This document shows, piece after piece, positions 1 to 49,385 of a stretch of DNA of 49,385 nucleotides. The stretch comes from Candidatus Zymogenaceae bacterium. Lineage in GTDB: Bacteria; Desulfobacterota; Zymogenia; Zymogenales; Zymogenaceae. The notes below the pieces were generated by a model. The model saw only the letters and a program-made list of their open reading frames with translations, did no database searches and was not told the DNA's origin. Made by a program: the position numbers and the translations under genes. The stretch covers positions 1 to 49,385 of the forward strand of contig JAFGFE010000037.1 of the NCBI GenBank assembly GCA_016931225.1. The letters are read 5' to 3'. The first letter of the stretch is position 1, and every line of letters begins with the position of its first letter.

Positions 1-2634
1 AATCCCCTTGGCCTGGCCGTTTTCGCTGTATCCCGACGCGACGAGAATCTTCACATCGGCGTCTATCCCCTTGAGCTGTTCGATCACGATATCCCCTCCC
101 ATACCCGGCATGATGTAATCGAGCACCACCAGGTCGATGTCTCCTGCCCGCTCCCGGTATATTTCCACCCCCCGGAAGCCGTCCTCGGCGGTCAATACCA
201 CATATCCGTTCTCCTCTAGGAGATCCCCCCACATTTCCAGCACGTAGGGCTCGTCGTCTATCAGCAGGATCGTCTCTGTTCCCCGCACGGTCACGGGGAC
301 GATCTCCTCCGGGGCCTCCACCACCTGTTCCGTCGATATGGGCAGGTAGAGTCTGAAGGTCGTGCCGACGTGTTCTTCGCTGTAGACATTGATGAATCCC
401 TCGTGGTTCTTGATAATGCCGTAAAGCGTCGCCAGCCCCATTCCGGTGCCGCCCTGATCACCCTTCGTGGTGAAAAAAGGCTCGAAAATCCGCTGTTTTA
501 CCTCGGGAGTCATGCCGCACCCTGTGTCCGAGACCGTCAGCACCACATATTCGCCGGTCCGGGCCTCGAGGTGGGATCGGGCGTAGTCCTCCTCGATGTG
601 CCGGTTTTCGATCTCGATGATAAGCTCGCCCCCGTCGGGCATGGCGTCCCGGGCGTTGATGCAGAGATTCAACAGGCACTGCTCAAGCTGTCCCTGGTCC
701 CCGATGACGGGCATGATGTTCTTTTGAATGTGGGTGGTGATGGAGATGCTTTTATCGAAGATGTTTTTTATCAGCGGCAGGGTGTTTTTCACGATGGCTT
801 CGGGCTGTATTTTTCGGGCGGTGTGTTCGCCGGCCCTGGCGATATTCAAAAGCTGACGGGTCATTTCGGCGGCCCGGATGGTGCTCTCGAAAATCGTCTT
901 GACGGCCTTGTAGTCCGAATCGTTTTCGTCCTTTTTTTTCATGAGGAATTCCGAGTACCCCATGATGCCCACGAGGATGTTGTTGAAGTTGTGGGCGATT
1001 CCCCCGGCGAGGTTTCCCAGGGCCTCCATCTTCTGGGCCTGGACGAGCTGCTGCTCAAGGCGCTTCTTCTCGGTGATGTCCTTGATGGTGCCCTGTATGC
1101 CGAGTATTTCACCCTCACTATCGAGACGGGGGGCTATCGTAATGAGGCCTTCGAGTTCGGAACCGTCCTTCTTTAAAAAAAGCATCTCCTTGTTTTTTAT
1201 ATACCCTTTTTGTTTCAACTCCTCAATGAGTTCCTCTCTCTGGTTCGGGTTCTTGTAGAACGTGTGGGAGTATGCCCCGATCATTTCTTTGACGGAATAT
1301 CCGGATATTGCTTCGATGGCGGGATTTATATCGACAATTTCACCGCTGATGTTTGTCACGAAGATGACGTCCGCGGACGTTTCGAAGATATTCCTGATTC
1401 GCTCCTCGGATTCTCTCAGGGCGTTCTCCATCAGTTTCCTGACCGTAATATCCTTGAATGATCCCTGGAATCCGACGATTTCGTCCCCCTCTCTGATAAC
1501 ATTGACGTTCCCCTCGATTATCAACTCGTCTCCGAACTTGTTTTTGATGGAATAGATCTTGCTTTGTATCGGTAATCCCGTTCTATGCAATCGGTTGAAA
1601 TGTAGCTTCACCCGCTGTGCCGTATCAGGGTCCATCAGGTCCGTATAACGCATCCTGACAAGTTCGGTTTTTGTGTACCCTGTGAGCTGATCCATGGCGG
1701 TATTGGCCGCGGTGATGTTTCCCTTCAGGTCAACCGTGAAGAATGGATCGATGGAGTTGTCGAAAAGATTTTTCCACCGCTCTTCCGATCGTTTTATGGC
1801 CTCCGTCGCCCGTTTTCGCTCGGTTACATCTCTAAAGATCTCAAGAGCGCCGTATGTTTCGCCGTCCGGCATGAGTATGGGGAATGAGAGGATCTCCCAG
1901 ACTAATCCACGATACTCCGTCTCCCGCTTGATCGGAATTTTTTTTGTTATGGTGTGTATGGTCTCGCAGTTCGGACAGGGAGAGGAGCGTTTGGAAAAGA
2001 AGCGGTAGCATCGTTTCCCAACGCCGGTGCCGAATTGTTCAACACTGGCGTCGTTTTGGAAGACTATCTTGAAATTTTTATCTATGATATCCAACGGATC
2101 GAGTATGGAATTAATAATGCTGTCGTTGAGCTCCCTGAGATAACTGATTTCCTTTTGCGCTTTGAGTCGTTCGGAGACGTCTCTGACGATACCCGAGAAT
2201 CCGATGGTTTCACCGGTCCTGTTTTTTCGCGGCGAGATCGAGAGTTCAAAGTTACGGATGTCCCCGTTTTTTTTCAAGAATGTGCCGGTGAGGGTCTTGA
2301 TCGGTTTTCCCGTTCGATACACCGAATTGAATGCGGTGACAACACCTTTATGATGCTTCTTGGGAGAAAAGCGTCGGAAGTTTTCATTCAGGATCTCATC
2401 GGAGCGATACCCGATCATGTCTGTGAGGGGGATGTTGACATATGTCATATTGCCGGAGAGATCGGTTTCGTAGTATCCCTCCTGGATGTTTTTCAGGATA
2501 TCCTTCAGCTTTGATTGTCCGTTTTCCAGAGTATCGTACGGACGGGTCAGTTCCTGGATGACGGCCTCAAGTTCACTGATTTTTTTCGTGAGTGATTCGA
2601 TTTCTTTTGCATGGTCGATCTGTTTCTTTTTCAT
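1..2634 (-). CDS. Hybrid sensor histidine kinase, four PAS domains plus receiver (3' end outside window)
   Basis: The first 878 codons are present; the C-terminus lies beyond position 1. After a Lys/Glu-rich coiled-coil N-terminus (residues 1-40) come four PAS domains (about 45-165, 170-280, 290-405, 410-525). A HisKA domain follows with H-box AHNFNN (His548), then a HATPase with N-box NARDAMPDGG and G-boxes near 660-750, then a receiver domain with phosphoacceptor Asp839 in VVLDYIMP. The second PAS has a C-x10-C-x2-C motif (Cys209, 220, 223). Start ATG 2634 is preceded by GGAAGGGATG. No membrane segment is visible, so it is probably cytoplasmic. It shares its core architecture with the kinase at 27189-30683. 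Signal and output partner are unknown. With no DNA-binding domain visible, the receiver probably acts in a phosphorelay or as an autoregulator. Confidence 0.93.
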   Translation of the reverse strand, partial: MKKKQIDHAKEIESLTKKISELEAVIQELTRPYDTLENGQSKLKDILKNIQEGYYETDLSGNMTYVNIPLTDMIGYRSDEILNENFRRFSPKKHHKGVVTAFNSVYRTGKPIKTLTGTFLKKNGDIRNFELSISPRKNRTGETIGFSGIVRDVSERLKAQKEISYLRELNDSIINSILDPLDIIDKNFKIVFQNDASVEQFGTGVGKRCYRFFSKRSSPCPNCETIHTITKKIPIKRETEYRGLVWEILSFPILMPDGETYGALEIFRDVTERKRATEAIKRSEERWKNLFDNSIDPFFTVDLKGNITAANTAMDQLTGYTKTELVRMRYTDLMDPDTAQRVKLHFNRLHRTGLPIQSKIYSIKNKFGDELIIEGNVNVIREGDEIVGFQGSFKDITVRKLMENALRESEERIRNIFETSADVIFVTNISGEIVDINPAIEAISGYSVKEMIGAYSHTFYKNPNQREELIEELKQKGYIKNKEMLFLKKDGSELEGLITIAPRLDSEGEILGIQGTIKDITEKKRLEQQLVQAQKMEALGNLAGGIAHNFNNILVGIMGYSEFLMKKKDENDSDYKAVKTIFESTIRAAEMTRQLLNIARAGEHTARKIQPEAIVKNTLPLIKNIFDKSISITTHIQKNIMPVIGDQGQLEQCLLNLCINARDAMPDGGELIIEIENRHIEEDYARSHLEARTGEYVVLTVSDTGCGMTPEVKQRIFEPFFTTKGDQGGTGMGLATLYGIIKNHEGFINVYSEEHVGTTFRLYLPISTEQVVEAPEEIVPVTVRGTETILLIDDEPYVLEMWGDLLEENGYVVLTAEDGFRGVEIYRERAGDIDLVVLDYIMPGMGGDIVIEQLKGIDADVKILVASGYSENGQAKGI

Positions 2635-2710
2635 TTCATCCCTTCCGCGGTCGTGTGCATCGTAAAGAAAGAAACCGATAGGCTGCGTGAGTATTCGTTC
2701 GACACCTTTG

Positions 2711-2740
2711 ATTGTAATTGATAAGGGGGTGAATATTCAA
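2711..2740 (-). promoter_or_regulatory. Possible sigma70-type promoter for the hybrid kinase
   Basis: On the minus strand TTGAAT (2740-2735) and TACAAT (2716-2711) are separated by 18 nt, about 75 nt upstream of the kinase start at 2634. This is a motif match by eye only. Confidence 0.3.
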
Positions 2741-2996
2741 TACTTTTATGAAATGAAATGCAATGGAGTGACAGCTCACGCTTGAAACCACCGTATTCCA
2801 TCAAACAAACAGTATACGAAAGATTCGGGTAAAAGAAAAGAACGGTGTCGCGGTTGTAATGCGACGATTGCAGATCCGGGCGTTACGCGTGTGACGGATG
2901 TAAAAAAAGGATTGGACTTGTGTGTGGATGGTATGGTATTTCAGTACTGCCCGTCTGTTTTTATCGGGACTGCTGTTTCCGAATTGGGAGCGTGCC
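2741..2996. other. Intergenic, divergent kinase / nitroreductase
   Basis: Together with 2635-2740 this is a 362-nt gap between divergent genes. Apart from the minus-strand promoter candidate I see no convincing small gene. Upstream codons open in the nitroreductase frame (from 2922) lack a ribosome binding site and resemble no known N-terminus. Confidence 0.5.
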
Positions 2997-3881
2997 ATGA
3001 TTCGTATTGATGAAAAGGCGTGTACCGCCTGCGGTATATGCGGGGCCGTGTGTCCCCGACATATCCCCGAGGCCGCCTTTTTACATGGAGAGAAGGTTAC
3101 CGTTGTCTCCGAGGAGCGTCGTCTTCTGTGCATGGAATGCGGCCATTGCGTCGCCGTCTGCCCAAGAGACGCCATTGAGGTACAGACCCTGAACGATGAT
3201 GATTTCGCCCCGGTCAGGGATGTGGACATCGACGGGGAGGCCCTTTTTTTGTTGCTGAAGCAGCGTCGTTCCGTGCGCGTGTTCACGGACACGCCGATTC
3301 CCCGGGAAAAAATCGATGCGATCATCAATGCCGCCCGCGTTGCGCCCACAGGCACGGGAAAAAGCAGCACCGGGCTCATCGTGATAGACGATCCGGACGT
3401 TCTGGCGGAGCTTTCCGAGCATGCATATATGATGTACGAGAAGCTGGAACGGCTCCTGAGAAACCCGATCGCCCGGATGATCGTCAAGCGACGGGCGGGG
3501 AAAAAGGGGTTCAGGACGCTCAAGGATTTTGTCATGCCCGGCATGCACTGGTATATCCGCTGGTACCGGGAGGGGAAAGGCAACGAAATCCTGAGAGGCG
3601 CGCGCGTGCTGATGCTGTTTCACAGCCCCACCTATGAACCGGTGGGAGAGGCGAACTGCCTCATTGCGGCGCTTCATGCCGTGTTGATGGCCGAGGCGAT
3701 GGGGATCGGCTCCTGTTTTAACGACATCATCCCGCCGGCGTGCAATCGGGTTCCCGAAATACGAAAGCTTCTCTCTCTTTCCGATGACCGGGAGGTTTCC
3801 GCCGGCGTCATCCTGGGGTATCCGAAATATAAATTCAGGAAGGCGCCTCCCCGAGAACTCTCGGAAGTGAGATATATATAA
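2997..3881 (+). CDS. Ferredoxin-nitroreductase fusion (nitroreductase family FMN protein)
   Basis: A 294-residue protein. Residues 1-65 form a 2x[4Fe-4S] ferredoxin module with motifs CTACGICGAVCP and CMECGHCVAVCP. The rest is a nitroreductase-family FMN domain beginning with the typical RRSVRVFTDTPIP and AARVAPTGTG segments. Ferredoxin-fused nitroreductases are common in anaerobes and are thought to pass electrons from the clusters to FMN; the substrate cannot be read from sequence. Start ATG 2997 was chosen because GGGAG lies 6 nt upstream and the ferredoxin begins at once (MIRIDEKACTACG). An earlier in-frame start at 2922 would add 25 unrelated residues. It is monocistronic and converges on the SnoaL-like gene 15 nt away. 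Confidence 0.92.
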   Translation: MIRIDEKACTACGICGAVCPRHIPEAAFLHGEKVTVVSEERRLLCMECGHCVAVCPRDAIEVQTLNDDDFAPVRDVDIDGEALFLLLKQRRSVRVFTDTPIPREKIDAIINAARVAPTGTGKSSTGLIVIDDPDVLAELSEHAYMMYEKLERLLRNPIARMIVKRRAGKKGFRTLKDFVMPGMHWYIRWYREGKGNEILRGARVLMLFHSPTYEPVGEANCLIAALHAVLMAEAMGIGSCFNDIIPPACNRVPEIRKLLSLSDDREVSAGVILGYPKYKFRKAPPRELSEVRYI

Positions 3882-3896
3882 GTATATGATTCAGGA

Positions 3897-4334
3897 TCAG
3901 ACGGCATAGGTGTTGTCCATGTAAATCACTTTTTCCGCGAAACGCCAGCCCTTGTCGGTCCGAACGAGAGTATCTTCATATCGCCCCACGGTTTTAATGA
4001 CCGTTCCGGCGCTCTTGCTGGCCGCCTCAACTTCCAGGTATGAAGAGGCCGACGCACAGTCGCCGTCGACATCGATGACGGGGCAGGTGATCCGGTGTCG
4101 CAAATAATTCGTTGAACTCCGGACACCCTGCTCGTAGTTCTCGAACCATTTCCGTATTACATCATGCCCCTCGTGACGTCCGTTTTCCTCCCAGGTAATG
4201 ACCAGCGCGGCGTCAGGCTGAAAGAGCGATACGGTTGTTTCTATCTCGCCCTTGTCCACCGCGTGACTGCACCGATAGAGCACCTGTTCGATTTCAACGA
4301 TATCCGAGTAGGCGAAAGTGTCCTTACCGCCCAT
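3897..4334 (-). CDS. SnoaL-like / NTF2-fold protein
   Basis: A 145-residue protein of the SnoaL/NTF2-like alpha+beta barrel type. The N-terminal helix pattern (EIEQVLYRCSHAVDKGE), the central FQPDAALVITWEENGRHEGHDVIRKWFE and the closing GRYEDTLVRTDKGWRFAEKV are typical of small polyketide-cyclase or dehydratase-like and ring-hydroxylating dioxygenase beta-like proteins. The reaction is not predictable. The start is supported by GGAGAGAGAGG just upstream. It lies 49 nt downstream of the radical SAM gene on the same strand, so co-transcription is likely and it may act on that enzyme's pathway (inference). Confidence 0.8.
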   Translation of the reverse strand: MGGKDTFAYSDIVEIEQVLYRCSHAVDKGEIETTVSLFQPDAALVITWEENGRHEGHDVIRKWFENYEQGVRSSTNYLRHRITCPVIDVDGDCASASSYLEVEAASKSAGTVIKTVGRYEDTLVRTDKGWRFAEKVIYMDNTYAV

Positions 4335-4383
4335 CCTCTCTCTCCTCTCAGTTGAATGATTGATTTAGTCCAGTTTTCCGACG

Positions 4384-5811
4384 TTAATCTTCGTCGTTCC
4401 GGCCCATCATCTCCCACAGGGGCCCCCTGACGCCCTGCATCCTGAAATGGGAGCCGAGGCCGCTGTCGTACCGTTCGGGACGGAGGACGCCTTTAAAATC
4501 CTGCCCCGCCATGATCATTTGGCCCGGTACGATCCAGTTGGGACGGCCGACGGCGCGCTCACGGACGAACTCCACAACACTTTCAGCCACATCCCGGGCA
4601 ATATAAAATATCGGCTCAAGGCCGATGGTTCTCGCCTCATCCATTCCCTCGGCCACCGCCAGCTTCTGAAGGCCGGTTCCCGGAAAGATCCTGATGCCCA
4701 CCATGGCGTGGTGGGCAGTGGGAGACAGCTCGTCGATGAGGTCCGCCGTCTCCCGCATCGAGTCGTTTGTTTCCCCCGGCGATCCGAATATGATGTTCAG
4801 ACACGTCATCATACCCATTGAATGGGCGGCTTTGACGGTCTCGACGATGTCCTTTCTGGTAAAACCCTTGTTGAGTTTTTTCAGCACGGTGTCCGACAGG
4901 CTGTCCGTCCCCAGGTCTAGGCCGGTGAGCCCCGCGTTCCTCAGGTCCTCCAGCAATCTTTCGCTGATGTGCGTCGGGGAGACGTATGCCGCAAGGCGAA
5001 CGGTGAGCTTTCGCCGGATGATTTCCCGGGCGATCTCCCGGGCGTGTTCCGGGGGGGCGTTGAAGACGCTGTCGACGATGAAAAAGGTATCCACCCCCCA
5101 CTCACCAAGGGAGTGCTCGATCTCGTCCACCACGAGTTTCGGGTCTCTCACCCTGATGGTTCTCCCCTCGACGATGGGGTAGGTGCAGTAGATGCAGCCT
5201 GCCGTGCACCCGCGCTTTGTCTGGACGCTGCCCATACCGCCCCACTTCAGGTAGGCGGCGTTGTCGCACAGGTCCCCCGCAGGGCGGCCCACGGCGTCGA
5301 TGTTTTCGATGGGCCGGGGTGGATTCTGTATCCGGACGCGCCCGTTCTCCATCACCACAAGTCCCGGCACCCTCGACAGGTCGCCTCCTCCCGAAATAGC
5401 ACGGAGCAGGAGCACTATCGCCTCCTCCCCCTCGCCGACGATGCCCATCCGCTCCCCCGTGGCGGCGAGTATCTCCCGGGGCATCATGGTGAAACCGGAC
5501 CCGCCCAGGACAACCGGGCCGGAAAACACCGACCGAACGGCGCTGATCGCGTTTCTATTTTCGTCCATGAACGACACCGACAGGGGGTAGGAGACGTTGT
5601 CGATGTTGCGGATGGAGACCCCCACCACGTCCGGGCGAAAATCGGCGATTTTTTCCGTAATCGCGGCACGGGGATCGTCGGCAAAGAGCACATCCGTGAT
5701 GTCCACATCGTGGCCGGCGTTTCTCAGCGCAGCGGCCACGTAGGCCGCTCCAAGGGGATAGACCGGGTCCGGCGTCACCTCACGGCTTGCCGATATCATG
5801 AGGGTTCTCAT
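4384..5811 (-). CDS. B12-binding-type radical SAM protein
   Basis: A 475-residue protein of the cobalamin-binding radical SAM superfamily. The N-terminal Rossmann-like domain (1-140) has the usual PLGAAYVAAALRNAGHDV and VLGGSGFT segments but no DxHxxG cobalamin ligand motif is visible. The radical SAM core carries the [4Fe-4S] motif C202-x3-C206-x2-C209 (GCTAGCIYC), followed by the barrel with TGLDLGTDSLSD and NIIFGSPGETNDS. Such enzymes catalyse methylations, ring closures or other radical chemistry on lipids, cofactors or natural products; the substrate is unknown here. Start ATG 5811 has AGGAG at suitable spacing. It probably leads an operon with the SnoaL-like gene. Confidence 0.9.
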   Translation of the reverse strand: MRTLMISASREVTPDPVYPLGAAYVAAALRNAGHDVDITDVLFADDPRAAITEKIADFRPDVVGVSIRNIDNVSYPLSVSFMDENRNAISAVRSVFSGPVVLGGSGFTMMPREILAATGERMGIVGEGEEAIVLLLRAISGGGDLSRVPGLVVMENGRVRIQNPPRPIENIDAVGRPAGDLCDNAAYLKWGGMGSVQTKRGCTAGCIYCTYPIVEGRTIRVRDPKLVVDEIEHSLGEWGVDTFFIVDSVFNAPPEHAREIAREIIRRKLTVRLAAYVSPTHISERLLEDLRNAGLTGLDLGTDSLSDTVLKKLNKGFTRKDIVETVKAAHSMGMMTCLNIIFGSPGETNDSMRETADLIDELSPTAHHAMVGIRIFPGTGLQKLAVAEGMDEARTIGLEPIFYIARDVAESVVEFVRERAVGRPNWIVPGQMIMAGQDFKGVLRPERYDSGLGSHFRMQGVRGPLWEMMGRNDED

Positions 5812-5962
5812 AGAATCTCCTGGTTGAATATATCCGGTGCATGTTTTCCTGCCGGCTGTTACCCTGTTTACGGCAACAAGGTGTTACTATATCAGAATCG
5901 GAGAGACGGTGTCCACATGAATACGGTATGTGTGTAAAGGGATGGAAAAAATGGGGCAATGA
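5812..5962. other. Intergenic upstream of the radical SAM gene
   Basis: With the relic ORF and terminator that follow, this belongs to a 400-nt gap between the radical SAM start and the URO-D stop. I find no recognisable gene in 5812-5962. A short plus-strand frame from 5841 has no coding character. Confidence 0.4.
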
Positions 5963-6091
5963 ATGGCTTCCGGCGGCGACGGCACCTGGGACGGCAACTA
6001 CGACGCCGGCGAGGCGCTGCCCCAGGCGGGCGTCGACGAAGACCAGCCGGTGTATACCAACTTCGGCGCGGGGGACACGCTGACGCCGTAG
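5963..6091 (+). pseudogene. Short relic ORF, 42 codons, acidic secreted-protein-like tail
   Basis: The frame from ATG 5963 to TAG 6091 reads as an acidic, Gly/Asp/Thr-rich peptide (MASGGDGTWDGNY..., then QPVYTNFGAGDTLTP). Its composition resembles the C-terminal end of a large extracellular repeat protein rather than random sequence. A TGA sits immediately before the ATG, there is no good ribosome binding site, and a rho-independent terminator follows 50 nt later. I read it as the remaining 3' end of a lost plus-strand gene, though a genuine small ORF cannot be excluded. Confidence 0.35.
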
Positions 6092-6140
6092 TGGTAGCAA
6101 GAGTGTAGACGTTCTAAAATAACTTGATACCAAATAAGGA

Positions 6141-6166
6141 GGGGGGTCGATCAGCCCCCTTTTTTT
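6141..6166 (+). terminator. Rho-independent terminator
   Basis: A G6 run (6141-6146), short loop and C5 run (6155-6159) form a hairpin followed by seven T residues. It points with the plus strand, where the only upstream coding trace is the 5963-6091 relic. The URO-D gene converges from the other side. Confidence 0.65.
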
Positions 6167-6211
6167 ACGACGCTAAGTGACGCAGCGAACGCCTTCTTTG
6201 ATTTCGTGGTT

Positions 6212-7324
6212 TTACTTCATCTCCCGGACCAGCTCCAGGAAGAACTGGAAGTTCTCCATGGAGACCTCCGGCGGGACATCGTGATCGAAGGCAGGGATGT
6301 AGCCCCCGCCGTTCTTGAGCATGAAGCCGACCTTGTCGTGGACCTCGCGCCTCATCTCGTCCTTCGTCCTGCCGTCGTAGAAGACCCGCTTATCGATGCC
6401 GCCGTTGATGATAAGCTCCGGGTATTTCCGCCGGACCTCCCGGATGTCCATTCCCGCCTGTACCTCGAAGGGCAGCATCATGTTCACCCCCGCCTCCAGA
6501 AACAGCGGGATCAACAGCCACACGTCGCCGTCGGTGTCCACGTTGAAGCACGTGATGTCCGTCTCCGCCTTCACGTACGCGATCAGCTCCGTGTAGTACG
6601 GGGTCATGAATTCACGGAAGGCCGCAGGCGAGATGAGGGGGCCATTGCGGTAGGCCATGTCCTCCCAGAAGAATATCCAGTCCACCGGCGAGCGATCGGC
6701 AATCTTCTTGATGAGGACCTTGTGCATATGAAGCCACTGCGCCCCGATGGCGTGGAGCAGCTTTGGGTCCCGACGGATGGCGATGGAGAGTCCCTTGAGC
6801 CCCATGAGGTTTCTCAGCGTGCCGAACACGCCGCAGACGACGATACAGGTGTAGTTGTCCGGTGTGTTCTCGGCAAGCTGGATCATGATGTCCAAGACGT
6901 TCGTGAACCGCTCCGGGGTTTCCGGGTCCAGCCGCCACTTGAGCTCCTCGAAGTCGGCGATGGTCTTGACCGGGTGATCCAGGTACTGGGGGATGGTGGA
7001 GCTGCCGTCGGAGAGGGTTTTGATGATCTTGCCGCCGGGGTCCCGGGAGATGACGAACTTCTCGGTCTGTTCGATGATCTCTTCTGTGAATGTGGGCATG
7101 AATCCGGGCTCGGCGATGGCCCCCGGCGCGATGGGAAGCCAGCACATGCTGTCGAACCCGAAGAAGGGCGGGGCCGTCATGATGCCGTCGATCACGGTGT
7201 CGGGGAGGCCCTCCGAGCGCCAGCGGGCGATTGTTTCCTCCCAGAATCCGCCGGTTTCTCGTCGGACAAGGCGGTCCGTCTTCTCGAATCGGCATGTTGC
7301 GTGGAAGCGTTCCCGAGCGTTCAT
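6212..7324 (-). CDS. Uroporphyrinogen decarboxylase (URO-D) family protein
   Basis: A 370-residue protein of the URO-D superfamily, with the MNARERFHATCRFEKTDR start, VDWIFFWEDMAY and ITCFNVDTDGDVW blocks, the LPFEVQAGMD segment and INGGIDKR near the C-terminus. In anaerobes such proteins outside haem operons are often corrinoid-dependent methyltransferases (MtaA/CmuA-like) rather than true decarboxylases. No haem or methanol genes are adjacent, so the substrate is open. Start ATG 7324 has AAGGAG 7 nt upstream; the frame is open further upstream but that extension is low-complexity and lacks the family N-terminus. Transcribed alone, divergently from hemolysin III. Confidence 0.88.
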   Translation of the reverse strand: MNARERFHATCRFEKTDRLVRRETGGFWEETIARWRSEGLPDTVIDGIMTAPPFFGFDSMCWLPIAPGAIAEPGFMPTFTEEIIEQTEKFVISRDPGGKIIKTLSDGSSTIPQYLDHPVKTIADFEELKWRLDPETPERFTNVLDIMIQLAENTPDNYTCIVVCGVFGTLRNLMGLKGLSIAIRRDPKLLHAIGAQWLHMHKVLIKKIADRSPVDWIFFWEDMAYRNGPLISPAAFREFMTPYYTELIAYVKAETDITCFNVDTDGDVWLLIPLFLEAGVNMMLPFEVQAGMDIREVRRKYPELIINGGIDKRVFYDGRTKDEMRREVHDKVGFMLKNGGGYIPAFDHDVPPEVSMENFQFFLELVREMK

Positions 7325-7376
7325 GGCGTGCTCCTTGTTTCGGGTGGGCGGTGGAATGTCGGAGTAGTCGGAAAAT

Positions 7377-7406
7377 ACTGTAGCACACCAGTCGGAACAG
7401 TGACAA
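7377..7406 (-). promoter_or_regulatory. Possible promoter of the URO-D family gene
   Basis: On the minus strand TTGTCA (7406-7401) and TACAGT (7382-7377) have an 18-nt spacer, about 50 nt upstream of the chosen start. Motif match by eye. Confidence 0.35.
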
Positions 7407-7569
7407 GACAAAACAATCCGTGTACCCCCGAAACCGGTGGATGTCGGCTGTGGATATGGTATTATATGAGGAGAAAAAGACGACACATAAAGGATTGCAA
7501 AAATGTACAATCGGGTATACAATCGCCCGATTGAAAGGACGTTTTCATTACACAGCGAAAGGTTCTCGC

Positions 7570-8262
7570 ATGACGGATTCAGGGAAAGACGGAAAAAAAG
7601 CGATGCCCGAGTGGGCGACCCCGGACTGGCAGGAGCAGACCCCCGCCGAGGAGACCGCCAGCAGCATCGTCCACGGCATCGGGGCGGCCCTGAGCGTGGC
7701 GGGGTTGGTGCTTTTGGTGGTGTTTGCGGGGCTTCGTGGTGATCCGTGGCGGGTGGTAAGTTTTTCCATCTACGGCGCAACGCTGATTATCCTGTATGTC
7801 GTCTCGACCCTCTTTCACGGATTTAAAAGGCCACGGCTCAAGCGGCTTTTTCGCATCCTGGATCTTTCCGCGGTGTATCTGCTGATTGCCGGGACCTATA
7901 CGCCGCTGACCCTCGTTTCGATGCGGGGGGGATGGGGGTGGACGCTCTTCGGTCTCACCTGGGGATTGGCGGCGGGGGGCGTGGTGTTTCGCTCCATCTT
8001 CCCCGAGCGCCACGAACTGGTCTCCTTCGGGATATATCTGGTGATGGGGTGGCTCATTCTCATCGCCATAAAACCCATTATACAGATGCTCCCTCCAGGC
8101 CTGATTCTCTGGCTGGTCATCGGCGGGGCATGCTACATGATCGGGCTGGTCTTTTACGCTCTCAGAAGGCTTCCCTTTCACCACACCATATGGCATGTGC
8201 TGGTGCTTGCAGGCAGCATTTCCCATTTTTTCGGGATTTTGTTCTTTCTGGCGACGAATTAG
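7570..8262 (+). CDS. Hemolysin III family (PAQR-type) membrane protein
   Basis: A 230-residue integral membrane protein with seven hydrophobic segments spread over residues 40-228. The family histidines are present: SSIVHGIGAA near residue 36, STLFHGF in the second segment, and HHTIWHVLVLAGSISHF at the C-terminus. These presumably bind a metal, as in the PAQR/alkaline ceramidase fold. The bacterial role is poorly defined; hemolysis is only a historical name, and lipid hydrolysis or membrane homeostasis is more likely. The N-terminal 30 residues are hydrophilic and Glu/Pro-rich. Start ATG 7570 has AAAGG 8 nt upstream. Single gene. Confidence 0.9.
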   Translation: MTDSGKDGKKAMPEWATPDWQEQTPAEETASSIVHGIGAALSVAGLVLLVVFAGLRGDPWRVVSFSIYGATLIILYVVSTLFHGFKRPRLKRLFRILDLSAVYLLIAGTYTPLTLVSMRGGWGWTLFGLTWGLAAGGVVFRSIFPERHELVSFGIYLVMGWLILIAIKPIIQMLPPGLILWLVIGGACYMIGLVFYALRRLPFHHTIWHVLVLAGSISHFFGILFFLATN

Positions 8263-8638
8263 CGGCGGGGCCGCTCGTGTCCGTAACGAATGCGGATGTG
8301 ATTTATGTTAAATTTGCACGAAAAATAATATCAGAATGTATGCTATTGTGCTTGACAAATACTTTGCTATTGACAATAATAGTCACATATTGGGACATCC
8401 GGTCCCGATGCGTAAAGAGAAGTGAATCAAATATGTTGCGGATCAGGTCTAAAGTACCTGAAAGAGAGTGCTGAGAAGAAGCGATACGATGACCTTCCTC
8501 GGAGGAATTCGGCGTTTCTTTTCGGCTTTTTTATTGTGTTCTCGTGTTTAATAATGTGTTTCGTATAAGGGATGTCTGGTTCCTTCTTTCGCCCCCGAAA
8601 CGACCATTGTTAAATAGGAGAGAAAGAAGGAGCTGAAG
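8263..8638. other. 376-nt gap: promoter and long leader of the RRM gene
   Basis: The stretch contains a strong promoter candidate (8352-8380) and then about 250 nt of probable untranslated leader. The leader has a short CCTCGGAGG foldback near 8498 and T-rich tracts near 8516-8535. I see no coding frame with a ribosome binding site. Confidence 0.45.
8352..8380 (+). promoter_or_regulatory. Sigma70-type promoter of the RRM gene
   Basis: TTGACA (8352-8357), 17-nt spacer, AATAAT (8375-8380): a perfect -35 and a five-of-six -10. A second TTGACA overlaps at 8370-8375 without a -10. The predicted start site lies about 250 nt before the RRM start codon. Confidence 0.5.
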
Positions 8639-8899
8639 ATGCAAGGCAAGAAGCTTTTTGTCGGAAATCTGACCTACTCGGTAACCAGCGACGAGCTGGG
8701 AGAGCTGTTCGCCAACTACGGAGAGGTGGTCGAGGCCAAAGTGATCGAGGGGAAGGGATTCGGATTTGTGGAGATGTCCAGCCAGGAAGAGGCCGTTGCG
8801 GCCAAGGACGCCCTCCACGGCACTGAGTACGTGGGACGCACCCTGAACGTGGACGAAGCCCGTCCCCCCAGGAACCGGGGTCCCAGAAGAAGCTACTAA
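8639..8899 (+). CDS. RRM-type RNA-binding protein
   Basis: An 86-residue single RNA-recognition-motif protein. RNP2 (LFVGNL, residues 6-11) and RNP1 (KGFGFVEM, residues 39-46) are both intact, with aromatic residues at the RNA-stacking positions. A short Arg/Pro/Gly tail (RPPRNRGPRRSY) follows. Such proteins occur in cyanobacteria and many deltaproteobacteria as cytoplasmic RNA chaperones, often cold-induced. The ribosome binding site GAAGGAG lies 6-7 nt before ATG 8639. Single gene with its own promoter and terminator. A long leader before so small a gene suggests post-transcriptional control (inference). Confidence 0.95.
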   Translation: MQGKKLFVGNLTYSVTSDELGELFANYGEVVEAKVIEGKGFGFVEMSSQEEAVAAKDALHGTEYVGRTLNVDEARPPRNRGPRRSY

Positions 8900-8919
8900 G
8901 AACAATCCAGACAAAAAAA

Positions 8920-8960
8920 GGCGGCGTGTTTTCTCATGGAAACATCGCCGCTTTTTTTTT
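8920..8960 (+). terminator. Rho-independent terminator of the RRM gene
   Basis: GCGGCG (8921-8926) pairs with CGCCGC (8946-8951) and the inner TGTTT with AAACA, followed by a run of nine T residues (8952-8960). It lies 20 nt after the RRM stop codon. Confidence 0.9.
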
Positions 8961-9353
8961 CGAAATCGTGAACGCCCCATAGAAAGCGGGCGACACCCCC
9001 GTCTGAAAGACCGGGCGTCTTCGTCCCCGAACACGCCACCTTCCGGTCCCGCCCTCAACCGGCCGCCATTTTCACCCGTCATAGTATAAAGAAATTTCAT
9101 TTTCGGTGATTTTGTTATTGCATATATGCGTATGTATATGATACGCAAATAAAGAAAGCGATAATAACAGAAGTTGCCGACATAGCGACGAATCTCAACG
9201 CGTGTATAGCTCTTACAGACGGTATTGTGAGGCTGAAAGGCTGTGTCGATTGAGGCGGAGAAATCCGTCGGCGTCCAGTCGTGATGCGTCGTATGTTTTT
9301 CACGTAAGTATTGTCGTGTCATAAGTGAGTCTTCTGTGCAGAGGTGTGTCGTG
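8961..9353. other. 393-nt gap upstream of the first HEAT-repeat gene
   Basis: The left half (8961-9090) is GC-rich with no credible ORF. The right half turns AT-rich and holds the promoter/operator candidate at 9112-9147. About 200 nt of apparent leader then precede the HEAT gene. Confidence 0.4.
9112..9147 (+). promoter_or_regulatory. Promoter with overlapping palindromic operator
   Basis: TTGTTA (9112-9117), a 17-nt spacer and TATATG (9135-9140) form a promoter-like pair. A 7-bp inverted repeat, TGCGTAT (9127-9133) and ATACGCA (9141-9147), brackets the -10 element, the geometry expected of a repressor site. It lies about 210 nt upstream of the HEAT lipoprotein start. Confidence 0.4.
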
Positions 9354-11873
9354 ATGAGAAAAAGAATAATCGTTGTTTCCGTACCGGCTTTGATGGTGAT
9401 ACTTTTGCTCCTGTCTTCGTGTGACCATGTGTTCGTGAGCGAAGATCTCGAGCAGATGCTGCAAAGCGAAAAAGCAGATGAGAGAATAGAGGCGATCGAT
9501 CTTCTGAAAGTTCCCGCGGAAAAAGGAAATGTGCGGGCGCTCGATCTGCTGATAGATGCCTTGAATGATGAAGATGCTCTGGTTCGAAAAAGCGCCGTAA
9601 AAGCGCTGGGAGAGGTCGGCGATCCACGGGCTGTGGAGCCGCTCATTGAGACGTTGAAGGATGAGGGTATATGTAATTATTTTTCGATAACACAGGCATT
9701 GATGGAAATTGGAGAGCCGGCCGTCATTCCGCTCATCAATACAATACGAAATGGTAATTTTATTGAGATACAATGCGCAATCACAGTGCTCAAAGAGATA
9801 GGTGAACCGGCGATAGATCCGCTTATTGAAATGTTACAAGATGAAGATGCCGCCAATCGAGCGATTGCCGCGACAGTGTTGGGGGAAGTAGGCAATCCCA
9901 GTGCGGTTGGGCCGCTGATAGATATGTTGGGGGATGATGATTATCGTGTTCGGGGAAGTGCCGCAACGGCATTGGGTACCATCAAAGATTATCGGGCCGT
10001 GAAACCGCTCATCGAGACGTTACATGATGAAGACGCCTCTGTTCGGAGAGAAGCAACGAAAGTGCTGGGAGAAATTGGTGATCCCCGGGCGATCAAGCCG
10101 CTCCTGGGGTTGATTGAGGATGAAGATCCCGTTGTTCGAAAATTCGCAGAAGAATCTCTGAAAAAAATAGGCGAACCGACGGTGGAAATACTCATAGAAA
10201 CGTTAAAGGAAAAAGAAGACGCTTCCTTGGATGAATCATCAATGACTCCAAAAGAGAATATTGATCTCAAAAAAATCGAGTCTCTCATAGAAGATTTGGG
10301 GGACAACAAGGATATACATGCACGTGAAAAAGCGAAAAAAGCGTTGTCTGAGATCGGAGAGCCAGCGGTCACCCCACTTATCGAAGCGTTACATGATGAA
10401 AATTTACTGGTTCGAGGGTATGCGGCAGAGGTTCTTGGAAAGATCGGAGATTCCCGGGCGGTGGATCCGCTCATCGAGGCGTTGAATGATACAGATATTA
10501 AAGTTATCTATCATGCAATAATCGCCCTGGGGAAAATAGGAGATACTCGGGCGGTTCCACCGCTCATTAAAATATTGGAGGATGATGCTTCCCTCAATCA
10601 GGAATATGCGGCAAAGGCATTGGGAGATATCGGAGATCCCAGGGCGATGGATCCGCTCATTGAGGCACTGAAGAAAAAAAATTACTTTCTTTGTGAATAT
10701 ATCGCGTTCGCCCTGGTAAAGATTGACGATACCAGGGGATTTGAGGTGCTTCTTGCTGTACTAGAGGATGAAGATAATTCTTTAAGAAGAATTGTCGTGG
10801 ATGTATTGGGAGGCATCGGTGACCCTCGGGCGGTGGAGCCGCTTCTTGAAGCGTTGAGGGATGAGGATATTGGTATTAGTCATGCAGCCAGGGACGCCCT
10901 GGTAGACATCGGCGAGCCAGCGATCGATCCGCTTATCGGAGCGCTGGAGGATAAAGACTCTTCTGTTCGAGGAGGAGCAGCCAAGGCGTTAACATATATG
11001 GGAGAGGCGGCTGTCCCGTCGCTCATAGAGGTGATGATGGATGAAGAGTACATGCCTCGTAAAAAGGTTATCGTGATATTGGGAGACATCGGTGATACCC
11101 GAGCCGTTGATCCGCTCGTCGAGGTGTTGGAAGACGAAGACTCGACGGTGAGAAGGTACGCGGTCACCGCCCTCGGTAAAATCGGGGATGCCCGGGCCGT
11201 TGATCCGCTCATCGAGATGTTGAGAGACGAAAACTCGACGGTGAGAAAGTCCACGGTTACTGCTCTCGGTGAAATCGGGGATACCCGGGCCGTAAAACCA
11301 CTGGCCTATGCGATGAAGGATGAAGACGAAGACGTTCGAAAAGAAGCGTTGGGAGTGCTGGTGGGTATGGGCGAGCCGGCGGTAATGCCGCTCATCGAAC
11401 TTTTGGATAACGGGGATTCCGAAGTCCAGGAAGACGTGGTGAAGGTGCTGGGAGAAATCGGTGACCCCCGGGCGGTGGAGCCGCTCATTGCGGTGCTTAT
11501 ACCCGAGAATTACCGACTTAATACCTTTCTGTACAGGACACTGAAACGCGTCAGCGGTTTGAGAATCTTCTCCTACGATTCGTTCGTAACGCGATGGGTG
11601 AGTGCATGTGAGGAGACAGATTCAAGGCTTCGAGAGAATGCGGCCGAGGCATTGAGGAAGATCGGAGACCCCCGGGCGGTAAAGCCCCTCTGTATGGTAT
11701 TACGGGATGGAGTTCTCCAGGTCCGCAAAAGCGCCGTCATCGCTCTATGGGAGATTGGAGATCCAAGCGCAATAACATGCCTCAAACGGGCGAAAAAATG
11801 GAAAGAGAACGAGGGTGATCCGGTGATGGTGTTCACCATAGACGAAGCCCTGAAAAGATTTGAAGACAAGTAA
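9354..11873 (+). CDS. Large HEAT-repeat lipoprotein
   Basis: An 839-residue protein. Residues 1-22 are a lipoprotein signal peptide (MRKRIIVV..., lipobox LSSC), so it should be membrane-anchored on the periplasmic side. The +2 residue is Asp (CDHV), which in enterobacteria favours inner-membrane retention. The rest is about 24 PBS-lyase/HEAT-like repeats of two registers: 31-residue units with IGDPRAVEPL and 30-residue units with IGEPAVDPL. One unit near residue 720 carries an insertion (VSGLRIFSYDSF). The C-terminal cap LKRAKKWKENEGDP is shared with its neighbours. Such arrays are solenoid scaffolds for protein binding; no catalytic residues are visible. Start ATG 9354 follows AGAGGTG; GTG 9351 is possible. 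DNA here is AT-richer than flanking genes. Confidence 0.9.
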   Translation: MRKRIIVVSVPALMVILLLLSSCDHVFVSEDLEQMLQSEKADERIEAIDLLKVPAEKGNVRALDLLIDALNDEDALVRKSAVKALGEVGDPRAVEPLIETLKDEGICNYFSITQALMEIGEPAVIPLINTIRNGNFIEIQCAITVLKEIGEPAIDPLIEMLQDEDAANRAIAATVLGEVGNPSAVGPLIDMLGDDDYRVRGSAATALGTIKDYRAVKPLIETLHDEDASVRREATKVLGEIGDPRAIKPLLGLIEDEDPVVRKFAEESLKKIGEPTVEILIETLKEKEDASLDESSMTPKENIDLKKIESLIEDLGDNKDIHAREKAKKALSEIGEPAVTPLIEALHDENLLVRGYAAEVLGKIGDSRAVDPLIEALNDTDIKVIYHAIIALGKIGDTRAVPPLIKILEDDASLNQEYAAKALGDIGDPRAMDPLIEALKKKNYFLCEYIAFALVKIDDTRGFEVLLAVLEDEDNSLRRIVVDVLGGIGDPRAVEPLLEALRDEDIGISHAARDALVDIGEPAIDPLIGALEDKDSSVRGGAAKALTYMGEAAVPSLIEVMMDEEYMPRKKVIVILGDIGDTRAVDPLVEVLEDEDSTVRRYAVTALGKIGDARAVDPLIEMLRDENSTVRKSTVTALGEIGDTRAVKPLAYAMKDEDEDVRKEALGVLVGMGEPAVMPLIELLDNGDSEVQEDVVKVLGEIGDPRAVEPLIAVLIPENYRLNTFLYRTLKRVSGLRIFSYDSFVTRWVSACEETDSRLRENAAEALRKIGDPRAVKPLCMVLRDGVLQVRKSAVIALWEIGDPSAITCLKRAKKWKENEGDPVMVFTIDEALKRFEDK

Positions 11874-11940
11874 CATACACCTGGCGACGTGGTGTGATTT
11901 TCTTGGTGGTGAGGGGTTGGGGCGTGAAATAACAGGGAAA

Positions 11941-12346
11941 ATGTGCGCAGCGGTGTCCCTGGTTGGTTTGTGCCTGGTGCGTTTTCATACAGTATATGCC
12001 GAGAAGGGTGGTCACCCATACATACGTTGAGATGATAGAAAAAAAGAACCCCTAGGCGGTGGAGCCGCTCATTCGCGCACTGAAGGATGAAAGACACGAG
12101 GTGCGGGAAAGGGCGGCGGAAGCCCTGGGGAAGCTCGGCGATCCCCGAGCCGTAGAGCCGTTGATCGAGTTGTTGGAGGACGAGAATCTCTTCGTGCGGT
12201 ATTTCTCCGCGGTGGCCCTGGGGGAGATCGGGGATGCGAGGGTGATACGGTCCCTGAAGAAGGCGCGTAAGCGAAGAGAGAACAAAAAAAATCCATATGT
12301 TCTCAAAGGAATAGACGAAGCGCTGGAAGCGCTTGCAGGGACGTAA
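11941..12346 (+). pseudogene. Broken HEAT-repeat gene
   Basis: Two pieces in different frames. From ATG 11941 a signal-peptide-like sequence (MCAAVSLVGLCLV...VYAEKGG) runs to TGA 12028-12030. From 12056 another frame reads NP-stop-AVEPLIRALKDERHEVRERA, two clear HEAT repeats and the same C-terminal cap as its neighbours (LKKARKRRENKKNPYVLKGIDEAL), ending at 12346. The TAG falls exactly where the conserved Arg of the DPRAVEPL motif belongs. The simplest reading is a former secreted HEAT protein that lost its middle repeats and reading frame. Translation from GTG 12059 could still yield 95 residues, but there is no good ribosome binding site. Confidence 0.75.
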
Positions 12347-12395
12347 TGTGCGCATCCTGACGTAGCATCGAGGTTTTTACATACGGGAGTAGATC

Positions 12396-14282
12396 ATGGA
12401 GGACAGAAGAAGATACATACTATCGCTGGCGTTGATACTCGTCGTATCGCTCACATTTTCGTTGTTCTGCATCCACTATTATAGAAGCCAGGATGATACG
12501 GCAGAGGGCGAAAGTCCCCATGAAACAGCGATTGAGAGAGAAAGTCCTGATGAATCAACGGGAACGGACGATCAACTTATGTTTGAGATGGAGGATATCG
12601 ATGCCGGGATGATATCGTCGCTCATCGAGGAATTGGATGATGAAGATATTGATGTTCAGAAGGGGGCCAGAGAAAAGCTGATTAAGATCGGCGAACCGGC
12701 GGTTCCCGCGCTCATCGACGTGCTGGATTCCGATAACATACGGGTAAGGATCAATGCGATGGAAGCATTGAGGGAGATCGGCGATCTGAGGGCCGTGGAG
12801 CCGATTATCGACCTGCTTCACGATGAAGACCAGTTTGTTCGTGAAAGCGCCGTGGAGGCGTTGATGGAAATCGATGAGGCCCGGACCCGGGGATTGCTTG
12901 TGAAAAGGATGGACGATCCGAATGGAGAAGTCAGGTATTATGCGCTGCTTGCGTTTATTGAGTTAGATGATCCCGGTGTTTTAGAGATGCTGAAAACCGC
13001 ATTGTACGATGAAGATACACAAGTGAGGGATCTTGCGGTTGATGTGCTGGAGGAAATCGATGATGTGTCGGAAAAGAAGATCCTTGAGGAAAAGACGGAG
13101 TTGGATGAATCCGGTGAAGAAGAAACGAAAGATGAACACAGAGAACTCGATGACGAGAGAAAATACCTGCTTGTGAAAACACTATCGAGAGCCACGCCGT
13201 ATGAGGAAAGGATGGAAGCCAAAGAGGATCTCGAAAAGCTCGGCGGGATTGACGCGGAATTACTCATCGAGGTGCTGAATCACCAGAATCGGTCTCTGAG
13301 AGAAACCATGGTAGAGAGACTGACGCAGATCGGAGAGCCGGCGGTGGAGCCGCTTATCGATGCGTTGAATGATGTCGATGATCACAGGAGGGCGGAAGCC
13401 GCGAAAGCTCTCGGGTTGATCGGTGATCCCCGAGCCGCAGATTCTCTTGCCGATGCGATGTACGATATGGATGCGGAGGTTCGTGAAAACGCGATAATCG
13501 CCCTGGGGAAAATCGGCGATCCCCGGGCGGTGAAACCGCTGGTTGTGATGCTAAACGATGCTAACTGGTTGACGGTACGGGAGCTTTTCGGCATATTGAT
13601 ACAAATGGGTGATCCAGCTCTCCCCGCTTTAATTGATTTATTGAAGCATGATGAGTCATATATAAGAGAATATGCCGCAAAATCCCTCGGAAAGACCGGT
13701 GATCCCCGGGCCGTTGAGCCGCTCCTTGAGGCGTTGGAGGACGAAAGCTTCCAGGTTCGAGAAAGTACCGCGGAAGCTCTGGGGAAGATGGGCGATCCCC
13801 GGGCGGTGGAGCCGCTTTTTGAAGCATTGGAGGATAGAAATTCTACGGTTCGAGAGAGCGCCGTTAAAGCTCTGGGTGAAATCGGCGATCCCCGGGTGGC
13901 GGTGCCCCTGATAGAACTTGTTGATGAGAAAGATGCGAGCATAAAAAGACATCTGTATGAGCTGGTGCGTAAAATAAATGGTTACGATATTGATAGGAGG
14001 TCAATCCTCCCTGAGAGATCGCTGAGAGAAAATACGCTTCGTGCACTGGATTATGAGTATGAGTATGTCCGGGTGGAGGCCATTCTTGTGCTGGGCAAGC
14101 TCGGTGATCCCCGGGCGTATGATTCACTTGTCGAGGCGTTGAACGACGAGAAAGAACTTATACGATACACCGCCATGACGGCGCTGGCGGAGTTCGGAGA
14201 TCCGAGGGCCGTCGATCTGTTGAAGGACGCCAGGGACAAGATGATGAAGGAAAATCCCCCGAGTCCGTTCGATCTTCCATAG
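12396..14282 (+). CDS. HEAT-repeat protein with N-terminal membrane anchor
   Basis: A 628-residue protein. Residues 8-27 form one hydrophobic segment without a clear cleavage site, so it is probably an anchored protein with its bulk in the periplasm. A Glu/Ser-rich linker (30-60) precedes about 14 HEAT/PBS-lyase-like repeats. The array is interrupted by an acidic insert (about 220-260, DESGEEETKDEHRELDDER) and by the KINGYDIDRR insert near 530 that matches the KRVSGL insert of the 9354-11873 protein. The C-terminal cap (LKDARDKMMKENPP) is also shared. It therefore arose by duplication with that gene and the broken copy between them. The ribosome binding site GGGAG precedes ATG 12396. Likely a binding scaffold; partner unknown. 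Confidence 0.9.
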   Translation: MEDRRRYILSLALILVVSLTFSLFCIHYYRSQDDTAEGESPHETAIERESPDESTGTDDQLMFEMEDIDAGMISSLIEELDDEDIDVQKGAREKLIKIGEPAVPALIDVLDSDNIRVRINAMEALREIGDLRAVEPIIDLLHDEDQFVRESAVEALMEIDEARTRGLLVKRMDDPNGEVRYYALLAFIELDDPGVLEMLKTALYDEDTQVRDLAVDVLEEIDDVSEKKILEEKTELDESGEEETKDEHRELDDERKYLLVKTLSRATPYEERMEAKEDLEKLGGIDAELLIEVLNHQNRSLRETMVERLTQIGEPAVEPLIDALNDVDDHRRAEAAKALGLIGDPRAADSLADAMYDMDAEVRENAIIALGKIGDPRAVKPLVVMLNDANWLTVRELFGILIQMGDPALPALIDLLKHDESYIREYAAKSLGKTGDPRAVEPLLEALEDESFQVRESTAEALGKMGDPRAVEPLFEALEDRNSTVRESAVKALGEIGDPRVAVPLIELVDEKDASIKRHLYELVRKINGYDIDRRSILPERSLRENTLRALDYEYEYVRVEAILVLGKLGDPRAYDSLVEALNDEKELIRYTAMTALAEFGDPRAVDLLKDARDKMMKENPPSPFDLP

Positions 14283-14300
14283 AAAAAGTCGAGAGATAAC

Positions 14301-15326
14301 CTATCTACCGATTTCCAAAAACTCCCCCTCCCGATCCACGAACCCCCACCCGCCGTCCCTCCCGACGGCGCTGTAGCCCTCGGAAAAGCCGCCGACGCGA
14401 TCGAACATCGGCTCGATGACGATGTGTCCCTCGGCGTCGATGAATCCCCACAGGCCCCCGGTCTTCACCGGGCCCAGTCCCTCGGAAAAATCCCCGGCGG
14501 CATCAAAGACCGACTCGATGACGATTTCCCCCGTGGCGTCGATGTAGCCGTATTTTCCTGATACCCGGACCATCGCCAGTCCCTCGGAAAATTCCCCTGC
14601 CTCGTCGTATACGGGCTCGATGACGAATGTCCCCGTCTCGTCGATGTATCCCCAGCCCCCGTCCCAAAAGACGGCGCACAATCCCCCGGAAAAGTCCGCC
14701 GCGTCTTCAAAGGAGGGCGTCACCGCATACGCCCCCGTCTCGTTGATGAATCCCCACTGGTCCCCGGTCCGCACCGCCGCCAATCCTTTGGAGAACTCCC
14801 GGGCCTCGTCAAAAGCAAACGCGATCTCCGTCTCCCCCTGAGTATCGATATACCCCCAGCTTCCGTCCCGTTTTACCGGTGCCAGACCCCGGGAGAATTC
14901 CCCGGCGTCCTCGAAGGTCGGGGAAATGATCACGGCGCCGTCGGAATTAATATATCCCCACAGGCCCGAGATTTTCACCCGGGCGAGGTTTTCGGAAAAA
15001 TCCCGGGCGTCATCGAATCTCGGATCGATGATCAGGGCGCCGTTTCGGTCGATGAAACCGTGTCGGTCTCCCAGGAGGCGGTGGGCTCTCCCGTCATGAA
15101 AATCGAAAACGGGGGGGTAAAATACCGATTCTCGGACGAATTCGGGTTTCACGGCGTATTCTCCGGTTGTGTCCACATACCCGATGCGACCGTTCACCTC
15201 CACCCGGGCCAGTCCCTCGGAGAAGCTCCACGCATAGTCGAGGGGAAGCGTGTGGTCTTGTGCGAGTGTCACAGAACAGATCAAAACAGACAGCATACAT
15301 ACGCCGATAGAGATATATCGTTTCAT
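14301..15326 (-). CDS. Secreted WG-repeat protein
   Basis: A 341-residue protein with a cleavable signal peptide (MKRYISIGVCMLSVLICSV, cleavage probably after TLA). The remainder is about nine WG (KWG) repeats of about 32 residues. Each has the pattern F-x-D-A-x-x-F-S-E-G-L-A-x-V-x-x-x-G-x-W-G-Y-I-D-x-x-G, for example GLWGYINSDG, GSWGYIDTQG and GQWGFINETG. WG repeats form beta-rich surfaces on periplasmic or surface proteins; no enzyme activity is implied. Start ATG 15326 has GAGGAG upstream; the longer open frame to 15431 adds a non-signal sequence. It lies 125 nt downstream of trpS on the same strand and converges with the HEAT gene 18 nt away. Confidence 0.9.
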   Translation of the reverse strand: MKRYISIGVCMLSVLICSVTLAQDHTLPLDYAWSFSEGLARVEVNGRIGYVDTTGEYAVKPEFVRESVFYPPVFDFHDGRAHRLLGDRHGFIDRNGALIIDPRFDDARDFSENLARVKISGLWGYINSDGAVIISPTFEDAGEFSRGLAPVKRDGSWGYIDTQGETEIAFAFDEAREFSKGLAAVRTGDQWGFINETGAYAVTPSFEDAADFSGGLCAVFWDGGWGYIDETGTFVIEPVYDEAGEFSEGLAMVRVSGKYGYIDATGEIVIESVFDAAGDFSEGLGPVKTGGLWGFIDAEGHIVIEPMFDRVGGFSEGYSAVGRDGGWGFVDREGEFLEIGR

Positions 15327-15451
15327 GGAGCGGCTCCTCGATGTGAGTCGGACGGTACAAACGGCTTTCTGATAATACCCGACAAAAAACGGGGATGGAT
15401 GTTCCATCCCCGCGTCGGAGTATCCGGGCATTGTCGATTGTGTGGGGACGT

Positions 15452-16417
15452 CTAATACACCAGCCCGACGTTTTTCCGGACGATACTCAGGGTCTTTTCC
15501 GCCTCGGCCCTGGTCTTTTCCGCACCGGCCGCCAGTACCTTTCGGATGTGGTCCTTGTTCGCCATCAGGTCGTCCCGCTTTTTTCGATACGGGGCGAAGT
15601 ATTCCCAGATGACGCCCATAAGCTCCTTTTTCACCTCGGAGTACTTCAGCCCGGGGGCCAGGTAGCGCTCCCTGAGCTTCTCCAGGTCGCCTGTGTCCAG
15701 AAACAGGCTCATCAGGGAAAACAGGGTGTCGTTATCCGGATCCTTGGGCTCGTCCACCGCCCGGGAATCGGTGACGATGCCCATCACTTTTTGCTTCAGC
15801 TCCTTTTCGCTCAAGAATATCTCGATGGTGTTGTCGTAGGACTTGCTCATTTTCTGTCCGTCGATGCCGGGTATAATCGCCACATCATCGCTGATTTCCG
15901 CCTCCGGGACGGTGAAGGTCTCCCCGAAGATATAGTTGAAGCGCTGGGCGATGTCCCGGGTGATTTCCAGGTGCTGTTTCTGGTCCTTGCCCACCGGGAC
16001 CCTGTCGGCCTGATAGAGCAGGATGTCCGCGGCCATCAGCACCGGATAGGCGAACAGCCCGTGATTGGGGGCCAGTCCCTTGGCGATTTTATCCTTATAG
16101 CTGTGGGCCCGCTCCAACAGTCCCATCGGCGTGACATTGCTGAGTATCCAGGTCAGCTCCGTTACCTCCGGCACATCGGACTGGACCCAGAAGAAACACT
16201 TCTCGGGATCGAGACCCAGGGCCAGGAAGTCCGCCGCCGCCGCCAGGGTATCCTTGGCAAGGGGTACGGGATCCGACACACTGGTCAGGGCGTGCAGGTT
16301 GACGATAAACACAAACAGTGTCGCCTCCTGCTGGTATTTGATCATTTGGCGCATCATGCCGAAGTAGTTGCCGATATGAAGGGAACCGGACGGTTGAATT
16401 CCGGAAAGTACTCGCAT
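15452..16417 (-). CDS. trpS: Tryptophanyl-tRNA synthetase
   Basis: A 321-residue class I aminoacyl-tRNA synthetase that charges tRNA-Trp in the cytoplasm. The HIGH-type motif is HIGN (residues 14-17) in GIQPSGSLHIGNYFG and the KMSKS loop is intact (189-193). YPVLMAADILLYQAD and VPVGKDQKQHLE are diagnostic for TrpS. The length matches the bacterial family. Two starts are possible. I chose ATG 16417 because AAGGA lies 9 nt upstream; at ATG 16426 AAGGA would abut the start codon with no spacing. It is probably co-transcribed with the secreted hypothetical gene 46 nt upstream and with yjbQ. Confidence 0.97.
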   Translation of the reverse strand: MRVLSGIQPSGSLHIGNYFGMMRQMIKYQQEATLFVFIVNLHALTSVSDPVPLAKDTLAAAADFLALGLDPEKCFFWVQSDVPEVTELTWILSNVTPMGLLERAHSYKDKIAKGLAPNHGLFAYPVLMAADILLYQADRVPVGKDQKQHLEITRDIAQRFNYIFGETFTVPEAEISDDVAIIPGIDGQKMSKSYDNTIEIFLSEKELKQKVMGIVTDSRAVDEPKDPDNDTLFSLMSLFLDTGDLEKLRERYLAPGLKYSEVKKELMGVIWEYFAPYRKKRDDLMANKDHIRKVLAAGAEKTRAEAEKTLSIVRKNVGLVY

Positions 16418-16463
16418 AGATATCATTCCTTTTTGAAAGCGTCATGGTGATGAAGGTGATGGG

Positions 16464-17126
16464 TTACTCAGTAAGGATATATTCGGTGAGCTTCAATTTG
16501 ATTTTTTCTCCAGTCGTGTAGTCAATATAGTAATAGGCGGTGATGCCCACTCCCGGGGCGAACGTCATCATTTTCCCCTCATCCGGTTTTTTCATGATGA
16601 AGGCGTATCCGTCCACCGGGCCGCGAAGGGCCGGCACCGATATCCGTGTCGTCTTGACGACCCACCCGGATTCTCCCACGATCGTGCCCTGGTAGAGGCC
16701 GGAGATGAGGGGGAACGAGATGAATTTTTCCTCCGCGCTCGGATCGTACCGGCCGCCCATGGCGGTGTTCATATCCTGCTGGTTCTCGATCAGGTACACG
16801 TCGTTTCCGAGAAGGTAATAGACATACGATGAGCGGCAGACGGCTCCGTCCAGGATGGACAAGGCGTCAAAGGGATGCCCCATCATATGGGCGCCCACGT
16901 ATCCGCCGCCGGTCACGAATCGAACCACCTCGGATTTCAGGTTGAACTCGATGATCTCCGTATCTTCGCCGTCGCTTTCCCCCTTTTCATAGGTGCCGGT
17001 GTAGTACCAGACTCCGTTATCCTCAAGGGGGAAGAGCGTTCCCGATCCCGAATCCATGGCCAATGTCTGGGTTGCGAACAGTGCGATTAGTGCATTGATG
17101 AGAAGGTGAAAAGATCGTTTGAACAT
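16464..17126 (-). CDS. Secreted hypothetical protein
   Basis: A 220-residue protein that I do not recognise. An N-terminal signal peptide is clear (MFKRSFHLLINALIALF, cleavage probably after TLA). The mature part is beta-rich with many Gly and Tyr residues, including GVWYYTGTYEKGE, GGGYVGAHMMGHPFD and a C-terminal YYYIDYTTGEKIKLKL. It is probably periplasmic or surface-exposed. ATG 17126 was chosen for AAAGG upstream and the signal peptide; the frame is open further upstream but overlaps yjbQ. It begins 4 nt after the yjbQ stop codon, so the two are almost certainly co-transcribed, although yjbQ is a cytoplasmic housekeeping protein and offers no functional clue. Confidence 0.75.
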   Translation of the reverse strand: MFKRSFHLLINALIALFATQTLAMDSGSGTLFPLEDNGVWYYTGTYEKGESDGEDTEIIEFNLKSEVVRFVTGGGYVGAHMMGHPFDALSILDGAVCRSSYVYYLLGNDVYLIENQQDMNTAMGGRYDPSAEEKFISFPLISGLYQGTIVGESGWVVKTTRISVPALRGPVDGYAFIMKKPDEGKMMTFAPGVGITAYYYIDYTTGEKIKLKLTEYILTE

Positions 17127-17130
17127 GCCG

Positions 17131-17529
17131 TTACCTTTCGGATATGACCTTGACCAGAACGTTTCTTCTGCGCGGTCCGTCGAATTCACAAAAGAACAGA
17201 GACTGCCACGTGCCGAGCACCAGGGTGGAGTTTTCAACCATCACCATTTCCGATGCGCCCACGAGACTCGACTTGATATGGGCGTCGGAGTTGCCCTCGA
17301 CATGTTTATAACCGTCGTCCTTGGGTACCAGGTGCCGGAGCTTGCCGATCACGTCCCGGGGGACGTCCGGATCGGCGTTTTCATTGATGGTAATTGCGGC
17401 GGTGGTGTGAGGCGTAAACACGTAGCAGACGCCCCTCAGAACGCCGCTCTCCTTGACCACCCGCTGCACGTCCCGGGTGATGTCGATCATCTCTTCACGG
17501 GATGAGGTGTTGACGTTCAACTGCTTCAT
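17131..17529 (-). CDS. yjbQ: YjbQ/UPF0047 family protein
   Basis: A 132-residue protein with the full YjbQ signature: FTPHTTAAITINENADPDV, the HVEGNSDAHIKSSLVG block with conserved Asp and His residues, and LGTWQSLFFCEFDGPRRR. The E. coli member has weak thiamine-phosphate-synthase activity, hence the database name secondary thiamine-phosphate synthase, but the true role is unsettled. Length is normal. Start ATG 17529 has only a weak ribosome binding site. First gene of a likely operon with the secreted hypothetical and trpS; divergent from maf across 123 nt. Confidence 0.93.
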   Translation of the reverse strand: MKQLNVNTSSREEMIDITRDVQRVVKESGVLRGVCYVFTPHTTAAITINENADPDVPRDVIGKLRHLVPKDDGYKHVEGNSDAHIKSSLVGASEMVMVENSTLVLGTWQSLFFCEFDGPRRRNVLVKVISER

Positions 17530-17543
17530 AGTTGGTATTTTTT

Positions 17544-17567
17544 AGTAAAAATGAGTAAAAATCAGTA
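17544..17567. repeat. Short direct repeat in the yjbQ-maf intergenic region
   Basis: AGTAAAAATG and AGTAAAAATC occur back to back, followed by a third partial copy AGTA (10-nt period), inside the only control region available to two divergent genes. Confidence 0.4.
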
Positions 17568-17652
17568 CGTTACATTATCACCAAGGCCTTTATTTTTCAA
17601 CCCTTTTTTGTTATACTGGCCGCCGTTTGATATTGAAACAATCAGGATGTCT

Positions 17653-18273
17653 ATGACAACAATCTATCGCACCACCGCCCCCCTGATACTGGCGTCCCGG
17701 TCCCCCCGGAGGATCGATTTTCTCTCAACCCTGGGGCTTCAATTCCGGGTGATCCCCGCCGACGTGGATGAAACCTTCAGGGCGGGGGAGACCTTTGAAG
17801 AGCACGTTCTGAGACTTTCGGTGGAAAAGGCGAGGGCGGTCTCGGTACACCACCCTGATGCATACATCCTGGGGGCCGACACACTGGTCGCCGTCGATAA
17901 CCGGCTTCTGGGAAAGCCGGAAGATCCTGAAGACGCCGCCCGGATGCTTCGGATCCTTTCTGGGAACACACATCGGGTCATCTCCGGATTTTCCATTATC
18001 CGGGAGGCCACCGAATCCATATATAAACAATGCGTGGAAACCGACGTGACGATGCGAAACATTCTTCCCGAAGAGATCGAAGCCTACGCGGCGACTTTGG
18101 AGCCGCTGGACAAGGCCGGGGCGTACGCCATCCAGGGTATGGCCATGGCGATGGTAACGAAAATAGAGGGGTCCTATACCAACGTCGTGGGTCTGCCGGT
18201 GCCGGAGGTGATAACGGCGCTGATGGAGCTTGGGGCGGTTGTTGTGAACAGACAGGATACGACACATGAATGA
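17653..18273 (+). CDS. maf: Maf family nucleoside triphosphate pyrophosphatase
   Basis: A 206-residue Maf/Ham1-fold enzyme that hydrolyses non-canonical or modified NTPs (dTTP/UTP or m7GTP type) to monophosphates. Diagnostic segments are LILASRSPRRIDFLSTLG, IPADVDET, the catalytic-Asp motif YILGADTLVAVD and GKPEDPEDAARMLRILSGNTHRV, with DKAGAYAIQG near the C-terminus. I chose ATG 17653 because AGGA lies 5 nt upstream. ATG 17647 is possible, and the frame is open back to 17551, but that extension has no homology to the family. It overlaps the next gene by 8 nt, indicating an operon and translational coupling. Confidence 0.94.
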   Translation: MTTIYRTTAPLILASRSPRRIDFLSTLGLQFRVIPADVDETFRAGETFEEHVLRLSVEKARAVSVHHPDAYILGADTLVAVDNRLLGKPEDPEDAARMLRILSGNTHRVISGFSIIREATESIYKQCVETDVTMRNILPEEIEAYAATLEPLDKAGAYAIQGMAMAMVTKIEGSYTNVVGLPVPEVITALMELGAVVVNRQDTTHE

Positions 18274-18976
18274 AGACACTATTCGAAAAAACCTCGATAC
18301 CGTCAATGATGCGATCGCCCGGGCCGCCGAAAAGGCCGGGAGAAGCAGTGATGAGATAACCCTCGTCACGGTCACGAAGACGTTCGGCGTCGACATTGTT
18401 CAGGCCGCCGTAGCCGCAGGCGCCCGGGATCTGGGGGAGAACTACGTCCAGGAGGCGAGGGAAAAGATCACTACCCTCGCGGAAACCGACGCCCCCCAAC
18501 CCCGGTGGCATTTCATCGGGGGGCTCCAGAAGAATAAGGCGAAATACGCCGTGCGCCTCTTTGATCTGATCCATTCGGTGGACGGCGTAGAGCTGGCGGC
18601 CGAGCTGAATAGAAGGGCGGGCCTTGAGGGGAAGAAACAGGACGTGCTCATACAGGTGAATATTTCCGAAGAGGAGCAGAAGTCCGGCGTCTCCCCCGAG
18701 GGGATCATCGCGCTTGCCCGTTCGGTGGCGGCGTGTGAAAACCTGTCTGTTCTGGGGCTGATGGGGATGCCGCCCTTCGGCCTGGACCCGGAGGTCAGCC
18801 GGCCCTATTTCGTGACGCTGCGGGGGCTCTCGGAGCGTATCGAAAAAGAGCGTATCCCCGGCGTTGTCATGGAAGAGCTTTCCATGGGCATGTCCAACGA
18901 CTATGCCGTGGCGGTGGAGGAGGGGGCGACCATGGTGCGGGTCGGAACGGCGATTTTCGGCTCCCGGTATTCATAA
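18266..18976 (+). CDS. YggS/PLPBP family pyridoxal-phosphate homeostasis protein
   Basis: A 236-residue alanine-racemase-fold PLP protein. The PLP lysine is Lys38 in LVTVTKTF. LGENYVQEAREK, WHFIGGLQKNKAK, IHSVDG, LIQVNISEEEQKSG and LGLMGMPP follow in family order, and the phosphate-binding SMGMSNDY and VRVGTAIFG segments close the barrel. It is non-catalytic as far as known and controls PLP and amino-acid homeostasis in the cytoplasm. It starts inside the end of maf (8-nt overlap). The family is common next to housekeeping genes, so context adds little. Confidence 0.95.
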   Translation: MNEDTIRKNLDTVNDAIARAAEKAGRSSDEITLVTVTKTFGVDIVQAAVAAGARDLGENYVQEAREKITTLAETDAPQPRWHFIGGLQKNKAKYAVRLFDLIHSVDGVELAAELNRRAGLEGKKQDVLIQVNISEEEQKSGVSPEGIIALARSVAACENLSVLGLMGMPPFGLDPEVSRPYFVTLRGLSERIEKERIPGVVMEELSMGMSNDYAVAVEEGATMVRVGTAIFGSRYS

Positions 18977-19077
18977 AAAACAGTATGGTGAGTGAGAAGA
19001 CTCTTCCCTTGTTCGACGCGGGTGATGTGATACAATACACCTCATCTGTACACTGTTTTTCACGGGAGGAACGGTCA

Positions 19078-19356
19078 ATGCGTACATATATCAGCTCCCA
19101 GGATGGGAACTCAACGGGGACCCTTCTCGTTATTCTCGCCGTTATCATGCTCATACTCTTCGGTCTCGCCACGAATTTTCACCTGGTTCGCACCGACGAC
19201 GACCTTGTCGTCGTCAAGAAGGAGTCCATTGGATTGTCTGATACCTATGTCGATACCCGGGGGTGGTCGTTTATCGAATGGGAGGAACACCCGGCCCTGA
19301 TGCGTACAATGGAGGCGAACGAGCCGGGAGAGGTCATCAGGTTCGATTCAGACTGA
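19078..19356 (+). CDS. Small one-TM protein, paralog A
   Basis: A 92-residue protein of no family I recognise. One transmembrane helix spans residues 15-35 (TLLVILAVIMLILFGLA), then NFHLVRTDDDLVVVKKE and a C-terminal region with DTRGWSFIEWEEHPAL. It is paralogous to the next gene, sharing N-[FY]-H-[FL], TDD-x-x-VVV-x-KES, DTR-x-W and W-x-EHP. Probably one helix in the inner membrane with a short soluble tail. The ribosome binding site GGGAGGA lies 7-8 nt before ATG 19078, arguing for a real gene. Downstream of yggS by 101 nt. Confidence 0.8.
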   Translation: MRTYISSQDGNSTGTLLVILAVIMLILFGLATNFHLVRTDDDLVVVKKESIGLSDTYVDTRGWSFIEWEEHPALMRTMEANEPGEVIRFDSD

Positions 19357-19378
19357 TTATATTTATTATGAGTGAGTC

Positions 19379-19678
19379 ATGGCAAAAAAACGAAGCACGA
19401 AGAAGAAAAAGAGTTCCCGAAAGAAAAAAACAGACCAGAAGAACATCGTAATCCTCGTCGGGGCCGTAGTCGCGGCGGTGGTCTTTTTCGGAGTCCTGTT
19501 CAACTATCACTTTCTGATGACGGACGACGGTTTCGTGGTGGTCCAGAAGGAGTCATGGGGACCTGATGCCACCTTCGCCGACACGCGTAACTGGGGCTTG
19601 TCCGACTGGTTGGAGCATCCCGAGGTGACCGAGGCCCTGACGAAACGGGAAATCAAGAATATTATCGACCGTTTCTAG
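19379..19678 (+). CDS. Small one-TM protein, paralog B
   Basis: A 99-residue paralog of the preceding gene. A very basic N-terminus (MAKKRSTKKKKSSRKKKTD) precedes one hydrophobic helix (residues 22-41). The family block follows: NYHFLMTDDGFVVVQKE, DTRNWGLSDWLEHPEV, then a charged C-terminal helix. The Lys-rich N-terminus predicts a cytoplasmic N-terminus with the conserved block outside. The start at ATG 19379 has only a weak GAGTGAG upstream. It lies 22 nt after its paralog, so co-transcription is likely. Function unknown. Confidence 0.8.
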   Translation: MAKKRSTKKKKSSRKKKTDQKNIVILVGAVVAAVVFFGVLFNYHFLMTDDGFVVVQKESWGPDATFADTRNWGLSDWLEHPEVTEALTKREIKNIIDRF

Positions 19679-19880
19679 ATGGAGTAGGGGGAAATCCCCC
19701 GTGTGAATCTTTCTCGTTTTATCCCGGACACGGCCCGATCGACTGTACCTCCATACGGAGGGATCGAAAAATGCGGGGGGAGGGGTAATATTTGTGTGCG
19801 GGATCGGTGCGGTGTTCCCCCCGTGGACGTCTGTCATGATATGATACATGTTTTTTGTCATAATCATTTAGGATATCGGT

Positions 19881-20621
19881 ATGAAAAAACTGAGTGTGCT
19901 GTTGGCGGTGATGTTCTGTATGTGTATTGCGGCGGTGTCCGCAGTTGCCTGGGAGAACGGCACGATAACCTATGACGATACGCCGGTGATGGCGGAGCCG
20001 AACTTCTTTTCCGACATAACGGGCACGCTCATGAAGGGCGACCGGGTCGCGGTGATCTCCCGCACGTCCTGGACCGATACCCTGGCTGCCCTGCCGGTGG
20101 ACTACTGGTACGTGGTGGAGTACTGGGGTCCGTCGGGAGAGTATGTATTCGGGTATACGTTCGGATCGAACCTGGCCGTCGATGCCGGGGCGGAGGTGCC
20201 GATTAAAGAGGATCCCGAGGGATTCGTCCCGCCCCTGCCGCCGTCAAACTACTCACATGGTGTGGGCGAGTTCTGCGTGAGGGCGGAGATCGACCTGAGC
20301 TGCCGGACGACGCCTGTGGAGTTCACCATCCCGGCGGGGAAAAAGGGGGTGAATTTCGAGATACAGTTTCTCTCTTCCAGCTGGGAATCCTGCATGGGTG
20401 AGGGGATCACCTCCGTCTTCTCCGTGACGATTTCCGATATCGGCGAAATGCCCCATACCGTCTATACCTACACGGAGCGCATCGCCGACGATCCCGAGAC
20501 CATCGAGATGAACCGGGCGGATTTCTCGTCCCTGGTGCTTCCCGAGGGAACCTACGGGCTGACTGCCAACGGCGGGTCCGATACGGTGTGTGAAATCTGC
20601 TACGAGGTGATAGACAGGTAG
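19881..20621 (+). CDS. Secreted protein with SH3-like N-terminal region
   Basis: A 246-residue protein with a signal peptide (MKKLSVLLAVMFCMCIAAV, cleavage near VSAVA). Residues 30-105 resemble a bacterial SH3 domain (VMAEPNFFSDITGTLMKGD, then WYVVEYWGPSGEYVFGYTF), a fold used for peptide or wall binding. Residues 125-246 are beta-rich with five cysteines (FCVRAEIDLSCR, SCMGEG, TVCEICYE), suggesting disulphides in the periplasm. Both halves seem distinct domains; the second is unrecognised. ATG 19881 has AGGA upstream. Single gene with a terminator about 95 nt downstream. Confidence 0.8.
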   Translation: MKKLSVLLAVMFCMCIAAVSAVAWENGTITYDDTPVMAEPNFFSDITGTLMKGDRVAVISRTSWTDTLAALPVDYWYVVEYWGPSGEYVFGYTFGSNLAVDAGAEVPIKEDPEGFVPPLPPSNYSHGVGEFCVRAEIDLSCRTTPVEFTIPAGKKGVNFEIQFLSSSWESCMGEGITSVFSVTISDIGEMPHTVYTYTERIADDPETIEMNRADFSSLVLPEGTYGLTANGGSDTVCEICYEVIDR

Positions 20622-20715
20622 AAGGGAGCCGGTTTTCGGGGATATGTTCTCGACAGAAGATCGCGGCTAAACTCCCGATCCTTTATGAAAGTCAATCGAC
20701 CGACATGAAAAAAAA

Positions 20716-20745
20716 CGGGGCGCTCGAAACGGGCGCCCCGATTTT
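20716..20745. terminator. Bidirectional rho-independent terminator
   Basis: CGGGGCGC (20716-20723) pairs perfectly with GCGCCCCG (20733-20740). It has T5 after it on the plus strand and A8 before it, which reads as T8 on the minus strand, so it can end both convergent genes. Confidence 0.9.
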
Positions 20746-20766
20746 TATATCGGTTTCAGGCTGTTT

Positions 20767-22410
20767 TTAGAATTCGTACATGAGGTTGAACATGCAGCCG
20801 TAATCCCATGTTTCCAGGGAGAGGTTTCTCGTGGTCGGATCGATCAGGGCATACCCTAAACGAGGCCCTACCGTGTTACCGTATGCAGAGCCGTCCATAT
20901 CATACTCCACGTCGTCCAGGGGCATGGTGACCATGCCGGAAAGGGAGAGGGTCAGTCCGTTGACCGGCTTGTACAGCACCGCCAGGTCCAGGGTCAGGTT
21001 CTGAAACAGGTCCGTGTCTTCCGCGTCAATGAACTGGGGGTCCGGAGCAGCGCCGGAGATGAACGGAGAATCATAGGCATTGGCGTATTCCTTGTTCGCC
21101 CAGCCCATGTCGTACCTGACGCCGAAGGAGGTGCTGAGGTTCTCGGTGAACTCCGCCGTCATGCCGAGATCGAGGGAAAGCATATTTACCATGAGAGAAT
21201 CATCCTGGGAAAAGGATGTCACACCATTAAAAAATACGACGGCTCCTGATACGACATTAACCTGTTCGTAGGAATAATCCCAGTCGGCGTAGGTATAGGA
21301 CAGCGTGGCGTCGAAGGTGTAGGAATCCATTTTATACACAACACCAAGGCCCGCCATGATGTGCCAGAGATCTTCTTCCACGTCGTAGTCGATGCTCCCC
21401 GGTCCCCGGGCTACCCCGCGGTAGGCTTGGTTTCTGAAGTATCCCTCGGTCACGCCATCGATGCCGTAGTCGAAGCTGCCGTAGTAAAACTCAAGGGAGA
21501 TCGGAAACGAAAGCGTGTCAGATACTATAATGGTCGGATTAAGAGCCGCTTCGATGTCCCATCCGAAATAGTCCCGAGATTCCAGGGCTTCGGAGTTCGG
21601 GCCTCCACCGGGAACGGGAACTCTGTCGACGGAATAGATGGCCCGCCGGTCTATCCTTCCCCAGTAGAAGCCAACCGAGGTGGAGGCGTTAAGGGCGAAG
21701 GCGTCCGCGGGTTGTGCGGAAATGCCCACCACCGGGCGCATCAGGTGAATGTCAAACACGGTGTTTTTGTCGATGTAGGTAGCGTTTTCAGGCGTGCTTG
21801 AATTGGCGCTATTTCCAGCCATGTCGTCTGAGATCTTTTCGTGGGTGTACCGATACTCCACTCCGGTGCCGAAAGAAAACGCATCGCTAATGGCCAGATT
21901 GTAGAGCATCGCCAGGGAAAAGGCGTTCTCTTTCACTTTCCGCTCAGTAGCTCCGTAAAAGCGACCGAAGCCACCTCTTCCGTCATCCCAGTAATCGAAG
22001 AAATTCTCGTTCCCCTCCATGTAGGAGAAATCGTAGTTGAAGATAAAACCCAGAGTCGAGGCGTCGCCCAGCTTCATCACGTATCCCAGGTCCGTTCCGA
22101 ACCCGTTGGAGATGTATCTGCCGTCGGAATACCCGGTCGTGTGACCGATAAACAAACCATCATCAAGCAGGTTCAGGTAATCAGACGAGACCTTTGTGGT
22201 GCTGCCCAGGTAATAGGTATCGAAGATAAATCCAGACGTGGACCCCTCTCCCAAAAGCGCGGGGTTTGCGGTCAGGTCGGCCCGATCCGCACGGAAGATC
22301 ATCTTCGGCGAACCGGTGATAGTCTGATCATCGAATCGCACATAATCACCGCCCAGGGCGATGGCCGGGATGATCATGAGAAAAAGTAACATAAGAGCCA
22401 GTTTCTTCAT
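20767..22410 (-). CDS. Outer-membrane beta-barrel protein
   Basis: A 547-residue protein with a signal peptide (MKKLALMLLFLMIIPAIA, cleavage near LGG). Alternating amphipathic strands run throughout and end in LMYEF with a terminal Phe, the usual signal for BAM-mediated assembly. The N-terminal DRADLTANPALLGEG resembles FadL/OmpP1-like or related transport barrels, where an NPA segment near the N-terminus is common, but I cannot assign a substrate. Repeated aromatic-rich strands (YTYADWDYSYEQ, VRYDMGW, DYGCMFNLMYEF) support a barrel of 14 or more strands. The ribosome binding site GGGAGG lies 9 nt before ATG 22410. Monocistronic. Confidence 0.87.
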   Translation of the reverse strand: MKKLALMLLFLMIIPAIALGGDYVRFDDQTITGSPKMIFRADRADLTANPALLGEGSTSGFIFDTYYLGSTTKVSSDYLNLLDDGLFIGHTTGYSDGRYISNGFGTDLGYVMKLGDASTLGFIFNYDFSYMEGNENFFDYWDDGRGGFGRFYGATERKVKENAFSLAMLYNLAISDAFSFGTGVEYRYTHEKISDDMAGNSANSSTPENATYIDKNTVFDIHLMRPVVGISAQPADAFALNASTSVGFYWGRIDRRAIYSVDRVPVPGGGPNSEALESRDYFGWDIEAALNPTIIVSDTLSFPISLEFYYGSFDYGIDGVTEGYFRNQAYRGVARGPGSIDYDVEEDLWHIMAGLGVVYKMDSYTFDATLSYTYADWDYSYEQVNVVSGAVVFFNGVTSFSQDDSLMVNMLSLDLGMTAEFTENLSTSFGVRYDMGWANKEYANAYDSPFISGAAPDPQFIDAEDTDLFQNLTLDLAVLYKPVNGLTLSLSGMVTMPLDDVEYDMDGSAYGNTVGPRLGYALIDPTTRNLSLETWDYGCMFNLMYEF

Positions 22411-22693
22411 GTCACAGTACCTCCCATAACATTGTAAAAACTAAAGAAACATGTATAGTCTCTATATAACGCACACATTCAGTACAGTATGCGTCCCGCC
22501 ACAAAATAACCGTTGTGCCCCCCACGGGGAGGTACAACCACGGCCGTCACTCACAAGACGGTATTGTTGCGCTTTTCAGATTGAGGTTGATCGATTCCGG
22601 TCGAAACCAACGGGGAAGTGAATCGCTCGGGAAGAAATTGCCGTCACAAAATGTCCAAGCTGCACCGGAAATACTTGATCTGTTTTATATATT

Positions 22694-22721
22694 TTGACAA
22701 AAGATTTGTCAAGAGTATTTT
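22694..22721 (+). promoter_or_regulatory. Possible promoter with overlapping inverted repeat
   Basis: TTGACA (22694-22699), a 16-nt spacer and TATTTT (22716-22721). The -35 overlaps the inverted repeat TTGACAAA-N3-TTTGTCAA (22694-22712), an operator-like arrangement. Downstream on this strand there is only a 30-codon ORF, so a small RNA or short transcript is possible. Confidence 0.3.
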
Positions 22722-22890
22722 AAAAATTTTAATGTGTGTGGTCGCCATTACAGGATATGGAAGAGACTTGTTCCTTCAAGTGACACGTTTCCGGTTGTTG
22801 ATTGACAGGTCGTTTCGAGAGGGAAGGGGTATTCCGAGTGGAATCGTCTCTTTTCCCTTTGTCTTCGGGAACAATGATGGAGGAGACGAG

Positions 22891-22983
22891 ATGCATAAAC
22901 GGGACGTATCGTTGAAGGGAGAGAGGGGGGGGCGTGCGGGAGTTAAGACACCGATCGTCATCGGAACGGTCCGGCGGAGGTAG
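22891..22983 (+). CDS. Possible 30-codon basic peptide
   Basis: ATG 22891 is preceded by GGAGGAG at ideal spacing and encodes MHKRDVSLKGERGG...VRRR, ending at TAG 22983. A promoter candidate lies 170 nt upstream. The good ribosome binding site is the only support; composition is Arg/Gly-rich and could be chance. Confidence 0.18.
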   Translation: MHKRDVSLKGERGGRAGVKTPIVIGTVRRR

Positions 22984-23038
22984 AGCGCGTTGAAAATAGG
23001 AGACGACGGGAAACAAGGGGGGAATCTGTGATCCCACA

Positions 23039-23464
23039 TTACAGGAAGTAATGCTTCAACTGTTCCGGAAGGGCGTTCCTGTCCACCTCGAACAGCTCAA
23101 TGAGCACATCATTCGGCGCCGGTACCATGACGTATTTCCAGACGCCGAAATCGGTGACGCCCTTCCGTAACGTCACGCCTCGGTCCGTGAGTCTCTGTAT
23201 CACAGCCTCGATGTCATTGGTTTGTATGCCGAAGTGGTGGATGCCGCCCCGGCCCGAATCCTTCGGCGGCTGATCGTACAGGTGTATCCTCCCCGCTCCA
23301 ACGGCGATAAAGACGTTTCTCGCCCCGGCAAGTTCCATGTCCAGCGCCACCTCTCCACAGAACACCTCCCGGTAGAAGGCGATGGATTCGTCAACATTCG
23401 ATGCAAAAAGGTGCACATGATGGACGTGGCAGGCGGCGGGAGTGTTCCCGGATGATCCGCTCAT
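23039..23464 (-). CDS. VOC family (glyoxalase-like) protein
   Basis: A 141-residue protein with one pair of vicinal-oxygen-chelate beta-alpha-beta-beta-beta modules: HVHHVHLFASNVDESIAFYREVF at the start and GGIHHFGIQTNDIEAVIQRL in the second half, ending in DPNG-like PNDVLIELFEV. Candidate metal ligands are His17 and His75/76 with the C-terminal Glu. These proteins act as glyoxalases, dioxygenases or epimerases; the reaction is not predictable. ATG 23464 has GGAGG upstream. It is downstream of the small hydrophilic gene and yihY on the same strand, 43 nt away. Confidence 0.88.
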   Translation of the reverse strand: MSGSSGNTPAACHVHHVHLFASNVDESIAFYREVFCGEVALDMELAGARNVFIAVGAGRIHLYDQPPKDSGRGGIHHFGIQTNDIEAVIQRLTDRGVTLRKGVTDFGVWKYVMVPAPNDVLIELFEVDRNALPEQLKHYFL

Positions 23465-23507
23465 GGAGTCCTCCGTATTCCATCGGGAAATCTCAAAAAA
23501 AGGGATG

Positions 23508-23753
23508 TCACTCTTTGGATGATTCCTCCTCCGTGTCCCGGTCGTGATCCCCCGAACGGGGTGAGGAGCTTTCTTTCACGTTTTCAACCCGCCCCCGGCG
23601 GTCCTGGGACCAGGTCGCTTCCCACAGCTCACGGAAGCTTGCCGCCTGCCGGAGCCCGAACTCCCCGCAGCAGACCGGAAGGTAGACGTCGTCGGTGTCC
23701 GTCCCGGAGACGTTCCCGTATTCCTTCGGAGTATGTTTCTTTTTTGATGTCAT
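23508..23753 (-). CDS. Small hydrophilic protein coupled to yihY-like gene
   Basis: An 81-residue protein I do not recognise. The N-terminal half has VYLPVCCGEFGLRQAASFRELWEATW, which looks folded; the C-terminal half is charged and disordered (ending TEEESSKE). Its ATG (23753-23751) shares one base with the TGA of the upstream yihY-like gene (TGATG), so it is translationally coupled. No signal or membrane segment. A longer in-frame start at 23837 would sit inside the upstream gene and is unlikely. Confidence 0.65.
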   Translation of the reverse strand: MTSKKKHTPKEYGNVSGTDTDDVYLPVCCGEFGLRQAASFRELWEATWSQDRRGRVENVKESSSPRSGDHDRDTEEESSKE

Positions 23754-25156
23754 CAGAAGAACCGTGAAAAGAAGTCGTGTTTCTCTTGTGTCCTGGTTTT
23801 CATCTCCAGAAGATACCTGCCCGCGAACTCCCTGCACAGGTCGTCGAAGGTGGTGTCCTTGTATTTTGCCTGAACGTCCCGAAGGATCTGCTCCAGGGTT
23901 ATGTCGAGAAAGCCTCGCTCGCCCTCGGTCATCTGCTCCGACGGGTTGTCTCCATGTTCCCTGAGGGCGATGAGCACCTCGGTGAATCGGATGCGGGAGA
24001 GATCCCTCGACGGCTGAAAGCGCATCTCTATGGGGTCTTCGTCCGAGATAACCGAGATGAGATTCTCGTCTCTTAAGATGAATATCATTTCGTGTACGAG
24101 ATGCTCCGGTACATCGAGGAGCTGCGAGAGCCGCTCGATAGAGAGCGGCTTTTTCCCCTCATAGAAGGCCGATGCGATGGCCATGAAGGCTCTCAGGGAC
24201 AGCCGCTCCTTGTAGGAGTAGCTGACGTAGGCGGTCATGGCGTTTTCCCTCAGGTGGCTGTAGTTCTGGTGGATGTAGGCGGTGACGGCGCCGACGATGA
24301 GCATCAGCCAGCTTGTATACAGCCAGACCATGAAAAAGGGTATGGAGGCGAAGCTGGAATAGATGACGTTATAGCGGGACAGCCCGAACTGGAATTCGGT
24401 GTATCCGTAGAGCATCAATTGAAAGAGGGTGCCCCCCACCACCGCGCCGAACAGCGCCGAGGAAAACTGGACTTTCGTATTGGGGATGACCTTGTATATG
24501 AAGATGAACAGGAGCCACAGCACGAGATAGGGTAAGAGCCGGATAAAAAATCGGATCACCCAGGAAATGAGGAAGATGTCCTGGAGCCTCTGGACGATGG
24601 TGTTGCTGGCGAGAACGGTGTTGATACCGAAGGAAAGGATCATAATCAGCGGCGCCATGACGACGATACTGGTGTAATATGACATGCGGTTCAAGAACGG
24701 TCGGCGGTTCCTGATGCCCCAGATATCGTTGATGGTGATTTCCAGGGAATCCATGGCCTTGAACACCGCCCAGAAGGTGATAACCAGGCCGATGGAACCG
24801 AGAGTTGCGAAGTTGGTGTTGTCTATATAGCCGAGGACCGTCTCGGCGATGGTGCCCAGACCGGGGATATGCTCAAGTATAATCTCCTTGACATGCTCAT
24901 CCACGTTGAAGGCGGTCAAGAGCGAGAAGACAAACGCCAGAAAGGGAATGAGGGAGATGAGCGTGGTGTATGTCAGGGCCGCCGCCCGGACGGTCAGCTT
25001 GCGCCCGGTGAGGGTCTGACCGATGAGCTTTACCGTGCGCCACTCCCGCTCGATGAGCCGCTGGACGGTGATCTCCCCGTCGAAGGACGAATTGACCTTC
25101 ATGGTGAGTATGTCATGAACGCGTGTTTGTATCTTTTTTATATATTTGGCGAACAT
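23753..25156 (-). CDS. YihY/BrkB family inner-membrane protein with winged-helix tail
   Basis: A 467-residue protein. Residues 50-290 are the YihY/BrkB domain with six hydrophobic helices, starting with the family block RAAALTYTTLISLIPFLAFVF and including WAVFKAMDSLEITINDIWG and GTLFQLMLYGYTEFQFGLSRYNVIY. Residues 310-410 look like a winged-helix module (SIERLSQLLDVPEHLVHEMIFILRDENLI) exposed to the cytoplasm. The family was once called ribonuclease BN by error; its role is an uncharacterised envelope or transport function. First gene of a three-gene operon. The region upstream is shared with the divergent amidohydrolase gene. Confidence 0.92.
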   Translation of the reverse strand: MFAKYIKKIQTRVHDILTMKVNSSFDGEITVQRLIEREWRTVKLIGQTLTGRKLTVRAAALTYTTLISLIPFLAFVFSLLTAFNVDEHVKEIILEHIPGLGTIAETVLGYIDNTNFATLGSIGLVITFWAVFKAMDSLEITINDIWGIRNRRPFLNRMSYYTSIVVMAPLIMILSFGINTVLASNTIVQRLQDIFLISWVIRFFIRLLPYLVLWLLFIFIYKVIPNTKVQFSSALFGAVVGGTLFQLMLYGYTEFQFGLSRYNVIYSSFASIPFFMVWLYTSWLMLIVGAVTAYIHQNYSHLRENAMTAYVSYSYKERLSLRAFMAIASAFYEGKKPLSIERLSQLLDVPEHLVHEMIFILRDENLISVISDEDPIEMRFQPSRDLSRIRFTEVLIALREHGDNPSEQMTEGERGFLDITLEQILRDVQAKYKDTTFDDLCREFAGRYLLEMKTRTQEKHDFFSRFF

Positions 25157-25251
25157 ATCGTATCCTCAGACGTTGTCGATGAGTCCGTATATCGACGAAA
25201 TCTCCTTTCAAAATCTGGAGGAATGCCGTACAATGCGAATCGGTATTCCCT

Positions 25252-25279
25252 ATTATAGTGTATTGGCCGCACAGCGCAA
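25252..25279 (-). promoter_or_regulatory. Possible promoter of the yihY-like operon
   Basis: On the minus strand TTGCGC (25279-25274), a 16-nt spacer and a consensus TATAAT (25257-25252), about 95 nt upstream of the yihY-like start. Confidence 0.4.
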
Positions 25280-25334
25280 GGCCAAAGGTAAAGGACTCCC
25301 TTTTGCGGCACGCATCAAGAAAAGGAAGCGACAG

Positions 25335-27098
25335 ATGAAGAACGAGCATCAGAAAAGCGGCGGTACGGCGTTTGATTGTATCATCCGGGGAGGGACGGTG
25401 GTGGACGGGACCGGCGCCCCGCCCAGGAGGGCCGATGTGGGTGTGGTCGCGGGAACCATACGGGCGGTGGGGGATCTTTCGGACGCCTCCTCTGCCAGGG
25501 TCATTGGCGCCGAAGGCATGCTTGTGTGCCCCGGATTCGTGGACATTCATTCTCACGCGGACCTGAGCGTCCACATGGACGAGCACGAGGACATACTGAC
25601 CCCGATGCTCATGCAGGGGATCACCACCACCATCGGCGGCAACTGCGGCCTGGGCGCGGCCCCGGTCACGAAGGAACACCGGCGGGATATCGTCGCCTAC
25701 AACGAGGCCTTCGTCATGCGTTCCATGGAGGAGCGAATAACCTGGAGTTCTACGGGTGATTTCCTGGACAAGATGAAACAGCGGGGGGTCACCCTCAACC
25801 TGGGGATGCTGGCGCCTCACGGCGTGTTGCGGCTTTCGGTCATGGGGTCCGATCGTCGCCTCGCCGGTGCGGACGAGGTAAAGGGGATGGGCCGGCTCCT
25901 GGACCGATGCATGGAAGAGGGGGCCTTCGGGATGTCCACCGGCCTCCAGTATTTTCCCGGCTCCCAGAGTGATACGGATGAGCTGGTTTCCCTCGGGGAT
26001 GTAATAAAAAGACATGAAGGTGTATTCACCTCGCACCTCAGGAGCTACTGCCATACCCTCCCCCAGGCCATAGACGAGGTGCTGACCGTGGGGAGAAAAA
26101 ACGACATTCACATACAGATCTCCCATATCTATTGGCAGCCCTATTCGAAGGCGTTGACGCCGGTGGTCAAGGGGTTTGTGACCTTCGGATCGTTCATTTA
26201 CAACAAGCTCAGGGTACCGATTCCTATCGAGCTGGGGCTGAAGGGCCAGTTCGCCCCGATCGACCGGGCGATCTCGGACGGGATGTCCGTGGGTTTGGAT
26301 ATCGTCCCATCGTCCCAGGGCTTCACGGAACTGCTCGCCTTCTTTCCGCCCTGGGTGGTGGAGGGGGGGCGGGACAAGGCCCTGGAGCGCCTGGTGGACC
26401 CGACGATCCGCCGGAAGATACGCCGCGATATCGAGCACGGGGAGCCGGACTGGCCCCACCGGGACGCCGCCGGGTGGTCGATGAACTACTTCAAGATGAC
26501 CGGCTGGGGCGGCGTGCGCGTCATGAGCGTGGGGTCCGAAAAGAACAGACACATGGAGGGGATGTCGTTCCCCGAGCTGGGGAAACTCGTCAAGAAGCAC
26601 CCCTTTGAGGTGATGTGTGACCTGTTGGTGGACGAAGAAGGAAGGGTGATGGTCTTTCACACGCCCACCGTTCCCGACGATCCCTTTGTGGCCCGCTCGA
26701 TGTACTACGCCCTCTTTCACCCGCATGTGTCCATTGCCACGGATACGATTCTTCTGGGCATGGGGAGGCCGTCCCATCTCTTTTACGATTGCTTTCCCCG
26801 ATATCTCAGCTTCTACGCCAAAAACCAGGGACGGATATCGATTCCCGAGGCCGTCAGGAAGTGCACGTCTTTACCCGCACAGCAGATGGGTATCACCGGG
26901 AGGGGGGAGATACGGGAGGGATTCGGCGCCGATGTGGTGGTGATGAACTGGGAACGGCTGGAGACAACGGCCACCTTTTACGAGCCGAAACGGCATCCGA
27001 CGGGCATAGAATATGTGATCGTCAACGGAAAGGTCGTCGTCGACGGGGGCGTGTATCAAAAAGGAGTCATGGCGGGGCATATCCTTCGGAAATCGTGA
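25335..27098 (+). CDS. N-acyl-D-amino-acid deacylase family amidohydrolase
   Basis: A 587-residue metal-dependent hydrolase of the D-aminoacylase branch of the amidohydrolase superfamily. It has IIRGGTVVDGTGAPPRRADVGV, the metal-binding HSHAD in CPGFVDIHSHADLSV, the family block TTTIGGNCGLGAAP, EGAFGMSTGLQYFPGSQSD, HLRSY, QISHIY, and the closing GEIREGFGADVVVMNWE. Expected chemistry is hydrolysis of N-acyl-D-amino acids or related amides in the cytoplasm; exact substrate unknown. ATG 25335 was chosen because AAAGGAAG precedes it and the amidohydrolase domain begins soon after. The frame is open to 25146, but that would overlap the divergent yihY-like start. Monocistronic. Confidence 0.9.
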   Translation: MKNEHQKSGGTAFDCIIRGGTVVDGTGAPPRRADVGVVAGTIRAVGDLSDASSARVIGAEGMLVCPGFVDIHSHADLSVHMDEHEDILTPMLMQGITTTIGGNCGLGAAPVTKEHRRDIVAYNEAFVMRSMEERITWSSTGDFLDKMKQRGVTLNLGMLAPHGVLRLSVMGSDRRLAGADEVKGMGRLLDRCMEEGAFGMSTGLQYFPGSQSDTDELVSLGDVIKRHEGVFTSHLRSYCHTLPQAIDEVLTVGRKNDIHIQISHIYWQPYSKALTPVVKGFVTFGSFIYNKLRVPIPIELGLKGQFAPIDRAISDGMSVGLDIVPSSQGFTELLAFFPPWVVEGGRDKALERLVDPTIRRKIRRDIEHGEPDWPHRDAAGWSMNYFKMTGWGGVRVMSVGSEKNRHMEGMSFPELGKLVKKHPFEVMCDLLVDEEGRVMVFHTPTVPDDPFVARSMYYALFHPHVSIATDTILLGMGRPSHLFYDCFPRYLSFYAKNQGRISIPEAVRKCTSLPAQQMGITGRGEIREGFGADVVVMNWERLETTATFYEPKRHPTGIEYVIVNGKVVVDGGVYQKGVMAGHILRKS

Positions 27099-27188
27099 GG
27101 CCGGCCTCCCGAGTGTTCACCGAGGCCCACGCACACCTCCCTTTCCAAGCACAGAGCGGACATCATCGGGGTCCGCGGCGGGCGGGGG

Positions 27189-30100
27189 TTACGAGTCCAT
27201 CAGGAATCGTATCTGCTCCGTCAGCTCGGTAATCCTGGCCGGTTTTTTAACAAACCCCACCCGCTCCATGCCCAAAAACTCGCTGAACCGCTCGTCTCCC
27301 CCGTATCCCGAGGACATAAGAATCCGAATGTCCGGCTGCAGCTCCCGCAGTTTCAGGAACACCTCGCTCCCTCCCATCTTGGGAAGGATGTAATCAAGGA
27401 TCACCACATCGATCGTTTCCCGTCGGGTGGAAAAGATATTCAGCCCCTTCTCCCCGCTTTCCGCACACAACACGGAGTATCCCAGCTCCTCCAGCACCTC
27501 GCACCAGGTGTCCCTGACAATCTCCTCGTCATCGATGATCAGGATCGTCTCGTCTCCCGAGAGCCTGTTTCGGATGTCGTCCGTGGTTTTCTTCGGGACG
27601 GAGCCCGTCTTGGAGGGAAAATAGAGCCGGAAGGTCGTTCCCTTCCCCTCCTCGCTGTGTACGGTGACAAATCCGCGATGGTTTTTTATAATGCCGTACA
27701 CCGAGGAAAGCCCCAGACCGAATCCGTCGGAATGGCCCTTTGTGGTAAAGAACGGCTCGAAAACGTGTTCCCGGACTTCCGACGGCATGCCGATACCGGT
27801 GTCCGAGATGTGCACGACCACGTAATCCCCCACACGGGATTCCAGGTGGGATTTCACGAAATCCTCATCGAGTACGGTGTTGTATGTTGTAATGCTCAGC
27901 ACGCCGCCGTTCGGCATGGCATCCCGGGCGTTGATGAAGATATTGAGCAGACACTGTTCAAGCTGCCCCGGATCCCCCTCGATGGTCGGCAGTTTTGGGG
28001 GCAGGATCGTTTCGATGGCGATGGATTTATGAAAGGTGCCGGTGGCCAGCGGGAGGACCCGCTTGATGACGTCGTTGATATTCAGGCTGATGGGTTTATG
28101 ATCTCCACCCCGGGCGATGCCCAGCAGCCGCCTGGTCAAATCCGATGCCTTGATGGTCGCGTCGTTGATGGTCTTCAGCGCCTTGTAGTCCGGGTCTTCC
28201 GATTGTTTTTTCGCCAGCAGATACTCGGAGTATCCCATGATACCCACCAGGATGTTGTTGAAGTTGTGGGCCATCCCACCGGCGAGCGCGCCGATCGCCT
28301 CCATCTTCTGAGCGTGAAAAAGTTGGGATTCCAGAAATTTCTTTTCCGTAATGTCTCGAATAATGCCCTGGAATCCGATGACGAGGCCGGTTTTATCCGT
28401 AATGAGGTTCGCGGTAATCAGACATTCCAGCGGCGTTCCATCCCGTTTTTTCAACCCCACCGGGTAGTTCGCCGCAAATCCCTCTTCCTTCATCTTTTCG
28501 ATGAAGAGAGAGAAATCATCCGGATTGTAGTATGTTTCGATAATGTTGATATTCGGCAGCTCCTCCCGGGTATACCCGAGCATTTTTTCCCCCGCCGGAT
28601 TGACGTCGATGAAGGAGCCGTCGATGGTGGACAGATAGATGGCGTCGCTGCTGGTCTCGAATATCCGTCGGTACTTCTCCTCGGATTCCCTAAGGGCCTC
28701 CTCCGCCAGGATGCGGGCGGTGATATCTCGAGCGATGGCCTGGTATCCGATGATCTGATCGTTCTTCGTAATGCTCTGAACATTCTGCCCGATCCAGATG
28801 GTGGCGTCGTTCTTTGTGATGACCGGGAACTCCAGGTATGTATCATGGATTTTTTTGATAAACTGGAGCTGATAGAATCGTTTGACCCTTCTTTTGTGAC
28901 TGTCGGGGATCAGATTCAGAAAAGGCTTGCCGATGAGGTCTTGATCGGTGTATCCGGAGATGCGTTTAGCGATGGGATTGATGAGCTCGAAGCGGCCTTT
29001 GTGATCACTGATGAAGATGATGTCGTTGGCGTTCTCCACAAGCTGACGGTGCAGGCGTTCGCTCTCCCTCAGGGTTTCTTCCATTCTTTTTCGGTCGGTG
29101 ATGTCCCTGAGAAAGACGAGAGATGCGGGTTTTCCCTTCCACTCGGTATACACGACGTTTATCTCCGCGTGGATAGTATCGCCCTTTTTTGTAAAACCGC
29201 GCAACTCATAGGTCGAGGGCGCGGGTTCGCCGCTCATGCGGAGATTGTAGTTGTCGGTCACCAGTTGCGCATCATCCGGGTGGAGGAAAGCCGTAAACGG
29301 CTTGTTGATGATATCGCTTCTGTCGTATCCGAGAAGCTCTTGCAGCTTTTTATTGAAGAATACCAATGATGCATTTTGAATGACAATGACGGCGTCATTC
29401 GACGATTCAACGAGCGTGCGGTACTGCGCCTCCGAGATGGAAAGTTGAGAGAGCAACCGTTCCTTTTCCTCTTCCGCCCTTTTTCGTTCACTGATGTCGA
29501 TGAAGGCCGCCTGGACGGCGTCTTCGCCGAAATAATTGATACGGTTGCCGTACAGCAAAGAGGGGAAGGCGGTCCCGTCCCGTTTCACCAGGCGGCACTC
29601 GTATCCCGCCACCACATCATCACCCCGGGCCCGGAGCTTCGCCCGTTCGATGGTGAAGTCTCTGTCATCCGGATGGATGTATTCCTTGACGTGTGTGCCC
29701 ACGATATCCTCGGGGCCGTCGAAGCCGAGCAATCCGGCCACCTTGCCGCCGCAATAACGGACAACGCCGTCCACGTGGATGATGATACCCATCGGAGAGT
29801 TGTCCGCGATCAGCCGATACTTCTCCTCGGAGAAGACCAGCTCTTCCTCGAAACGTCTGCGGGGGGTGATATCGCGAATAATCGTCATCACCTGGATCAC
29901 TCGATCGTCATCGAAGATCGGAATTTTCCTTATTTCGGTAATAAAACGGTCGTCGACGATGGTGTATTTGCCCTCGGTGATCATGGTCCGTCCGGTTTCG
30001 AATACCTCCCGGTATTCCCGCCGGGCCGTGTCTGAGAGGAACGGGAACACCTCGAAGATACTTTTTCCCACGATCTCTTCGGAATCAAATCCCATTCGCT

Positions 30101-30683
30101 TCACCCAGGTTTCGAGCTCCCGGTTAATCAGGATGATCTTCAGCTCCCGATCAACCACGTGGATTTGATCGCCCACGTGGTCAAGAACGGTGCGATAGTG
30201 GTCTTCCGAATGATACGGTTTCTTGACAGCCGTGTTGTATCCGGTCAATTCGATGAACGAGACAACGATACCGACAGGAAGATTCTCTTCGTCCCGGATG
30301 GGCGATTGGGAAAGCAGTACGGTGAATGTGGAGCCGTCGATCCGACGGGCAACGAGTTCACCCTCCCACCGGCCGTTTTCCCCAAGGATTCGAATCGAGT
30401 CTTCCATGGTGGGCGTCGAGGAATCATCGAGTAACTCCCGGATGTTCCTGCCGACAATCTCATCCCGGGTTGCATATCTCCACATCTGTACAACTCTGGG
30501 ATTGACGTAATGAATCCGCCGGTCCATATCGGCTATGATGATTCCCGCAAGGGCATGTTGCACCGCTTGGGTGACGGCGTGCTCGGTTGAGAGATTTGTA
30601 TTGAGGGACATGACGGGGGATTCCGGGGATATCTTCCCGGTCTTTTTGGAGGGCACGGGTGTATGTGGGGTCCGCTTGCTCAT
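27189..30683 (-). CDS. Hybrid sensor histidine kinase, six PAS domains plus receiver
   Basis: A 1164-residue protein. Six PAS domains run in series (about 35-150, 160-270, 280-400, 410-525, 535-655, 665-780), most beginning with SEE-x-YR or a variant and ending in DIT. HisKA follows with AHNFNNILVGIMGYSE (His806), a HATPase with NARDAMPNGG, and a C-terminal receiver with Asp1097 in VVILDYILPKMGG. No membrane segment is evident, so it probably senses cytoplasmic signals. The HisKA-HATPase-receiver part closely parallels the kinase at 1-2634. The ribosome binding site at ATG 30683 is weak. It converges with the amidohydrolase gene. No response regulator with a DNA-binding domain is adjacent. 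Confidence 0.94.
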   Translation of the reverse strand: MSKRTPHTPVPSKKTGKISPESPVMSLNTNLSTEHAVTQAVQHALAGIIIADMDRRIHYVNPRVVQMWRYATRDEIVGRNIRELLDDSSTPTMEDSIRILGENGRWEGELVARRIDGSTFTVLLSQSPIRDEENLPVGIVVSFIELTGYNTAVKKPYHSEDHYRTVLDHVGDQIHVVDRELKIILINRELETWVKRMGFDSEEIVGKSIFEVFPFLSDTARREYREVFETGRTMITEGKYTIVDDRFITEIRKIPIFDDDRVIQVMTIIRDITPRRRFEEELVFSEEKYRLIADNSPMGIIIHVDGVVRYCGGKVAGLLGFDGPEDIVGTHVKEYIHPDDRDFTIERAKLRARGDDVVAGYECRLVKRDGTAFPSLLYGNRINYFGEDAVQAAFIDISERKRAEEEKERLLSQLSISEAQYRTLVESSNDAVIVIQNASLVFFNKKLQELLGYDRSDIINKPFTAFLHPDDAQLVTDNYNLRMSGEPAPSTYELRGFTKKGDTIHAEINVVYTEWKGKPASLVFLRDITDRKRMEETLRESERLHRQLVENANDIIFISDHKGRFELINPIAKRISGYTDQDLIGKPFLNLIPDSHKRRVKRFYQLQFIKKIHDTYLEFPVITKNDATIWIGQNVQSITKNDQIIGYQAIARDITARILAEEALRESEEKYRRIFETSSDAIYLSTIDGSFIDVNPAGEKMLGYTREELPNINIIETYYNPDDFSLFIEKMKEEGFAANYPVGLKKRDGTPLECLITANLITDKTGLVIGFQGIIRDITEKKFLESQLFHAQKMEAIGALAGGMAHNFNNILVGIMGYSEYLLAKKQSEDPDYKALKTINDATIKASDLTRRLLGIARGGDHKPISLNINDVIKRVLPLATGTFHKSIAIETILPPKLPTIEGDPGQLEQCLLNIFINARDAMPNGGVLSITTYNTVLDEDFVKSHLESRVGDYVVVHISDTGIGMPSEVREHVFEPFFTTKGHSDGFGLGLSSVYGIIKNHRGFVTVHSEEGKGTTFRLYFPSKTGSVPKKTTDDIRNRLSGDETILIIDDEEIVRDTWCEVLEELGYSVLCAESGEKGLNIFSTRRETIDVVILDYILPKMGGSEVFLKLRELQPDIRILMSSGYGGDERFSEFLGMERVGFVKKPARITELTEQIRFLMDS

Positions 30684-31021
30684 TCAAAATCTCTTGAACT
30701 TTCGGAACAACTGAACGGGCTGAATATCGAGATTAACGGAGTTAGAACGCCGGTGCATCTATTTTGTACTGTACATTTTTTGAGAGAAGGTATCACATCA
30801 CGACCAATAATGCAATATGGGAATAATAAAAGAGTATGTGTGTGAGAGGGGTTTTTCAGAATGTATGAATCCGATACGATTGAGGAATTTTCACGGGTCG
30901 AGGATATTGGGAAAGCATGTCGGGAAACATGAGAATGATGGGCTGTATGGCAGGGGAAGGCGACGGGCCGCTTTTCTCCGGTGAGACAGTCCGGGAACGA
31001 CCGTCAATGACAGACGTATTC
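30684..31021. other. 338-nt gap between kinase and VanZ-like gene
   Basis: It lies upstream of the kinase and downstream of the VanZ-like gene. A plus-strand frame at 30917 overlaps the VanZ-like 3' end and looks like antisense noise. The hairpin-like CATG...CATG at 30918-30931 has no T-run. Nothing firm. Confidence 0.35.
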
Positions 31022-31627
31022 TTATGGATTCTTATCCTGTGTGATATCGTTTGCCTGGGCATCCGTGTCGGCGGGGGATTCGTCTCCGAGTTGATAGGAG
31101 AGCCCGGAGCACGCGACGGCGCCGAGAATACCTGAGTGAATGTTGATGACGATGTCTCTGATGTCGAACACCCGCATTGGGAGGTATGCCTGGACGAGCT
31201 CATCCGCCGTTCCGATTATCAGGACCAGCACCATCGTCCAGACATATCCGGCCGCAACGCCGCCCCCGCTCGTCCGTACCGCCTGGTATATCATCCAGCC
31301 CAACATGCCGTATTCGACGAGGTGTACCTTCTCGTCGGGATAGTAAATGAAACGCTGTATGAGCGCCACCGACAGGATGATGAAAATCATCAGGAGGTAT
31401 CGCCAGGGTTGCCGTTCCCGCTTGACGACGATAAGATACACAAGAAAAAGCGCCAAAAGGAAGAGGGGGAGGATTGCCAGTATTGTGTTGAGGGCGTCTC
31501 CCACGATCCGTTCTATGACGTCCATAATCAGCACGACATCCGCCAGTGTGGCGAAAATCAATCCTGTATAGAGCACGACGATCAACCAGGAGGTCCTAGT
31601 GTCCGAATGAAGGGTGTGTAAGATCAT
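31022..31627 (-). CDS. VanZ-like family membrane protein
   Basis: A 201-residue protein with four to five hydrophobic helices. The VanZ-family signature is in the second half: PDEKVHLVEYGMLGWMIYQ, then GTADELVQAYLPMRVFDIRDIVINIHSGILGA, matching the DExxQ...R...D...N pattern, although the usual Asn-x-x-Gly becomes NIHSG. VanZ-like proteins give low-level teicoplanin resistance in enterococci; most chromosomal members have unknown function. I chose ATG 31627 because AGGA lies 8 nt upstream; ATG 31636 has AGG directly abutting it. Monocistronic and divergent from the Lon-like gene. Confidence 0.85.
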   Translation of the reverse strand: MILHTLHSDTRTSWLIVVLYTGLIFATLADVVLIMDVIERIVGDALNTILAILPLFLLALFLVYLIVVKRERQPWRYLLMIFIILSVALIQRFIYYPDEKVHLVEYGMLGWMIYQAVRTSGGGVAAGYVWTMVLVLIIGTADELVQAYLPMRVFDIRDIVINIHSGILGAVACSGLSYQLGDESPADTDAQANDITQDKNP

Positions 31628-31677
31628 GGTGGACATCCTAACCGCCAACAACCGCCGTGTCAATCACATTATCGCTC

Positions 31678-31706
31678 TTGACAAGGCAATTCCCATACAC
31701 TATCAT
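31678..31706 (+). promoter_or_regulatory. Sigma70-type promoter of the Lon-like gene
   Basis: Consensus TTGACA (31678-31683), 17-nt spacer, TATCAT (31701-31706). Predicted start near 31713 leaves a leader of about 60 nt before ATG 31775. One of the best promoter matches in the window. Confidence 0.6.
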
Positions 31707-31774
31707 GCAATATATGATCTTTATTAGACTTTTTACTATTTGAGCGACAGCATTCACGCGAGGGAGTGCCCGTA

Positions 31775-34267
31775 ATGACGGATATAGAAGAGAGAAAGGT
31801 ACCGGTAGAAAAGTTGCGGTGGAAGTGCGATCCGAAGATGTTCCCCTTCAAGACCACGGCCGACATTGAGCCGCTCAAAGAGATTATCGGACAGGAGCGG
31901 GCACTCCTGGCCCTCAAAACCGGCCTGGAAATCGATAGTCCGGGATACAATATCTTCGTATCCGGCATGACCGGGACCGGGCGAACCACGACCATCAAAA
32001 CCGCCCTGGAGAAATTCCTCGAACCGGGGCCCGCTCCGGACGATATCTGCTACGTCAATAATTTCTCGAATCCGGACAATCCGATTTCCCTCCTTCTTCC
32101 CGCCGGCAACGGGAAAAAGTTCAAAAAGGCCATGGGGGATTTGATCGTCGATATCAAGGCGGCGATCGTACAGCGCCTGTCCGGTCAGGATTACAAGAAC
32201 AAGCTCAAGAACGTCATGGAGGAGTTCCGCAACCGGCAGAAAGAGCTCATCAATCGTATTAAACTGCGCTCCCAGGAAGAGGGATTCTCCCTGGTGCAGC
32301 TTCAGGTGGGGCAGGGGCCGATCACCCGTCCGGTATTGGTGCCCAACTTCCAGAGCCAGCCCACATCCCTTGAGAACCTTGAAGAAATGGTGGAGTCGGG
32401 GGAGTTCCCGGCGGAGCGCTTTGAGGAGCTCAAGAGTAAATCCTTCGAGCTGAACAGTGAGCTGGAAAACATCCAGCGGGAATCGATTAAAATCGAAAGG
32501 GAGTTGGTTGATCGCGTCAAGGAACTGGAGGCGGAGGAAATCGCACCGATCGTCACCAGTCATGTGGATGCCATGAAGGAAACCTTCACCTCGCTGGGCG
32601 TGTCGGAATACCTTGACAGTGCACGGACAGATATCCTGGAGAACATCGACATTTTCAAGGAACAGGAGACGCCCCAATCGCAACAGCTTCCCTTTCCCCT
32701 CATGGGCTTGGGGGCGGAGCGGGATCCTCTGTGGCGGTACGAGGTGAATCTGTTAGTGGACAACTCCCGGACGAAAGGGAGGCCGGTCATCCCTGAAACC
32801 ACCCCCAGTTATACGAAGCTCTTCGGCACCTTCGATCGCAATGTCGATCGCATGGGAGGTGTCTATACCGACTTCACCAAACTGAAGGCGGGAAGCGTCC
32901 ATCGCGCCAATGGAGGATACCTGATTGTAAACACGTTTGACCTCCTGACGGAAGCGGGGAGCTGGCGATGCCTCAAACGGGTTTTAATTCACAAGAAGAT
33001 CGAGTTTCAGTGCGTCGAGCCGATGTTTCTGTTCGCCTCCACCAGCCTCAAGCCTGGGCCGATCGATGCGAACATCAAGGTCATCATGGTGGGCGATCCC
33101 TATATTTATCACCTCCTGTTGGCCCAGGATGACGATTTCCCGATGATATTCAAGGTGAAATCGGATTTCGACTCGGTGATGGAAAAAAACGGTGATCATA
33201 TCCACCAGTATGCGTCCTTCGTAAAGAAAATATCGGACGATGAATCGCTGGCTCCCTTTTTGCCGGCGGCCGTATCCGAAGTGGTGGAGTTCGGGGTCCG
33301 TGAGGCCCGCTCCCAGAAGAAGATGACGACGAGGCTTTCCGAGGTGGCGGATATCGTGCGGGAAAGCGCCTACTGGGCAGGATTGGACGGGAACGATGCC
33401 GTGGATGCGGTTCACGTCAGGAAGGCCCTGACCGAGCGGGACAATCGCGTCAACATGACCCACGACAAGATCCGTGAGCGCATCAGCGAAGGAGTGCTCA
33501 TGATCGAAACCGAGGGCTCCCGGGTGGGCCAGGTCAACGGCCTGGCGGTATACAGCCTGGGGACCCATATGTTCGGGGCTCCCAGCAAGATCACCGCGGT
33601 TACGTCTCTGGGACGGGCGGGGATTGTCGACATTGAGCGGGAGGCGAAGCTCTCGGGCAGCATATACAATAAAGGGGTGCTGATTCTCTCCGGGTACCTA
33701 CGGGGGAAATACGCCCGTCGCATTCCCCTGACCCTCTCGGCGTCGCTCTGTTTCGAGCAATCCTACTACGGCGTCGACGGCGACAGCGCATCCTCCACGG
33801 AGCTCTACGCTATTATATCCGGCGTCACGGGCCTTCCCCTTCGTCAGGATATCGCCGTGACCGGATCGGTCAACCAGAAGGGAGAGGTGCAGCCCATCGG
33901 CGGCGTCAACCAGAAGATCGAGGGATTCTTCGCCGTGTGCAAAGACCGGGGGTTGACCGGGACCCAGGGTGTGATGATTCCTCAAACAAATGTGGAGGAC
34001 CTGATGCTCACCCAAGAGGTCGTGGACGCGGTGAGTGAAGGCGCGTTCACCATTTACAGCGTCTCGACCATCGACGAGGGCATCGAAATCCTTACCGGTG
34101 TTCCGGCGGGGGAGGAGGGTGATGACGGCACATTCCCCGAGGGAAGTGTCAATCGAATGGTTGTGGACCGACTCATGGAAAACCATGAGCGGCTCAGGGA
34201 ACTCAACAAGGGAAAGGATAACGAAAAGGGGACGGAGAAATCCGGGAACGGCGGCGGCGATGAGTAG
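31775..34267 (+). CDS. Lon-like ATP-dependent protease (AAA_32 type)
   Basis: An 830-residue cytoplasmic ATPase-protease of the LonB-like AAA_32 family. An N-terminal substrate-interaction region begins VPVEKLRWKCDP. The Walker A motif is GMTGTGRTT (64-72). A long coiled-coil insert (about 120-290) follows, then the second half of the AAA module with VYTDFTKLKAGSVHRANGGYL. The C-terminal Lon protease domain has catalytic Ser671 (GDSASSTEL) and Lys714 (IGGVNQKIE), 43 residues apart exactly as Ser679 and Lys722 are in E. coli Lon. The C-terminal 60 residues are acidic and probably disordered. ATG 31775 was preferred over GTG 31766 because AGGGAG lies 8 nt upstream. Role: protein quality control. 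Confidence 0.94.
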   Translation: MTDIEERKVPVEKLRWKCDPKMFPFKTTADIEPLKEIIGQERALLALKTGLEIDSPGYNIFVSGMTGTGRTTTIKTALEKFLEPGPAPDDICYVNNFSNPDNPISLLLPAGNGKKFKKAMGDLIVDIKAAIVQRLSGQDYKNKLKNVMEEFRNRQKELINRIKLRSQEEGFSLVQLQVGQGPITRPVLVPNFQSQPTSLENLEEMVESGEFPAERFEELKSKSFELNSELENIQRESIKIERELVDRVKELEAEEIAPIVTSHVDAMKETFTSLGVSEYLDSARTDILENIDIFKEQETPQSQQLPFPLMGLGAERDPLWRYEVNLLVDNSRTKGRPVIPETTPSYTKLFGTFDRNVDRMGGVYTDFTKLKAGSVHRANGGYLIVNTFDLLTEAGSWRCLKRVLIHKKIEFQCVEPMFLFASTSLKPGPIDANIKVIMVGDPYIYHLLLAQDDDFPMIFKVKSDFDSVMEKNGDHIHQYASFVKKISDDESLAPFLPAAVSEVVEFGVREARSQKKMTTRLSEVADIVRESAYWAGLDGNDAVDAVHVRKALTERDNRVNMTHDKIRERISEGVLMIETEGSRVGQVNGLAVYSLGTHMFGAPSKITAVTSLGRAGIVDIEREAKLSGSIYNKGVLILSGYLRGKYARRIPLTLSASLCFEQSYYGVDGDSASSTELYAIISGVTGLPLRQDIAVTGSVNQKGEVQPIGGVNQKIEGFFAVCKDRGLTGTQGVMIPQTNVEDLMLTQEVVDAVSEGAFTIYSVSTIDEGIEILTGVPAGEEGDDGTFPEGSVNRMVVDRLMENHERLRELNKGKDNEKGTEKSGNGGGDE

Positions 34268-34300
34268 TCGGACACCGAGACGGTCGGCGGAAGAGAAAAA

Positions 34301-34325
34301 GAGGCCCCGGGCGGGCCTCTTTTTT
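34301..34325. terminator. Rho-independent terminator after the Lon-like gene
   Basis: GAGGCCC (34301-34307) pairs with GGGCCTC (34313-34319), followed by T6. An A-run upstream may allow it to work for the convergent GGDEF gene too. Confidence 0.88.
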
Positions 34326-34389
34326 ATTTGATACAAAGAATGACGCATCACCGGACCGAAGTATAGGGGCCGTCTGGTGATGTTTTCGT

Positions 34390-36123
34390 CTAACTGGCGG
34401 CGGCCCTCTTTCGGGCGTTCAGGTCCTTGAGGGCGGTCTGGATCATTTCGTCGGCGGTTTTTCTTCCTTCAAGGGGGGCGACCCCGACGCTGAGCGATAC
34501 TTCTTTCAGATTCTTGTCTATCCGACTCACGATTCGACCGGCAATGGATTCGGCGTCTTCGATCTGTGTATGGGGAAGGATGAGGGCGAAATCGTCGGAG
34601 CCGTATCGAAAGGCGGTGTCCATATCCTCGCGAATGGACTTCTTGATGAGCTTTCCGAGCTCCGCCAGCATTCGGTCCCCCTTGAGATTACCGTTGGTTT
34701 CGTTGTATTCGGCCAGGTTGTCGATATGATAGATGACAAGGGACAACGGAGTCGATGAACGAAGGGCCCGCTTGACCTCGTCCTGCATTTTCTCCGCGAA
34801 ATGCACTTGGTTAAAAAGCCCCGTGACGATGTCGGTTATCGAGAGTATCCGCATCTGTTCATCGATCGCCTTCCTGTCGCTGATATCCCGGGCGATTCCC
34901 TGTCCTCCGGTGAAAACGCCGCTTCGGAATATCGGTGATGAGTTGATCTCCAGCGAGACCTCTCTTCCGTCCTTTTTAACGGCCTCAATCTCCATTCCCT
35001 CCACATCATTTCCCGACTCGATTCTTTCCAGCATCGCCGAAATCTGGCCCTTTGTCGACGGGGTAAAAAGAGAGTGGAGTGGCTTGCCGATAAGCTCGTT
35101 TGGAGTGAAACCGGTGATGCGAAAAACGGCCGGGGAAATATAGGTGAAGATCCCCGCATCGTCGAATTCATATATCACATCAAAACTTCGTTCTGCGATA
35201 CCGCGAAACCGCTCCTCGTTTTCCAAGATACGCCGCTCCGCCTCGAACCGATCCGTGATGTCCCTGAACCGCCAGACACGGCCGGAGAATTTTCCGTTTC
35301 TGGTCAACGGGTGGGTATATCTTTCCAGGGTGCGGCCGTCTTTAAGCTTGAGCAGGTCCTGGGATTCATCGTTGGTGTGATACAGCTCCTTGATGGTGGA
35401 AAGAAATACCTTCGGTTCCTCCAGCATCCCCAGAAAATGCTCCAGGAGCAGTTCGTCGTTTTTTTTCAGAGACAGGTCCTTGGGAATCTGCCACAGGCTG
35501 ATGAACCGCTCGTTGGAGTGGGTCACTTCGCCGTTTTCACCGACGACGAAGATGCCGTCTCCGATGGATTCGATGGTGGCCTTGAACAGTTGCTCGTTTT
35601 CCTTCAGGGCCGCCTCATACCGCTTCCGCTCATTGATCTCGGTCTTGAGCTGTTCGTTGAGCTTTGTCAGTTCATGCGTCCGCTCCTTTACCCGCTCTTC
35701 CATCTCATCATAGGCGTTTTTCAATTCATTGCGGACTTTTTTTCGCTCCATGGCGTACCGGATGGCGCGAACCAGAATGGCCGGGCGCATCTCCACCTTG
35801 AACAGGTAGTCCTGAGCTCCCTCGGTAACGGCGCGAACCGCAATATTCTCGTCTTCTACCGAACTCAGAACGATAACGGGGAGTTCCGGCGTAACTCCCT
35901 TGATGCGAAGGAATGTATCGATCCCCTCGCTGTCGGGGAGGGTCAAATCCAGGATAATCAGGTCGATATCGTGCTTGGCAAGCAGATCGATGCCCTTCAT
36001 CAAATGGTCGGCGTGCAGTACAGAAAATTTCGTCCCGGCGGTATCATGGAGCATATCCTTGATTAACCGGGCGTAGCCGGGGTCATCCTCGACTATTAGA
36101 GTTGAGATGGTGTTTGTGGTCAT
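34390..36123 (-). CDS. Receiver-PAS-PAS protein with degenerate GGDEF domain
   Basis: A 577-residue response-regulator-like protein. The receiver (1-120) has phosphoacceptor Asp59 in IILDLTLPDSEG and a VEDD acidic pocket. A coiled coil (about 135-190) precedes two PAS domains (195-320 and 325-440), then a GGDEF-fold domain whose signature is GSDDF (508-512) instead of GGDEF. It also has GNLKGD where GHLAGD is usual and lacks the terminal ADxAMY block, so diguanylate cyclase activity is doubtful and a c-di-GMP- or protein-binding role is possible. ATG 36123 was chosen because the receiver begins there. It is a tandem paralog of the 36258-37610 gene, 134 nt away. Confidence 0.9.
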   Translation of the reverse strand: MTTNTISTLIVEDDPGYARLIKDMLHDTAGTKFSVLHADHLMKGIDLLAKHDIDLIILDLTLPDSEGIDTFLRIKGVTPELPVIVLSSVEDENIAVRAVTEGAQDYLFKVEMRPAILVRAIRYAMERKKVRNELKNAYDEMEERVKERTHELTKLNEQLKTEINERKRYEAALKENEQLFKATIESIGDGIFVVGENGEVTHSNERFISLWQIPKDLSLKKNDELLLEHFLGMLEEPKVFLSTIKELYHTNDESQDLLKLKDGRTLERYTHPLTRNGKFSGRVWRFRDITDRFEAERRILENEERFRGIAERSFDVIYEFDDAGIFTYISPAVFRITGFTPNELIGKPLHSLFTPSTKGQISAMLERIESGNDVEGMEIEAVKKDGREVSLEINSSPIFRSGVFTGGQGIARDISDRKAIDEQMRILSITDIVTGLFNQVHFAEKMQDEVKRALRSSTPLSLVIYHIDNLAEYNETNGNLKGDRMLAELGKLIKKSIREDMDTAFRYGSDDFALILPHTQIEDAESIAGRIVSRIDKNLKEVSLSVGVAPLEGRKTADEMIQTALKDLNARKRAAAS

Positions 36124-36257
36124 GGGCTTTCTCTCGGAATATATCGTAAGCGGCCAAAACGTCGGTTTTTCTTCACAGACAACCTCTGAGGATGTTAAAG
36201 GCGGCACGCATGAGAGATGTTTTCAATGATGAGTAAACGTACCGATACCTGTTGGTT

Positions 36258-37610
36258 TTATTTTTTCGCCTCTTTTTGCGAATACATCGCCCGATCCGCC
36301 GCGTTTATCATGGAGGTTATATTTGCGTGATCTTCAAAGGAGGCGATACCCAGGCTGATATCTATGTCGTTCGGGAGCGAACGGATGGAGCCCCGTATAC
36401 GTTTTGCCACTGCGGCGGCGTCGGTCTTTTTCGCCGATGGAAGGATAATGGCGAATTCATCCCCTCCGTATCTGAACGCGGTGTCTACATCCTTTCGGAT
36501 TGAGTTGGCGGTGATTTCTCCCACATGTTTCAATATCTCGTCGCCGGCAAGGTGGCCGTTTTTGTCATTGAATTTTTTGAAATTGTCCAGATCGAAGACC
36601 ATCAAACACAGTGGATACGACATTCTTTTCGCCCGGCTGGCCTCCTCGTTGATTTTTGTATAGAAATAACGCTGGTTGTACAAATTGGTGAGGCTGTCGG
36701 TAATGGAGAGTCTCCACAGCTCCTCTTCCATCTTCTTTCGCTCGGTTATATCTCTTGCGATCCCCTGCCCGCCGAGGACCTTTCCTTCCCGGAGTATGGG
36801 AGATGCGTTTATCTCTATGAATCCCGGGGCGCCGTCCTTTTTTTTGATTCCGCACTGGACTCCTTCGATGTAGGACCCTCCGAGAAGCGTATCAATTGCC
36901 TGGGAAACACGACTCTTGTCCTCTTCGGAGATGAAGGTCTCGAGTGGGATGTTGATGATCTCATCCGGCGTATAGTCGAAGATGCGCTTCACGGCGGGGG
37001 ATGTATAGAGGAATTGACGCTCGCTGCCGATCTCGAAGATCATGTCGAAGCTTCTTTCCGCGATGCCGCGAAACCGCTCTTCGCTCTCGGCCAGTGACTC
37101 CAGGGCCCGTATGCGCTCCTCCACCTCGTTTTGTAGTCTGTTGTTGACGTCTTCCAGTTCCTTCGTGCGTTCCTTGACCCGGAGCTCCAGTTGATCCCGG
37201 GCCTGCTCGAGTTCCTCCTGAACCCGCTTTCTCTCCACCGCGTAACGCAGGGATCGAATTAAAATATCCCCTTTCACCTCCATTTTAAACAGGTAATCCT
37301 GGGCGCCGTCCTTGACCGCTTCCACGGCGGTTTTCTCGTCTTCTATAGAGGTGAGAATGACTATGGGGAGTTCCGGATATTTTTCCTTGAGACGGGTAAA
37401 CGTATCGATGCCCTCGTTATCGGGGAGAATCAGGTCCAGGAGAACGACATCGACCTTTTCCCGATCGAGATACTCGCATCCTTCTCCCAGGGTCTGGGCC
37501 TGAGCTATATCGAAGACGGAGTTGTTTGGCTCGGACAGCATCTGGACGACGAGGTCACGAAAGCCGGGATCGTCTTCGATCAGCAGCATGGATAACGGTT
37601 CGTTTTTCAT
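36258..37610 (-). CDS. Receiver-PAS-GGDEF diguanylate cyclase
   Basis: A 450-residue response regulator predicted to make c-di-GMP. The receiver (1-125) has Asp59 in VVLLDLILPDNEG. A coiled coil (130-170) precedes one PAS (about 175-295, with LGGQGIARDITERKK at its end), then a GGDEF domain with intact FRYGGDEF (GGDEF 382-386), GHLAGDEIL and ADRAMY. The usual inhibitory RxxD site before the signature reads KDVD, so product inhibition may be absent. No cognate kinase is adjacent; hybrid kinases in the window are candidates (inference). The start codon has no clear ribosome binding site. The upstream region has clustered inverted repeats. Confidence 0.93.
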   Translation of the reverse strand: MKNEPLSMLLIEDDPGFRDLVVQMLSEPNNSVFDIAQAQTLGEGCEYLDREKVDVVLLDLILPDNEGIDTFTRLKEKYPELPIVILTSIEDEKTAVEAVKDGAQDYLFKMEVKGDILIRSLRYAVERKRVQEELEQARDQLELRVKERTKELEDVNNRLQNEVEERIRALESLAESEERFRGIAERSFDMIFEIGSERQFLYTSPAVKRIFDYTPDEIINIPLETFISEEDKSRVSQAIDTLLGGSYIEGVQCGIKKKDGAPGFIEINASPILREGKVLGGQGIARDITERKKMEEELWRLSITDSLTNLYNQRYFYTKINEEASRAKRMSYPLCLMVFDLDNFKKFNDKNGHLAGDEILKHVGEITANSIRKDVDTAFRYGGDEFAIILPSAKKTDAAAVAKRIRGSIRSLPNDIDISLGIASFEDHANITSMINAADRAMYSQKEAKK

Positions 37611-37643
37611 CGATAACGATAAAAATAGTAGTACTTTTTTTAT

Positions 37644-37730
37644 TTATCCGCTTAAAATATTTATATTATCCATATATATAAATTATTCGGGGTGACACAA
37701 AAACAGTGTGTCATAACAATAAGCGGATAA
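37644..37730. repeat. 11-bp inverted repeat with 65-nt centre
   Basis: TTATCCGCTTA (37644-37654) and TAAGCGGATAA (37720-37730) are perfect inverted arms enclosing an AT-rich core and the first TGACAC/GTGTCA pair. They lie 35-120 nt upstream of the receiver-PAS-GGDEF start. Confidence 0.7.
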
Positions 37731-37787
37731 AAGAACCCTTTTCTTTTTTTGTTTTGTGATATGTGTCACACTCGGGATGTATGACAC
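37693..37787. promoter_or_regulatory. Cluster of four TGACAC half-sites
   Basis: TGACAC (37693-37698) with GTGTCA (37708-37713), then GTGTCA (37763-37768) with TGACAC (37782-37787). Two dyads of the same 6-mer, in opposite orientations, within 95 nt suggest binding sites for one dimeric regulator controlling the diguanylate cyclase at 36258-37610. Confidence 0.45.
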
Positions 37788-37961
37788 TCTGAGTGAATAA
37801 CCGGCGTGGGCGGCGTGAAGCGTGAATCCAAGGTGTTTGATGCAGAGCAAGGAATATTCTTAAAAAAGTTGAAAAGCCGGGTTAGGTAATAAATTATCTT
37901 GAGCCTTTTATATAATACCCATGATATAAATTTTTGTCAAATACTTTCTGTGAATAATTGA

Positions 37962-37994
37962 AGACTAAAATATTTAAATTTAATATTATAGTCT
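37962..37994. repeat. AT-rich 33-nt palindrome
   Basis: Arms of 13 nt (AGACTAAAATATT and AATATTATAGTCT, one mismatch) with a 7-nt AT centre. It lies about 190 nt downstream of the PAS-GGDEF stop codon. It could be a weak hairpin or binding site; no T-run follows. Confidence 0.5.
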
Positions 37995-38180
37995 AAATAA
38001 AACAGCTGTACACTATTATGTAGCCTGGTCCATTCTCCGGTCGACTTCCCCGGTTGGATCGCTTAAGTATGTCCACTTCGTACAATTTCAGGCCGTACAT
38101 TTGTGGAATAGTTCGGTGAGTGATCGCCTTCTGATGAAGCGGACACAATCGAGAATGCTCGCGATATGGGACGGGTGGTG

Positions 38181-39806
38181 TTATAGGAGGGATTTTTGCC
38201 TTTGGGCGGTCTTGTAGGCGTACATGGCCGTATCGGCCCGTTCGATGAACACGTCGGTGGTGTCGCCCGGTTTCCACTGGGAGACGCCGAAGCTGACGCC
38301 GATATCGGGAATCGTCTGGACCACCTGGCTCTGGATACGCCGGGCCACGGTGTGGGCCTGAGACTCGTTCGCGTCGGTAAGGATCACGGCGAATTCATCT
38401 CCGCCGTACCGAAACGCCGCATCCACCTCCTCCCGGATACAGGCGGCGGTAATTTCCCCCACCGTTTTGAGGACGACGTCACCGGCGAGGTGGCCGTGGA
38501 TGTCGTTATACTGCTTGAATCGATCAAGGTCGAAGACGATCAGGGAGAGGTTCTGTTCCAGCCGTGTCGCCCGGACGGTATGGGTATTGATGATGCTGAA
38601 AAAACTGCGTTGATTGTAGAGTCCGGTAAGGCTGTCGGTGGTGGAAAGCCGAATGAGTTCGTCCTCCATCTTTTTTCGCTCGGTAATGTCGCGGATGGTA
38701 TGGACCGATCCGCGGATTTCACCCCAGGCGTCCAGGATGGGGGCGGTGCTTATCAGCAGGTGAGCGCCGCCTCTGGCCGGCTCTGTCATCTCAATACATG
38801 CAGGTTTTTTTGTCCTGATGGTCTTGATGTGAGGGCAGTCGGGACAGGGATCGGACCTGTGGTGAATCACTTCAAAACAGCGGATGCCGATGAGTTCACG
38901 AGGTTCTTTATGAAATGCGTCGGCGAACGCCCGATTGACCTTGACGATGCGAAACTCGCGATCGTGGATGGATACGAGATCGGTAATGGAATCGAAGGTG
39001 ATACGCCACTCGTCGGACGCCTGCTTGAGTACGTCCTCCCACTGGCGGCGCATGGTGATGTCCTCGATGAAGCCGGTCAGCTTCGGGGAGCCGCCTTTTT
39101 CATCCCGGATCGGAAACACGCGATGAGACACCCAGCGAACGGCGCCCTTTTTTTGTATGATACGGTACTGGAGCGCCAGGGAGGCCCCCACGTTTTCCTT
39201 GAAGGTCCTGACGATATCATCCCGGTCGTCCGGGTGGATGACGCTGAACCAGAGCCCCGGCTCCCGATAGAGGCTCAGGTGGTCGTAGCCGTAGATTCGC
39301 TCGAAGGCGGGGCTTACGTAGATGAATTTCTCCTCGGCGGGGGCGTAAATCCAAAGGAAGATCGGCATGGCGTCCAGGGCCTCCCGTATCAACCTGTCCC
39401 AATTCTCCGGCAGCTCCGGAGTTTCGTAATCGATGGCTGTGGCGCGGGCGATAAGGCGGACATACTCGGTGTTTGATTTTCCGGAGAAGAGGTCCGCACT
39501 GACCGACATGGTGTGGGCGACCGTATTCCTGTCGAGGAGTGTGAGGGTTCCCTCGGAGACGGATGCGTGAGAGAGATTGTCCAGGAGGGGGGAGAGGGAG
39601 GTCGCCCCGCCCATTATCAGGTCCGACAAGGGAACGAGGAGCAGCTCGTCGTCGGTATATCCCAACAGCCGTGCGGCGGCCTGGTTGACCTGTATGATAA
39701 CTGCGTCCGGGTATAAGAGGATGAATACGGGATCTGATATACGCTGAAGCAGGGTGTCGTCTGATATTCCGGGCGCTACAGCCTGGAAAAGAGGGGCGTC
39801 CTTCAT
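38181..39806 (-). CDS. PAS-PAS-PAS-GGDEF diguanylate cyclase
   Basis: A 541-residue protein without receiver or membrane segment. PAS-like domains lie at about 17-115, 135-260 and 265-395, followed by a GGDEF domain with intact FRYGGDEF (GGDEF 468-472), FDLDRFKQYND, GHLAGD and ADTAMY, so c-di-GMP synthesis is expected. No canonical RxxD I-site is present (it reads EEVD). The third PAS contains C310-x10-C321-x2-C324 (CFEV...PCPDC), the same spacing as in the kinase at 1-2634, perhaps for metal or redox sensing (inference). The ribosome binding site is weak. A well-formed -10 lies upstream. Confidence 0.92.
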   Translation of the reverse strand: MKDAPLFQAVAPGISDDTLLQRISDPVFILLYPDAVIIQVNQAAARLLGYTDDELLLVPLSDLIMGGATSLSPLLDNLSHASVSEGTLTLLDRNTVAHTMSVSADLFSGKSNTEYVRLIARATAIDYETPELPENWDRLIREALDAMPIFLWIYAPAEEKFIYVSPAFERIYGYDHLSLYREPGLWFSVIHPDDRDDIVRTFKENVGASLALQYRIIQKKGAVRWVSHRVFPIRDEKGGSPKLTGFIEDITMRRQWEDVLKQASDEWRITFDSITDLVSIHDREFRIVKVNRAFADAFHKEPRELIGIRCFEVIHHRSDPCPDCPHIKTIRTKKPACIEMTEPARGGAHLLISTAPILDAWGEIRGSVHTIRDITERKKMEDELIRLSTTDSLTGLYNQRSFFSIINTHTVRATRLEQNLSLIVFDLDRFKQYNDIHGHLAGDVVLKTVGEITAACIREEVDAAFRYGGDEFAVILTDANESQAHTVARRIQSQVVQTIPDIGVSFGVSQWKPGDTTDVFIERADTAMYAYKTAQRQKSLL

Positions 39807-39840
39807 GTGACCGGGGATAAAAAGATAAAAAAGTATCGTC

Positions 39841-39858
39841 TTCCCGATCGGTCGGGAA
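39841..39858. promoter_or_regulatory. Hairpin in the leader of the PAS-GGDEF gene
   Basis: TTCCCGA-TCGG-TCGGGAA is a perfect 7-bp stem with a 4-nt loop, lying 35 nt before the start codon and downstream of the predicted start site. It could affect translation or mRNA stability. Confidence 0.4.
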
Positions 39859-39873
39859 TACTCAAGCTTTCAT

Positions 39874-39921
39874 ATTATACCTTTTCGAGGAATAGAAAAG
39901 TGTGATGAAGATTACACTTTT
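39874..39921 (-). promoter_or_regulatory. Promoter -10 with upstream palindrome
   Basis: On the minus strand a consensus TATAAT (39879-39874) has no good -35. Instead a perfect inverted repeat AAAAGTGT-N10-ACACTTTT (39896-39921) covers that position, as at activator-dependent promoters. Confidence 0.45.
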
Positions 39922-40068
39922 ACATCTCGTGATAAAACTCGAAGGCGGGTATCGGTAGTGTATTTCTGTTCGGCCCGACGACCTCGTCCGAGTATCCGGT
40001 GAAACAACATCCGACGGTGTCCGGTTCGCACATCGGATCCATGAATCCCGACAACGATCCCCCCGGTG

Positions 40069-40896
40069 TCAACTCAGGTCCGCCACCCGATCGACCCGAC
40101 TCAACAGACGTGTGACCATCGAGTCCAAATCCTCGGTAACAAGGCTGATCGCCCCCTCGGGACATGCCGTCACGCATCGGGCGCATCCCTTGCAGTCATT
40201 TCCCACCACGGCCACCCCGTCCTCGATCCGCATCTCGGCGGCAAAGCAGATTTCCGCGCATATCCCGCAGCCGGTACAGAGCTCCGTATCGACCGTGATC
40301 GATACCCCCGGCAGCTTTTTGTAGGCCTTGTTCAGGTTCGGTCCCCGCCGGGTCATGTGGGTACGGTAGAGGCAGCAGCAGTCGTCGCACAGGCAGATGA
40401 ACATGAGTCGATTGAAGGGAACGGTATGAAACGCCACGGGGTCTATCCAGACGTGGGCGACGCTGGCCACAAGGCCCGCCTCTCCGGCCCGGGCGACATG
40501 CCGGACGGCCTCATCCGTCGTAACGAAGCGCCCGTGGGAGGGATGCATGCGCCGGGTGGCTTTTCCCAGGGCGATGCAGCCGATGTCCACGGGGTGATTC
40601 GTGCAGCCTTGTTTTTGCCGGCAGATGCACTCGTCCAGGATGAAGATATCCGGAGTTCGTTCAAGAAGGGCCTTGACCACCTGAAAGGGGAGGGCCACGC
40701 TGTCCGGAGGATTGAGGCGAACGTCGATGGGCACCGCCGTCAGTTCATTCTGGGGATACCTGAAGAAGGGATTGATGATCCAGGAAAACGGGGGGATATC
40801 ACTCAGGCGTTTGGCGGCGATCATCAGCGGCCACGAGAGCTTGACCGACCACCTGACAAACCACTTGGGAGGCCCGTATCGAAGAAGTTTATCCAT
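40069..40896 (-). CDS. Cysteine-rich 4Fe-4S protein, paralog 1 (divergent copy)
   Basis: A 275-residue protein, third in transcription order of a tandem triplet. Features in order: a hydrophobic/aromatic N-terminus (WFVRWSVKLSWPLMIAA); the block C90-x-C92-R...C98-x-x-HP...C107; the dense cluster C168-x-C-x2-C173-C-C (CLCDDCCC); and two classical 4Fe-4S motifs, CTGCGICAEIC and CKGCARCVTACP. Function is not recognised. The ferredoxin motifs suggest electron transfer; the extra Cys block could bind another cluster or metal (inference). It is more divergent than its two siblings, and its first motif reads CICR rather than CTCR. The ribosome binding site AAAGGATAT precedes ATG 40896. Confidence 0.85.
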   Translation of the reverse strand: MDKLLRYGPPKWFVRWSVKLSWPLMIAAKRLSDIPPFSWIINPFFRYPQNELTAVPIDVRLNPPDSVALPFQVVKALLERTPDIFILDECICRQKQGCTNHPVDIGCIALGKATRRMHPSHGRFVTTDEAVRHVARAGEAGLVASVAHVWIDPVAFHTVPFNRLMFICLCDDCCCLYRTHMTRRGPNLNKAYKKLPGVSITVDTELCTGCGICAEICFAAEMRIEDGVAVVGNDCKGCARCVTACPEGAISLVTEDLDSMVTRLLSRVDRVADLS

Positions 40897-40948
40897 GGTT
40901 TATATCCTTTCGCATTCCCACCGGGGCTTCGGAAATCTTCTTATAGTA

Positions 40949-41773
40949 TCAGCGGTAATCGATGAGCTCCTCAATGCGCCCCATCAGCTCATGCACCGTC
41001 CGCTCCATATCGTCGATATGGATGCTCACGGCACTGTGGGGGCAGACGGTCACGCAGCGGCCGCATCCCTTGCACGTCTCTTCGTTCCGTATCACCCGAT
41101 TTCCTTCAAAGCTGAGCGCCTCCATGAAACACTCGTCGATGCACTCGCCGCAGCGGGAGCAGGCGTCATCATCGATATCGATCTGGAGCCCGTCGAGGCG
41201 CACCAGGGATCGGGCCGCATCAACAGGGAGGTACTTGCCGGAATTGAGAATAGTACAACAGCACCGGCAGCAGTGACAGATCGTCAGGAGCTTCCCCCGA
41301 TCCCGTACCCCCCAGATGAAATTATCGATCTTGACCCGGCCGATCATCGGGATCAGGCCGTCGGCCAGAGTGCGATCCAGGTGGGCGAGGGCTTCATCCA
41401 CCGTTGCATGCCGGGCGATGCGGGGGTCGATCTCCTTTGTTCCCTCACCCAGGAGTGTGCAGCCGTAGTCGATGGGGTGCTCGGTGCACGATCGATCGTC
41501 CCGGCAGGTGCATCGCTCGATGATGACCCGGTGACCGGAGCGGCGAATGAGCTCGGACGCAACCTCCCGGGGCAGAAAGCTGCTCTGTGTTCCTCCCAGG
41601 GTTTCATTGAGGGGAATGTATGAGACATTCAGATTCTTTTTTGAAAACAAGGGAAGGCTGAGGGCCGCCACCACTCCTCCGATGAGTGGAAGCCTGGTGG
41701 CCCGGGCGGAGAGCCAGGTGATCGGCCAGACGGCCGCAAGAACCGTCAGCCACCAGTGGGGTCTTCGAGACAT
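40949..41773 (-). CDS. Cysteine-rich 4Fe-4S protein, paralog 2
   Basis: A 274-residue protein of the same architecture and numbering as paralog 3. The N-terminal hydrophobic region (WWLTVLAAVWPITWL and LPLIGGVVAALSLPLF) may be membrane-associated. C88-x-C90-R...C96-x-x-HP...C105 (ERCTCRDDRSC), the cluster C166-x-CC-x-CCC (CHCCRCCC) and two 4Fe-4S motifs (CSRCGECIDEC, CKGCGRCVTVCP) follow, then a short helical tail. The spacing of all cysteines is conserved between paralogs 2 and 3. AGGAG precedes ATG 41773. Separated by 52 nt from paralog 1 and 78 nt from paralog 3, all on the minus strand, so a single operon is likely. Function unknown. Confidence 0.87.
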   Translation of the reverse strand: MSRRPHWWLTVLAAVWPITWLSARATRLPLIGGVVAALSLPLFSKKNLNVSYIPLNETLGGTQSSFLPREVASELIRRSGHRVIIERCTCRDDRSCTEHPIDYGCTLLGEGTKEIDPRIARHATVDEALAHLDRTLADGLIPMIGRVKIDNFIWGVRDRGKLLTICHCCRCCCTILNSGKYLPVDAARSLVRLDGLQIDIDDDACSRCGECIDECFMEALSFEGNRVIRNEETCKGCGRCVTVCPHSAVSIHIDDMERTVHELMGRIEELIDYR

Positions 41774-41851
41774 GTCCGGACTCCTGTTTGTGAAAAACTG
41801 GTGAAGGAACGTACCCCACGGTGCCGGGGTGTTTTGCTTATAAAATCCTTT

Positions 41852-42676
41852 CTATTCGTAATCGACGAATCGTCCGATACGTGCGAGTATGTCGTTGATG
41901 GTCTCCTCAATGTCGTCCACGGTCTCCCTGATCGCGCCGGTGGGACATGCCGTGACGCACATGCCGCACGCCTTGCACCGGACCAGATCCCGTATCAAGA
42001 CACCGCCTTCCAGAGAGAGGGCGCCCATGAAGCAGCTCTCGATACATTCGCCGCAGGCGATGCAGTCCTCCTGGGAGGTTTCGATCCTGAGCCCCGGGAG
42101 CGGCACCAGGGAGGCGTGGATCGCGTCCGGCAGGTATTTGCCGCTGGCGAGGATCGTGCAGCAGCAGGTGCAGCAGTAGCAGGTGGTTAGAAGCCGTCCC
42201 CGGTTTTTCACCCCGTAGAGGAGGTTGTCGATTGGGGCGCGGCCCACCAGGGGGATAAGTCCGCTCTCCAGGCATTTATCTACATGCTCCAGCGCCTCCT
42301 CCACTCCCACCTGCCGGGCGATGTTTTCATCGATCTCTGCGGCGCCATCCCCCATCAGGAGGCAGCCCAGCTCGATCGGATGCCTCAAACATCCCCGCTC
42401 CAGACGGCAGGTACAGTGGTGAATGATCGCCCGGTGTGAGGACCTGCGGATCAGCTCTTCTATGATTTTTCGCGGCAGGTGCGTTGAGCCGATCCCCTGG
42501 ATCTCATGGTGTATGGGCACGTAGGTGAGGTGCTGTTTTTTCGGCGAAAAAAGGAAGGAGGTGAAAAAAGCCAGGAGCTTTCCAAGCACCGGCACCCGAT
42601 AGAGGCGGCCGCCGATCCAGGTCAGGGGCCAGAAGAAGGCCACGACCTTCAGCCACCATTTCGGTCGTTTGCCCAT
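41852..42676 (-). CDS. Cysteine-rich 4Fe-4S protein, paralog 3
   Basis: A 274-residue protein, first of the triplet in transcription order. N-terminal hydrophobic stretch WWLKVVAFFWPLTWIGG. Cys88, 90, 96 and 105 form the HCTCR...HP-x-x-x-GC block (an analogous C-x-CR...C...P...C pattern occurs in other anaerobe ferredoxin-like proteins). Cys166-173 form CYCCTCCC, and two 4Fe-4S motifs lie at 205-215 and 234-244 (CIACGECIESC, CKACGMCVTACP). With 18 cysteines it could hold three or more clusters. The start is weak in ribosome binding site, but the N-terminus aligns with paralog 2. Electron carrier or cluster-assembly role is inferred only. Confidence 0.87.
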   Translation of the reverse strand: MGKRPKWWLKVVAFFWPLTWIGGRLYRVPVLGKLLAFFTSFLFSPKKQHLTYVPIHHEIQGIGSTHLPRKIIEELIRRSSHRAIIHHCTCRLERGCLRHPIELGCLLMGDGAAEIDENIARQVGVEEALEHVDKCLESGLIPLVGRAPIDNLLYGVKNRGRLLTTCYCCTCCCTILASGKYLPDAIHASLVPLPGLRIETSQEDCIACGECIESCFMGALSLEGGVLIRDLVRCKACGMCVTACPTGAIRETVDDIEETINDILARIGRFVDYE

Positions 42677-42795
42677 AGGAGATATCCGATCGATTTTCGG
42701 TAGGGGGACTGATTCATGCCAGAGAGTTCAATTGACAGGCAAGTATAGCACAGGTGGTGGAAAAAGGATAGGAAACAAACCTTTTCGAACAAAGA

Positions 42796-42826
42796 CGGGC
42801 CGGAACGACAATATCGTCCCGGCCCG
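42796..42826 (-). terminator. Probable terminator of the porin-like gene
   Basis: A long hairpin: CGGGCCGG and ACGA arms pair across a 5-nt loop with one mismatch. On the minus strand it is followed by TCTTTGTTCG, a weak T-tract. It lies 38 nt after the barrel stop codon and before the Fe-S triplet. Confidence 0.6.
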
Positions 42827-42863
42827 CAGGTATCGCTTGATCAGAGATCTCTTCTTGAGGCGG

Positions 42864-44576
42864 TTAAAACTCGTAGGTCAGGGTGTTTATCCAGCGATAG
42901 ATCTCTCCCCACTCCTCCCGCTCTCCGGTCTGAATGTTGCGATAATCGAAAGCGTCTCCGCAGAAGAGCACACCGAATTCCGATGACAGGGTCAAACCCT
43001 CCATGATCTTCCAGGTGAGGCCCGCGTCGATTTCCCACCCCAGGTCGTCGCTGACGTCGGCCGGGAGGTATGTGTAGGCGCCCCTGACGTAGTTCATGGG
43101 GTGTCCGTAGAATGCGTTCCAGTCGGGCAGTCTGTTGAGATTCGCGTCCCGGGCGTCCCGACCCACCGGCTCGGTGTACTTCGCCCATACCACCGCGCCG
43201 TGGATGTCCAGCGATTCAAAGGGAGCGAGGCTCCAGTAGAGCTTCAGGGAGGTGACGTTTTCCTGGTTGTTGCCCAGCCCCAGGGGAGACGTATCCCCGA
43301 CGGCGCTGTTGAGATATTCCGGATTGCCGCAGACAATGATGTTCGACCAGGAAAAATCGCTCATGGATTCGGTGTTGAAGTTGAAGTTTTCCTGGGTGAT
43401 GCCGGACCACCATTTTTCACCGGAGCCGTATAGAAAGGCCACGCCGACGGTGAAGATGTCGAAATTGACCGAGAGATCGGCGTATATGTTCAGTCCCTCC
43501 AGATCGAGGCTGTTTGGAATGCGTTTCCCCGGCATGGGGGTGAAGGGAAAGGCTATGGTCGCCAGGGTGTTGTTGTATCCCCTGCCGTAGGTGTTTATCA
43601 CGCCGGTGCCCCAGATGCGGTCAACCTCTCCCTTGAAGCGGAGCATTCCTTCGGCAAATTGGAAGTCCCAGAAAAAGCCCAGGGCGTAGACCTGCCAGTC
43701 ATACAGGCCCGCCAGACCGATGCCGGTCTGGGTCTGGGGGAATACCGGATTGGGCACCGGCCAGCTGACCGCCGCGACGGTCGGATCGACCATTTCTCCA
43801 TTGAAGTCGTTGCCGGTGATGCCCCGCATCGACACGGCCGACGAGATGCCGCCGGGATCTACCAGATACTGGAACAGCGCCCCGGCCGAGTACCGATCCG
43901 ACAGGTACATCACCATGAAAGTGTACGCGTCCATATCCGAGTTGTAATTGATGCTTGAAGGACCGCCGGTGGCATCGAGCCCGGTTCTGCCGGGCCACGT
44001 GAGGAGGCCTATCATGTCAACCGCCCGCTCGACGTATTTCGTGTAAGCCGCCGAGACGACCAGCTCTTCAATCTTGATCGCCCACTTGATGTCGAAGTTG
44101 GTGACCGTACCGCCGGAGCCGAGATACGTTCCCATGCCCCAGCCCCGATCCAGGGTTCCGACGGTGAAGAGCCCCACCTTCGGCACCAGGAACTCCAGAT
44201 AGGCCTCATGGATGACGGCGCCGTTTATGCTGTTGTTCATCCGGAAGGGTCTGTTTCCGCCCCAGGTATCCTCGACGATATCGATCGTGACATGCGCCTT
44301 CAGGTACTCGCTTTGCGTGTGGGTGATGCTCAGGCGAAAGCGCTGGTCGAAATACCGGGTGGAGAGACCATTGGAGTGGCTGGGATATCTGACGGGACCG
44401 GAGATGGTGTTTGTTGTGAGGTCTCGGTTTTCCTTTCCCCAGTTGTGGTCAATGACCGAACGGACGCGGTAAGAACCGGTGAAGGTCGTCTCTGCGGCAA
44501 AAAGCGGCACGGCCGAAAAACAGATAAGCACCAGGACGGTCGCCAATGCAACCAACTTTGATATATTGTCTTTCAC
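42864..44576 (-). CDS. Porin-like outer-membrane beta-barrel protein
   Basis: A 570-residue protein with signal peptide (VALATVLVLICFSAV, cleavage near LFAAE) and alternating amphipathic beta strands to the end. The C-terminal INTLTYEF finishes in Phe, as expected for BAM substrates. Repeated strand pairs (YRVRSVIDHNWG, RFRLSITHTQSEYLKAHVTIDIVE, GWEIDAGLTWKIMEGLTLSSEFGVLF) resemble general porins or alginate-type barrels; substrate unknown. I chose the GTG start at 44576 because GAGG lies 6 nt upstream and the signal peptide begins there. An ATG-led frame from 44645 adds 23 residues. It precedes the Fe-S triplet on the same strand, but a terminator-like hairpin lies between. Confidence 0.86.
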   Translation of the reverse strand: MKDNISKLVALATVLVLICFSAVPLFAAETTFTGSYRVRSVIDHNWGKENRDLTTNTISGPVRYPSHSNGLSTRYFDQRFRLSITHTQSEYLKAHVTIDIVEDTWGGNRPFRMNNSINGAVIHEAYLEFLVPKVGLFTVGTLDRGWGMGTYLGSGGTVTNFDIKWAIKIEELVVSAAYTKYVERAVDMIGLLTWPGRTGLDATGGPSSINYNSDMDAYTFMVMYLSDRYSAGALFQYLVDPGGISSAVSMRGITGNDFNGEMVDPTVAAVSWPVPNPVFPQTQTGIGLAGLYDWQVYALGFFWDFQFAEGMLRFKGEVDRIWGTGVINTYGRGYNNTLATIAFPFTPMPGKRIPNSLDLEGLNIYADLSVNFDIFTVGVAFLYGSGEKWWSGITQENFNFNTESMSDFSWSNIIVCGNPEYLNSAVGDTSPLGLGNNQENVTSLKLYWSLAPFESLDIHGAVVWAKYTEPVGRDARDANLNRLPDWNAFYGHPMNYVRGAYTYLPADVSDDLGWEIDAGLTWKIMEGLTLSSEFGVLFCGDAFDYRNIQTGEREEWGEIYRWINTLTYEF

Positions 44577-44635
44577 GGCAAACCTCGAAATAATAGTGAC
44601 AGAGAAAAGCCGAACAACGGATAGAACAGTGAAAT

Positions 44636-44664
44636 ACCCTATCATTGGATATAGACAATGTCAA
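44636..44664 (-). promoter_or_regulatory. Promoter candidate of the porin-like gene
   Basis: On the minus strand a consensus TTGACA (44664-44659), 17-nt spacer and TAGGGT (44641-44636), about 60 nt upstream of GTG 44576. The -10 is weak. Confidence 0.4.
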
Positions 44665-44749
44665 TATTGGGGATATTTTTTTTCAAGGGAGGAGGGGGCG
44701 GCGCGGACGGCGGTGCTCTCCGAAACCGTGCGGGCGAATCGGGACGGCG

Positions 44750-46447
44750 TTACAGCCTTTTACCTCTGAGAATGGAGACTAAAAGCCCGAATCCCATGAT
44801 CCCCGCCGCGATGAATCCCCCGATACCGATGATGGGGATATCGTGCCACTTGGGGGGGAGATCCGACAGGGCGATGAGGGACGAGCCGATAATGAGAGCC
44901 GCCAGGACGATGGCGAAGGAGAGTCGGTTGCTGATGCGGTCATGGGTTTTGAGCATCGGCTCGAGCCCCCGGTGCTCGAACACGATCTTCAGGTTTCCCT
45001 CCCGCGCCTTTTTGAACAGGTCCGATATATCTCCGGGGATTTTCTGGATAAGCCGGTAGTAATCGGTCCCGGTCTGCATTATGTCGGTCATGGTGCGGGC
45101 GGGGCTGAACCTCTGAAAATAGACATCCCGGATGAAGGGGGTGCCGTGACTGATGATGTCAAAGTCCGGGTCCAGCGCGCTCCCCACGGCGTCCAGGGCG
45201 GCCAGCGCCTTCATCATCAGGAACTGATGGGGCAAGAGCCGCAGGCGGTGCGTGGTCAGGATTCCAAGAAACTGTCTGAGCAGGCGGGCCACATCCCAGT
45301 CCGGCAGGGGGAGGTACATGTATTCGTCGATCAGGCCGAAGATATCCTGTTCCAGCTCCCGCACGTCGGGGGGATCGTCAAAGTAACAGAGCTTCAATAC
45401 CGACTCGACCACTTTCGCCTCATCCCGGCGAATTACGTGAAATATGAGCTCCGTGAAATCCTCTCGGTCCTGACGGGTCATGCGTCCCATCAGCCCGAAA
45501 TCGAGAAAACAGATCACGTGGTCCGGGAGTACAAAGATATTGCCCGGATGGGGATCGGCATGAAAGAAGCCGTGAATGAAAATCTGCTTCATGATGAGGG
45601 TCGCCCCCCGGCGGGCGATCTCCGTCAGGTCGTACCCCAGGGCCTTGAGCCGATCCGATTGTGACACCTTGACGCCGTCGATGTAATCCATGGTCAAGAT
45701 TCGATCGCTCGAGAGGTCCCGATAGACCCGGGGCACCACGATGGCGGGGTCGTCTGTGAAGTGGGAGGCGAACCGATCGATATTGGAGGCCTCCGAGAGG
45801 TAATTGATCTCCCGCTCGATGCCCCTGGCGAACTCCTCGATGTTTTTCGTCGGCTTGAGGATATCGAACTCCTCGATGTTTCGCTCCATGAGAGACGCCA
45901 GATGCATGACGATTTCCAGGTCCGTCTCGATGGTTTCATGGATATCCGGGCGCTGGATTTTGATGGCGACGGGGGTTGTGTCGTCGAGGGTCGCCCTGTG
46001 TACCTGGCCGATGGACGCGGCGGCTATCGGCTCCTCTTCGAAGGAGGTGAAGATGTCTTCCGGGTAATCTCCCAGCTCTTCCTTGATGATTTCCCGCACG
46101 GCGTCATACGGAAACGACGGCACGCGGTCCTGGAGCCGGGAGAGCTCCTCGATGTACTCGAAGGGGATGAGGTCGGGCCGGGAGGAGAGAAGCTGGCCCA
46201 GCTTGACGAAGGTGGGGCCCAGCTCCTCCAGCCCCATGCGAAGCCGCTGGGCGCTGCTGAGTTCATCGACACGGTGCCACAGCTCCCGGGAGAGCTTTTT
46301 GATGCCGAACTGGATGTAATGTTCCAGGTGTATCTGATCCAGCAGCTCCCCAAAACCGTACTTGAAGATGACGGTGAGGATCTGCCGGTATCTGTCTATG
46401 TGGCGGTAGGTGCGCCCCACCACATCCAGTTTTTCGATGCTTATCAT
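44750..46447 (-). CDS. ubiB: UbiB/ABC1 (AarF) family protein kinase-like protein
   Basis: A 565-residue atypical kinase. The family-specific KLGQ motif (82-85, in [19 protein letters not shown]), the Ala-rich loop [14 protein letters not shown], the VAIKIQRP lysine, the catalytic [10 protein letters not shown] and DFG in FLDFGLMGR are intact. Two hydrophobic helices at the C-terminus (about 507-530 and 535-560) anchor it in the inner membrane. Family members support ubiquinone or other isoprenoid-quinone and lipid biosynthesis through ATPase activity. In an anaerobe menaquinone is the likely pathway (inference); no other quinone genes are nearby. Immediately follows the flavodoxin-like gene, 44 nt apart, so co-transcription is likely. 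Confidence 0.94.
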
Positions 46448-46491
46448 GATATGTTTCCGAACCGTCGGATCATGTGCCCGGAAGGGTTCTC

Positions 46492-47070
46492 CTATGAGGC
46501 CGTTTTCTTGATGAGCCAGGCCATGTTTTCCCCCAGGGTTTTCATGGTCCGCATCCCCTCCGCGTCGTCGGATACATCGCCGGGGGCGTGCCCGATGCCG
46601 GTGTTCCAGTAGCTGGAGCCGGGGATGATCATCTGGGAGATCAGGAAGAAATTATTGATGGTGTCGAACGTCAGGACGGACCCCGCCCGGCGCACGGCCA
46701 CCACCGCGGCCCCCACCTTTCGTCTGTACATATCCCCGTTCACCTTGGCCACCTTGCCCGCCCGGTCGATGAGGACCTTGAGGCTTGAGGAAAGGGTGGC
46801 AAAATAGACCGGGGAGCCGAGGATAACGCCCTGGGCCTCGTCGATCTTCGCGATGTACTCATTAACCGGGTCGTCCGTGATGGCGGCGCACCGGCGGTTT
46901 TGTGATTCAACGCACTTGTTGCAGGCGAGACAGCCCTTGATATCCTGACCCGCAAGGCTGATCAGCTCGGTCTCGATCCCCTCGGCTTTCAGCACGTCGA
47001 ATACTTGCTCGATCATGAGTGCGGTGTTCCCGTTTTTACGAGCGCTCCCGTTGAAGGCGACGACTTTCAT
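46492..47070 (-). CDS. Flavodoxin-like NAD(P)H-dependent FMN reductase
   Basis: A 192-residue flavodoxin-fold protein of the iron-sulfur-flavoprotein / NADPH-dependent FMN reductase family. It has FNGSARKNGNTALM (FMN phosphate loop), the Cys block GCLACNKCVESQNRRC typical of iron-sulfur flavoproteins, GSPVYFATLSSSLKVLIDRAG, and GSSYWNTGIGHAPGDV. The Cys pattern C-x2-C-x2-C-x7-C could bind a 4Fe-4S cluster, so it may pass electrons between an Fe-S donor and FMN acceptors. ATG 47070 is preceded by GAGGGAGA. It is the first gene of a likely operon with ubiB. Confidence 0.92.
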   Translation of the reverse strand: MKVVAFNGSARKNGNTALMIEQVFDVLKAEGIETELISLAGQDIKGCLACNKCVESQNRRCAAITDDPVNEYIAKIDEAQGVILGSPVYFATLSSSLKVLIDRAGKVAKVNGDMYRRKVGAAVVAVRRAGSVLTFDTINNFFLISQMIIPGSSYWNTGIGHAPGDVSDDAEGMRTMKTLGENMAWLIKKTAS

Positions 47071-47547
47071 GGTTTTTCTCCCTCATGTGGCGATGGTTGT
47101 CGGTCGATGGACACATGCAACTATAGTGAAATCGAACTATACCATAAACCGGTCGGAAAGGCCACCCGTCTTGAAGCGGCGCTTGTAATAATCGCCTGTC
47201 GGGGATATCCGGTATCGACAGAAACGAAACGTTCGGGTATGCTTTCCCGGCGGCTGATGTCTGAAAAACGGGCGGGGGAATTGCCGTGACGATGACGGCA
47301 GACACATCGTCCTCAAAACGGGACCGGGGCTTGAATGAAAAAAAGGGATTTCGGAGGAGTATGTGTCCCCCGAGGGAGGTGTGATAGAGTTTACGAATTA
47401 TCTCATATTATCATGAATATCAAGCAGTTAGGTTGTTCTTTGCTGTATACATGCCGATAAATACGATCACTATGAACGAGATCTCGTTCAGGATAAAAAA
47501 TGGCAGGAGAACTACATTTCTTTTTTTCTATTTAATACTGTTTCCCC
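47071..47547. other. 477-nt intergenic region
   Basis: It lies upstream of the flavodoxin-like gene and downstream of the PQQ-repeat gene. It contains an 18-bp palindrome (47473-47490) and, next to the PQQ stop, sequence homologous to the region after the neighbouring PQQ gene. No convincing ORF. Confidence 0.45.
47473..47490. promoter_or_regulatory. Perfect 18-bp palindrome
   Basis: TGAACGAGATCTCGTTCA is fully self-complementary and contains GAAC-N8-GTTC. It could be an operator or the loopless stem of a weak terminator for the PQQ gene. It has a poor T-tract on the minus strand. Confidence 0.45.
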
Positions 47548-48618
47548 TTACCTAATCGCATAGAGAAACCCATCCCAGCTCCCAAAATAAACCACACCGT
47601 CCACCACACAGGGGGATGATTCTACCCAATCACCCGTTTTGAACCGCCATCTTTCTTCTCCCGTTATAGCGTCAACGGCGTAGAGGTAGGTGTCATTGCT
47701 TCCAAAATAGACCACGCCATCCACCACACACGGAGAGGAGAGTACATCATCACCCGTCTTGAATCGCCACTTTTCTTTTCCCATCAATGTATCAACGGCA
47801 TAAAGGTAATTATCATTACTCCCAATATAGACGACTCCATCAATAACAAAAGGAGAAGATATGATATCATCACCTGTTTTAAACCGCCACCTCTCATCTC
47901 CAGTTTTTGCATCCACGGCGTAGAGTTGGTCATCACCACTCCCGAAATAAACTACGCCGTCCGCAACACAGGGAGAGGAATCCACAGTAGAATCCGTCTC
48001 AAATTTCCACCTCTCATTCCCCGTTTGCGCATCCAAGGCGTAAAGATGTTTATCCAGGCTCCCGACATAGACAATCCCATCAGCCACGCAGGGAGAGGAA
48101 TCAACTTTAGAATTCGTCTCGAAATGCCACTTCTCGTCTCCCGTCTCAGCATCCAGTGCGTAAAGATGATCATCACCACTCCCAAAATAGACCATGCCTT
48201 CCGCAACGCATGGAGATGAATGTACGCCACCATCAGTCATGAACCGCCATTTCATCCGTCCTGTCTCCGTGTCCACGGCGAAAAGATTGTAAAGCATGCT
48301 TCCGAAATAAACCACGCCATCCACAACACTGGGGGAGGAATTTACCCAGGCTGCTTTGAATCGCCACATCTCGTCTCCCGTTTTCGCTTCTATGGCGTAG
48401 AGAAAGCTATCATTGCTTCCGACATAGACAATCCCGTCTGCCACACAGGGTGAGGAGCATATGTAATCACGTGTCTCGAATTTAAAAAGCTCTTCCCCCT
48501 TGATGTTTTTTTCTTCCCCGTTTATGGTTTTTGTCTCGGTACATGAAAGGAGTGGGAGAAAAAGGAGGAGTGAACCCAACAGACCAATCACAACTATAAC
48601 TATTCTATTGCTATTCAT
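47548..48618 (-). CDS. PQQ-like repeat beta-propeller lipoprotein (complete)
   Basis: A 356-residue lipoprotein: signal peptide with lipobox LLSC, Thr at +2 (outer-membrane type), a short charged linker, then eight near-identical 40-residue repeats. Each reads SSPCVxDGVVYFGSxDxYLYAVDAxTGxExWRFKT. Eight units match the eight-bladed propeller of BamB/PQQ-type proteins, so the array could close on itself. The Trp in each repeat is the docking motif. No PQQ-binding or metal-binding catalytic residues are visible, so it is more likely a scaffold or sensor than a dehydrogenase. ATG 48618 was chosen for the signal peptide. Tandem paralog of the next gene. Confidence 0.9.
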   Translation of the reverse strand: MNSNRIVIVVIGLLGSLLLFLPLLSCTETKTINGEEKNIKGEELFKFETRDYICSSPCVADGIVYVGSNDSFLYAIEAKTGDEMWRFKAAWVNSSPSVVDGVVYFGSMLYNLFAVDTETGRMKWRFMTDGGVHSSPCVAEGMVYFGSGDDHLYALDAETGDEKWHFETNSKVDSSPCVADGIVYVGSLDKHLYALDAQTGNERWKFETDSTVDSSPCVADGVVYFGSGDDQLYAVDAKTGDERWRFKTGDDIISSPFVIDGVVYIGSNDNYLYAVDTLMGKEKWRFKTGDDVLSSPCVVDGVVYFGSNDTYLYAVDAITGEERWRFKTGDWVESSPCVVDGVVYFGSWDGFLYAIR

Positions 48619-48631
48619 TTTCTCTACTTAC

Positions 48632-48651
48632 TAGCACACACATATGTGCTA
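48632..48651. promoter_or_regulatory. Inverted repeat upstream of the PQQ-repeat lipoprotein
   Basis: TAGCACA (48632-48638) and TGTGCTA (48645-48651), 7-bp perfect arms with a 6-nt centre, 14 nt upstream of ATG 48618 and about 45 nt after the upstream PQQ stop codon. Operator or weak terminator. Confidence 0.4.
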
Positions 48652-48696
48652 TTGATATAGGAGAACAACTTTTCTTTTTATTTAACACTATTTCCC

Positions 48697-49385
48697 CTAC
48701 CAAATCGCATAGAGATAACCATCATTACTCCCCACATAGAGGACCCCGTCTGCAACACAAGGAGAGGATTCTACCCAATCACCCGTTTTGAAACGCCAGA
48801 TTTCGTCTCCCGTTTTTACATTTACAGCGTAGAGGTAGGTATCATTGCTTCCAAAATACACAATGCCGTCCGAAATACAGGGGGAGGAGCGCACATCATC
48901 GCCTGTCTTGAATCTCCATTTCTCACTCCCAGTTTTAGCGTCGACGGCGTAAAGATAATCATCATTGCTACCAAAATACACCACACCATCAACCATGCAG
49001 GGTGAGGAGTATATATCATCACCCGTCTTGAACCGCCACCTCTCGTCTCCATTCTTTGCTTTTAGAGCGTAGAGATAATCATCACGGCTTCCGACATAAA
49101 CCACTCCGTCCACCACACAGGGAGAGGAGCGTACATTTGCACCTGTTTCGAACCGCCACTGCTCATCTCCCGTTTTCGCGTCAACGGCGTAGAGATGATC
49201 ATCATCGCTCCCAAAGAAAACCACACCACCCTCCACACATGGAGATGAACCCACATCAGAACTCGTCTTAAATCGCCACTTCTCTTCCCCTGTTCTAACC
49301 TTCAGGGCATAGAGATAATTATCATTGCTCCCAATATAGACCAGACCATCCGAAACAAAAGGTGAAGTGTGTACTAAACCATTTG
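48697..49385 (-). CDS. PQQ-like repeat beta-propeller protein, 5' end outside window
   Basis: The 3' 229 codons are visible: six 40-residue PQQ-like repeats (first visible segment GLVHTSPFVSDGLVYIGSND..., last ending GYLYAIW). The reading frame continues through 49385, so the start and probably two more repeats and the signal peptide lie beyond the edge. Repeats are close to those of the 47548-48618 gene, and homology continues about 40 nt past both stop codons (TTTCCCCTACC and TTTCCCCTTACC), which shows tandem gene duplication. A GTG at 49254 is an internal codon, not a likely start. Confidence 0.88.
   Translation of the reverse strand, partial: NGLVHTSPFVSDGLVYIGSNDNYLYALKVRTGEEKWRFKTSSDVGSSPCVEGGVVFFGSDDDHLYAVDAKTGDEQWRFETGANVRSSPCVVDGVVYVGSRDDYLYALKAKNGDERWRFKTGDDIYSSPCMVDGVVYFGSNDDYLYAVDAKTGSEKWRFKTGDDVRSSPCISDGIVYFGSNDTYLYAVNVKTGDEIWRFKTGDWVESSPCVADGVLYVGSNDGYLYAIW

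Follow-up and report, generated by a model that had tools for sequence, protein, structure and literature searches.

Three adjacent genes in the window, i.e. the whole stretch of 49,385 nucleotides of Candidatus Zymogenaceae bacterium that was analyzed, encode proteins in which a cysteine-dense region precedes a ferredoxin domain. The question raised by this locus is what the additional cysteines are for.

Cysteine content and recognized domains of the triplet

The initial annotation claimed three adjacent genes of 274-275 codons, and minus-strand open reading frames indeed span exactly 40069-42676. Overlapping plus-strand open reading frames could be dispensed with, because the minus-strand products have relatives along their whole length. 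The genes, designated P1, P2 and P3, and their features are:

42795..42827, minus strand: terminator-like hairpin upstream of P1, 15 pairs followed by a T-rich tail (prediction only)
41852..42676, minus strand: P1 gene, 274 aa, 19 Cys, cluster CYCCTCCC
42542..42676, minus strand: P1 residues 1-45, basic/aromatic N-terminal helices (modeled helices 8-15, 17-25 and 29-42)
42083..42541, minus strand: P1 ten-Cys domain, residues 46-198
42362..42415, minus strand: P1 Cys block A, C88-x-C90-R91, C96, C105
42158..42181, minus strand: P1 Cys block B, C166-Y-C168-C169-T-C171-C172-C173
41945..42064, minus strand: P1 2[4Fe-4S] ferredoxin motifs, residues 205-244 (Pfam Fer4; fold match residues 193-261)
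40949..41773, minus strand: P2 gene, 274 aa, 18 Cys, cluster CHCCRCCC
41180..41638, minus strand: P2 ten-Cys domain
41459..41512, minus strand: P2 Cys block A
41255..41278, minus strand: P2 Cys block B, CHCCRCCC
41042..41161, minus strand: P2 2[4Fe-4S] ferredoxin motifs (Pfam Fer4)
40069..40896, minus strand: P3 gene, 275 aa, 17 Cys, cluster CLCDDCCC
40297..40755, minus strand: P3 ten-Cys domain
40576..40629, minus strand: P3 Cys block A, C90-C107
40372..40395, minus strand: P3 Cys block B, CLCDDCCC
40162..40278, minus strand: P3 2[4Fe-4S] ferredoxin motifs (Pfam Fer4)

The genes are separated by 78 nt (P1/P2) and 52 nt (P2/P3), and since the predicted hairpin parts P1 from the next gene upstream, the triplet is probably a separate transcription unit. 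Common to all three proteins are a C-x-C-R...C...GC block, a dense cysteine cluster and a C-terminal 2[4Fe-4S] ferredoxin domain. The three clusters read as initially annotated, but the pattern C-x-C-C-x-C-C-C, which had been attributed to all of them, holds for P1 and P2 and not for P3, which reads C-x-C-D-D-C-C-C, one cysteine of the dense cluster being replaced by Asp (Asp171, the equivalent of P1 C169). P1 and P2 have 18 cysteines at identical residue numbers; the claim that these two paralogs keep every cysteine was off by one, as C135 is an additional cysteine of P1. P2 and P3 are 50 and 32% identical to P1, respectively, and P3, with its 17 cysteines, is the copy that had been described as diverged. 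Between P2 and a Spirochaetes homolog the identity is 63%. The pattern C-x-C-[CD]-x-C-C-C arises 1 to 4 times per 100,000 shuffles of each of the three proteins. Because shuffles rarely yield it and the cysteine positions are kept in 184 non-redundant relatives, a chance origin of the cluster was excluded.

The tandem CxxCxxCxxxC pair of a 2[4Fe-4S] ferredoxin domain is present in all three proteins, and Pfam Fer4 matched two stretches in each of them with E values of 2e-10 to 3e-12. Together with the fold match, this agrees with the two standard 4Fe-4S motifs claimed per protein, and it is predicted from the motifs that the C-terminal domain likely binds two [4Fe-4S] clusters. This domain, residues about 200-250, is the only region recognized by Pfam, NCBIfam and PDB sequences; none of the three gave a characterized family over the full length, and residues 46-198 were left unmatched. 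The initial claim that ferredoxin motifs do not account for the first eight to ten cysteines was supported, for all ten.

The 2[4Fe-4S] ferredoxins (Fer4 PF00037; C. acidurici ferredoxin and the C-terminus of HdrA) resemble P1 residues ~193-261 in both motifs, with Z scores of about 9-10, but they cover only a quarter of P1, and the ten-Cys domain and the N-terminal helices lie outside them. EFR1 family ferredoxin (NF038196) and RnfB-like Fe-S proteins (PRK07118) likewise end in a 2[4Fe-4S] domain that is preceded by another domain; however, their matches comprise only residues about 200-252 and stay under the curated cut-offs. For NF038196 the best score was 47.3 bits against a cut-off of 75, in the C-terminal part only, which places the proteins outside this family. 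The polyferredoxins MvhB and FwdF, which are the best PDB sequence matches of the triplet proteins, also contain several Fe-S motifs per chain, but the likeness is confined to the repeated ferredoxin motifs and they lack the C-x-C-R...C-x-C-C-x-C-C-C domain. The ferredoxin half is ordinary, and the protein is a ferredoxin-coupled Fe-S protein, which is a known kind.

When 114 diverse sequences of the ten-Cys domain were compared with Pfam-A, scattered chance matches were obtained, each in at most 3 members. NCBIfam gave 0 families at E 0.01 or better for the same sequences, and the best match of the domain among PDB sequences had an E of only 0.3. An AlphaFold2 model of P1 made with 96 sequences reached a pLDDT of 89.2 and a pTM of 0.86, and in a PDB fold search with this full-length model ferredoxin domains were the sole matches. 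Because only the ferredoxin part was matched, the ten-Cys domain was modeled separately, resulting in a pLDDT of 80.8, with a core above 90. Compared with the PDB, this model, the ends of which are of low confidence, gave a best E of 0.99 with Foldseek and a best Z of 2.4 with VIA. The missing match is consistent with a fold without a solved relative and is no proof of a new fold.

The CCG or HdrB-type cysteine-rich domains (PF02754) are likewise dense in cysteines, occur in strict anaerobes and work with Fe-S partners, but their cysteine spacing differs from that of the ten-Cys domain. PF02754 matched none of the 114 domain sequences and was not found in Pfam scans of P1-P3, and hhalign of the ten-Cys domain with TfrB (CCG) gave a probability of 0.7%, i.e. 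no detectable profile similarity. Nothing relevant on the motif or domain was found in the open papers searched, most subscription journals being outside this search. The benzene-activation 'Magic' cluster (PMC13101534) was rejected as a described relative, as its cysteine-rich protein is Hdr-like, and the ten-Cys family is absent from the text of the Desulfococcus biacutus acetone paper (PMC4103992). Neither Pfam nor NCBIfam nor the open literature that was searched has a name for the ten-Cys domain.

Cysteine conservation and covariation

The full complement of 18 cysteines, eight of which belong to the ferredoxin and ten to the domain before it, is kept in 161 of the 184 non-redundant relatives, and all ten domain cysteines are present in 84 of 97 proteins that were found by the profile alone. 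C-x-C-R was present in 104/104 family proteins from the loci compared, block A not being part of the pattern with which named genomes were scanned (see below). In P1 numbering, losses at C88, C90, C105, C166, C168 and C173 amounted to 1 in total and losses at C96, C169, C171 and C172 to 40. In six proteins, which belong either to the P3-like clade or to L104, all four losable cysteines are gone and all six constant ones are retained; this joint loss occurred in at least two lineages. The P3 protein of the window lost only C169 from the four-Cys set (to Asp), and the L010 protein lost one cysteine from each set. A Fisher test for the loss of C96 versus C172 resulted in a p of about 1e-9, with relatedness ignored; only three to four cysteine-loss changes occur on the tree, and a paired sign test was without power. 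The loss pattern, which is clear but comprises few independent events, suggests two separate metal sites beyond the ferredoxin clusters.

In a mean-field direct coupling analysis of the 184 sequences, the pairs 99-170 and 108-165 ranked 2 and 3 of 25,005. Their ranks were unchanged when ten-Cys rows only were used and were 2 and 1 in the short forms alone (architectures are described below), and therefore these couplings do not derive from the clades that lost cysteines. Residues 98 and 99 follow C96 and residue 170 lies within the dense cluster; residues 108 and 165 are in strands adjoining C105 and C166. As the coupled residues adjoin or sit within both cysteine blocks, the covariation supports a site common to blocks A and B.

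Origin and distribution of the family

In the phylogenetic tree, P1 groups with single orthologs of three other genomes in its taxonomic family with a support of 100. P2 lies outside this ortholog group, near a Spirochaetes and a Desulfobacterota homolog, and P3 is found in a separate clade, also with a support of 100, with homologs from G013, Spirochaetes, Syntrophaceae and others. Since they are placed in separate groups, P1, P2 and P3 are old paralogs; a recent tandem duplication was rejected because the orthologs with which P1 clusters come from other genera, and P3 clusters with homologs from Spirochaetes, among others. P1 is present in 4/4 genomes of the host's family, and one also has P3. 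The idea that the triplet is a system conserved as a block did not hold, as P1, P2 and P3 occur together in this genome only and P2 is absent from the other three genomes of the family. Adjacent pairs of a P1/P2-type and a P3-type gene were found in G013 (L071), a Spirochaetes contig (L081), a Syntrophaceae contig (L082) and G067 (L078).

Between the P2-like and P3-like genes of the Spirochaetes and Syntrophaceae contigs (L081:10835-11104 and L082:10844-11176) lies a gene whose product, a small membrane protein (89 or 110 aa), had no match in Pfam and no convincing homolog in this genome (E 0.001). Runs of about eight successive family genes that combine short with long forms were observed in L066:5193-15056 (G077:C246) and L074:1380-9551 (G041:C364); these tandem arrays are far larger than the triplet.

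In a survey with the domain profile, in which a match was defined as E 1e-10 or better, an even sample of 395 genomes of the phylum contained 195 with the ten-Cys domain; at the genus level these amounted to 122 of 246. Named genomes were scanned with the pattern [TFS][VI]CxC[CD]xCCC, which partly builds in the conservation of block B among its matches. Bacterial relatives were found in Spirochaetes, Syntrophaceae, Actinomycetota, Chloroflexi and KSB1, and archaeal ones in Lokiarchaeota, Heimdallarchaeota, Thorarchaeota and Thermoplasmata as well as in Methanobrevibacter, Methanosphaera, Methanosuratincola, Methanofastidiosum and others. Among bacteria and archaea that avoid oxygen, the domain is common. 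A plasmid search gave no match, and none was found in viral contigs.

Three architectures were observed. Short forms of about 250-300 aa correspond to P1-P3, long forms of 350-420 aa have a TrmB/MarR-like winged helix ahead of the ten-Cys domain, and fusions to a short-chain dehydrogenase-type (SDR) domain are about 600 aa long. The winged-helix long forms (L054, L056-L060 and many single-copy loci, L208-L227) often occur once per genome.

Membrane contact, gene neighborhood and possible function

A hydrophobic N-terminus had been taken to indicate membrane association. The maximum Kyte-Doolittle 19-residue means are 1.43, 1.58 and 0.77 for P1, P2 and P3, and among 122 short forms a value of at least 1.6, the usual level of a membrane span, was reached only once. 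The proteins may plausibly touch the membrane peripherally or in plane, although the case for this is weak; a standard transmembrane helix was not found and short helices are predicted instead; it is possible that the modeled residues 1-45 of P1 form an in-plane membrane anchor.

Upstream of the hairpin, the triplet is neighbored by genes for a 593-aa protein without a Pfam match, an ABC1/UbiB-type kinase and an FMN reductase, and downstream by a gene for a PAS/GGDEF protein. The 593-aa protein (window 42864-44645, minus strand) has a signal-like start and, judged by eye, is possibly an outer-membrane barrel. Window positions 34390-39806 (minus strand) contain three successive apparent PAS/GGDEF signaling genes, two with receiver-like starts, relatives of which adjoin P1 orthologs in L071 and L162. 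Among the neighbor domains of relatives, FAD oxidoreductase was the commonest (7/120), followed by NAD-binding and amine-oxidase types, SDR and epimerase. In L104:3310-9744 a run of FAD-dependent oxidoreductases, one of them CrtO/CrtI-like, lies between two family members, one of which is without the four-Cys set. Eight Methanobrevibacter loci (L121, L129, L132, L136, L137, L151, L156 and L158) share the order tfrB (CCG, 2Fe-2S, 4Fe-4S), SpoU methylase, short-form Fe-S protein, dcd and a conserved gene of ~566 aa. A role in methyl-reducing methanogenesis was rejected, as this SpoU/tfrB-dcd arrangement is confined to those eight loci, and so was corrinoid methyltransferase activation, as MttB genes are beside two relatives and absent beside the others.

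An electron-transfer or metal-binding role, as suggested in the initial annotation, is still the most likely one. The reading we prefer, and to which we give an even chance, is membrane-peripheral electron transfer in which one or two additional metal sites act together with the 2[4Fe-4S] ferredoxin domain. Blocks A and B would fold together around two such sites, probably Fe-S clusters, with the six nearly never-lost cysteines (C88, C90, C105, C166, C168, C173) as ligands of site 1 and the four jointly lost ones (C96, C169, C171, C172) as ligands of site 2. Electrons would be exchanged between a soluble donor or acceptor and the ferredoxin pair, between this pair and sites 1 and 2, and between these sites and a partner enzyme at the membrane surface. 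P3-type proteins, in which site 2 is disappearing, would represent a form with fewer centers, working alongside a complete P1/P2-type protein. Electron transfer is supported by the ferredoxin domain, the cysteine conservation, the couplings, the confident model and the redox neighbors. Against it count that no partner is conserved around single-copy relatives and that there is no classical transmembrane span; moreover, ten extra cysteines are not obviously needed in a carrier. The small number of independent events behind the joint cysteine loss and the mixed loss in L010 also count against it. A more far-reaching proposal, which we hold only tentatively, is that the domain is a new metal-binding fold with a non-standard Fe-S center on the six cysteines next to a dispensable four-Cys cluster, that it is fed by the fused ferredoxin, and that it performs a reduction common to anaerobic bacteria and archaea from early in their history.

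The only partner with direct gene evidence, in several Desulfobacterota, is an SDR enzyme. Genes of one SDR subfamily adjoin short forms in four genomes (L068/L115, L166, L221 and L222), on either side, and the same subfamily is fused in five loci, with the SDR/epimerase ahead of the ten-Cys and ferredoxin domains:

L061:5405-7240, SDR fusion
L062:4327-6087, SDR fusion
L063:5184-6992, SDR fusion
L064:2944-4809, SDR fusion
L065:6550-8358, SDR fusion

Acyl-CoA ligase genes are near several SDR-linked loci and thiolase genes are nearby too; beside the triplet, an SDR gene of that subfamily was not found. These associations, together with the conserved non-cysteine residues of the domain (R91 in 98%, P68, G109, E127 and L140), argue for a catalytic Fe-S enzyme, in which the ten-Cys domain would hold a substrate-binding or non-standard cluster fed by the ferredoxin and the SDR partner would act on the same substrate. 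The six constant ligands could fit, for instance, a double-cubane cluster, or a five-Cys non-cubane cluster plus one. However, no substrate or pathway is common to the gene contexts, neither the sequence nor the profile of the domain resembles the HdrB-type CCG domain in TfrB, and it has no solved relative; we consider a catalytic role rather unlikely.

The winged helix of the long forms, which are often single-copy and in that state have no conserved neighbor or partner gene, would fit a redox or metal sensor, in which the ten-Cys domain senses and the long forms signal through the winged-helix domain. In the host's family of genomes, the triplet or P1 is also found beside response-regulator or PAS/GGDEF genes, but this adjacency of GGDEF genes may be chance, and the short forms, including P1-P3, lack this helix, and their ferredoxin domain is suited to electron transfer, so that sensing appears unlikely for the family. 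Handling of Zn, Cu, Ni or a comparable metal, or carriage of Fe-S clusters, with the dense thiols as transfer site, is very improbable: the vicinal CC-x-CCC could bind soft metals and four positions tolerate loss or Asp, but in bacteria and archaea alike six cysteines hardly vary, the fusion to a 2[4Fe-4S] domain points to a redox function, and metal-transport or cluster-assembly genes were not recognized nearby.

With electron transfer as the preferred reading, the family is probably a widespread redox protein awaiting its first experiment. One or more copies are present in many archaea and in about half of the phylum's sampled genomes, and the domain has no name in the curated libraries searched and no solved relative. 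The division into six constant and four losable cysteines predicts two metal sites, which is easily put to the test, with P1, P2 and P3 in one probable operon as natural variants with and without one ligand. If the extra clusters are present, the annotation 'ferredoxin' conceals a multi-center redox protein.
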